This document shows, piece after piece, positions 1 to 39,606 of a DNA stretch of 39,606 bases. Each line of letters starts with the position of its first letter. The stretch's first letter is position 1. Where the stretch lies: contig CACXKR010000020.1 in the NCBI GenBank assembly GCA_902768335.1, positions 1-39,606 on the forward strand. The letters are read 5' to 3'. The position numbers were made by a program, and so were the translations under genes. This DNA comes from an uncultured Erysipelotrichaceae bacterium (GTDB taxonomy: Bacteria; Bacillota_I; Bacilli_A; RFN20; CAG-826). The notes beneath the pieces were generated by a model. It was not told where the DNA came from. It searched no databases and saw only the letters and a program-made list of their open reading frames with translations.

Positions 1-1
1 T

Positions 2-550
2 AGATTTGTCTCGCAAAAGAAATGGATGAATCCCGGCTTTTTAACTGGACCTTATTTACCAATTTATGGTTTTGGGGTAATTGTTCTATATGGAGTCAGC
101 AATATCCATTTAGGAATTAATTCACAAGTATGGGATATTATTGCTCGCATTGGCATTATCGGTGTGGGAATGACGTTAATAGAATTTGTCGCCGGCCTCA
201 TATTTATCAAAGGTCTCAAAATTAAGTTATGGGATTATTCAAACCGCAAAGGGAATATCATGGGCATCATTTGTCCGTCGTTTTCTTTAATCTGGTTAGT
301 TGTTGGCTCGTTATACTATTTCCTATTGAATCCAGTTTTGGTGCAAGGCATATCTTGGATAAGTGAAAATCTTATCTATACATATTTTGTTGGAGCTGTC
401 ATCGGTGCAATGCTAGTTGACTTTGCTTATTCCGTTCATCTTGCTTCAAAGTTAAAACAATTTAAAGAATACAGCAATTTAAGATTCGAAGAACTTAAAA
501 AAGAATTCAAAAAGAGAATCAGCGAAATAAGAAACAAAGACAGTCGTTAA
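2..550 (+). CDS. Putative ABC-transporter type IV-like membrane protein, 5' partial
   Basis: The reading frame is open to the left edge of the window, so the true start lies outside. The first internal ATG (26) is probably not the start, because the residues before it (SQKKWMNPGFLTGPYLPIYG) already match the conserved N-terminal pattern of the 'putative ABC-transporter type IV' family (PF06541-like: KxWxNxGFLxGPYxPIYGFG). About four hydrophobic segments follow, and the C-terminus is charged and helical (LRFEELKKEFKKRISEIR), probably cytoplasmic. The molecular function of the family is not established. It is separated from the next gene by about 190 bases. The family call rests on the GPYxPIYGFG motif and topology. 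Confidence 0.7.
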   Translation, partial: RFVSQKKWMNPGFLTGPYLPIYGFGVIVLYGVSNIHLGINSQVWDIIARIGIIGVGMTLIEFVAGLIFIKGLKIKLWDYSNRKGNIMGIICPSFSLIWLVVGSLYYFLLNPVLVQGISWISENLIYTYFVGAVIGAMLVDFAYSVHLASKLKQFKEYSNLRFEELKKEFKKRISEIRNKDSR

Positions 551-567
551 TTTATTATTTGCCTCAT

Positions 568-707
568 AGGATTAATCCTAATGATTCTAAAATGTTCGCA
601 TTTGAAATAGTAGATCACAAAGTGATTGTCCGCTAACAGAATCGTGTCTTAATGCATTTTAAGTTAGATGATTTTTTATTTACAAACACATACATAAGTA
701 ATATCAT
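568..707 (+). promoter_or_regulatory. Intergenic region with palindromes and the trpB-fusion promoter
   Basis: The palindrome AGGATTAATCCT (568-579) and a small hairpin ATCAC-AAA-GTGAT follow the first gene but lack a strong U-tract, so they are at best a weak terminator. A plausible sigma-A promoter follows: -35 TTTACA (679-684), 17-bp spacer, -10 TATCAT (702-707). A perfect TATAAT at 711-716 lacks a good -35. Transcription would begin around 714-723, giving a short leader with a Shine-Dalgarno AAAGGAT at 727-733 before the ATG at 743. Confidence 0.5.
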
Positions 708-742
708 AGGTATAATAATTGTGCCGAAAGGATAGAAAAGGT

Positions 743-2155
743 ATGAAATATCTAACAGTAAATGAAATGTCAAAAAAGTGGGGAATCAACGAAAGAAGAG
801 TTCGTGTTCTCTTAAAAGAGAAAAGAATTGAAGGCGCTAAACTTGAGAACCATAAATATTTAATCCCAGAGAATGCACCTAAACCATTAGACCGCAGAAT
901 AAAAGGTCAGAGATTATTTGAAGATTCTCCTTTAAAAGGAGTGGATTTTGATTTTAAAAATTACCGCAAACAATATCCGACAAGCGATGGTTATTTCGGT
1001 AGATTTGGAGGAAGCTTTCTTCCTAAGAATCTCCAGAAAGCTTTCGATGAAATCTATTATGGATATCTTACGATTGCTAAAAGTGCAAAATTCATCGCTG
1101 AGCTTCGTGAAATAAGAAAGAATTACCAAGGTCGACCAACTCCAATTTATCACTGTCAAAATCTTTCTAACTATTTAGGAAGTGTTCAAATCTATTTAAA
1201 AAGAGAAGATTTAAATCATGGTGGAGCCCATAAACTTAATAACGCGATGGGACAAGCTTTGCTTGCTAAATATCTAGGCAAGAAGAAATTAATTGCTGAA
1301 ACAGGCGCTGGTAGCCATGGATCGGCTGTGGCTATGGCAGCGGCCTATTTTGGACTTGAATGCGATATTTATATGGGTGCAGTCGATATGGAAAAGCAAG
1401 CCCCAAATGTCGCTAGAATAAAAGTTTTAGGCGGAAACGTTATTCCAGTTTATTCAGGAACTAAAACTTTAAAAGAAGCAGTGGATGCTGCTTTTGAAGC
1501 CTACGCTAAAGAATATAAAACTGCTTTTTATGTTTTAGGAAGTGCAGTTGGTCCTCATCCATATCCACTAATGGTAAGAGATTTTCAAGACATCATCGGT
1601 ATCGAAGCCAAACAACAATTCAAAGAAATGACTGGGGAACTTCCAGATATCGTTACAGCTTGCGTTGGCGGTGGTAGCAATGCGATCGGAATGTTTGAAG
1701 CCTTCTTAGAAGAACCGGTCAATATCGTTGGAGTAGAAGCAATGGGAAGCGGAAGAGAAATCGGTAAGAACGCTGCAACTATTACCTTAGGTAAAGAAAT
1801 GGTTTTACATGGTTTTAATTCCCTTGTCATTCAAAATAAAGATGGCACTGCAGGTGATGCTTACTCCATCGCTAGTGGTCTAGATTATCCTGGTGTTGGA
1901 CCTGAACATGCTTTCCTTCATGAAATTGGTCGAGTTAAATATGAAGCGATAAGCGATGATGAAGCTGCAGAAGCTTTCTTCCTTTTATCTAGACTTGAAG
2001 GCATCATTCCAGCAATTGAATCATCACATGCTTTAGCATATGCCATTAAATGTGCTCGCTCGATGAAAAGCGGTAGCATCTTAGTTTGTTTAAGTGGTCG
2101 CGGTGATAAAGACATGGATTTCATGCTTAAAAAATATCCGCATATGTTTAAGTAA
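743..2155 (+). CDS. HTH domain fused to tryptophan synthase beta-chain (TrpB-like PLP enzyme)
   Basis: A 470-residue fusion. Residues 1-45 ([16 protein letters not shown]...KYLIP) form an excisionase/MerR-like helix-turn-helix of the type often found as a small stand-alone Firmicutes protein. After a linker, residues about 78-470 are a full-length TrpB that would join indole to serine. The PLP lysine is K164 (GGAHK), the catalytic Glu is E186 (AETGAG), and [23 protein letters not shown] and LSGRGDKD are all present. The usual Gln of GAGQHG is Ser (S191). No trpA or other trp gene is in the window, so indole salvage or another beta-substitution is possible. Start: an upstream TTG at 719 is in frame, but the ATG at 743 is better placed after AAAGGAT. 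TrpB identity is very secure; the role of the HTH is unknown. Confidence 0.9.
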
Positions 2156-2192
2156 AACGTAGTAAAATATAAGTGGATTTAGGAGTTAGAAG

Positions 2193-2453
2193 ATGGAATA
2201 TAAATCGACTTATAATGAAATTTACACCGAAGATTTTTCAGGCCGACATATCGGTTATGTTAAATTTGAAAATGTCGGTTCTAATACTTATTGTATTACT
2301 GAAACACATGTTGACTTTGTTTTAGAAGGACAAAATGTGGATGGAAAATTAGTGGAACTCGCTGTTAAAGAAATTAGAGATCGAGGCGCGAAGATAACCG
2401 CTACCGATCCTTTTGCGAAAGGCTGGCTAGTGAGAAATCGCATAATTCAATAA
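2193..2453 (+). CDS. Small GNAT-like N-acetyltransferase (YjdJ type)
   Basis: An 86-residue protein resembling the short GNAT-like family (Acetyltransf_CG, YjdJ). The segment HIGYVKFENVG forms the beta-hairpin; THVDFVLEGQNVDGKLVE corresponds to the THVxPxxxGxGIGxxLVE acetyl-CoA region; and KITATDPFAKGWL matches the KIxPxCPFA-like end. The glycine-rich loop is degenerate (EGQNVDG rather than RGxGIG), so catalysis is uncertain. Substrates of the family are largely unknown. The ATG follows GGAG at 2181-2184. It is 37 bases downstream of the HTH-TrpB gene and may be co-transcribed with it. Confidence 0.7.
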   Translation: MEYKSTYNEIYTEDFSGRHIGYVKFENVGSNTYCITETHVDFVLEGQNVDGKLVELAVKEIRDRGAKITATDPFAKGWLVRNRIIQ

Positions 2454-2459
2454 TATTGA

Positions 2460-2497
2460 TAGACTTAGAGGATTTTTTATTTTAAAATCCTAGTATG
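2460..2497 (+). promoter_or_regulatory. Leaderless-type promoter of the carboxylesterase
   Basis: -35 TAGACT (2460-2465), a 17-bp spacer and -10 TAAAAT (2483-2488) are followed by exactly six bases before the ATG at 2495, so transcription would start on the start codon. No Shine-Dalgarno lies at a useful distance. The inverted repeat AGGATTTT/AAAATCCT (2469-2476 and 2484-2491) overlaps the -10 and may also serve as a weak terminator for the preceding gene. Confidence 0.5.
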
Positions 2498-4330
2498 AGT
2501 AAAGCCGGAAGAATTATATTTTGGATTTCGTTTCCTCTGACGGCTTTTTTTGTTGGTTTACTTTTAACTTTCTATCTAGATATGTCCAATGGACCTCTAG
2601 TTATTTTTATCCTTGAATTCATTGCTTTTGTTGCAATGATCACCGTGAGAATAATGTATCGAAATCATCGTTTTTGGATAAGAGCGATACCGACTATTTC
2701 CTTTGTTTTAGTTAGCGCGATACTTCTTCCCTTTGCTAGACCATCTATCAAAGAAAAATCAGTCGCCTATTATCAAAATCCTTCTAAGAGTGAAGTGCTT
2801 CAACTTGAAAATGGCAAAGTGCAAGGTTTGCTTTCTGAAGATAAAAAAGTGGAGATTTACGGAGGAATTCCTTACGCTGAGGCTCCAATTGGAGACTTAA
2901 GATGGAAAGAACCGGTCGCTAAAACTAATTGGGATGGTGTAAGAGATTGTTCGACTTTCTCAAATCGAGCGATGCAAAAAGATCAACCACCTTTAATAAA
3001 TGGATTGGTCGATTTATATGCTGCTAAAAGTTGGCATATCGATTTAAAAGAACATTATCTTCAACCGATGAGCGAAGATTGTTTATCTTTGACACTTTGG
3101 AAACCAGCAGGTGAAGTAAAAGATTTACCAATCCTTGTTTATATTCATGGTGGCTCTTTAACAAGTGGCTCTGCAAGTTATGAAGACTATAACGGTGAAG
3201 AAGTCGCTAAACAAGGCGTTATCATGGTCAATATTCAATATCGTTTAGGAGTGTTCGGTTATTTTGCTCATCCTGACTTAGCCAAAGAGTCTCCTCATGG
3301 GACAACTGGTAACTATGGTCTATTAGACCAAATCGAAGCTTTAAAATGGGTTAATAAAAATGCTTCCTATTTTGGAGGAGATAAAAATAACATCACTATC
3401 GCCGGAGAATCCGCTGGTTCATCAAGCGTCTCTGCTTTATGTTCTTCCCCATTAGCGAAAGGCTTATTTAAAAGAGCAATTGGTGAATCTTCTTCCATCG
3501 TCGTGAAAAAAGCTCCTCATACTTATCGACCAATTTTAGAAGCGGAAGCAATGGGAGTAAAAATTATGGAAGAAATGAAATGTTCTTCTATTGAAGAATT
3601 AAGAAAACTTCCCGCGGAAAAGCTTCTTTCAACTAATTATGTAAATTCAGCGATGACTTTAGATGGCTACGCTTTAGAAGAAGACCCATATGATGTTTAT
3701 CTTCATCACAATAATAATGAGGAAGCCTTGCTTAACGGCTTCAATGTTAAAGAAGCAGATGCTTTTGTTATTCCTACTTATTTACTTAGTCCCACAAACA
3801 AAGACAACATTCATGAGCGTTTAGTAAAAGCTTTCAACGAAGAATATGCGACCAAGATTGAAAATCTTTACAAAGATAAAATTGAAAAAGATGCTTTCTC
3901 AGCCTTTAACGAAATCTTTTCAGTCTATTGGTTCATGCATCCACATTATTCTTGGACCAATATGGCTCTTGATGCTGGAGTGAATGTTTACCGCTATCAA
4001 TTCACCAAAGACAATAATTTCTATGGAACATATCATTCTGGTGAACTCATCTATTGTTTTGGTAATGTTAAAAATTCACCATACAAATATCGCTACGACG
4101 AAAGCGACGTAAATTTATCTAAGATAATGATGTCGTATTGGACTAACTTCGCTAAAACAGGTAATCCAAATGGTGATAATCTTCCAACTTGGAATTTATT
4201 TGATCCAAGTGATAATAAAATTATGGAATTAGGATCTAATGTAGGTCCAATTGTTGATCCATATCTTGATTTATATCCGCTCATCGATTCCTTTATCGAA
4301 GAGAAAATCCAAAATAAAACAATTAACTAG
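2495..4330 (+). CDS. Membrane-anchored type B carboxylesterase
   Basis: A 611-residue protein. Residues 1 to about 85 hold three hydrophobic segments, followed by a carboxylesterase/lipase type B domain (PnbA-like) that would hydrolyse carboxylic esters, presumably outside the membrane. The triad is readable: nucleophile S306 in GESAGSS, acid E420 (GFNVKEADAF, equivalent to GTNxDEG), base H514 in TYHSGELIY. The oxyanion-hole HGGS and the EDCLSL motif are present. The usual bacterial homologue is about 490 residues without membrane segments; the extra length is the N-terminal anchor. No Shine-Dalgarno; the start is set by the promoter geometry and the hydrophobic N-terminus. Substrate unknown. 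Confidence 0.9.
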   Translation: MSKAGRIIFWISFPLTAFFVGLLLTFYLDMSNGPLVIFILEFIAFVAMITVRIMYRNHRFWIRAIPTISFVLVSAILLPFARPSIKEKSVAYYQNPSKSEVLQLENGKVQGLLSEDKKVEIYGGIPYAEAPIGDLRWKEPVAKTNWDGVRDCSTFSNRAMQKDQPPLINGLVDLYAAKSWHIDLKEHYLQPMSEDCLSLTLWKPAGEVKDLPILVYIHGGSLTSGSASYEDYNGEEVAKQGVIMVNIQYRLGVFGYFAHPDLAKESPHGTTGNYGLLDQIEALKWVNKNASYFGGDKNNITIAGESAGSSSVSALCSSPLAKGLFKRAIGESSSIVVKKAPHTYRPILEAEAMGVKIMEEMKCSSIEELRKLPAEKLLSTNYVNSAMTLDGYALEEDPYDVYLHHNNNEEALLNGFNVKEADAFVIPTYLLSPTNKDNIHERLVKAFNEEYATKIENLYKDKIEKDAFSAFNEIFSVYWFMHPHYSWTNMALDAGVNVYRYQFTKDNNFYGTYHSGELIYCFGNVKNSPYKYRYDESDVNLSKIMMSYWTNFAKTGNPNGDNLPTWNLFDPSDNKIMELGSNVGPIVDPYLDLYPLIDSFIEEKIQNKTIN

Positions 4331-4360
4331 AATATCCTTTTGTGATATTCTTTCTATATG
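4323..4360 (+). promoter_or_regulatory. Leaderless-type promoter of the glycosyltransferase operon, overlapping a hairpin
   Basis: -35 TTAACT (4323-4328), 17-bp spacer and an extended -10 TGATATTCT (hexamer 4346-4351) place the start site on the ATG at 4358, again with a six-base gap. The hairpin GAATATC-N7-GATATTC (4330-4350) followed by TTTCT overlaps the promoter and probably ends carboxylesterase transcription. Confidence 0.5.
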
Positions 4361-5404
4361 TTATCTAAAGAGGGAATTGTTCTTTTACCTTCGTATCAAC
4401 CAGAAGAAACATTAGTCAACCTTTCAAGAGGTTTAGCCTTGGAAGGATTTTTTGTTTTGGTGGTGGATGATGGAAGCGGAGAAAAATATTCCGACATTTT
4501 TAATAAATGTAAACAATACGCCACAGTCATTGGCTACAAAAAGAATCAAGGCAAAGGTCACGCTATAAAATATGGCTATAAATATTGCCTTGATAATCTT
4601 AAAGATTATAAATATGTTGTGACCGCTGATGGAGATGGACAGCATCGCATCGATGATATCGTTAGAATCGCTGATAGAGTAAAACAAAAAAATGTTTCCA
4701 TCATCGGAGTGAGAAAATTCGATGTTAAAGTCCCAATCAAATCTAAACTTGGAAACATGCTTTCAAAATTCAATCAATCTCTAGTGACCGCTAGATACAT
4801 GCACGATAATCAATGTGGCCTAAGAGCGTTCCCGTATTCAATTCTTCCTGACATGATTGAAATATTTGGTAGTAGATATGAATATGAAATGAACGTTCTA
4901 ACTTATCTACAAATCAAAGAACTACCTTTCGAATGTTTAAGAATCCAAACCATCTATGAAAACAATAATAGTGGTTCGCACTTTAGGCCATTTCAAGATA
5001 CATTAAGAATCAATAGCTCAATCCTTTTATATGGCTTAATCAATATTGTAATGTTTATTGCTTTAGCAATCTCAAATTATTTTGTTAATAAATATGTCGA
5101 TTTTTCTCTTCCAATCAATCTAGAAATATCAACCACCATGTGCTTTTTGGTCTATCTAGTCTTAATGGTCATATTAAAATTAATCATCTTTAGACCCAAA
5201 TACCCTGGAAAACTCATTCTAAGAGTAATTCTTTACGAATTATTAAAATTTATTGCGATATTAGTTAGTGTAACTCTCTTTACAAGAGTGCTTTCTTTGC
5301 ACATATCACTAGCGTACACGCTATGTTATGTGTTAACATTGTTGCCGCGCTACTACCTTGTAAAAGGTATAGGCCTCGTCTACGATGCAAATATTTCTGA
5401 GTAG
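4358..5404 (+). CDS. Glycosyltransferase family 2 fused to a GtrA-like membrane domain
   Basis: A 348-residue protein. Residues 1-215 are a GT-A fold transferase of the dolichyl/polyprenyl-phosphate hexose synthase type: nucleotide-binding VVDDGS (D37, D38) and metal-binding DGDGQH (D91, D93). Residues about 225-345 hold four hydrophobic segments resembling GtrA. Such fusions typically transfer a sugar from a nucleotide donor to a polyprenyl-phosphate carrier and help move it across the membrane for decoration of surface glycans. It is the first gene of a closely spaced operon (next gene 21 bases away). No Shine-Dalgarno is present. The acceptor and sugar cannot be read from sequence. Confidence 0.87.
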   Translation: MLSKEGIVLLPSYQPEETLVNLSRGLALEGFFVLVVDDGSGEKYSDIFNKCKQYATVIGYKKNQGKGHAIKYGYKYCLDNLKDYKYVVTADGDGQHRIDDIVRIADRVKQKNVSIIGVRKFDVKVPIKSKLGNMLSKFNQSLVTARYMHDNQCGLRAFPYSILPDMIEIFGSRYEYEMNVLTYLQIKELPFECLRIQTIYENNNSGSHFRPFQDTLRINSSILLYGLINIVMFIALAISNYFVNKYVDFSLPINLEISTTMCFLVYLVLMVILKLIIFRPKYPGKLILRVILYELLKFIAILVSVTLFTRVLSLHISLAYTLCYVLTLLPRYYLVKGIGLVYDANISE

Positions 5405-5425
5405 TGATAAGGAGGATAAAAAATC

Positions 5426-6358
5426 ATGGCTTATGAAATTGTTATAGAATCAACTTGCGACTTAAACAAAGAACACCGCGCTAAATTTGGAATTTATCCA
5501 GAAGTCATTCGCGGTTTTGTCTATGTTCCAGGTAAAGAAGAATTCTTTGCTGATCCAGAATTTGGTAATTACAGTAAAGAAGAGTTCTTCAAAATCGTTA
5601 AATCAAAAGCTGGTAAGGTTCATACCGCTTTTGCCCCATATCAAGAATTCGTTCGTGTCATCGAACCAATCCTAAAAGAAGGTAAAGATGCAATCATCTT
5701 CACTATCTCCACTGGTATAAGTGGAACTTATAATGGTTTCCTTAACTGGGCTAGTGTTCTATTAGAAGACTATCCAGAAAGAAAGATTGAAATCATCGAT
5801 ACTTTAAAATATTCCAGTGCTTCTGGTCTACTTGCTATTTACGCCGTCGAAAACCGTAACAAGGGAATGTCTTTTGAAGATAACGTCAAATGGTGCAACG
5901 AAAACCGTTTCCGTCTTCACGAAGCAGGCCCAATGGATGATTTATCATTCTTAGCGAAAAACGGTCGTATTTCAGCCGGAAAAGCTTTCTTCGGTGGACT
6001 TGCAGGTGTGCAACCATTCGCTGATTTTACCCGCGATGGTAAAAACGCTCCTCTTGGAACTTTAAAAGGCGACGCTAAAACTAATGAAGTTTCACTTCAA
6101 TATGTTCTTAAAATGGCGAAGAATATCGAAGATCAAATCATCATCGTTGCTCATTCGATGAGAGAAAAAAGAGCAGAGTTATTTAAAGAACAACTCTTAA
6201 AAGCCGCTAAACCACGTGAAGTCATCATCACTCACGTTGGTGAATCTTGTGGTCCAAATATGGGTCCAGGTTTATGCGCCTATTTCTTCATGGGTGAGCC
6301 AATCACTGATTCAAGAGAAAATGAACTCAAAGTTTTTAGCGAATTAAAAGGAAAATAA
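5426..6358 (+). CDS. DegV family fatty-acid-binding protein
   Basis: A 310-residue DegV protein. The N-terminal segment IVIESTCDLN corresponds to the DSxxDL lipid-head-group motif, TISTGISGTYNG to the conserved SxxLSGTYN-like loop, and DLSFLAKNGRIS to the DLxxLxKGGRIS signature. Family members bind a fatty acid and include FakB, which presents exogenous fatty acids to FakA kinase for phospholipid synthesis; no fakA is in the window. A strong AAGGAGG (5409-5415) sets the start. The next gene begins two bases after the stop. Confidence 0.92.
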   Translation: MAYEIVIESTCDLNKEHRAKFGIYPEVIRGFVYVPGKEEFFADPEFGNYSKEEFFKIVKSKAGKVHTAFAPYQEFVRVIEPILKEGKDAIIFTISTGISGTYNGFLNWASVLLEDYPERKIEIIDTLKYSSASGLLAIYAVENRNKGMSFEDNVKWCNENRFRLHEAGPMDDLSFLAKNGRISAGKAFFGGLAGVQPFADFTRDGKNAPLGTLKGDAKTNEVSLQYVLKMAKNIEDQIIIVAHSMREKRAELFKEQLLKAAKPREVIITHVGESCGPNMGPGLCAYFFMGEPITDSRENELKVFSELKGK

Positions 6359-6359
6359 A

Positions 6360-7328
6360 ATGCTACCTCTTTGGGCCTTAATTTTAATTATTGTCGGCGC
6401 TGTTATTCTTGGATTATTACTATTAGTAATACTTCCAATGCTTTTGGTGACTCTTCCCATCGCTGAAAAGCTTTACCGCATGCAGTGGACACGCGGTGAG
6501 CACGCTTTTGAAAGAGGCTGTTCCGATGCTTCATTCGATTATCATCTCGATATGTTTAATCAAGGTATGAAGTGGCGAGAAGAGCATCTTAAAAACAAAG
6601 TCGATGTTGAAGTCATCTCTGAAGGCATTAAACTCGTCGGAGAATATTTTGATTTCGGTTTTAAAAAAGCCGTCATCTTAATGCCAGGAAGAACGGAAAC
6701 ATGTTATTACGCTTGCTATTACGCTCCAACATTTGTCGAAGCGGGCTATAACGTTTTAACTATCGATCCAAGAGCCCATGGTTTAAGCGAAGGTAAAATC
6801 CTTACTTTAGGTAAACTTGAAGGTCTAGATCTTTTAAGATGGAGCGAGCTTCTCCATGATAAATTTGGTATTGAGACTGTTGTTTTATATGGTTTATGTG
6901 GTGGAGGAACCGCTTCTTGTGTCGCTTTAATAAATAAGGATTGCCCAAATTATATTAAAGGTTTCATCTCTGATGGAATGTTTTATTCCTTCTTTAATGT
7001 TTACCGCCGTCACATCATCGATGAGAAACATCCAGTCTATCCAGTCATCTGGGAAGTGCTTGGAAAAATCAAACATCGTAACGGTGTTAATCCCTATAAA
7101 ACGACCCCAAAGAATTTAATTGACAAAGTCAAAGTGCCCACTTTATTCTTAACTGGAGAATTAGATAAGTTTGCCGTACCATTTGAGGCAAATAAGCTCT
7201 ATGAGCTTTGTGGAGCAAAACAAAAAGAAATCCATCTAATTAAGAATGCGAGACATTCACATTTAAGATACGATAATCTTGAAGATTATAATAAAGTTGT
7301 TATACCATTTTTAAAAACAATCGATTGA
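6360..7328 (+). CDS. Membrane-anchored alpha/beta hydrolase with a Cys nucleophile
   Basis: A 322-residue protein with an N-terminal membrane segment (about residues 5-30) and an alpha/beta-hydrolase domain. The nucleophile elbow reads YGLCGGGTAS, so the expected Ser of GxSxG is C180, as in dienelactone hydrolase. The acid is likely the Asp of LTGELDKFAVP and the base a His of ARHSHLRYD. NVLTIDPRAHGLSEG is the usual strand before the cap. Substrate unknown; peptidase S9-like or esterase activity is possible. The ATG lies one base after the DegV stop, with AAAGGAA upstream, so the two are surely co-translated. Confidence 0.85.
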   Translation: MLPLWALILIIVGAVILGLLLLVILPMLLVTLPIAEKLYRMQWTRGEHAFERGCSDASFDYHLDMFNQGMKWREEHLKNKVDVEVISEGIKLVGEYFDFGFKKAVILMPGRTETCYYACYYAPTFVEAGYNVLTIDPRAHGLSEGKILTLGKLEGLDLLRWSELLHDKFGIETVVLYGLCGGGTASCVALINKDCPNYIKGFISDGMFYSFFNVYRRHIIDEKHPVYPVIWEVLGKIKHRNGVNPYKTTPKNLIDKVKVPTLFLTGELDKFAVPFEANKLYELCGAKQKEIHLIKNARHSHLRYDNLEDYNKVVIPFLKTID

Positions 7329-7338
7329 AAGGAACATT

Positions 7339-7782
7339 ATGAAAAAAACTACTACGAAAAAACGTTCTATTCTTAAGAACAAGACGCTTATCATCGGTTG
7401 TGGACGTCTAGGCTCATCTATGGCGAATAAATGCGCTGCCGAAAGAAAAAACATCATCGTCGTCGATAAAGACGCAGATGCTTTCGATAGACTCGCAGAT
7501 ACCTTCGGTGGCTTTACTATCGCTGGTGATTCAACTGATCTTTCCATTTTAGAAGAAGCGCATATTTCCAGTGCTAAAGAGGTCATTATCACTACAGGTG
7601 ATGATAACGTTAATCTCTATCTTGCTCACGTCGCAAGAAAGATTTATGACGTCCCAGAAATATATGTTCGTTTAGACAATCCAGAAAACGAAGTTTTGCT
7701 TAAAGGACTTAATGTCAAAGCGATCTTCCCATTCGAATTATCTTACGATAAATTTAACTTGCTGAGAGGAGGACACAAATAA
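7339..7782 (+). CDS. Short RCK/TrkA-N potassium-uptake regulatory protein
   Basis: A 147-residue Rossmann protein. After a basic N-terminus, LIIGCGRLGSSMA is the GxGxxG dinucleotide loop, VVDKDADAF the acidic end of beta-2, and GDSTDLSILEEAHI the conserved GDxTxxxxLxxAxI. It stops after the RCK-N domain and lacks the TrkA-C domain found in KtrA/TrkA. It probably gates the TrkH-type channels encoded downstream, perhaps as a heteromer with the next protein, whose stop-start overlap (one base, TAATG at 7780-7784) indicates coupling. RBS AAAGGAA precedes the ATG. Confidence 0.85.
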   Translation: MKKTTTKKRSILKNKTLIIGCGRLGSSMANKCAAERKNIIVVDKDADAFDRLADTFGGFTIAGDSTDLSILEEAHISSAKEVIITTGDDNVNLYLAHVARKIYDVPEIYVRLDNPENEVLLKGLNVKAIFPFELSYDKFNLLRGGHK

Positions 7783-8444
7783 TGAAAATTGTTATTGCAG
7801 GCGGTTATCAAGCTGCTGACTACATCATTAAAAAGTTCAAATCAAAGCAAAACAAATTAATTGTCATTAACTCTAAAAGAGAAATTGCTCAATATTTGAC
7901 TAAATCCAATCAAATCCCAGTCTTCTATGGTGAACCATATAAATATTTCGTTTTAGATGAAGCTAATGTTGAAGACGCGGATATCTTTATTGCTTTGGGC
8001 AATGTCGACACCGATAACTTTGTTTCTTGTTTGCTTGCTAAAAAGGTGTTCAATGCTAAGAAATGTATTTGCACTGTCAATAACCCAAAGAACGTTAGGC
8101 TCTATCGTGAGCTCGGTATCGACTCAGTCGTCTCATCCACTCAACTTCTCGCGACATCAGTCCTAAGTGAATCTTCTATTGAAGATTTAATTAAAACAAT
8201 GTCACTTGAAAACGAACAAATCGTTCTCACCGAAGTGGTTATCAAACCCAACTATGACATCGCGAATAAACGTATCATGGATATCAATTTCCCAAAACAA
8301 GGAAACATCTCTTGCGTTTATCGTAAACCAAATGTCATCATTCCAAATGGTTCAACGATGATTCTTCCTAAGGATAAACTCCTCGTTGTATCCACTCCAA
8401 AATATCAAAGAGATATTATTGCCTTCATTCAAAAATCTAAATAA
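7782..8444 (+). CDS. RCK/TrkA-type potassium-uptake regulator with TrkA-C domain
   Basis: A 220-residue protein: RCK-N domain (residues 1 to about 125) followed by a TrkA-C domain (about 140-218, ending in LPKDKLLVVSTPK). The nucleotide loop is degenerate (IAGGYQAADYI in place of GxGxxG) and the acidic residue at the end of beta-2 is replaced (VINSKRE), so dinucleotide binding may be altered while the fold is kept. Together with the preceding short RCK protein it looks like a pair: one half with a good binding loop, the other with the C-terminal ligand domain. It overlaps the next gene by one base. Confidence 0.85.
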   Translation: MKIVIAGGYQAADYIIKKFKSKQNKLIVINSKREIAQYLTKSNQIPVFYGEPYKYFVLDEANVEDADIFIALGNVDTDNFVSCLLAKKVFNAKKCICTVNNPKNVRLYRELGIDSVVSSTQLLATSVLSESSIEDLIKTMSLENEQIVLTEVVIKPNYDIANKRIMDINFPKQGNISCVYRKPNVIIPNGSTMILPKDKLLVVSTPKYQRDIIAFIQKSK

Positions 8445-9991
8445 TGAAAAAAGTCGCTAGCGGATATCGTCTTATTTTTGGCTACTTAGGAATTTTCCTA
8501 ACTGTGGTGGGGACAATTATAATTTTGCCCCTTGCCCTTTTAGTTGTGCCATCATATCGCGGTGATGCCATCTACTGGATGAACTTCTTAATTCCTGGTT
8601 TATCCTCGATAGTGGCCGGATTAGCATTATTTTTCATTCTCATCGGTGGAAAAGAAAAAGCTCAACTTGGTAAACACCAAGACTCTGTCTTACTCATCCT
8701 CGTCTGGGTGAGCGCAATCATCATTTCTGGAATTCCATTTTTCCTCATCGGAAGAATAAACGGACAAACTGATCCTGCTTTGATGATGAATTTCACCGAA
8801 TCGATTTTCGAATCGACCTCTGGCTATGCCACCGTTGGTTTAACTCGTCTAAAAGAAGGTCTTTATGACACCCATATCTTCACCTTTTACCGCGCCGTTT
8901 TACAGTTCTTTGGAGGTGTTGGTCTAGTTCTAGTTGTCACATCTGCTATATCTGATCGATATGGTTTAAAACTTTATGTCGCTGAAGGACATAATGATAA
9001 ACTTATTCCAAATTTATCTAAGTCCGCTAGAATCATTCTTTCGATTTATGTTGGCTACATACTTTTAGGCACACTCGCTTTAAGAATCGCAGGTGTTGAT
9101 TGGTTCGACGCTTTATGTCATTCCATCTCTAGTGTCGCCACCGGCGGATTCTCTTCTAAATACGGTGGTATGCTCGCTTTAAGCGGCAATATGGTCGCAA
9201 TTGAAATCATCACTTGCATCCTTATGTTTTTAGGCGGGACAAACTTCGCATTACATATGCTATTATTGACCGGCAAGTTTAAAAAACTTGGTCATGATAT
9301 TGAAATAAGAACTTTTGGAATTTTCTTTTTGATCTTATTCCCATTTTTTGTTTTATCTTTTGCTTTATCAACTAATCCTTTAACTGGTGTTAATTACACT
9401 GTTGGACAAAGTTTCCGCTATGGATTCTTTGCCTTTATGACTGGTATGACCACGACTGGCTATAGCAATCTTCCAGCCGGTATTGCTTTAGCACCTTTTG
9501 GAATTGTTTTCCTCATCGTCTGCACGAACGTTATCGGTGCAGGAATAGGTTCAACCGCAGGCGGGGCGAAGCTCTACCGTGTTGGTGTCGCCGCTAAATC
9601 TTATTACTGGACGCTAAGAAAGAGATTATCCAATAAACGCTACATCTATCCAAACTATATTTGGAGATTTGGTGAAAGACGTGAAATAACTAAAGATGAA
9701 TCTAGCGAAGCCTTTGGCTACATCATCCTTTACATTGTCGTCTTATTCGTTGGTAGCTTCCTCGTTTGCTTATTAAGTCATGGTGAACATGATTTATCAG
9801 AATCATTATTCGAATTCTCAAATGCTTTATCATCAACTGGCCTATCTAATGGCTTAACTGGAAGCACACCATATCTTCCAGTGCTTTGGGTTTTAATTGC
9901 TGGCATGTTTGCTGGAAGACTTGAAATCCTTGCAATTTATTATGCTTTCTTTAGAGTCGCTAGAGATATTTTTAGAAAGGAAACAGTGTAA
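8444..9991 (+). CDS. TrkH/KtrB-type potassium channel-transporter subunit 1
   Basis: A 515-residue integral membrane protein of the TrkH/TrkG/KtrB superfamily. All four selectivity-filter P-loops are recognisable and retain their glycine: TSGYATVGLT, SSVATGGFSS, GMTTTGYSNLP and ALSSTGLSNG. It carries potassium ions under control of the RCK subunits encoded just upstream. It is followed nine bases later by a close paralogue. The last codons (RKET, AGAAAGGAAACA) supply a Shine-Dalgarno for the next gene, and the palindrome TGTAACTGTTACA (9987-9999) fills the junction. Confidence 0.93.
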   Translation: MKKVASGYRLIFGYLGIFLTVVGTIIILPLALLVVPSYRGDAIYWMNFLIPGLSSIVAGLALFFILIGGKEKAQLGKHQDSVLLILVWVSAIIISGIPFFLIGRINGQTDPALMMNFTESIFESTSGYATVGLTRLKEGLYDTHIFTFYRAVLQFFGGVGLVLVVTSAISDRYGLKLYVAEGHNDKLIPNLSKSARIILSIYVGYILLGTLALRIAGVDWFDALCHSISSVATGGFSSKYGGMLALSGNMVAIEIITCILMFLGGTNFALHMLLLTGKFKKLGHDIEIRTFGIFFLILFPFFVLSFALSTNPLTGVNYTVGQSFRYGFFAFMTGMTTTGYSNLPAGIALAPFGIVFLIVCTNVIGAGIGSTAGGAKLYRVGVAAKSYYWTLRKRLSNKRYIYPNYIWRFGERREITKDESSEAFGYIILYIVVLFVGSFLVCLLSHGEHDLSESLFEFSNALSSTGLSNGLTGSTPYLPVLWVLIAGMFAGRLEILAIYYAFFRVARDIFRKETV

Positions 9992-10000
9992 CTGTTACAT

Positions 10001-11524
10001 ATGAAAAAGATCGCTAGTGGATATCGTCTAATCTTCGGATACCTCGGTATCTTTTTAGCCTTAGTCGGCATCATTATTTTAATGCCTTTAATTCTATTAG
10101 CGGTTCCTGCTTATCATAATGATGTCGTCTACATTCCTCATTTTCTCATCCCTGGCTTAGCCACTTTGGTAGGCGGAATATTACTCTTCTTTCTACTACT
10201 TGGAAATCGCGAAAAAGCTCAACTCGCTAAACACCAAGACTCGGTCTTACTTATTCTCGTGTGGCTTATTGCTATTGTCATCTCCGCTTTCCCGTTTTGG
10301 TCAACCGGTAAGATGACTTTCACTGAATCGATATTTGAATCAACATCTGGTTACGCTTCAGTTGGTTTAACTAGACTTCCAACTGAGTTGTTCGATTCAC
10401 ATATGTTTACGTTCTACCGTGCGCTATTACAATTCTTTGGAGGCGTTGGTCTTGTACTTATTATCACCTCCGCTATCTCTGATAGATATGGTTTAAAACT
10501 CTATGTCGCTGAAGGACATAACGATAAACTTATTCCTAACTTATCGAAGTCCGCTAGAATCATTTTATCGCTCTATGTTGGTTTCATCATTTTAGGAAGC
10601 GTGGCCTTAATCATCGCAGGAGTTGAACCATTCGATGCGATCACTCACTCGATTTCAGCAGTCGCGACAGGAGGCTTCTCTTCTAGAGTTAACGGCATGG
10701 CGGGTTATAGTGGCAATCAACTCGCGATTGAAATCATCACCTGTGTCTTAATGATTTTAGGAGCGACTAACTTCGTCCTTCATTTCATGCTCTTACTTGG
10801 TAAATTCAAAAGAGTTGGTAAAGATATTGAAATTAAAACCTTTGGTCTTGTCTGTTTAATCTTCATCCCACTTATGTTCTTTGCTTTCTTATCGGGATAT
10901 AAAAATGCAAGTGAACACTTCACAGCCGCTGAATCTATAAGATATGGAACTTTTACATTCATAAGTTGTATTACCACAACTGGTTACAGCAACGTTCCAA
11001 CCGGAATAGCTATTCCTGGGGTCGCTATTTTACTATTAACAATTTGTAACGTCATCGGTGGTGGAATGGGTTCAACCGCAGGTGGCATTAAGTTCTATCG
11101 ACTCGGTATCGCTTGTAAATCATATTATTGGACTCTTAGAGAAAGAATGTCACCAAGACGTCTTATTTATCCAAAATACATTACTAGATATGGTGAGATG
11201 AAGGAAGTAACTGCCGGAGAAGCAAGCGAAGCTTTTGGCTATACATTGCTCTATATTTTAGTGATGCTTGTTGGAGCGTTCTTAGTTTCAATACTAGGAC
11301 ATTATGATTTCGGTGGATCTCTATTTGAATTCTCTACCGCTTTAAGTGGCACTGGGCTTTCTTGCGGCATTACTACTGGCTTAGATAATGTCTACTCTCC
11401 AGCAAATCCGGCCGTTCTTTGGGTTCTCAATGTCGGCATGTTCTTAGGCCGTCTAGAAATTTTAGTTGTTTATTACGCCCTCTTTAGAGTGGTGAGAGAT
11501 ATATTAAGAAAGGAAACAATTTAA
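10001..11524 (+). CDS. TrkH/KtrB-type potassium channel-transporter subunit 2
   Basis: A 507-residue paralogue of the preceding protein. P-loops TSGYASVGLT, SAVATGGFSS, CITTTGYSNVP and ALSGTGLSCG keep the filter glycines. A long stretch around the second P-loop (DRYGLKLYVAEGHNDKLI) is identical in both copies, which indicates a tandem duplication. TrkH/KtrB proteins work as dimers, so a heterodimer or two transporters of different affinity are possible. Loops outside the filter differ, including a shorter segment before the first P-loop. YqeY follows two bases after the stop. Confidence 0.93.
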   Translation: MKKIASGYRLIFGYLGIFLALVGIIILMPLILLAVPAYHNDVVYIPHFLIPGLATLVGGILLFFLLLGNREKAQLAKHQDSVLLILVWLIAIVISAFPFWSTGKMTFTESIFESTSGYASVGLTRLPTELFDSHMFTFYRALLQFFGGVGLVLIITSAISDRYGLKLYVAEGHNDKLIPNLSKSARIILSLYVGFIILGSVALIIAGVEPFDAITHSISAVATGGFSSRVNGMAGYSGNQLAIEIITCVLMILGATNFVLHFMLLLGKFKRVGKDIEIKTFGLVCLIFIPLMFFAFLSGYKNASEHFTAAESIRYGTFTFISCITTTGYSNVPTGIAIPGVAILLLTICNVIGGGMGSTAGGIKFYRLGIACKSYYWTLRERMSPRRLIYPKYITRYGEMKEVTAGEASEAFGYTLLYILVMLVGAFLVSILGHYDFGGSLFEFSTALSGTGLSCGITTGLDNVYSPANPAVLWVLNVGMFLGRLEILVVYYALFRVVRDILRKETI

Positions 11525-11526
11525 CT

Positions 11527-11946
11527 ATGTTAATTAATGAACTTGAAAAAGCAAATATTGAAGCTTTAAAAAATAAAGATAAAACCGCTAGAGCGGTTCT
11601 TTCTGTCGTCATCAATAAATACCGCGTTAATGCGATCGAACTTAAAGCTCAAGGCAAAGAAGCAACTGATAATGATTTAGTTAGAGTCATCAACAAAGTT
11701 GTTAAAGAACTCGATGAAGAAAAAGCGGGTTATGAAAAGCTTGGTAGAGTAGAGGATGTTAAAAACATCGAATCTCAAAAAGCGATCATCGAAAAATATC
11801 TTCCAAAACTTATGAGTGAAGATGAAATTAGAAAAGTCATCGCTTCTTTAGAAGATAAATCCATGCCATCAGTCATGAAGCATTTTAAAGCTAATTATGA
11901 TGGCAAAGTTGATATGTCACTCGTGTCTAAAATTGCTAGAGAATAA
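11527..11946 (+). CDS. yqeY: YqeY (GatB/YqeY domain) protein
   Basis: A 139-residue YqeY protein, close to the usual 145-150 residues: NALKNKDK-like N-terminus, an ARAVLSVVINKYR helix, YEKLGRVEDVKNIESQKAIIEKYLP, and a C-terminal MPSVMKHFKANYDGKVDMSLVSKIARE helical bundle. The tail resembles the tRNA-interacting domain of GatB; a role in tRNA charging is suspected but unproven. AAAGGAAA inside the end of the trkH paralogue serves as its ribosome binding site. It is the last protein gene of the operon that begins at 4358. Confidence 0.9.
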   Translation: MLINELEKANIEALKNKDKTARAVLSVVINKYRVNAIELKAQGKEATDNDLVRVINKVVKELDEEKAGYEKLGRVEDVKNIESQKAIIEKYLPKLMSEDEIRKVIASLEDKSMPSVMKHFKANYDGKVDMSLVSKIARE

Positions 11947-11953
11947 TTTCAAC

Positions 11954-11982
11954 TTGTTAAGGCGACTTTAATTAACTATAAT
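11954..11982 (+). promoter_or_regulatory. Promoter of tRNA-Trp
   Basis: -35 TTGTTA (11954-11959), a 17-bp spacer and a perfect -10 TATAAT (11977-11982) place the start a few bases before the mature tRNA 5' end at 11995. Confidence 0.65.
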
Positions 11983-11994
11983 TATTGACGCACT

Positions 11995-12068
11995 AGGGGT
12001 GTCGTACAATGGTAGTACAACGGTCTCCAAAACCGCTAATACGGGTTCGATTCCTGTCACCCCTGCCA
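11995..12068 (+). tRNA. tRNA-Trp (anticodon CCA)
   Basis: The acceptor arms AGGGGTG (11995-12001) and CACCCCT (12058-12064) pair fully; the D-arm is GTAC/GTAC; the anticodon CCA is at 12027-12029 (CT-CCA-AA loop); and the T-arm ACGGG-TTCGATT-CCTGT contains TTCGA. Discriminator G is followed by an encoded CCA (12066-12068). It reads UGG only, in keeping with TGA acting as stop here. The first anticodon-stem pair is an A-C mismatch. It marks the boundary between the housekeeping operon and the accessory region. Confidence 0.95.
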
Positions 12069-12077
12069 TTGAACTAT

Positions 12078-12106
12078 ACAGTGACAATATAAAGTCACTG
12101 TTTTTT
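12078..12106 (+). terminator. Rho-independent terminator after tRNA-Trp
   Basis: A perfect stem ACAGTGAC/GTCACTGT (12078-12085 with 12094-12101), eight-base loop, then five more T. Confidence 0.85.
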
Positions 12107-12174
12107 GTTGTGATTGTGGTAGAAGAATATATCAAAATATGGTAGAATATTATTGATAAAAGGAGAATCGTTTT

Positions 12175-13080
12175 ATGAATAATAATCAACCACTACATTT
12201 AATATCCATCGAAAACAAAAACATAGAAGAATGTATTTATAACATTAGAGGTCAACAAGTAATGCTAGATAGTGATATTGCATATTTCTTCGGCGTTGAA
12301 ACTAAGTATTTAAATCGGCAAATGAAACGTAACATCAAAAGATTCCCAGAAGATTTTTGTTTTAAACTAAATTCTAAAGAATTTAAAAACCTAAGGTGCC
12401 AAAATGTCACCTTTAATCATACTGTTGGTAGTCGAAAATATATACCATATGTTTATACCGAAGAAGGCGTGATTGCTTTATCAGGCGTTATAAAAAGCGA
12501 AATAGCAGCAAAGATGAGCGTTGAAATAGCACGAAAGTTTATCCAAATGCGCAAATTCATTTTAGAAAACGGTGATGTTTTACTCGCTCTTGCTAGACTT
12601 CAAAATAGACAAATAGAATTTGAAAATGAAACAAACAAAAAGTTTGATGAGATCCTTAAGTTAATTAGCAAAGCAGATTTACCAAAACAAGCAATTTTTA
12701 GTGCGGGTCAATTTTACGATGCGTATGAATATATTTCATCAATCATTAGAAAAGCGAACAGTTCTATTGTGCTTATTGATCCATATTGTGACGCTAAAGC
12801 TTTTACATTCTTAAAAAATAAAAAAGAATCAGTGAAATTAACCATTTGTTCTAGCCATCTATCAAAACTTGAAAAAGAGGAAATTGAGAAATTTGAATCT
12901 CAATATGGAAAAATAAATATCAAACCATTAGATGATAATCATGATAGATTTTTAATAATTGATAACGAAGAGTGTTACCAGCTTGGAGCATCTTTAAATT
13001 ATGCCGGGAAGAAAATGTTTAATATCATAAAAAATGAAAATAAGGAAATCATTGATTTTCTTTTAAAAAAGGTTAATTAG
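12175..13080 (+). CDS. ORF6N-domain protein with C-terminal PLD-like (HxRx4D) domain
   Basis: A 301-residue protein. Residues about 15-125 are an ORF6N/KilA-N-type DNA-binding domain seen in phage antirepressors ([44 protein letters not shown]). A short helical linker leads to a C-terminal domain (about 165-300) with [10 protein letters not shown], then H256-D-R-F-L-I-I-D263 and LGASLN. This matches the phospholipase D/nuclease HxKx4D...GxSxN pattern with Arg for Lys. The same C-terminal domain ends the RhuM-like protein at 24559-25818. The ATG follows AAAGGAG (12159-12165), with an extended -10 TGGTAGAAT at 12140-12148. Possible roles: antirepressor-type regulator or nuclease-like defence factor. 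Confidence 0.8.
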
Positions 13081-13106
13081 CAAACCCCTTGTTTTCGGTG
13101 GGTTTA

Positions 13107-13196
13107 AATTGACATATTTCGATCAAATTAAACTGGTCGAAATCGACCAGGTTAACCATTTGAAAAAAAGAACATGTGCAAAAAATGCACAAGTTC
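13107..13196 (+). promoter_or_regulatory. Dyad-rich control region of the XRE-acetyltransferase gene
   Basis: A TTGACA (13109-13114) without a convincing -10 is followed by two dyads. CTGGTCGA-AA-TCGACCAG (13133-13150) is perfect. GAACATGTGCA with TGCACAAGTTC (13170-13196, five-base A loop, one mismatch) lies just before the ribosome binding site AAAGGAG. They look like operators or an RNA hairpin for autoregulation by the HTH domain. AAATTGACATATT recurs at 21278 upstream of an HTH-MntA gene. Confidence 0.5.
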
Positions 13197-13210
13197 AAAA
13201 GGAGAAAATT

Positions 13211-14110
13211 ATGCCAGTATACAAAGTATTAGGAGATAGAATCAAAAAGATCCGTCTAGAAAACAATATGACTCAGCAAGAATTTGCAGAGGCTTTAGGC
13301 TACACTCATAAATCAATGATTAATAAGATTGAAACAGGATTAACAGAGATGTCTTTTGATAAAGTCATAGCGTTAATCCTTACATTCAATGTAAATGCTG
13401 CGGAATTCTTAGATTTAAGCGATGCTGAAACAGATAAGTTAATGGATATGGCACATGACGCTGACAAACCAGATTGGCGAAAGATATATCCACTTAAATC
13501 TAGAGATGAAAGTGTCATTTATATAAAGCCAACATTAATTGCATCTACTAGAAATATCGAAGTCGGTAAATATTCATATTATGATGGTCAAAACTTTGCT
13601 AGTAGAGTAACTCATCACTATGACTTTTTAGGCGATAAGCTCATTATTGGTAAGTTTTGCCAAATTGGTCATAATGTAGAATTTGTTATGAATGGAGCTA
13701 ATCATCAAATGAATAGTGCTTCCACTTATCCTTTTTATATTTTTAAAGGTTGGGAACAAAACCCACCAAAAATGAATGATCTACCATTTAAAGGAGACAC
13801 GATAGTGGGGAACGACGTTTGGATTGGTCAAAATGCTGTTATTCTTCCAGGTGTACATATTGGTGATGGCTGCATTATTGGCGCTAACTCTGTCGTAGGT
13901 TCTGATATTCCTCCTTATTCAGTGGTTGTTGGTAATCCCGCCAAAGTCATGAGAAAAAGATTTGATGATGAAACAATTGAATTATTAGAAAAACTAGAGT
14001 GGTGGAATAAAAACGAAAAACAAATACAAAAACTTATTCCAATTCTTTCTAATAGCGATATCAAATATGTAAAAGAAGAAATCAAACGTATCATCAATGA
14101 GAATGCATAG
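13211..14110 (+). CDS. XRE HTH fused to a Vat-like xenobiotic acetyltransferase
   Basis: A 299-residue fusion. Residues about 5-65 are an XRE/Cro HTH ([19 protein letters not shown]...MINKIETG). From about residue 100 a left-handed beta-helix acetyltransferase of the VatD/xenobiotic type follows: [42 protein letters not shown] with the likely catalytic His in NGANHQM, then the hexapeptide repeats [32 protein letters not shown]. Such enzymes acetylate streptogramins, chloramphenicol or sugars from acetyl-CoA; the substrate here is unknown. The frame is open to an ATG at 13109, but AAAGGAG (13199-13205) points to the ATG at 13211. Confidence 0.85.
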
Positions 14111-14116
14111 ATTTAA

Positions 14117-14175
14117 GGTATCATGTGGTATACAGAGTTAATTTTCACCATTAAAATTGGTATCATTTGATATAC
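14117..14175 (+). repeat. Short direct repeat GGTATCATNTGRTATAC
   Basis: Two 17-bp copies, GGTATCATGTGGTATAC (14117-14133) and GGTATCATTTGATATAC (14159-14175), differ at two positions and lie 42 bp apart (four helical turns). Each is an imperfect dyad (GTAT/ATAC). They sit between convergent genes, so their role is unclear. Confidence 0.5.
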
Positions 14176-14194
14176 AAAAAGACATTTATAAATT

Positions 14195-14222
14195 ACGAGA
14201 TTATGCGTTAAATCTCGTTTTT
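14195..14222 (+). terminator. Rho-independent terminator between convergent genes
   Basis: Stem ACGAGATT/AATCTCGT (14195-14202 with 14211-14218) followed by a T run to 14222. It ends the XRE-acetyltransferase gene and may act weakly on the minus strand too. Confidence 0.75.
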
Positions 14223-14249
14223 GTGCTTTTTAATTTTTCTAAACAATAG

Positions 14250-15065
14250 CTAATTATTATTTATAAAATTAATAACTGCATTTTTTGTGATGCTTATTTG
14301 TTCGTTATTACTAATTGAGGCTTCTCCATCTCCTCTTTGATGACCGTAATCTCCAAAGTTAGAGTGGTTACCACCTTCTATAATTACTTCTTTATAGTTA
14401 TTAGGGAAGTTAGAGATGCTTTTATTATATTCATCTTTATTGAGCACCAAGTCATTAGTCCCATATATAGATAAACATTTATATGAGTCATTTAATTTCT
14501 TATTAGGATATGAGGCTAAAAATATAACTCCTTTTAAGGAAGAGTTATTGCTATTGGCTAGATATAATCCTGCAGTAGTGCCCCCTAAAGAGTGGCCCAT
14601 CAAATAATAGTTATTATATATACCTGATTTAACTAAGTTATTTGCAGCGTTTATATTAAATAATGGGAAATATAAAGGCATTTTGATGATATATACATCC
14701 ACTCCCATATGGGCTATATCACTACATAAAGGAGAATAAGCAACTGGGTCAACTTTTGCCCCGCAATAAAAGATGATCGCTGTGTCATTACTTTCTTCAT
14801 AATCAAAGTGATACCAATGTTGAGTGATATTCAATCTAACTACTTCATCACTTTTTAAATAGCTTCTTGCATTATCTGTGGCTTTATAATTAAAAGCTAA
14901 ATAAGTAAGAACAAAACAAATAATTAATAATATTGATGAAGTAGGGATAAAGATGGCTTTAAGCCAATTCTTTATCTTATGTTTCTTATTTACTAATAAG
15001 ACAATTAATATTGATAGACCAACCGCGATGATAACTGCGAATATAGATAATAATGCGTATTTCAT
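14250..15065 (-). CDS. Membrane-anchored alpha/beta hydrolase
   Basis: A 271-residue protein with two N-terminal membrane segments (about 4-25 and 38-58) and an exported alpha/beta-hydrolase domain. The nucleophile Ser lies in MGHSLGGTTA, the acid in SIYGTNDLVLN, and the base in EGGNHSNFGDYG, followed by the family-typical QRGDGEASIS. Substrate unknown. It is the last gene of a minus-strand operon with the amylase and lipase-like genes, starting four bases after the end of the frameshifted amylase tail. Its ribosome binding site is poor (TTGGAAATC), suggesting translation coupled to the amylase tail in the ancestral, unbroken gene. Confidence 0.85.
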   Translation of the reverse strand: MKYALLSIFAVIIAVGLSILIVLLVNKKHKIKNWLKAIFIPTSSILLIICFVLTYLAFNYKATDNARSYLKSDEVVRLNITQHWYHFDYEESNDTAIIFYCGAKVDPVAYSPLCSDIAHMGVDVYIIKMPLYFPLFNINAANNLVKSGIYNNYYLMGHSLGGTTAGLYLANSNNSSLKGVIFLASYPNKKLNDSYKCLSIYGTNDLVLNKDEYNKSISNFPNNYKEVIIEGGNHSNFGDYGHQRGDGEASISNNEQISITKNAVINFINNN

Positions 15066-15069
15066 ATAT

Positions 15070-15399
15070 TTAAGATTTCCAAGTGATGTTACTAAACTCG
15101 TAAATCATCTGTGAGCCATCATAATATAGATCGTTAGTCTGACGAATAGCTCTTGACCAATCCATATTTGTGGTGTCTTTGTTTGCTTCGACAATAATGT
15201 AATTTGAATTATCGCTAATAGAAGAACCAATCGCATCATGGTCGCTAGTAAAATCAACCCAGTGACCATCTCCGCTATTAGTCCAGTTCCATAAGAAATA
15301 TTTATGATTCGTATTCGCATTTTTAATGACTATCGAGGAACTATAAGTATCAGGATTATCTTGGGGAATTTTTGGGTCTAATATTGTTGGGAAACTGCG
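15070..15399 (-). pseudogene. Frameshifted C-terminal beta-domain of the alpha-amylase
   Basis: Immediately downstream of the amylase stop, another minus-strand frame is open for about 109 codons and ends at 15070. It encodes FPTILDPKIPQDNPDTYSS, then KYFLWNWTNSGDGHWVDF, YIIVEANKDTTNMDWSRAI and MIYEFSNITWKS. The regular Trp/Tyr pattern and a Pro/Asp-rich linker look like a carbohydrate-binding beta-sandwich, a common C-terminal module of secreted amylases. It has no start codon of its own. One extra base in GTTTCCC (15389-15395) would join it to the amylase in frame, so it is best read as a lost tail, by true mutation or an assembly error. Confidence 0.7.
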
Positions 15400-16826
15400 C
15401 TATCGTTAACAAAATTGACAGTGAATTGCCCATTTCTTACATTTAACTTTTCATTGTTCACTAGGTTAATATATTCACCATCTTTTAATGATGAAATATT
15501 CATCGTTTTCTTAGTGACATTTTGCATGCTCACAATCGCTGCACCAGCATATTTATCTTCACCTCTGACATTAACAAAAACCCCGTCATTTGCGGATATT
15601 TTCTCACTTTTCTTATTGTAAATGCTATGGAAATAATTGATTGCTTTTATCTCGTTATCAATCCAACCATCTTCATAGATTGAGCCTAATTGAGAATTCC
15701 AACTTTGTGGGCGCGCAAAGTATAAACTTGCGGCATCTTTTCTTGAAGCTTGAATGACGAATGCTTTATTAATTTTTTCCTGTGAAACCTCGGTCGTTTC
15801 TTTATCGTCGTTTGCATATGTGTCGTGTGATTCCGCCCATAGCACTAAATGGCTAGCGTCTTGCTCTGTTGGGTAAGATAACGTCGAAGTATTTATCGAA
15901 GAAGATTTGACTGCGTTTAAAACATTTTGTCCGCTCTTATTGTCGGTGAATGACATGTATTTGTTATATGAGTTATAACTTCTTCCTGTTCCACATGTAT
16001 TTAAGATTTCACCATAGTAGTAAGGCTTATCTAAATTGTGACTTTCTGCATATGAATCAGCTTTTCCTAACACAAATGGCCAGAAGTTAGAGGAGTAGTC
16101 TCCGTCATCTGGAGTTTCAATATGTTTCGCGGTGTCAAATCTAAAACCTTTGATTCCACATTCAAGATATTCGCAGAGCATATCCGCAATCTTATTTTGA
16201 ACAGTGGAGTTAGAGGTATCGACATCGGGTAAGCCACCTACACGTCCCTGCACAGTTGCCTGACATGAAGAATCGTCTGTATTTCCGTTATACGAATGTA
16301 AAGGATATTGAGTGTATACTTGACCGTTATAAACACCGTTTGAGCCAGATAAATGATTAGCGACGATATCGACAACGATTGAAATACCCAATTCTTTGGC
16401 TTCGCTACAAAGACTTGTAAGTTGAGCTTTCGTGCCTAAAATAGTCTCATTTTCACCAGCGACTTTAAATTCGAGAGGTTGATAATATTTCCACCATTGA
16501 GATTTAGTGGACTGCGTAGCGTAATTAGTTTTATCAACCTTTGGTTGCATTGGCGAAATCTGAATTGAATTATAGCCAGCATCCTTTATTTGTTGAAGTC
16601 TAGATTTAATATCATTTAATTTCCAGTTCCAAGCGTGCAATATCGTCGTATCTTGGATGGAAGAAATTTCTTCAATATAACCTGTTGGATTGATTGGAGG
16701 TTCAACCGATGTTGATGAAGTTAAGCCACTTCCACCGGTGGAGCTAGTGTTACCACCTTCTTCATTAGAAGAGCAACCTCCTAAAAGTAGGGGAACAATT
16801 AAAAATAAGACGATTCTATTTTTCAT
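15378..16826 (-). CDS. Alpha-amylase family GH13 lipoprotein
   Basis: A 482-residue exported glycoside hydrolase. A lipoprotein signal (LLLGGC, C18) is followed by a Ser/Thr/Gly linker. The GH13 barrel has region I DIVANH (D153, H158), region II GFRFDTAKH (nucleophile D231), region III YYGEIL (acid/base E273) and region IV ESHDT (D335). It would hydrolyse alpha-1,4-glucan outside the membrane, supplying maltodextrins. It overlaps the stop of the upstream lipase-like gene by ATGA, so the two are translationally coupled. The protein ends inside the region that would link to a C-terminal beta-domain, now out of frame (15070-15399). The catalytic domain appears complete. Confidence 0.93.
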   Translation of the reverse strand: MKNRIVLFLIVPLLLGGCSSNEEGGNTSSTGGSGLTSSTSVEPPINPTGYIEEISSIQDTTILHAWNWKLNDIKSRLQQIKDAGYNSIQISPMQPKVDKTNYATQSTKSQWWKYYQPLEFKVAGENETILGTKAQLTSLCSEAKELGISIVVDIVANHLSGSNGVYNGQVYTQYPLHSYNGNTDDSSCQATVQGRVGGLPDVDTSNSTVQNKIADMLCEYLECGIKGFRFDTAKHIETPDDGDYSSNFWPFVLGKADSYAESHNLDKPYYYGEILNTCGTGRSYNSYNKYMSFTDNKSGQNVLNAVKSSSINTSTLSYPTEQDASHLVLWAESHDTYANDDKETTEVSQEKINKAFVIQASRKDAASLYFARPQSWNSQLGSIYEDGWIDNEIKAINYFHSIYNKKSEKISANDGVFVNVRGEDKYAGAAIVSMQNVTKKTMNISSLKDGEYINLVNNEKLNVRNGQFTVNFVNDSAVSQQY

Positions 16827-18607
16827 TCGATTACCCCATTTTGAGGTAGACCATTAGTGGTTAGCGTTTCGCCTTTAAGAGGATCGATGTAGCCTATAGA
16901 CACTCCGTTTGAATTACAAATATATTCATAAGCTCCATTATTTGGTAGATAAATATTTAAGCTTCCATCCGCGAGTTTTTCTCCACTTAGATGCTTACTA
17001 TTCATCTTTCCATCTTTATAAGTGAAAACTTCCTTTTTAATATTCTTTTCAAACAAGGTAAATGAAGCTGGTTTATCGATATGAAGAACCTTATAGGTTC
17101 CATCATTAAGCTTGCATTTTCTATTACCCATGAATCTTGAGTCACATGCGCATAAGAAAGAATAACTGACTTCTGGCATATGACAGACGAGAAGACCCAT
17201 CGCATTATCGCGGTAGAGAAGTTGAGTTAAAACATCTTTTCGATATTTATATGCGTTAGCGAAGAATGATAAGAGTAAAGCATTGCTGTTATATAGTTTT
17301 TCAATCATATCGAAATTCTTTTCGTTCGCCCCAAATATCTGCAAAAACAAAAGTTCGACATCCATCGCAAATTGGGTGGATTGATCTTCTTGCAGTTCCA
17401 TGATGAGCGTACGCACAAAATCATATTCGAAGATAATGCTCGCTAAATTTTTTAAATTTAATTTTTCAATATCAGAATTTAAACCAAAGATGGTTGCCAT
17501 TAAATCACGAATCCCTTGTTGGACATATTTAGCGTACATGTCGCGAGTTTGGATGCCGTTAACTGCGAGTTCATGAATCAAATCGTGATTGAAGCGACCT
17601 TGCGATGGGTTAACCATTTCGCGAGCTAAATTGTTTTCATTAGCCTTTTCACCGATATCAAAGAATTTCCATTTATCGACACTATAATCGGTGAACTTTT
17701 CAGCACCATAGGTGAAGTGATATAAAGAAATAATTTTCTCACGTTCACTTTCATCAAAATAAATATCGTTTAATCTGTCTGGATAGTAGTGGTCGATACC
17801 ATATCGCGCAAATCCCCATTCAAATGGAGCGACTAGTGGTACAAAGTCATTATAGTTAACGAGGTTATGTATGCCGTGGTAGATTTCTTTTCTAGCGTCC
17901 TCTAAAGTAATTTCCACACCTAAAGGTGGTTCAAAGCAATAGGCATAGATATCATCATCGTTATATTGAACTTCGTTAGTTAGATATTGTTTCTCTTCGT
18001 ACATTTTGATGATTTCACCAGCGACCATGTTCGATGCAATCGCTGCTCGAGAATATCCAGAGATCCAGAATTTAACTTTTCCACTGATTGAATAATTTTT
18101 TAGATAAGAAGTTAAACCTTCGATCACTTGATCTGTAGCTTCTTTAAACCCTTGAGCGTCACCTTCTAAACCTAAGGTAAAATTGCTTGCCCATTCTCCA
18201 TCATAATTTCCACCTCTAACCGCGATTGCAACTAAAGTGAAATCTTCTTTACTTAAAGAAATATGCTTACTAGCAAGACCATAACCGATGCTATCAGTCC
18301 AAGGCATTTGATAGAAGGAGTCATTCATATAAATATTGTCAAAATGTTCCTTTTCCCAAAGCTCTCTTAGATATTTGCTACGCACCGAATAATCTTCATC
18401 TCCATTAAAAGTGGCTAAAGCCATTGCGTGGGAAGCTAAAGCGATTTCTTCATGATATTCTTTGTTATCAAGCAAAAAATAAGAGTCGTTATAATAAGTA
18501 TCAAAAGTAAAATCGCAGCTTTGAAATGAAATCTTATCGCTTTTTGAACAAGAGCAAAGCGAAGTTAACATTGGGAGTAAAAGACAAATTTTGAATTTAA
18601 TTCTCAT
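16823..18607 (-). CDS. Lipase-like (alpha/beta-hydrolase) lipoprotein
   Basis: A 594-residue exported protein with a lipoprotein signal ending LCSC (C19 likely acylated). The region around residues 100-250 resembles class 3 lipases: LVAIAVRGGNYDGEWASN for the first strand, and KFWISGYSRAAIASNMVA for the nucleophile elbow (GYSRA, as in the GxSRG/A motif of secreted Clostridia/Bacilli lipase-like proteins). NLVNYNDFVPLVAP would carry the acid. The C-terminal part (about 460-594) contains a beta-rich segment (DGTYKVLHIDKPASFTLFEKN). Substrate unknown. A promoter on the minus strand (TTAGCA, 17 bp, TATACT) would start transcription one or two bases before the ATG. Confidence 0.75.
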   Translation of the reverse strand: MRIKFKICLLLPMLTSLCSCSKSDKISFQSCDFTFDTYYNDSYFLLDNKEYHEEIALASHAMALATFNGDEDYSVRSKYLRELWEKEHFDNIYMNDSFYQMPWTDSIGYGLASKHISLSKEDFTLVAIAVRGGNYDGEWASNFTLGLEGDAQGFKEATDQVIEGLTSYLKNYSISGKVKFWISGYSRAAIASNMVAGEIIKMYEEKQYLTNEVQYNDDDIYAYCFEPPLGVEITLEDARKEIYHGIHNLVNYNDFVPLVAPFEWGFARYGIDHYYPDRLNDIYFDESEREKIISLYHFTYGAEKFTDYSVDKWKFFDIGEKANENNLAREMVNPSQGRFNHDLIHELAVNGIQTRDMYAKYVQQGIRDLMATIFGLNSDIEKLNLKNLASIIFEYDFVRTLIMELQEDQSTQFAMDVELLFLQIFGANEKNFDMIEKLYNSNALLLSFFANAYKYRKDVLTQLLYRDNAMGLLVCHMPEVSYSFLCACDSRFMGNRKCKLNDGTYKVLHIDKPASFTLFEKNIKKEVFTYKDGKMNSKHLSGEKLADGSLNIYLPNNGAYEYICNSNGVSIGYIDPLKGETLTTNGLPQNGVIE

Positions 18608-18644
18608 TTGAATTAAGTATACTATTTTTAGAAGAAGTTGCTAA
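18605..18644 (-). promoter_or_regulatory. Minus-strand promoter with nearly leaderless start
   Basis: On the minus strand, -35 TTAGCA (18644-18639), a 17-bp spacer and -10 TATACT (18621-18616) lie eight bases before the ATG at 18607. The -10 sits in the palindrome AGTATACT, which could also act as a -10 for the divergent gene at 18649. Confidence 0.45.
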
Positions 18645-18648
18645 TAAA

Positions 18649-19437
18649 ATGACTAGCTACAACGTCCAATTATCACTTTTAAGAAAAAAGAGAAACCTCT
18701 CGCTTAAAGAAGCAGCGAAGCAAATCGGCATCTCTCGATTCGTCTTATATTTATATGAAAATGGTTATTTTAGGCCTTCAAAAGCTGCTTTAAAAAATAT
18801 TGAAGAATTCTACCAAGAAAAGATGTCTTTTGAAGGTGAAAGTGCTTATCCTGCTCCTTTAAAAGAAAAAGCTATCAAGGAGAAAAAAGAATCTTTTCTT
18901 ATAAAAAGAATTGTTTTTGGAACGTTATCTTTATTCACTTTATTAAGCGTTATAACCGGCATTATTTTATTCAATAAATCGGTCAATAATAAAACATCTT
19001 ATTATGGTGATACCTATAACGAGATGAAAGCGAAAGTGGAGGATCACGGGGAAGTTGGTCATGATCTAGTGACCGCTTTAACATATCACTATATCGATAG
19101 TTATGACGCTCCTAATTACGCTTCAATAATTTATTATCAAACAAATAATATTCTTTATTTTAACGAAGCAATTTATTCAACAACTACCCTTACTGAAGAT
19201 TATGGAGTGGTTCGCTATCACTTTAAATTTGGTTCCAATTTAAGTGTTAATTCTAATGTCTGTGAATTCCATTTTGGTTCTTGGTCACTTGGAATTTATG
19301 CGACCTGTAATTTCACTTATACTGGTGAAAAGATTGATAAAGTTAATAATTATAATCTCCAATTAGCGGCCTCAGAAAAAATCGAAGAGCAAGAAGTGGT
19401 GGATATCATCAACCGCCTGAAGGTCCTTTTATCATGA
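18649..19437 (+). CDS. XRE HTH, single-pass membrane sensor protein
   Basis: A 262-residue protein. Residues 5-60 are an XRE HTH (LSLLRKKRNLSLKEAAKQIGISRFVLYLYENG). One membrane segment (about 86-108, IVFGTLSLFTLLSVITGIILF) is followed by an outside domain of about 150 residues with many Tyr and beta-type strands. This layout suggests a membrane-bound transcription regulator sensing an external signal. The extracytoplasmic domain is not recognised. It is divergent from the lipase/amylase operon and overlaps the following membrane protein's likely start (ATGA at 19434), so it may regulate either. Confidence 0.75.
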   Translation: MTSYNVQLSLLRKKRNLSLKEAAKQIGISRFVLYLYENGYFRPSKAALKNIEEFYQEKMSFEGESAYPAPLKEKAIKEKKESFLIKRIVFGTLSLFTLLSVITGIILFNKSVNNKTSYYGDTYNEMKAKVEDHGEVGHDLVTALTYHYIDSYDAPNYASIIYYQTNNILYFNEAIYSTTTLTEDYGVVRYHFKFGSNLSVNSNVCEFHFGSWSLGIYATCNFTYTGEKIDKVNNYNLQLAASEKIEEQEVVDIINRLKVLLS

Positions 19438-19519
19438 TTTTTTACCCGCTAGAGAAAAAGGCCGTATAGTCAATTTTGCCCTGCAAATCGCCGCTCTTTT
19501 ACTCATTCTACCAGGAGTA

Positions 19520-20566
19520 GTGGCCTTCTTTATCTTCTTTGGATTATTTGTGAAAGCGATGATTGCAAATATTAAGCCTCGCCTTGTCACTGCCGAGACA
19601 AATAAAGGCCTAAATAAAAGTGAACCTTTGCCAAAAGATTTAAGAATCAATTTTGGTATTCCTGATATGTTTATCATCATAATCTCTAAATTTTTGCAAT
19701 ATGGTTCTATCATAATCATGCTTTTAAGCATCATTGGAAAAGTCGGTTTACCTTTGCCTGCTTTTATGTCTAATGCAAATTTTATTTCTTTTCTTCGCAT
19801 CGCCTTCCTCGCTGGAATATTCTTAGAGCATTTCACGATGATTGGGCGAATCAAAAAGGCTACTACCTTATTCCAGACTATCGTGCTTAACCTTGGGTTA
19901 TTTTTATTTATCGCAACGATTGAAACGACTGTTATTTCAATCACCAATGCATGGGGTTATGATTTTGCAACCTTTATCGTTAAATTCATTCCAAGTAACG
20001 TTTACCAAGTGGTTGCAGTTCATTATTTAATCTTCCTTTTCTTATTCTTCCAGCCACCATTTTTAAATAAAAGAAAGAAATATGTCCGCGTGATATGGCA
20101 TTGTTTGTCATTTATCCCTCTTGGATTCTTAATCGCTATTTATTTCTTATCCAATTCTTATATGCTCACTTATGGAGTGGAAAATAACATCTTCATCGAC
20201 TTCTGGTTCCCAAACGGTTTCTTAGCCTTATCCGTTGTCTGCGTCTTATTTATGTATGTCACCTTCGCTGTTCGTATTCATTACGAAAGAAAATTTGGTC
20301 AAGGCAAAGCTCAATCATTCTTCTATGGTGATCGCTACACTTTGATCGAAAATGCCATTTGTTGCATTTTAATCATCATTGTCGGTGCAATCGATTTCAT
20401 ATTCGCGAATAATCAATATGCCTATTATTTAGGATTAGGCAGCAATTATTGGATCTTCGCTATGATTCCTTTCATCATCCTTTGTAAATATTCTCCAAAC
20501 AATCAACAGATCTTTGTCTTTAAAGAAGAATTAGAAATCCCTCTAAGAGAGAATAAAGAAGCTTAA
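19520..20566 (+). CDS. Polytopic membrane protein, unknown function; 5' end probably frameshifted
   Basis: At least eight hydrophobic segments over 348 residues; no family recognised. The continuous frame starts only at GTG 19520, inside the first membrane helix. The frame reads on upstream as coding-like sequence (FLPAREKGRIVNFALQIAAL), and an ATG at 19434 overlapping the preceding stop (ATGA) leads into it if the T6 run at 19438-19443 had one more T. So the true protein is probably about 29 residues longer, starting MIFLPAREKGR. The partner gene upstream is an XRE membrane sensor, suggesting a functional pair. A good terminator follows. Confidence 0.7.
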   Translation: MAFFIFFGLFVKAMIANIKPRLVTAETNKGLNKSEPLPKDLRINFGIPDMFIIIISKFLQYGSIIIMLLSIIGKVGLPLPAFMSNANFISFLRIAFLAGIFLEHFTMIGRIKKATTLFQTIVLNLGLFLFIATIETTVISITNAWGYDFATFIVKFIPSNVYQVVAVHYLIFLFLFFQPPFLNKRKKYVRVIWHCLSFIPLGFLIAIYFLSNSYMLTYGVENNIFIDFWFPNGFLALSVVCVLFMYVTFAVRIHYERKFGQGKAQSFFYGDRYTLIENAICCILIIIVGAIDFIFANNQYAYYLGLGSNYWIFAMIPFIILCKYSPNNQQIFVFKEELEIPLRENKEA

Positions 20567-20585
20567 GAAAACCCGATTAAATAAT

Positions 20586-20607
20586 AAGACCACAGAGTGG
20601 TCTTTTT
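20586..20607 (+). terminator. Rho-independent terminator
   Basis: Stem AAGACCAC-AGA-GTGGTCTT (20586-20604) with a T-tract to 20607, downstream of the membrane protein gene. Confidence 0.85.
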
Positions 20608-20615
20608 AAATTATT

Positions 20616-20660
20616 CGCACAATTTTAAATTTTCACCAGTATATAGTTTACGAAAGGAGG
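20616..20660 (+). promoter_or_regulatory. Shared promoter box, copy A, before HTH-MntA 1
   Basis: TTCGCACAATTTT, then TTTTCACCAGTATATAGTTTA and GAAAGGAGG. The same arrangement, with CGCAC exactly 21 bases before CAGTAT, precedes the RhuM gene (24504), and a variant precedes the gene at 36979. The -10 is probably TATATA or TATAGT; a canonical -35 is absent, so a specific activator or alternative sigma factor is possible. Confidence 0.5.
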
Positions 20661-20672
20661 CATCGTCTTTTA

Positions 20673-21233
20673 ATGAAATCATCGTGGCAAATCAATAAAA
20701 ATGAAATATGCCAATATGGCAAATATGCAGTTGACAAAACTTGCCAAAAGATGGATTATTGGAATATGACTTTAAAAGAATTAAGAAAAGTAAATAATTT
20801 AACTCAAAAAGAAGCTGCTTTACTAATAAACATTCCGTATAGAACCTATGTTAGATATGAAGAGAATGGCGCTAGTAAAGATTCTTTTAAGTATCAAATG
20901 CTGTTGAAGGTCTTAGAAGAAAAAACTCGAATCGATGAAGAACATGGCGTCGTATCTATTGATAAAATCAAAGAACTATTAATTCCGATACTTAAAAAGA
21001 AAAAGATCTCTTATTGTTATTTATTTGGTTCATACGCGAGAGGGAGTCAAAAAGAAAATAGCGATATCGATCTTTTAGTGGACACTGAATTAACTGGTTT
21101 AGACTTCCTAATGCTAGTGGAAGAGATGAGAAACACTCTTCATAAAAAAATAGACTTATTAAGACTAATAGACTTAAAAAGTGATAATCCGATCGTCATC
21201 GAAATATTAAAAGATGGTATAAGATTATTATGA
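20673..21233 (+). CDS. HTH-MntA-like nucleotidyltransferase antitoxin 1
   Basis: Residues from about M32 form an XRE HTH (MTLKELRKVNNLTQKEA...YRTYVRYEENG), followed by a minimal nucleotidyltransferase with the MntA signature GSx10DxD (G119 S120 ... D131 I132 D133). MntA antitoxins AMPylate the Tyr of HepT toxins; a HepT lies two genes downstream. Two starts are possible. ATG 20673 follows AAAGGAGG (20653-20660). ATG 20766 (M32) aligns with the paralogue's start and sits six bases after a promoter (TTGACA 20731-20736, 17 bp, GATTAT 20754-20759). The TGCCA-ATA-TGGCA dyad (20709-20721) would then be an operator rather than coding sequence. Confidence 0.87.
   Translation: MKSSWQINKNEICQYGKYAVDKTCQKMDYWNMTLKELRKVNNLTQKEAALLINIPYRTYVRYEENGASKDSFKYQMLLKVLEEKTRIDEEHGVVSIDKIKELLIPILKKKKISYCYLFGSYARGSQKENSDIDLLVDTELTGLDFLMLVEEMRNTLHKKIDLLRLIDLKSDNPIVIEILKDGIRLL
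20709..20768 (+). promoter_or_regulatory. Internal leaderless promoter and operator of HTH-MntA 1
   Basis: The perfect dyad TGCCA-ATA-TGGCA (20709-20721), then -35 TTGACA (20731-20736), a TTGCCAAAA copy in the spacer (20741-20749), -10 GATTAT (20754-20759) and ATG at 20766, six bases later. The same GCCAA operator word occurs before the second HTH-MntA gene. Confidence 0.45.
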
Positions 21234-21247
21234 TTCGTGAAACACCT

Positions 21248-21332
21248 TTTGGCATATAAAAATAAAGCAAGTATGCCAAATTGACATATTCGAATTGAAA
21301 CATAGTGACAAATGCATTATTATTTAGGCATG
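21248..21332 (+). promoter_or_regulatory. Operator and leaderless promoter of HTH-MntA 2
   Basis: Inverted repeat TTTGGCATA (21248-21256)/TATGCCAAA (21272-21280), then -35 TTGAAA (21295-21300), 17-bp spacer, -10 TATTAT (21318-21323) and ATG 21330 after six bases. The arrangement suggests autorepression by the HTH domain and a leaderless transcript. Confidence 0.55.
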
Positions 21333-21809
21333 ACCTTGCTTGAAACTAGACAAAAATATAATCTATCTCAATTAGATGCTGCGGAAGCTTTGAAAGTCTC
21401 GCTACGCACATATATTCGTTACGAAAAAGACGATAGTTATGGTGATGAATACAAAAGAACTGCTTTTATCTCCAAATTAGATAACAAATATGAGATAACT
21501 GAAGATAAAGGTCTTTTAACTATTGATTATATCAAGGATGCTTTAACTCAACTATTTGATAAAGAATACAAAGGTATCATAAACTTCTGTTATTTGTTTG
21601 GCTCATATGCAAAAGGTTACGCAAGCGAGAAAAGCGATGTAGATCTATGTGTTGATACAGATTTGAAAGGTCTTAAGTTTGTCGCATTAAGTGAAGATAT
21701 TAGAAATGTGCTTCATAAAAAAATAGACTTAATTAGGTTTTCAAATCTAAACGATAATCTTACCCTTGTAGGTGAAATATTAAAAGACGGCATAAAAATC
21801 TATGGATAA
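21330..21809 (+). CDS. HTH-MntA-like nucleotidyltransferase antitoxin 2
   Basis: A 159-residue paralogue of the preceding gene: HTH (MTLLETRQKYNLSQLDAAEALKV...YIRYEKD) and minimal nucleotidyltransferase with GSYAKGYASEKSDVD, again GSx10DxD. An in-frame ATG at 21312 exists, but the promoter lies over it (-10 at 21318-21323), and the homologous start is ATG 21330. It overlaps the HepT gene by eight bases, so this copy is the one translationally coupled to the toxin. The HTH probably autoregulates the locus through the GCCAA dyads. Confidence 0.87.
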   Translation: MTLLETRQKYNLSQLDAAEALKVSLRTYIRYEKDDSYGDEYKRTAFISKLDNKYEITEDKGLLTIDYIKDALTQLFDKEYKGIINFCYLFGSYAKGYASEKSDVDLCVDTDLKGLKFVALSEDIRNVLHKKIDLIRFSNLNDNLTLVGEILKDGIKIYG

Positions 21810-22134
21810 CCAAAAAGATGATGGTTACTATGGATCAAAAGCATTAGAAGAAATCAATATAATTCAAAGTTACTTCAATAACAAAACATATGAAGAATTT
21901 TTAAGTGACTCCGAACTTATTGATGCGATAATGTTTCGCTTGATCCAATTAATCGAAAACATCAAAAAAATATCGGATGGTTTCAAAGACAAATACCCTG
22001 ATATACCATGGGGTAAAATAATTGGTTTTAGAAATGGCATAGTCCATGAGTATGGTAAGACCGATTATTTTATTGTCTATGAAACAATTCTTTATGATCT
22101 CAAAGAACTAAAAATCGCTCTTGAAACGCTTTGA
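21802..22134 (+). CDS. HepT-like HEPN ribonuclease toxin
   Basis: A 110-residue all-helical HEPN protein (DUF86/HepT type). The active-site motif GFRNGIVHEYG gives R77, H82 and Y84, matching the RX4HXY motif in which R and H form the RNase site and Y is the residue AMPylated by MntA. It is the toxin of the module and overlaps the second HTH-MntA gene by eight bases. Length and motif are typical. A U-rich stretch (GGGTTTTTTT near 22160) follows but without a good stem. Confidence 0.9.
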   Translation: MDNQKDDGYYGSKALEEINIIQSYFNNKTYEEFLSDSELIDAIMFRLIQLIENIKKISDGFKDKYPDIPWGKIIGFRNGIVHEYGKTDYFIVYETILYDLKELKIALETL

Positions 22135-22194
22135 TTTACTAATTTATCGAGGTTCTGCGGGTTTTTTTCATAATTTTTCTTATATCTAGTAAAG

Positions 22195-22302
22195 TGATAT
22201 AATTTTAAACGCAACCAAAAGTTGCCTCAAATTCTAACTAGAGTTGGTAGAGCAACCGCTTCATTAACTGTTAAATTATAGTCGCTAAAAACTTGGAGGC
22301 AA
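22195..22302 (+). promoter_or_regulatory. Promoter and possibly structured 5' leader with anti-Shine-Dalgarno
   Basis: An extended -10 TGATATAAT (hexamer 22198-22203) would start transcription near 22210, leaving a leader of about 98 nt. It begins with the hairpin GCAAC-CAAAA-GTTGC (22211-22225). The segment TTGCCTC (22222-22228) is complementary to GAGGCAA in the ribosome binding site (22296-22302). The two pairings exclude each other, as in a translational switch. Confidence 0.45.
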
Positions 22303-22307
22303 AAATT

Positions 22308-23054
22308 ATGACAATCGAAATCGCAGATAGACTTATTAAATTAAGAAAACAATATGGCTATTCACAAGAAGAACTCGCCGACAAATTAGGCTTATCTAGA
22401 CAAGCGGTATCTAAATGGGAAAGAGCAGAAGCTTCTCCTGATACTGATAACCTCATCTGTTTAGCGAAACTATATGGCATCTCTCTTGACGAACTTTTAT
22501 CCACTGATGAAGATATCGATACCATCGTTAAAGAACAAGTTAAGAAAGAAGAGGACACTAAAGAAGAAAAAGTTCACATTATCGATGATGAAGGAAATGA
22601 AGTCATCGTCAAAGATAAATGTGTTGAATGTAGAGACAAAGATGGAAACCTCGTCAAATGTAAAGACTTCCATAACAAAGATAAATTCCTTGGAGTATTA
22701 GGCATCGTTGAAGGATCATTAATGATCGCTTCACTTATCACCTATATTCTTTTAGGATCTTTCCTTCAAATGTGGCATAACGCTTGGGTAGTGGTGTTCG
22801 TCCCTGAAATCATCTGTTCATTCGTTAGAGCAATCTATAAGAAGAACGCCAATCAATTTAATATGGCCTTTGCTGCGATATTCACCTTCTTCTTTGTTTG
22901 TATGATCGCTCCTGGACTTGACGCTAATTTGTGGCATCCAATGTGGGTTGTTTTCCTAGCTATTCCTCTATATTACACCTCTGTGTCCGCTATTAATAAG
23001 ATGATTGGTAAAGAAGAGGAAAAAGATAACGATAAGGATGAAGATATAGACTAA
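22308..23054 (+). CDS. XRE HTH membrane-associated regulator
   Basis: A 248-residue protein: classic XRE HTH at residues 3-60 (LIKLRKQYGYSQEELADKLGLSRQAVSKWERAEASPD), an acidic/charged linker with four Cys (KCVECRDKDGNLVKC, plausibly a small metal or redox site), then four membrane segments (about 125-230) and an acidic tail. This HTH-plus-membrane layout is common in Clostridia and Bacilli, mostly of unknown signal. The in-frame TTG at 22293 is not used: GGAGG (22295-22299) is placed for the ATG at 22308. Confidence 0.85.
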   Translation: MTIEIADRLIKLRKQYGYSQEELADKLGLSRQAVSKWERAEASPDTDNLICLAKLYGISLDELLSTDEDIDTIVKEQVKKEEDTKEEKVHIIDDEGNEVIVKDKCVECRDKDGNLVKCKDFHNKDKFLGVLGIVEGSLMIASLITYILLGSFLQMWHNAWVVVFVPEIICSFVRAIYKKNANQFNMAFAAIFTFFFVCMIAPGLDANLWHPMWVVFLAIPLYYTSVSAINKMIGKEEEKDNDKDEDID

Positions 23055-23071
23055 ATATCAAATCTTAGAAG

Positions 23072-23094
23072 AGCCACTTACCAAAGTGGTTTTT
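23072..23094 (+). terminator. Rho-independent terminator
   Basis: Stem AGCCACTT/AAGTGGTT (one G-T pair; loop ACCA) followed by T5. Confidence 0.75.
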
Positions 23095-23151
23095 CTTTTA
23101 CCATAATTCATCAAAAAATAGCAAAAACTCGTACTGTGGTATGAGATTTGG

Positions 23152-23189
23152 TTGAAAAATGAAGAAAATTCATCTATAGTAAAAGCATG
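23152..23189 (+). promoter_or_regulatory. Leaderless-type promoter of the DUF3990 gene
   Basis: -35 TTGAAA (23152-23157), 17-bp spacer, -10 TATAGT (23175-23180), six bases, ATG at 23187. There is no Shine-Dalgarno. This is one of the clearest examples in the window. Confidence 0.6.
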
Positions 23190-23831
23190 AAAATCTACCA
23201 TGGAAGCAAGATAATTTTAGAAAAACCAACCTATAAAGGCTCAAACCCTTCAAATGACTATGGAGCGGCCTTTTATGCGACACTAGATTATGAGGATGCT
23301 TGTATCTGGGCGTCTAGAAATAATACGGTGGGTTTTGTTAACCAATATGAAATAAACACCGCTAATCTCAAAATCCTAGATTTAACCGATAAAGAAAAAT
23401 ATTCAGTTCTTCATTGGATAACGCTTCTATTAGAAAATCGCACCCTCAACTATTCTTTTAAAACCTTAAATCAAGGTCGTATTAATAAACTTATAGAAAA
23501 ATATCATATTGATATTAATGAATATGACATCGTAATCGGCTATCGCGCGGATGATGCATATTTTAGATTTCCAAAAGAATTCGTGGTTGGAAATATCTCC
23601 CTCGAATTATTAGAGAAAGTCTTTGAACTCGGCGAGCTTGGAAAACAGTTTGTAATCATCTCAGAAAAAGCAATTAATCGTCTCCGTTATCGAAAAGCAG
23701 TGGAAGTGGAGCGAAAATATGTCGGTAAATATTATGAGCAAGTTCAAAAAGCGACAATTAAGTTCGATGAGATACTTAAGGAATCTATCTCTTCAAATGA
23801 AGGCACTAGGATTGGAGATCTCCTTAAATGA
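23187..23831 (+). CDS. DUF3990-like ADP-ribosyltransferase-fold protein (putative toxin)
   Basis: A 214-residue protein. The start MKIYHGSKIILEKP and the segment YGAAFYATLDYEDACIWA are the hallmarks of DUF3990, a family placed in the ADP-ribosyltransferase clan: His in YHGS and Tyr/Thr in FYAT would contact NAD. YDIVIGYRADDAYFRF and GELGKQFVIISEKAI are conserved downstream blocks, the last giving the Q/E-x-E-like position. It overlaps by four bases (ATGA) the following HTH-containing gene. The pair has the shape of a toxin-antitoxin module in which the ART would modify a host molecule. Toxicity is inferred, not shown. Confidence 0.75.
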   Translation: MKIYHGSKIILEKPTYKGSNPSNDYGAAFYATLDYEDACIWASRNNTVGFVNQYEINTANLKILDLTDKEKYSVLHWITLLLENRTLNYSFKTLNQGRINKLIEKYHIDINEYDIVIGYRADDAYFRFPKEFVVGNISLELLEKVFELGELGKQFVIISEKAINRLRYRKAVEVERKYVGKYYEQVQKATIKFDEILKESISSNEGTRIGDLLK

Positions 23832-24457
23832 TATACGCATCATACGATTACATATCCAAATATAGTGATACCCTTGCTGAAATAATTGCTCTAGCTAAAC
23901 TAGACAAATATTCTTTTGAATATATTGAAAAAACTCTTTCAAGTTCAAAGATGATCGATGAATTTGAATATAGCGATGTCACTCTAATTGCCTTTACATC
24001 TTCATCTCGCCTATATCGAAGCTTATTCGCTGACGCTAAAGCCAGTATTAATGATATCGCTTTATTTGATTCCAGTTATTGGATTGGTGAAACATATATT
24101 AGGATCTTCTTAAAATATAAATTAACATTTGAAGCAATTTTCACATACCTTCCTTTGGAAGAAATGGAAAGACAATATGCACTTTATCATGAAATGGATG
24201 AAGGACAATTCGATGAATATTTTGAGTCTCTTTTAAAAGAAAACATTCTCTCAAAAATAATGTCAAAAAAGTCAATAACTTCAGTGCTCCTAGCGAAAAA
24301 AACCGATATTTCTCTTTCCACGATTAGGTCTCTTAAAGAAGGTAAAAGAGATATTCGTAAGATCAGTGCGGATAAGTTAGAAAAGATTGCTACCGCATTA
24401 AATATCAAATTAAGAACACTCTTATATCCAATAACCCTCGATATAGCAAATAACTAA
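23828..24457 (+). CDS. HTH-containing partner of DUF3990 (putative antitoxin)
   Basis: A 209-residue protein, mostly helical. The C-terminal 65 residues contain an XRE-like HTH (KKSITSVLLAKKTDISLSTIRSLKEG...KISADKLEKIATALNIKLRTLL). The first 140 residues are not recognised; they include YWIGETYIRIFLKYKLTFE. It overlaps the DUF3990 gene by ATGA, so the proteins are made together. The HTH could autoregulate the operon or neutralise the partner. A hairpin with a T-rich stem follows. Confidence 0.7.
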   Translation: MIYASYDYISKYSDTLAEIIALAKLDKYSFEYIEKTLSSSKMIDEFEYSDVTLIAFTSSSRLYRSLFADAKASINDIALFDSSYWIGETYIRIFLKYKLTFEAIFTYLPLEEMERQYALYHEMDEGQFDEYFESLLKENILSKIMSKKSITSVLLAKKTDISLSTIRSLKEGKRDIRKISADKLEKIATALNIKLRTLLYPITLDIANN

Positions 24458-24471
24458 TTTATAAATAAGCT

Positions 24472-24505
24472 CGAAAAAGGTACGAAGTACCTAAAAACTT
24501 TTTCG
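24472..24505 (+). terminator. Two-part hairpin, probable terminator
   Basis: Outer stem CGAAAAAG/CTTTTTCG (24472-24479 with 24498-24505) encloses inner stem GGTAC-GAA-GTACC. The T-rich 3' arm could end transcription of the DUF3990 pair. It directly abuts the promoter box of the next gene. Confidence 0.55.
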
Positions 24506-24547
24506 CACATTTTTCATTTTTTCTCAGTATTAAGTTTATAGAAGGAG
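24504..24547 (+). promoter_or_regulatory. Shared promoter box, copy B, before the RhuM gene
   Basis: CGCACATTTTT, then TTTTTTCTCAGTATTAAGTTTATA and GAAGGAG (24541-24547). Matches copy A at 20616 in order and spacing. Confidence 0.5.
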
Positions 24548-24558
24548 AATAAAAATCT

Positions 24559-25818
24559 ATGAAAAGCGAAAGCAACAAACAATACGAAATAGTTAAGTTC
24601 AAACTCAATGATTCAGAAATGGATATTTTTGTATCGATTGAAGAAGAAACAGTGTGGCTATCTCGCCGCGATATCAGCCTTTTATTTCAAAAGGACAAAA
24701 CTGTTATCTCTAGACATCTCAAAAATGTCTTAAACGATGACGAAACCGTTAGACATTCAGTTGTTGCAAAAAATGCATTAACTGATGCAAAAATTGCACT
24801 AGTTCGCATAGAAGGTGGTAGAAAAGTCACAAGATTTATTAATGTATATAACCTAGATGTCATACTCGCAATCGGTCATCGAGTAAGGTCTCAAAACGGT
24901 ATATTGCTAAAGAACTTTTTAGAAGAATACTTAAAAGAATATTATAATAAAGTAGATAATTCCATTATCATTTATGATAATGGTGATATATCACTTCCTG
25001 TTAATATATCTCCAAGTGAAAACACTGTGTGGCTAAGCAAAGATCAACTTGAAATCCTCTTCAATACCACAAGACAAAACATCGAATATCATATCGAAAA
25101 CATCTACTCTCAAGAGGAATTAGAAGAAAGCTCAACATGCAAAGATTTTTTGCAAGTTCAACTCGAAGGAGACCGTAAAGTCACTAGAATAAGCAAGATG
25201 TATAACCTCGATATGATCATCTCGCTTGGCTATAGAATTAACACGAAAAACGGCATCACATTTAGGTGTTGGGCTACAAAAGTATTAAGACAATATCTAC
25301 TAAAAGGATATGTGATTGATGAGAAAAGAACTTTAGTGACCAATGAAAACTACCTTAACCTCATCCACGAAGTAAATGATATCAAGAAAGACGTTAAAGA
25401 TATCAAAGACAAAATAAACACCAATTCACTTGATCACCATATTGTCTATGAAGGTGAATACTATGATGGCTTCTCATTTATCAATAAACTTATCTGTTCT
25501 GCAAAACATGAAGTAGTGGTCATCGATGGTTATGCGGATGATTCAATCTTTGACTATTTTGTGAACTCAACACCAAATATCAAAAAGACAATTATCACCC
25601 ATAAAGTAAATAGAATATCTTCAGAAGTCTTAAGCAAGTTTGTTAAACAATACGGAAACATATCGATAAAAGAAGACAAAAGCTTCCATGATCGTTTTCT
25701 ATTTATCGATGATGACGTTTACATAATAGGTTCATCTTTAAATTCGCTTGGAAGGAGCACCAGTGTGATCAAATTCCTTGGATTCAACCCACTTAAAAAT
25801 ACAAATAATCAATCATAA
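24559..25818 (+). CDS. Double RhuM-domain protein with C-terminal PLD-like (HxRx4D) domain
   Basis: A 419-residue protein. Two copies of a RhuM-type domain occur in tandem: residues about 15-115 (EEETVWLSRRDISLLFQKDKTVISRH ... VRIEGGRKVTRFINVYNLDVI) and about 135-245 (ENTVWLSKDQLEILFNTTRQNIEYH ... LEGDRKVTRISKMYNLDMI). A helical linker leads to a C-terminal domain (about 290-410) with VVVIDGYAD, H377-D-R-F-L-F-I-D384 and IGSSLN, the PLD/nuclease pattern with Arg for Lys. This last domain is homologous to that of the ORF6N protein at 12175-13080. RhuM-like proteins are common in accessory regions; function is unknown. Confidence 0.8.
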   Translation: MKSESNKQYEIVKFKLNDSEMDIFVSIEEETVWLSRRDISLLFQKDKTVISRHLKNVLNDDETVRHSVVAKNALTDAKIALVRIEGGRKVTRFINVYNLDVILAIGHRVRSQNGILLKNFLEEYLKEYYNKVDNSIIIYDNGDISLPVNISPSENTVWLSKDQLEILFNTTRQNIEYHIENIYSQEELEESSTCKDFLQVQLEGDRKVTRISKMYNLDMIISLGYRINTKNGITFRCWATKVLRQYLLKGYVIDEKRTLVTNENYLNLIHEVNDIKKDVKDIKDKINTNSLDHHIVYEGEYYDGFSFINKLICSAKHEVVVIDGYADDSIFDYFVNSTPNIKKTIITHKVNRISSEVLSKFVKQYGNISIKEDKSFHDRFLFIDDDVYIIGSSLNSLGRSTSVIKFLGFNPLKNTNNQS

Positions 25819-25833
25819 TTCCATTGCATATTT

Positions 25834-25880
25834 TTTCCGGAAACGTAAAAAAATTAAATGGACTTCCGGACAAATATAAT
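25834..25880 (+). promoter_or_regulatory. AbiE operon promoter with repeated TTCCGG operator
   Basis: The palindrome TTTCCGGAAA (25834-25843) and a second CTTCCGGA (25863-25870) are 29 bp apart, about three helical turns. The second lies in the spacer upstream of -10 TATAAT (25875-25880). They fit operators bound by the AbiEi-type antitoxin, which in studied systems represses its own promoter cooperatively. Confidence 0.5.
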
Positions 25881-25970
25881 TTGTAATCTCATTGTTTTTG
25901 TAGAATGAAAAATTCAAAATATGTTGTTTTCTCCAGATAATCCAATAAAATAATATTACGAGGAGCAAAT

Positions 25971-26564
25971 ATGGTAATAACTACTTCGATATTAAAAAAC
26001 CAGTATAAAGACTACTCAAATCCTTTAGATAAAATCAAAAGAGAAGTTGATAGTGGTGCTTTAATACGTTTATACAAAGGACTCTATGAAACAAATAGAA
26101 ATGTTGATCCTTTCTTTTTAGCACCTCTAATCCTCTCCCCTTCATATTTAAGTTTTGAATGGGCTCTTTCTTATTATGGTTTGATTCCAGAAAAGGTTGT
26201 TGCAATAACCTCAGCATCTTTAAAAGTTAGGAAGAATAAAACATATATCAATTTCTTTGGAAGATTTGAATACAGTGATGTATCACCAGAAGTTTTTTCC
26301 GAAGGTCTTGCCAATCTTTCAGACGATGAATACACCGTTAGAATAGCCACTAAAGAAAAAGCTATATGCGATTCACTCAGTAAGTGGCGAGTGGTGAACT
26401 CGGTGAAAGAACTAAAAGAGCTTCTGTTCCAAGACAAAAGAATAGATGAAGATGAATTTAAAACTTGTGATTTTGGTCTATTACTTCGTTTAGCGTCACT
26501 ATATAAGAAGACAAATTTAACTTTGTTGAGCAAATTTATCAAGGAGGAACTATTAAATGAATAG
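25971..26564 (+). CDS. AbiEi-like antitoxin
   Basis: A 197-residue protein of the AbiEi/type IV antitoxin regulator group. A winged-helix N-terminus (residues 1-50; DKIKREVDSGALIRLYKGLYE) is followed by YLSFEWALSYYGLIPEKV, the conserved SHxSALxxHGL-like block, then YTVRIATKEKAICDSLSK. The N-terminal domain would bind the operator and the C-terminal domain counter the toxin. GAGGAG precedes the ATG. It overlaps the nucleotidyltransferase gene by eight bases. Confidence 0.87.
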   Translation: MVITTSILKNQYKDYSNPLDKIKREVDSGALIRLYKGLYETNRNVDPFFLAPLILSPSYLSFEWALSYYGLIPEKVVAITSASLKVRKNKTYINFFGRFEYSDVSPEVFSEGLANLSDDEYTVRIATKEKAICDSLSKWRVVNSVKELKELLFQDKRIDEDEFKTCDFGLLLRLASLYKKTNLTLLSKFIKEELLNE

Positions 26565-27423
26565 CGCACTCCAGGCCTTGCTTGAAAAATATAATCCAAA
26601 AAACAACACTGAAAGAGAAAATGCAATCAAGGAAATAATCCAAGAAATTGCTCTAGCTGGTTTATCCCGTGGTGGTTTCTTTAGAAAAGCTGCTTTCTAT
26701 GGCGGAACATGCCTAAGGATTTTTCATGGTCTAAATCGTTTTAGTGAAGACCTTGATTTCGCGCTGCTCGAGATGAATCCTTCGTTTGATATTAGCTTAT
26801 ATTTCCCATCTTTAAAAAAAGAATTCTTATCATATGGAATCGATATTGACATTGAAACCAAAAGTAAAAATGAGGATCACGCTATTCAAAGTGCATTCCT
26901 AAAAGGAAACACACTATTTCTTATGATGAATTTCTTTCCTAAAAGCGAGGAAGCCAAACGCTTCATTTCTTCGCAAAAAATAAAAGTAAAATTTGAAATC
27001 GATATCTTTAATCCTCGTGGCGGCACAACAGAATTTAGATACCGCATGTTACCATCTCCATATGAAATCCAAATATTTGATGAATCAACTCTGTTCGCCG
27101 GAAAGATTCACGCAATAATTTGTAGAGACTTCAAAAATAATGTTAAAGGTAGAGATTTTTATGATTATTTGTTCTATATCTCTCGAGGAAGTTCAATCAA
27201 TATAAAGTATCTAGAAAACAAACTTAAAAACAGTGGAAAGATTCGTTTTGATGAGACGCTAACTCTTGATATGGTTAAAGACCTTCTAAAAAATAAATTT
27301 GAAAAGGTAAATTATGAACTCGCCAGAAGAGATGTCTCGCCTTTCATCGAAGATCAAGATAGTCTCAAACTTTGGAAAAGAGAACTCTTCCTATCCACAA
27401 TTGATTCATTAAAAGCAGCATAA
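26557..27423 (+). CDS. AbiEii-like nucleotidyltransferase toxin
   Basis: A 288-residue nucleotidyltransferase-like protein (AbiEii/AbiGii/MenT family). Motif I GGTCLRI (G49-G50-T51) with RFSEDLDF (R61, S63, D65, D67) binds nucleotide and metal; motif II KVKFEIDIF (K145, D149); motif III AGKIHA (K183); motif IV KGRDFYDYLFYI (R199, D200, D203). Studied relatives transfer nucleotides to tRNA or other targets and act in phage abortive infection. Its ribosome binding site AAGGAGG lies inside the antitoxin gene. A terminator follows. Confidence 0.92.
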   Translation: MNSALQALLEKYNPKNNTERENAIKEIIQEIALAGLSRGGFFRKAAFYGGTCLRIFHGLNRFSEDLDFALLEMNPSFDISLYFPSLKKEFLSYGIDIDIETKSKNEDHAIQSAFLKGNTLFLMMNFFPKSEEAKRFISSQKIKVKFEIDIFNPRGGTTEFRYRMLPSPYEIQIFDESTLFAGKIHAIICRDFKNNVKGRDFYDYLFYISRGSSINIKYLENKLKNSGKIRFDETLTLDMVKDLLKNKFEKVNYELARRDVSPFIEDQDSLKLWKRELFLSTIDSLKAA

Positions 27424-27445
27424 TCATATAGGGGGCGCAAGAAAT

Positions 27446-27469
27446 GGTATTTCTAAGAAATACCTTTTT
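27446..27469 (+). terminator. Rho-independent terminator after AbiEii
   Basis: Perfect stem GGTATTTC-TAA-GAAATACC (27446-27464) followed by T5. Flanking GGGC...AAGAA and TTCTTGCCC could extend the structure. Confidence 0.85.
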
Positions 27470-27508
27470 CATTCTTGCCCATAATATACGCCTATATGCA
27501 TATAGTGC

Positions 27509-27541
27509 TTGTAATTTTTATAATTCTAATTAGAATATAAA
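27509..27541 (+). promoter_or_regulatory. Promoter of surface-protein cassette 1
   Basis: -35 TTGTAA (27509-27514), 16-bp spacer, -10 TAGAAT (27531-27536), inside the 14-bp palindrome ATTCTAATTAGAAT (27523-27536). The word TAGAATATAAAG is shared exactly with cassette 2 (32606), where similarity between the cassettes begins. Confidence 0.45.
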
Positions 27542-27870
27542 GTAAGAGGTAGGGGGTGCTTATCTCTCTCCTGGTCAAAGAGAAATATAAACCTAATATC
27601 CTCTTAACTCTTAAGGAAAAACAATAAAAGCAGAATATCGATGCATAATATTCTCAAATAAAGGTTTCTCCTTATGAGAGTCGACGTAGTTAATAGTTGC
27701 CTATTTAGAGGTGTATCTCATTAACGAATCGACACACAACAGTTAATCTCTTTTTTATCTAGGCTCATCTAGGATGCCTTTTAATAGGAGGATTAACAAA
27801 GTTGTTCATAAGACCTCACGGACGCTTTTGATTCAAGTCCGGAGGAAGAAAAGAAAGGAGAAAAAATATT
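27542..27870 (+). ncRNA. Conserved structured 5' leader RNA, copy 1
   Basis: A long untranslated leader similar over its length to copy 2 (32617-32926). Readable stems: TCTCT/AGAGA around a CTGGTCA loop; a hairpin of CTCAAATAAAGG with CCTTATGAG (27653-27679); GTCGA/TCGAC (27680-27684 with 27729-27733) enclosing GTTAAT/ATTAAC (27689-27694 with 27720-27725) and a small GCCT/AGGT hairpin; GTTAATC/GATTAAC (27742-27748 with 27791-27797); CCTC-A-CGGAC with GTCCGGAGG (27814-27845), which holds an SD-like GGAGG. The real SD GAAAGGAG (27853-27860) follows. The middle stem differs in sequence from copy 2 yet pairs. The class is not one I recognise. Confidence 0.6.
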
Positions 27871-30800
27871 ATGAACAAATTATTTACAAAGATTGCCGCG
27901 TTAGCTTTAGGTGCAACGATGGCAGTCGGAGTAGGTGTAGCTGTTGGAAGCAATAAGGAAGTTGCTAGAGTTGACGCTAGTCCTGAAACAGGATACACTG
28001 CAGCAACAATGACCGCTGGTACAAATGGTTCTAGTTGTACAGTCAATACTTATAGCGGAATTAAAGTTGGAACATCTAAAGCTGGTGGAGACATGTCAAT
28101 TACAGTACCTTCTGGCGCTACTAAATTAGTTCTTTATGCTGCTGCTTGGAAAGGTGTAACTGGATTATCGTTAAATATTACAAAGACGAGTGGTGCTGCT
28201 AGTGCATCAATTTCGTCATCTTCCATTGCCTTGACTGCTGACAACGGAATATCAAATAATAGCCCTTTCACTTTAAGTGGAACTGAATCTAATTTTAGGT
28301 TTGAGTTAACTCTGTCAAATATAACAGCTAATACAGTTTATAAATTTACTAGTAGTGCCGCAAAACGTTTTGTGGTTTGGTCTGCTCAAACACAAGCTGC
28401 TACAACTTACACTATTTCGTATAATGCTAATGGCGGATCTGGAACTATGTCTTCAACAACTGGAACCAATCCTGCTGTTGCTGCATGTACTTTTACTGCT
28501 CCATCTAATAAGCAATTTAGCTACTGGCACACAACTTCTAGTGGTACAGGTGGAACAACTTATGCTGCTGGAGATACGCCAAAAAAGAATTTATCTCTTT
28601 ATGCTATTTGGGAAGATTTACCATCTGATCCATTTGTATCGTTAACTTTAACAAGTGGTTCCCCTGCATATAAGGGTTCAACTGTTACCGTTTCTGCTAC
28701 AACAGCACACCTCGAAGGTTCAGGATTAAACTGGACTGTGACATCAGGTTCTGTGACTGGAATATCATCAACTAATACATCCTTCACAGGAACTTTAGCT
28801 TCAACTGGTACAGTCACTATCAAAGCCCAAGATAATGGTGGTGATACTTACGATACAGTTTCAGTAACCGTTAACGCCGTTACCGTTTCGTTAGACGAAT
28901 CAGCAATTTCGGTTGCTCAAAGTGGCACCTCATCATTGACCGCAACAGTAAACACTGGTTCCGTAAATTGGTCTAGTAATAATGCAAAAGTTACTGTTGA
29001 AGCTGATTCTGGGAATGCATTAAAAGGAAATATTTCCGTTGCAGCTGATGCAACAGTCAGCTCAACCGCTACTATTACAGCAACGTCTACAGTTGATTCA
29101 AGTGTAAAAGCTACATGTACTGTTACAGTAAGCGAAAATCCATTTGCTTCATTTACAGTTGTAAAATCAACCAGTGGGGTAACAACAACCGGTGTTTATG
29201 CATTCAGTAATGATGGAACACATTACATTGGAAATATTGTTGATAGCTCTTATATCAGTTATCCAATAACATCTTCAAATCCTGAAAGTCTCGGATACTT
29301 TAGATTTGAAACAGCGACCAATGGTTACTATTTAAAATATGTTGAAAAGAACCCTCAAACAGGAGCGTGGGAAGATAAATCTTCTAACAAATATATTAAT
29401 AACGGTTCATCAACATCAATGTCTTGGTCAAATACCGCCTCTTCAATTTGGACTTTAAATGCTACTGGATCAGGAGATTCAGCTAGGGTTTATATCACAA
29501 ATAGTTCAAATCAGGGCAGACACTTAGGTTTAAACGGCAACAATCCATCTACAGCTACTCAAGTTAGAGCATATGCTTCAAGCAACATATCTAATAACTT
29601 GCCAGTTTATATTTATGAAGTTCCTCAAAATAAATTAGATGGTTTGACCGTTAGTGGGCAAACAACCACATTTACTGCTGGTAGTACATTCTCATTAGGA
29701 AATAATGCAGTTTTAACTGCTCATTACTCAAGTACAGGAAATACCACTGATTTAAGTGGTGGAACTATTTCTTACAAAATCAACAATGTATCTGTTACAA
29801 CGAGTACTGTTTTGGATCATGATACTCATAATGACAAATCCGTTGTTATTACTTATACTGACGCTGCAGGCGATGTGGCTAGCACAACAGCTTACACAAT
29901 TACTGTTAACTATAAACCTGCAGGTAGCATTAGTCTTAATCTAGATTCTGCTCCATTATCAATTGGTGGGTCAGTTTCATTAACTGCAACTGTTGGTGAT
30001 GAATATGCTGATGAAAATGATGTTTCATGGAGCACAACATCTGCTGGAATAGCATCTATTTCTGCCGCTAGTGGCACAAAAACCATTACAGTTACTGGCG
30101 TTAGCGCTGGAAGTGCAACAATCACAGCAACTGCAAACGGCCATTCAGCAACATGTGCTATTTCTGTTACCGCTGATCCAATTCTTAATTTAAAAGATTC
30201 TGGAGACAATATAATCAATGATGAAACGCTAGAATTCTTTACTGGTGATAATTCAGTTATGATTCAAGCTGTTTCTGAAAACGTTGCTAGCCCAGTTTAT
30301 TCTTGGGAAAACGAGGATGATAGTGTTGTCACAATTGATGTCGATGATGAATATTGCGAAGTTACAATTGTTGGTGCCGGAAATTCTGAAGTGTCAGTTA
30401 CAGTTGGCGCCTTAACAAGAACAGTTACATTTAGTATTACTCAATCTGGAGTTACTTCCTTAACACTTGACTCAAGTGTTCAAAGTGGTGAACTTTTTGA
30501 TGGCACATATAAAAACACATTGACATTAACTCCTACAGTTACCTTGGTTGGTAATGCTACTGGTGTTATTAACTGGTCAAGTAGTGATACTGAAGTTGCT
30601 ACAGTTAGTAGTGCTTCAACAACTGCCCCAACTGCAATTACAGTTACTGGTGTTGGTGAAGGTACTGCGACCATTACAGCTAGAAGTGCATATACACCAT
30701 CAATGAGTGCAACATTTGTTGTTACAGTTACTGCTGATGAAATTAATTCACTAAGTTGGACAAAGAGACCGAAATTCAATAGTGGTGCAACTGGATTCCA

Positions 30801-31920
30801 AACCATTTGGGCTGGAGAAACCACACTGGGCAATTTAATGGAACAAAATGGCTCTGACGGAATTGGTGTATTTGCCCCAAGTTGGAAGAGCGGAAAATCC
30901 GACTCCCCAACAATGGGAACTGGCGCGCATGATGTCCATATTGTTTTGTCCGATGTTGGCGGACCAACAAGCGAAGCTGGTTTAACACCATTGACATCAA
31001 GTTATGTTTTCCAATCTACAGATAATGGTAAATATGTTGTTGCTTTCTATGAAGGAAAAGCTTCTACAAACAATACACAACTATCAGTTACTAAATGGAG
31101 ACATGTTTGGGAATCTTCTACATTATCAGAAACATTTGATTATTCTGCAGGTGGTGGAAATATGTCGCAATCTGGTGACATCGCCACAGCCTCTATAGCA
31201 AAGAGTGGTTCAACTACAAATGAAGCTGATTCCTTAAGATTAGGCTCGGGTAGTGCAACTGGTACATTAACTGTAACATCTTCAACAAATCTCATTTCAA
31301 AAATTGAAGTTTGGGTTAAGAGCTACGGATCCGATAGTGCAACATTAAATGTTGGCACTGAAAATACAGGTACTATTTCTGCTGATGAATTTGAAAGTTT
31401 CGAATTTACATTTGACGATCCAGTTTCTTCCGTTGCAATGTCAACAACAGCTAGTAAGAAGCGTGTTTATGTTCAAAAAGTTGTTATTACTTCTGGTGGT
31501 TTAAATGATATTGGTAAATCTGCCGATTGTTTAGGCCTTGAAGTCTATATCGATACATATCTTCATATGTCCGATTACACAACCTCAGAAGGTTGGTGTA
31601 AAGACGAAGAGCACAACTACTACGGTAAGAATACTGAAACCGGTGCTAAGTACCATTTCAATCAATTAAATGCACACCAAAGATCGTTATTATCTTCTAA
31701 TAGTGCATATGCGGCTGAATGGGCTAGATTAAGCGCTTGGGCTGCAGCCAATGGTGAGTCTTTAAATAGTTCATCTATTTTAGCTGCTGCTCGTATTAGT
31801 CCTTTGATCAATATTGTCGGAAGTACAAATGCCGTGGCAATAATTGTAATTGTATCAGTGATTTCAATTACATGTATTGGTGGTTACTTCTTCCTTAGAA
31901 AAAGAAGAGAACAAAATTAA
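27871..31920 (+). CDS. Large secreted Ig-like surface protein 1 with C-terminal membrane anchor
   Basis: A 1349-residue protein. Signal peptide at residues 1-35, almost identical to that of the paralogue at 32927. An InlB/Flg_new-type repeat lies at about 179-250 (TISYNANGGSGTM...SLYAIWE). Several bacterial Ig-like (Big_2-type) domains follow (about 254-335, 336-424, 690-770, 860-960; motifs such as VNWSSNNAKV and TVTGVSAGSATITATANG), with a Gly/Tyr-rich beta-domain at about 425-590. A Cys-containing helical domain precedes the end, which is a hydrophobic segment then GGYFFLRKRREQN. There is no LPXTG. Likely an adhesin or surface-layer protein. Composition is Thr/Ser/Ala-rich and few Cys. Ligand unknown. 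Confidence 0.85.
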   Translation: MNKLFTKIAALALGATMAVGVGVAVGSNKEVARVDASPETGYTAATMTAGTNGSSCTVNTYSGIKVGTSKAGGDMSITVPSGATKLVLYAAAWKGVTGLSLNITKTSGAASASISSSSIALTADNGISNNSPFTLSGTESNFRFELTLSNITANTVYKFTSSAAKRFVVWSAQTQAATTYTISYNANGGSGTMSSTTGTNPAVAACTFTAPSNKQFSYWHTTSSGTGGTTYAAGDTPKKNLSLYAIWEDLPSDPFVSLTLTSGSPAYKGSTVTVSATTAHLEGSGLNWTVTSGSVTGISSTNTSFTGTLASTGTVTIKAQDNGGDTYDTVSVTVNAVTVSLDESAISVAQSGTSSLTATVNTGSVNWSSNNAKVTVEADSGNALKGNISVAADATVSSTATITATSTVDSSVKATCTVTVSENPFASFTVVKSTSGVTTTGVYAFSNDGTHYIGNIVDSSYISYPITSSNPESLGYFRFETATNGYYLKYVEKNPQTGAWEDKSSNKYINNGSSTSMSWSNTASSIWTLNATGSGDSARVYITNSSNQGRHLGLNGNNPSTATQVRAYASSNISNNLPVYIYEVPQNKLDGLTVSGQTTTFTAGSTFSLGNNAVLTAHYSSTGNTTDLSGGTISYKINNVSVTTSTVLDHDTHNDKSVVITYTDAAGDVASTTAYTITVNYKPAGSISLNLDSAPLSIGGSVSLTATVGDEYADENDVSWSTTSAGIASISAASGTKTITVTGVSAGSATITATANGHSATCAISVTADPILNLKDSGDNIINDETLEFFTGDNSVMIQAVSENVASPVYSWENEDDSVVTIDVDDEYCEVTIVGAGNSEVSVTVGALTRTVTFSITQSGVTSLTLDSSVQSGELFDGTYKNTLTLTPTVTLVGNATGVINWSSSDTEVATVSSASTTAPTAITVTGVGEGTATITARSAYTPSMSATFVVTVTADEINSLSWTKRPKFNSGATGFQTIWAGETTLGNLMEQNGSDGIGVFAPSWKSGKSDSPTMGTGAHDVHIVLSDVGGPTSEAGLTPLTSSYVFQSTDNGKYVVAFYEGKASTNNTQLSVTKWRHVWESSTLSETFDYSAGGGNMSQSGDIATASIAKSGSTTNEADSLRLGSGSATGTLTVTSSTNLISKIEVWVKSYGSDSATLNVGTENTGTISADEFESFEFTFDDPVSSVAMSTTASKKRVYVQKVVITSGGLNDIGKSADCLGLEVYIDTYLHMSDYTTSEGWCKDEEHNYYGKNTETGAKYHFNQLNAHQRSLLSSNSAYAAEWARLSAWAAANGESLNSSSILAAARISPLINIVGSTNAVAIIVIVSVISITCIGGYFFLRKRREQN

Positions 31921-31952
31921 TCAATAATCAATAGATTATAGTTTAATAAAAT

Positions 31953-31986
31953 AAGGACTTCTGGGTTATCCCTAGGAGTCCTTTTC
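31953..31986 (+). terminator. Terminator of surface-protein cassette 1
   Basis: Stem AAGGACT/AGTCCTT (31953-31959 with 31977-31983) with inner GGG/CCC, then T4. The stop codon of the convergent NUMOD1-like gene lies within it. It resembles the terminator of cassette 2. Confidence 0.8.
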
Positions 31987-32379
31987 TATATAGATGAATT
32001 TTGTCTTATTCTTTGATGAATATTTTCCATTTAATCGATCTCTTAAGGTGTGGGGATCGATTTTATTTTCTTTAGCAGCTTTCACTAACGAAGGATATAT
32101 CTCTAATATCTTTCCATCTTCACTAACCTTCGCTACTCTTTTTGGCTCAGGAGATATCTTTCTAACTTCAAGAGGTTCTATCTTAGATGGAACGTTGTTT
32201 TTATCTACCCTTCTCCAAAGGAGATTCTTGATAGTTAAAACATCTCCTCTAGTAGCCCTATCTATTGTTCGTTTATAGACATGTTTTGCTCTTGATGCTG
32301 AAATAGCAGTGGGATAAGTTCTCACCAAAGTTCCATCAAGTTTATAGCAAGCAATAACCGTATCTTTGTTCCTAGACAT
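31972..32379 (-). CDS. Orphan NUMOD1-like repeat protein
   Basis: About 135 residues from the ATG at 32379 (a GTG at 32403 is also in frame). Two NUMOD1-like repeats are visible: IACYKLDGTLVRTYPTAISA with a following helix-turn-helix-like segment, and VAKVSEDGKILEIYPSLVKA with KENKIDPHTLRDRLNG. NUMOD1 modules bind DNA at the C-terminus of homing endonucleases, but no GIY-YIG or HNH nuclease domain is present or recognisable nearby. It could be a remnant or a stand-alone DNA-binding regulator. It is convergent to cassette 1 and lies between the two surface-protein cassettes. Confidence 0.65.
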   Translation of the reverse strand: MSRNKDTVIACYKLDGTLVRTYPTAISASRAKHVYKRTIDRATRGDVLTIKNLLWRRVDKNNVPSKIEPLEVRKISPEPKRVAKVSEDGKILEIYPSLVKAAKENKIDPHTLRDRLNGKYSSKNKTKFIYIEKDS

Positions 32380-32403
32380 ATATAGGCAATATAACCCTCT
32401 CAC

Positions 32404-32600
32404 CTAAGCGTCACATCTATACATCGCATAGGGATTTTTCAATATGGAAAATCTTCATCTTTTCTCTTGACAACTTGTAGGGGGCTCATAAGAGAAAATA
32501 GAGGCAAAGAAGAAAGAAAAAGAAAAAAATATAATATTATCTATAATATTATTTAGCACTCTACCATCGTGAGTGCTTGCTTCTTCTTCTTCTTCTTCTT
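32404..32600. other. Gene-free stretch with polypurine tract and hairpins
   Basis: No gene is visible. It contains a polypurine run (about 32500-32529, AAAGAAGAAAG and A-rich), a repeated ATAATATTAT pair (32530-32552), and the hairpin AGCACTC/GAGTGCT (32555-32561 with 32571-32577). The polypurine run is complementary to the TTC tract that follows, so a large cruciform or a purine-pyrimidine non-B structure is possible. Confidence 0.45.
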
Positions 32601-32601
32601 C
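32581..32601 (+). repeat. Trinucleotide repeat (TTC)7 in the promoter of cassette 2
   Basis: Seven uninterrupted TTC units end four bases before the -10 TAGAAT (32606-32611). No proper -35 is present; the tract occupies that place. Cassette 1 has a normal spacer there instead. Such repeats can change length by slippage. Confidence 0.8.
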
Positions 32602-32605
32602 TTTA

Positions 32606-32616
32606 TAGAATATAAA
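32606..32616 (+). promoter_or_regulatory. -10 region of surface-protein cassette 2
   Basis: TAGAATATAAA (TAGAAT 32606-32611, TATAAA 32611-32616) identical to cassette 1. The -35 position falls within the TTC repeat. Confidence 0.4.
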
Positions 32617-32926
32617 GCGAGATAAGGGGAGAATTTGAACGTCTGGTCAACGTGAGAATAATCCTTCAAATCTCAAGCTTGTTAAGAAGAAAAACGAAGT
32701 TAAAGAACAACGGTGCACATTGCTCTCAAATAAGTTTTCTCCTTAATGAGAGGTCGACGTAGTTAATAGTTGCCTAAAAAGAGGCGTATCTCATTAACGA
32801 ATCGACGAACATTTTTAGCGTAACCCTATCAAATAGGATTTTGGTTCGCTAAAAGAAATTGTTCATAAAACCTCACGGATAATTTCGTTTCAAGTCCGGA
32901 GGTTAAAAGAAAGGAGAAAACAAATT
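32617..32926 (+). ncRNA. Conserved structured 5' leader RNA, copy 2
   Basis: Counterpart of copy 1. Stems: ACGT/ACGT around CTGGTCA; CTCTCA/TGAGAG (32723-32728 with 32747-32752); GTCGA/TCGAC (32753-32757 with 32802-32806); GTTAAT/ATTAAC (32762-32767 with 32793-32798) with a GCCT/AGGC hairpin inside; TTTTAGCG/CGCTAAAA (32813-32820 with 32847-32854); CCTC-A-CGGA with TCCGGAGG (32871-32879 with 32895-32902). Nearly invariant unpaired words are GTAGTTAATAGTTGCCT, AACGAATCGAC and TTGTTCATAA. The SD AAAGGAG (32910-32916) follows. Stem sequences differ from copy 1 at several places while pairing is kept. Confidence 0.6.
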
Positions 32927-35900
32927 ATGAACAAATTATTTACAAAAATTGCCGCACTTGCTTTAGGTGCGACAATGGCTGTAGGCGTAGGTGTTGCTGT
33001 TGCAAGTGGAAATGAAGCTAAGACTGCTGAAGCTACAACCGCCGGAACTGCTTATACTATTAGTTCAACGGCCGCTACCACAATCACAAATAACGGCCTC
33101 TATGTTTTAAAACAAGGTACGAATGGTTTTACTGGTAGTATTGCAAGTAACTGGGCTCAAACAACCACAACTGCATCTAATTATTTTATTCTCAAAGCTG
33201 TTGGATCTAGTACTTCATTCACGTTACAAGATATGGATGATTCTACTAAACAAATATATTGCTCAGCAGCCAAGAAGATTGCTTGGGGTTCAACTGGTAC
33301 AACATTCAAGTTCATGACTGGTAAAAAGACCACTTCGATTTCGAATGCTGTTGGCAATAGTACGGTTGGCACTTTGCAATACAACTCCTCTGGTGGTTTT
33401 AGACCATATACGTCTGCCACTGGTGCCGATGCTCAATTGTTTGCTGCTACTCCAGCATCTACAAAATTAACTGGAATCGCTTTATCCGGGACTGGCGTTG
33501 ACACATCTAGTGCTCCAGCATATAGCATTGAGTTTAATGCTAGTGATTCTACGGCCCATACAATTAACGTAGGTTTGACACCATCAAATGCTACCGACCA
33601 AAAGGTCAATATCACATCAACCGGTGGAACATCTGGATTAGTTACAAGAAGTACATCCCAAGTCACTTGTTCAAGTGGTTCAGGGTCGTTCACTGTGACA
33701 AGTAAAGGCGATGCTGGTTATGAAGTTTTGACCCTTAAGGGTAATACAGAAACATCCGTTCAAGCGTACTTGACCGTTACAGTACTTGATGATAGCAAAA
33801 CCTATTACTCAGTCAGTTACACTGGCTTACATGGTAACCTTTCAAACACTTCGAGCGTTGTTGAAGGTGATCCTTTGGATACTTATTTAGTCCCAGATAC
33901 TCATTATCATTTACCTACTTCTATTACACTGACCATGGGTGGAAGTACTTTGACTCCGGGAACGGATTACGATTACGACAACGAAACTGGCAGAATTCAA
34001 ATTCTCGAAGTTACTGGCGATGTTGTTGTTTCAACAAGCTGTGTCGAAGATAGCAAATACACTATTACATATGTTCACGGTGATCACGGAACTGGTGATG
34101 ACTATGTTGTTAATAATGTTTATGCCGGCTCATATACATTAGCAACATTTGCTACAGCTGGATTTACTGCTTCAAGTGGTTATTCATTTAAGAAATGGAG
34201 TGTTGGAGGTGTTGAATACGCTGAAGGTGCTTCAGTTACTATTAGTGGAGCCACAACAGTTACAGCTGTCTATCAAGAAGTAACAACATACACAATTGTT
34301 ACAGATGTTAGCAAGCTTGCTGATGGCACAAAATTCGTTCTTGTTGGCTATGCTTCTTCGACTTATCGAATCGATAAGGATTTGAATAGTGGTCATATTA
34401 AAATGAATGCTGTTACAGCCGCTACAACAATTTCAAACGGAACTTCATCTGGTAGTACGTTAGTTACCACAGAAGCGGATATTTATACTTTAAAAGGCTC
34501 TGCTGGTGCTTGGGAAATTGTTGATGCCTCTGGTAATTATTTACAATTCACAGGAACATCAAATGGTAACGACAGTTTTACAGATTCTAGTAGTGCGGAT
34601 ACTAAATTTTCAATCAGTTTGACTGATGGAAAAGTTATTATTGCAAGTAATTCCCGTTCTAGTCGTTATTTGTATTACAACACTTCGACCGGGGACTTAA
34701 GAAACTATGGAGGAACATCTTCATCTGTTATTGCATGTTATATGTTTGCTTACATCCCACCTCAAAATGAGTTAAGTTCAATCGCTCTTTCAGGTGATTA
34801 TAAGACTTCATTTGCTAGTGGTGATACATTCTCATTCGGTGGTACTGTAACTGCAAGTTACACAATTGCAAGTGATGCAAACGTCACAAGCAGCACAACA
34901 TTCCATTTAGATTCTTCTAGTGGAACAAATATGTCTGGTGTAACCATGACACATGCTGCTCACGATGGTCACACCATCTATGCCAAATACACCGAAGGTG
35001 GCATTACAAAAACCGCCTCTTATTCAATTACCGTTTCAAATGCTCCAGTAAGCAGTGTTTCTATTGAAACACACGCTGCTGAAGTTGGTCTTGAAGAAGA
35101 CTATTCTATTTCAGGTATTACTCCAACCGTTTTACCAGCTGATGCTGTTAAAACAACCGAATGGGTTGTCTCTGCTAACACTGTCAGCGATGATTATACT
35201 TGGAATGGAACAACATTAACTTCTGGTCAAACCGAAGGTACCATTACCTTAAGATGTCGTTCAACTGCTGATAACAGTAAATATGACGAATTAGTAGTTA
35301 CTGTTACAGGTGATCCAACTGCTGAATTTATCCCTGCATCCGTTTCTGGCTATGTTGGCAAAGGCGCATCTGTTGCCTTTACTTACGGAAACATAGATGA
35401 CACAAGTAAAATTGCCGTTTCATCAAGTAATGCTTCTGTTACTGTTGGAGCAATCACCGCTTCGGCTGGTGAAGGAAGCGTTGCCATTACATTTGTATCC
35501 GCTGGTAGTGCTACATTATCCATCTCCTACGATGGTGGTTCTACTTTAGATTCCATCACTGTTACTGTTAGTGATGATTCAGTTACAGCATTAACATGGT
35601 CTGCTCCAACAATAAAAGTTTATAGTGGTGCATCCACAACTGTCTCTGATGCAAGTTCATGGAATGTTCATTACACCATGGCTAGCGGAGACTATGGTAG
35701 CCTCCTTTACGGAGAATACACCCTTAAATTAGGTGGAAGTACAATTACTCTTCCACACACTTGGGATGCTACAGATGATGGTAAAGTGCTCAGCATTGAA
35801 TATGCCGGATATACTTCACCAACAACTTCGACTGTTGATGTTACACAAACATTACAAGCTGTTAATGCAAGCGATATAAGTGCATGGGATTATACATTCA

Positions 35901-36799
35901 CTGCAAAAGCTTGGAGTGCTGCCGGTAGTGCAACTCTCGATGATAAAGAATGGACTATGTCTGGAACAGATGATGGTACTCAATATTTTGGCTACGATGC
36001 AACTAAAGGACAACAATTTGGTTCTGGTTCTCACCCATATAGTGACTTAACACTATCATCATCTGCCTTTAGCGGAACAATCGCTTCTGTTACTGTTTAT
36101 ACATCAGGTGCAAAAGACATTGATGCAACAATTCAGGTAAGCGTCGGTGGTACAACCTATGGCGATGCTCAAACAATTACAGCAACAAATACTCCTTATA
36201 CATTTGATTTAGGTGGTAAATCTGGAACAATTTCGATTGACTATGTCAATAGTTCCTCTAAAGCCATTTACATCAAAGAGATTGTTGTAAACACTGTTTC
36301 TGGTTCACACAATATTGCCAATGCCTCAGGACACGAAGCTGCGCAAAAAGCTGTTGTTAAATTCGCAAAGACATTTAATGCTGCAATGGATACGACTGCT
36401 GGTTGCACAACCAATATGAGTTCTGCTTGGTCGACAGCCACAACTGCTTGGAATACATTCACAAGCGAAGCTGCTGCTTTAGGTTCAACTGAAGAAGCAT
36501 ACGCGAAGAATTTAATCAAGTATGCTACAGCTCAATGGACCGAAAACACTGATAGTGATTACAGTTATTGTCTTGAACGTGCGATGGCAACATATGAAAA
36601 ATGTGTTTCTTCATATGAAATGACCGCCTTTATGAGCACGGTTAGACCAGTTGGCCGTTCAGTCAATATCAATCCAATCAGTATCATTGGTAGCAAATCT
36701 GATTTCAATGTAATTTCAATTGTTGTGATTACATCAGTTATCTCATTAACCGCTATTGGAGGATATTTCTTCTTACGTAAACGTAAAGAAAATATCTAA
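32927..36799 (+). CDS. Large secreted Ig-like surface protein 2 with C-terminal membrane anchor
   Basis: A 1290-residue paralogue. Signal peptide MNKLFTKIAALALGATMAVG is the same as in protein 1. The interior differs: an N-terminal beta-domain, Big_2-like domains, two InlB/Flg_new-like segments (YSVSYTGLHGNLS; TITYVHGDHGTG), a Gly/Ser-rich beta-domain near residues 460-610 (resembling that at 425-590 of protein 1), more Ig-like domains and a discoidin-like stretch. A helical Cys-containing domain (AAQKAVVKFAKTFNAAMD...) precedes NPISIIGSK, a hydrophobic segment and GGYFFLRKRKENI. No LPXTG. Probably an adhesin or envelope structural protein, under the same leader as its paralogue. Confidence 0.85.
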   Translation: MNKLFTKIAALALGATMAVGVGVAVASGNEAKTAEATTAGTAYTISSTAATTITNNGLYVLKQGTNGFTGSIASNWAQTTTTASNYFILKAVGSSTSFTLQDMDDSTKQIYCSAAKKIAWGSTGTTFKFMTGKKTTSISNAVGNSTVGTLQYNSSGGFRPYTSATGADAQLFAATPASTKLTGIALSGTGVDTSSAPAYSIEFNASDSTAHTINVGLTPSNATDQKVNITSTGGTSGLVTRSTSQVTCSSGSGSFTVTSKGDAGYEVLTLKGNTETSVQAYLTVTVLDDSKTYYSVSYTGLHGNLSNTSSVVEGDPLDTYLVPDTHYHLPTSITLTMGGSTLTPGTDYDYDNETGRIQILEVTGDVVVSTSCVEDSKYTITYVHGDHGTGDDYVVNNVYAGSYTLATFATAGFTASSGYSFKKWSVGGVEYAEGASVTISGATTVTAVYQEVTTYTIVTDVSKLADGTKFVLVGYASSTYRIDKDLNSGHIKMNAVTAATTISNGTSSGSTLVTTEADIYTLKGSAGAWEIVDASGNYLQFTGTSNGNDSFTDSSSADTKFSISLTDGKVIIASNSRSSRYLYYNTSTGDLRNYGGTSSSVIACYMFAYIPPQNELSSIALSGDYKTSFASGDTFSFGGTVTASYTIASDANVTSSTTFHLDSSSGTNMSGVTMTHAAHDGHTIYAKYTEGGITKTASYSITVSNAPVSSVSIETHAAEVGLEEDYSISGITPTVLPADAVKTTEWVVSANTVSDDYTWNGTTLTSGQTEGTITLRCRSTADNSKYDELVVTVTGDPTAEFIPASVSGYVGKGASVAFTYGNIDDTSKIAVSSSNASVTVGAITASAGEGSVAITFVSAGSATLSISYDGGSTLDSITVTVSDDSVTALTWSAPTIKVYSGASTTVSDASSWNVHYTMASGDYGSLLYGEYTLKLGGSTITLPHTWDATDDGKVLSIEYAGYTSPTTSTVDVTQTLQAVNASDISAWDYTFTAKAWSAAGSATLDDKEWTMSGTDDGTQYFGYDATKGQQFGSGSHPYSDLTLSSSAFSGTIASVTVYTSGAKDIDATIQVSVGGTTYGDAQTITATNTPYTFDLGGKSGTISIDYVNSSSKAIYIKEIVVNTVSGSHNIANASGHEAAQKAVVKFAKTFNAAMDTTAGCTTNMSSAWSTATTAWNTFTSEAAALGSTEEAYAKNLIKYATAQWTENTDSDYSYCLERAMATYEKCVSSYEMTAFMSTVRPVGRSVNINPISIIGSKSDFNVISIVVITSVISLTAIGGYFFLRKRKENI

Positions 36800-36821
36800 T
36801 CCAAGATATTAATATTTAATA

Positions 36822-36857
36822 TAAGGACTTTAGGATTTTAGATCTTAAGGTCCTTTT
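36822..36857 (+). terminator. Terminator of surface-protein cassette 2
   Basis: Stem AAGGAC/GTCCTT (36822-36827 with 36849-36854) extended by GGAT/ATCT-type pairs, then T run. The motif AAGGACTT...TCCTTTT is shared with cassette 1. Confidence 0.75.
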
Positions 36858-36926
36858 TCTTTATATATAAATAAATATATAGATATGTCCTTTAATAGAG
36901 GATTTTTTAAAAATTTAAAGAATTTT

Positions 36927-36971
36927 CAAACTTTTTTCAAAATTCATCAGTATATAGTTAGTGAAAGGATG
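36927..36971 (+). promoter_or_regulatory. Shared promoter box, copy C
   Basis: CAAACTTTTTTCAAAATTCATCAGTATATAGTTAG then GAAAGGATG. It matches copies A and B in CAGTAT...AGTT and in the 31-36-base distance to the ATG; the upstream CGCAC is diverged to CAAAC. Confidence 0.45.
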
Positions 36972-36978
36972 TAACTAT

Positions 36979-37335
36979 ATGTCTAAATCAAAATCAAAAA
37001 TTCAACTCAACAATTTTTATCACCTATATGGAGGTGGTCGACACACTTCTTTTGTTTATAAGAAAAATAGTGAGAAGAAAACATACACTTCTTTAAAGTT
37101 TGGTACCACCAAAACAAAAGATTCTATATTAATAAAACCAATCGATGGAAAGAAAACCAAATATGTTCACAAACGACCTTATGAAGGAAAAAGAAGTGAT
37201 TATGGCAGTAGACCTCTAGATGGCATGTCATTAAATCAAGACGATAGTAAAACTTTTGAAGAGATTAAACAAAGAAGACCAAAACTAACTAGAAGAGCAA
37301 AAAATAATTATAAAAAAATGCCGTCAAGCGACTAA
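36979..37335 (+). CDS. Small basic protein of unknown function
   Basis: A 118-residue, Lys/Arg-rich, hydrophilic protein without membrane segment. A notable core is YVHKRPYEGKRSDYGSRPLDGM, preceded by an N-terminal block (NNFYHLYGGGRHTSFVY) and followed by RRPKLTRRAKNNYKK. It is not recognised. The basic charge suggests nucleic-acid binding. An upstream GTG at 36961 is in frame, but AAAGGA (36964-36969) favours ATG 36979. Its last codons overlap the first hairpin of the non-coding repeat region that follows (GCCGTC at 37320), so the C-terminus MPSSD may be recent. It shares its promoter box with the HTH-MntA and RhuM genes. Confidence 0.65.
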   Translation: MSKSKSKIQLNNFYHLYGGGRHTSFVYKKNSEKKTYTSLKFGTTKTKDSILIKPIDGKKTKYVHKRPYEGKRSDYGSRPLDGMSLNQDDSKTFEEIKQRRPKLTRRAKNNYKKMPSSD

Positions 37336-37660
37336 GGCTCCACGACGGCTCCTGCATAATTGCAAGCGAGATTATTTAAACAAAGAGAATGATATTTGTC
37401 AATAGACAAAATAAAAAGTCGATTCTGCAGACTTTCGTCCTTTGGCACGAGATACCCAATGGCTCTCTGAAATCGACCAAATATATTAAAGCAATATAGA
37501 TGTTATTAATCAATAGATAAATAAAAAAAGTCCACGTATTACTGCGACGATATTCATAAACGAACCAAGCGCAACCGCAGACAGCCTAGCATCCATGCTA
37601 GTGAGATTATTTAATCAAATTATTGATTAGATATCAAGAAAGACTAGATATGAGATAAAA
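37320..37660 (+). other. Non-coding, hairpin-rich region with diverged internal repeats
   Basis: No gene is evident for about 400 bases. Hairpins: GCCGTC/GACGGC (37320-37349), TGCA-TAAT-TGCA (37353-37364), GTCGATT/AATCGAC (37418-37424 with 37471-37477), CTGCG/CGCAG (37542-37546 with 37576-37580), CTAGCAT-CC-ATGCTAG (37586-37601). Repeated words: GAGATTATTTAA at 37368 and 37603; TCAATAGAYAAA followed by an A-rich run and GTC at 37399 and 37510. This suggests diverged repeat units with small structured elements, either an RNA array or recombination sites. Confidence 0.5.
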
Positions 37661-37735
37661 ATAATATGTTTACAAAATACGACACAGTGTGTAGTGAATT
37701 GAACCAATGCAGAAGTATTAGAAAGGAAATAAATT

Positions 37736-38764
37736 ATGAACGAATTAGAAAAATGTAATTATATTGATCAAGAGTTTTACAAGTCAGTAAAAGAAGTACT
37801 AGAACAAGCTAGAAAAAGAGTTTACCGAAACATCCAAAATGAAATGGTTCTTACCTACTGGCAAATTGGTAAGATGATTGTGGAAAAGCAAGGTGGTCTA
37901 GAACGTGCTAAATATGGTGATAGGTTGATTAAAGAACTTTCGATTCAATTAACCAAAGATTTTGGCAAAGGTTTTACCATTTCAAACCTAAAATATATGA
38001 GACAGTTTTTTCTCACATTTCAAAAAAGCCACGCACTGCGTGGCCAATTGACTTGGACGCATTATAAACTTATAATAAGTTTAGATAATGAAAAAGCTCG
38101 TGATTTTTATATCAAAAAAGCCGTCGAAGACAATTGGAGCACACGTCAGTTAGAAAGGGCGATTCATACCTTCTCCTACCAACGATATCTTTTAAGTAAA
38201 GGTAATCACGATGTGGTGGATGACACCGTTAAAAAAGAAGTCATCGATCCAAAAGATATAATTAAAGATCCATATGTCCTAGATTTTGTAGGGCTTAAAC
38301 CAGATTCTTCATTTTATGAAAAAGATTTAGAACAAGCTTTGATTACACATCTTAACGAATTCCTTCTTGAACTAGGAAGTGGTTTTGCTTTTGTAGCAAG
38401 GCAAAGAAGATTCGATATGGATGGTAGAAATTTCTATGTTGATCTTGTTTTGTATAATTACAAACTCAAATGTTTTGTTTTAATAGATTTGAAACGTGGA
38501 GATTTGACTCATCAAGATATCGGTCAAATGCAGATGTATGTTAATTATTACACAAGAGAAATGATGGAACCTGGAGATAACCCTCCAATAGGCATCATCT
38601 TAAGTGCGGATAAAAGCGATATGCTAGTGAAATACACTCTTCCACTTGATAACAAGCAGATATATGCCTCTAAATATATGCTATATCTTCCAAAGGAAGA
38701 AGAATTACAAAAAGAAATGAATAATCAATTAAAAGCATTGCAGGATTTTAGAAGTGATGATTAA
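37736..38764 (+). CDS. YhcG/DUF1016 family nuclease-like protein
   Basis: A 342-residue protein. The N-terminal DUF1016 domain (about 10-165; LTYWQIGKMIVEKQGG, KGFTISNLKYMRQF, QLTWTHYKLII) is followed by a PD-(D/E)XK-like domain (about 185-335): PYVLDFVGL, EKDLEQALITHLNEFLLELGSGFAF, FYVDLVLYN, FVLIDLKRG (the Asp and Lys of the D...DxK core), then GIILSADKSD. Members are predicted nucleases found with restriction-modification or mobile genes; their exact function is unsettled. A perfect hairpin (GCCACGC-ACT-GCGTGGC, 38028-38044) lies inside the coding region and encodes HALRG. RBS AAAGGAA (37721-37727). Confidence 0.9.
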   Translation: MNELEKCNYIDQEFYKSVKEVLEQARKRVYRNIQNEMVLTYWQIGKMIVEKQGGLERAKYGDRLIKELSIQLTKDFGKGFTISNLKYMRQFFLTFQKSHALRGQLTWTHYKLIISLDNEKARDFYIKKAVEDNWSTRQLERAIHTFSYQRYLLSKGNHDVVDDTVKKEVIDPKDIIKDPYVLDFVGLKPDSSFYEKDLEQALITHLNEFLLELGSGFAFVARQRRFDMDGRNFYVDLVLYNYKLKCFVLIDLKRGDLTHQDIGQMQMYVNYYTREMMEPGDNPPIGIILSADKSDMLVKYTLPLDNKQIYASKYMLYLPKEEELQKEMNNQLKALQDFRSDD

Positions 38765-38796
38765 GTAAGTTAGCATTAATGCTATATTTGTAAAAG

Positions 38797-38805
38797 TGTT
38801 ATAAT
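38797..38805 (+). promoter_or_regulatory. Extended -10 promoter of the small membrane protein gene
   Basis: TGTTATAAT (hexamer 38800-38805) with no clear -35. The palindrome AGCATTAATGCT (38772-38783) lies upstream. The RBS GATGAGGT precedes the ATG at 38823. Confidence 0.45.
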
Positions 38806-38822
38806 TAAGATGAGGTAATTTT

Positions 38823-39224
38823 ATGAAAAGAACATCACGTATATTTCTTAGAGTTGGCGCGATAGTGTCACTCGTCTTAGCAGGTATATTCCTATTATGT
38901 GGAGTAACATTCTTAATCCTTTCTCTTCCATTCTTTGTGGATGTGATTAGAGATGGAGTTAGTAGTGGAGAAATCTCCAGCAACGTTTCACCAGATGTTG
39001 CAGTGACTCTTTGGCTAAGTTTCTCTATTTCAACCTGCGTCATTTTCCTTGTTCTAACTGCATTTGCAGTTGTTAACGGAATCCTAGGCTTCAAATGTCT
39101 AAATAATCCAAACAAAAAACTATTGATAACCACAATAGTCTTTGGTTTCCTAAGTGGAACGGAATTAACTTCTGTCGGAGCGATCCTAGGAATAATTAGT
39201 CTTAATAGAGAAAAGAAGAATTAA
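38823..39224 (+). CDS. Small membrane protein, unknown function
   Basis: A 133-residue protein with four hydrophobic segments in two hairpins: about 10-37 (VGAIVSLVLAGIFLLCGVTFLIL), 60-90 (VAVTLWLSFSISTCVIFLVLTAFAVVNGILGF), 103-125, and a basic end. This is the look of a small Firmicutes membrane-domain family but no specific function can be given. Its stop overlaps that of the convergent gene on the minus strand (shared TTAA at 39221-39224). Confidence 0.7.
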   Translation: MKRTSRIFLRVGAIVSLVLAGIFLLCGVTFLILSLPFFVDVIRDGVSSGEISSNVSPDVAVTLWLSFSISTCVIFLVLTAFAVVNGILGFKCLNNPNKKLLITTIVFGFLSGTELTSVGAILGIISLNREKKN

Positions 39225-39511
39225 CCTTCTTTTTTCATTTCGCTATCAACATCGATAACTTCTTTATCTTCTTTTTCTTTGTCGCCCTTAACGGTCGTCT
39301 TAGCAGCGCCTCCAAGTGATTTACCTGCTTCACCAAAACCTTTACCAGTTTTGCTCCAAGCATTTCTTAGCTTAGATTGACCGTTTTCTTCGACATCATT
39401 TTTCTCATCAGTGAAGGCAACTTTCATCGTTGTCGCCATCGCCTTACCGAAGTTTTTAAATGCGTTACCGGTGTTCTTACCGAACGTCTTCCAGCTTTCT
39501 TTTCTACTCAT
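39221..39511 (-). CDS. Small Gly/Lys-rich soluble protein, unknown function
   Basis: A 96-residue protein, rich in Gly, Lys and Glu, with a pseudo-repeat: SWKTFGKNTGNAFKNFGKAM and AWSKTGKGFGEAGKSLGGAA. Both halves pattern as amphipathic helices (W/F/G spaced). The tail is acidic. Similar small proteins occur in gut Firmicutes but none is functionally known to me. On the minus strand GATAAT (39523-39518) lies six bases before the ATG at 39511, with no good Shine-Dalgarno, so it may also be leaderless, though a -35 is not evident. Confidence 0.65.
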   Translation of the reverse strand: MSRKESWKTFGKNTGNAFKNFGKAMATTMKVAFTDEKNDVEENGQSKLRNAWSKTGKGFGEAGKSLGGAAKTTVKGDKEKEDKEVIDVDSEMKKEG

Positions 39512-39556
39512 ACAACTATTATCTTATAAATTTTTATAAAAATATACGACAAAAAG

Positions 39557-39574
39557 AAGCAAAAAGCTTTGCTT
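39557..39574 (-). terminator. Probable terminator of a gene beyond the right edge
   Basis: Stem AAGCAAA/TTTGCTT with a four-base loop. Read on the minus strand it is followed by CTTTTTG, so it could end a minus-strand gene outside the window; on the plus strand it is followed by a weaker T run. Confidence 0.5.
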
Positions 39575-39606
39575 TTATAAAAACTAGAGATTTTAGCTTC
39601 AATTAT

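Follow-up and report, generated by a model that had tools for sequence, protein, structure and literature searches.

The two large surface-protein genes in the window (the whole stretch of 39,606 nucleotides that was analysed) are preceded by members of a structured leader RNA family, a previously uncatalogued class that accompanies a single kind of surface protein within a single bacterial family. The leader is probably a bistable translational switch acting in cis, combined with a clamp on the start codon and a hairpin whose design suits RNA homodimerization. A regulatory role, as the original prediction proposed, is supported by covariation, which is strong in the P2 stem, the P3 helix and the anti-start element once more homologues are aligned. 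The family thus has what is generally expected of a cis-regulatory leader, namely a structure that is conserved ahead of one class of genes and has covariation support; the effect on expression is inferred, in the absence of RNA or expression data.

The leader RNA family and its distribution

The two leaders can be aligned end to end, starting in the -10 region and running as far as the signal peptide (blastn E 1.9e-33 for the second copy). No further copies were found by blastn in the 0.99-Mb, 27-contig assembly. Because the homology starts at the -10 box, the structured part is probably transcribed, and a transcription start downstream of it, which would have refuted the original prediction, is not indicated; no transcript start has been mapped.

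A covariance model made from 13 divergent leaders and run on 279 genomes of the order recovers leader 1 with E 1.6e-42 and leader 2 with E 7.5e-40. In total, 66 matches lie in 42 of the 279 genomes, with one to three per genome, and span nine genera, a false match included. All matches but that one fall inside the window's own bacterial family, and all readable downstream starts but one belong to genes whose signal peptide is of the same type, or to an obvious relative; this confinement ties the RNA to one kind of surface protein and one family. The sole match outside the family, G253, sits before a SecE-like gene and was rejected as a false positive. Additional leaders (L022, L027, L055 and L406) were missed by the model. 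Searches with blastn returned only fragments from the same genus, and divergent leaders with the same plan were found by reading upstream of genes sharing the start; more than 30 divergent homologues define the conserved core. A gapped pattern searched against all GTDB contigs gave mostly chance matches and four true leader matches in three records, one of them being either the genome that holds the window or one almost identical to it, and in viral contigs it gave nothing passing the leader screen.

No Rfam 15 family reaches the gathering threshold in the leaders, and a permissive scan yields only chance-level matches (best ≤26 bits), in agreement with the earlier statement that no known class is recognised. 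The match to mycoplasma_FSE is due to chance (25.7 bits against a threshold of 88), and a group I or II intron and a T-box were considered as identities and dropped. In genus g43, genes with the same signal peptide (L308 and L309) carry a different conserved leader (GGTCATAGTAAGGTTGACC...), also with TTGTTCA.

Overall organization of the leaders

From 5' to 3', the leader comprises P1, a linker with the 5' strand of P3, P2, the 3' strand of P3, the junction arms, the anti-start element, PC, the Shine-Dalgarno sequence and the start codon (Table 1).

Table 1. Positions of the leader elements, genes and promoter features in the window.
Feature	Position	Strand	Description or basis
Leader 1 promoter-like TTGTAA-N16-TAGAAT	27509..27536	+	Consensus scan; leader homology begins at -10
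Leader RNA 1, whole	27542..27870	+	Alignment; covariance model
Leader 1 P1 hairpin	27563..27583	+	Loop CCTGGTCAA at 27570-27578
Leader 1 P3 5' strand (anti-anti-SD) TTAAGGAAA	27611..27619	+	Co-variation test
Leader 1 P2 hairpin, 7 bp + 9-nt loop	27632..27654	+	Palindrome ATGCAT at 27641-27646
Leader 1 anti-SD = P3 3' strand, TTTCTCCTTA	27665..27674	+	Complementarity and co-variation test
Leader 1 junction arm 1 (GTCGA/TCGAC, GTTAAT/ATTAAC, GCCT/AGGT)	27680..27733	+	Fold; sequence
Leader 1 junction arm 2 (GTTAATC/GATTAAC)	27742..27797	+	Fold
Leader 1 anti-start element GTTGTTCATA, complementary to TATGAACAA at start codon	27801..27810	+	Pairing tests
Leader 1 PC hairpin CCUC-A-C...GGAGG	27814..27845	+	Fold
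Leader 1 Shine-Dalgarno region AAAGGAGAAA	27854..27863	+	
Surface-protein gene 1	27871..31920	+	1349 aa, signal peptide, Big_2 domains, C-terminal membrane anchor
CIRCE operator AGCACTC-N9-GAGTGCT upstream of leader 2	32555..32577	+	Same motif before hrcA-grpE and clpB in genome
(CTT)8 tract	32580..32603	+	Between -35-like TTGCTT (32577) and -10-like TATAGAAT (32604-32611)
Leader RNA 2, whole	32617..32926	+	Alignment; covariance model
Leader 2 P1 hairpin, loop CTGGTCA	32639..32653	+	Sequence
Leader 2 P3 5' strand TTAAGAAGAAAA	32682..32693	+	Co-variation test
Leader 2 P2 hairpin	32704..32726	+	Palindrome GTGCAC at 32713-32718
Leader 2 anti-SD TTTTCTCCTTAA	32735..32746	+	Complementarity and co-variation test
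Leader 2 junction arm 1	32753..32806	+	Fold
Leader 2 junction arm 2 (TTTTAGCG/CGCTAAAA)	32812..32855	+	Fold
Leader 2 anti-start element ATTGTTCATAA	32858..32868	+	Pairing tests
Leader 2 PC hairpin	32871..32902	+	Fold
Gene 2 Shine-Dalgarno region	32910..32919	+	
Surface-protein gene 2	32927..36799	+	1290 aa, same signal peptide as gene 1

The stems listed in the original prediction are all present in the sequence, namely TCTCT/AGAGA versus ACGT/ACGT around CTGGTCA, GTTAATC/GATTAAC versus TTTTAGCG/CGCTAAAA, and GCCT/AGGT versus GCCT/AGGC. The words it regarded as unpaired have partners after all: a single long arm is built from GTAGTTAAT/ATTAAC together with GTCGA/TCGAC, and TTGTTCATA complements TATGAACAA in the start region. 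Its GGAGG is found in the last hairpin, but the Shine-Dalgarno sequence actually in use is AAAGAAAGGAG, approximately 10 nt before the ATG. The most conserved parts, i.e., the P2 hairpin with its palindrome, the co-varying flanks of P2 and the anti-SD, were absent from that description; the present analysis adds the identity of the conserved helices, the competition for or masking of the ribosome binding site by two of them, and the palindromic nature of the P2 loop.

The junction arms vary among leaders in both sequence and number. Their terminal loops (e.g. 27680-27733 and 27742-27797) are often hexaloops of the AUNUAG type (ATTTAG, ATCTAG, ATATAG). In P1, the stem sequence is free to change while the loop stays near UGGUCA. 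This word, located in a nine-nucleotide loop (27570-27578, 32639-32653), is self-complementary with G-U pairs, and the P1 loop could act as a second contact. Such self-complementarity depends on two G-U pairs and is lost in variants like UAGCCA.

The P2 hairpin and its palindromic loop

Across 36 distinct versions of the P2 stem, 92.5% of the cells are standard pairs, compared with 66.8% in shuffles, and double changes occur at five of the seven pairs. A six-base palindrome occupies the loop of all 59 P2s placed by the model (GTGCAC in 30, ATGCAT in 27 and ATCGAT in 2), and the variant leaders carry TGCGCA, CGATCG and TGGCCA. All three palindrome positions change on both sides, with 100% self-complementarity over the 36 rows. 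Six of these rows were picked by palindrome scan or by eye; the less biased evidence comprises the 59 model-placed P2s and a search with the variant framework in which the loop was left as N6, where the leader matches are all palindromic (3/3; TGCGCA, TGCGCA, CGATCG) and the non-leader matches are not (0/6). The palindromic loop and the P2 stem are demonstrated by this comparison of leaders, with two caveats. Most P2s have a TGCA core, and an internal closing pair would equally explain the R-Y covariation of the commonest loops. Furthermore, some variant palindromes (TGGCCA) came from the palindrome scan, and their hairpins may be P1 rather than P2.

Two nucleotides precede the palindrome and one purine follows it, leaving a half-base offset from the stem axis. 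The 3' loop flank is A or G in 36 of 36 distinct P2s, and the 5' flank is mostly a purine. A nine-nucleotide loop with a central six-nucleotide palindrome and flanking purines is the sequence criterion of a DIS-type hairpin, and P2 meets it. Because the loop is laid out like the dimerization loop of HIV-1, it is probably the place where two leader copies kiss; homodimerization is the best explanation for a palindromic loop that sits on P3, a reading without dimerization data behind it.

P2 with its palindromic centre also makes a long dyad-like sequence, such as a DNA operator (an inverted repeat for a dimeric regulator) would have in place of an RNA hairpin. This possibility can practically be dismissed: the stem and palindrome axes are offset in the manner of an RNA DIS loop, the stem often contains G-U pairs (7/36 at one pair), and the P2 flanks co-vary as a helix. 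Regulation in trans is a more serious rival, though still an unlikely one, in which a protein or small RNA would bind the P1 (UGGUCA) and P2 loops and throw the switch, making a homodimer unnecessary. The nearly invariant P1 loop over varied stems agrees with such binding. Paralogous leaders of one genome carry different P2 palindromes in 15 of 21 genomes (p 0.066, not significant), which would also suit different partners. However, a search of 24 genomes of the genus finds the P2-like hairpin essentially only at the leaders, with no separate copy in the window's genome, and a changing protein site need not remain self-complementary.

Proposed competition between P3 and the Shine-Dalgarno sequence

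The flanks of P2 pair together to form P3. Cognate flanks pair at -16.2 kcal/mol, compared with -10.7 for partners permuted between leaders, a difference not reached in any of 20000 permutations (0/20000; overall z about -9 to -10, and -9.1 with 18 strict clusters). The pairing is exemplified by GTTAAG/CTTAAC, CCGAAAG/CTTTCGG and GTTTGAAA/TTTCAAAC, and is well supported by this covariation. Simultaneously, the 3' strand of P3 usually retains TTCTCC or CCTTTC, in two registers, each complementary to GAAAGGAGAA. Complementarity between anti-SD and Shine-Dalgarno exceeds that of shuffles (mean z -2.31 over 26 leaders; control strand 0.04), and a conserved C of the 3' strand, often mismatched in P3, lies opposite a G in the Shine-Dalgarno. 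This second helix shows no covariation among leaders because the Shine-Dalgarno is constant, and absence of the helix would give the same result; masking is therefore inferred from the retained complementarity, not from covariation.

When the 5' strand is left out of the predicted folds, the anti-SD usually pairs with the Shine-Dalgarno, closing the junction. In full-length folds at 37 °C, the anti-SD is mostly in P3, so that the Shine-Dalgarno is mostly free. The 37 °C folds are also what bears on an RNA thermometer, which would rely on one masking helix melting within a physiological range. The predicted energy gaps between the two states are small and within the model error. Computationally, the leader has the mutually exclusive helices, one masking and one freeing the Shine-Dalgarno, that are the helix criterion of a translational riboswitch.

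Such exclusive helices with masking of the ribosome binding site, together with the conserved P1 and P2 loops, speak for a ligand-sensing riboswitch, in which P1, P2 and the arms would form a small-molecule aptamer, the choice between P3 and the Shine-Dalgarno would serve as the expression platform, and the palindrome would be incidental or structural. However, only surface-protein genes lie downstream, with no metabolic gene found; the junction arms vary freely, unlike a binding pocket, and no conserved pocket is seen; and the loop remains palindromic as its sequence changes. A riboswitch is decidedly improbable on these grounds.

The anti-start element

The element GTTGTTCATA is complementary to the start region and co-varies with the start codon and the next Asn codon. 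With AAC as the second codon (ATGAAC), the element is TTGTTCAT in 41 of 41 leaders (scored as G or A; 41:0), and with AAT (ATGAAT) it is TTTATTCAT in 15 of 15 (15:0), an association with a Fisher value of 6e-14. The AAC/AAT change is synonymous. A single leader with ATGAATTTA carries AAATTCAT. The permutation z for the anti-start:start pairing is -10 (63 leaders, with redundant ones kept in). These statistics are inflated by relatedness; the AAT type is nonetheless present in four or more genera, and the pairing can be taken as established at the level of comparative sequence.

It is common for the long leaders of abundant surface-layer proteins to be structured, and the junction arms are strong hairpins, as would suit a constitutive stability or processivity element that shields a long, highly expressed mRNA from decay without switching. 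A co-varying pairing at the start codon that follows synonymous changes and a conserved complementarity to the Shine-Dalgarno would be unnecessary for stability, and this explanation carries very little weight.

A possible mechanism of the switch

In the favoured bistable switch, the anti-SD strand 3' of P2 would pair with the 5' strand to form P3, leaving the Shine-Dalgarno free, or alternatively with the Shine-Dalgarno itself, closing the multi-arm junction and hiding it. The separate anti-start element would clamp the start codon. P2, seated atop P3, would present the palindrome, and two leader copies would probably kiss, biasing the choice of state. The data support one strand choosing between P3 and the Shine-Dalgarno, plus a second lock at the start codon; that leaders dimerize in cells, that dimerization is coupled to the switch and that the P3 state is ON are inferences. 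A bolder version, for which we see a little less than an even chance, holds that surface-protein mRNAs dimerize through the DIS-like leader loop, that the dimer sets the switch so that the cell directly reads how concentrated that one transcript is, and that the different palindromes of the paralogues keep them apart.

Surface-protein genes and their surroundings

Both surface proteins have the signal peptide MNKLFTKIAALALGATMAVGVGVAV, of the family type MNK...GVGVAV, and surface protein 2 has no Pfam match. Upstream of leader 2, a CIRCE element (the HrcA operator) is followed by a simple-repeat spacer between -35 and -10, an arrangement noted at window 32555-32611 and at L325, L330 and L114. 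Other surface-type genes in the genome have CIRCE together with a (CT)n repeat at the corresponding position; (CT)n precedes two other genes, one of them lipoprotein-like, and (GAA)n is used in relatives. The hrcA-grpE and clpB genes that share the motif were named from translated sequence. CIRCE and the repeat spacers suggest heat-shock-repressed, phase-variable surface genes. Between the two surface genes lies a small ORF with a weak NUMOD1 match (31972-32403, minus strand), and a stretch resembling it recurs beside leaders in a relative (L114:1-230, minus strand). The surface genes are flanked (24559-27423 and 37736-38764) by an AbiEi/AbiEii pair, a RhuM-type gene and a DUF1016/YhcG nuclease gene.

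Comparison with known systems

The known cases of control by mRNA-mRNA pairing are mainly retroviral, along with a small number of animal mRNAs. If the proposed switch is correct, the leaders constitute a natural, varied set of bacterial leaders in which such pairing may control translation, linking RNA dimerization to gene control in a way that can be tested, adding an uncatalogued leader class, and explaining how a gut bacterial lineage with tiny genomes may tune its large surface proteins.

In translational riboswitches, as in the leader, an anti-SD pairs with either an upstream strand or the Shine-Dalgarno in a mutually exclusive manner; in contrast, the leader has no recognised aptamer or metabolic gene and possesses a palindromic kissing-type loop and a start clamp with co-varying codon choice. 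ROOL, GOLLD and OLE are bacterial RNAs that form homo-oligomers (PMC12286853); they are large non-coding RNAs, whereas the leader is a short mRNA element tied to its own coding sequence. In Drosophila, the oskar and bicoid mRNAs form homodimers via kissing loops, with a six-nucleotide palindrome in oskar (PMC7357161), but these act in the 3' UTR and in eukaryotic mRNA localization. In shape, P2 resembles the HIV-1 DIS (SL1), whose loop carries the palindrome GUGCAC flanked by conserved purines, in a 5' leader that also contains anti-AUG pairing (PMC7357161). P2 shares its 7-bp stem, nine-nucleotide loop, six-base palindrome with two nucleotides 5' and one purine 3', location in a 5' leader and, in some leaders, GUGCAC itself. 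However, P2 belongs to a bacterial mRNA leader without homology to HIV-1, its palindromes vary, and the helix beneath it is in competition with the Shine-Dalgarno.
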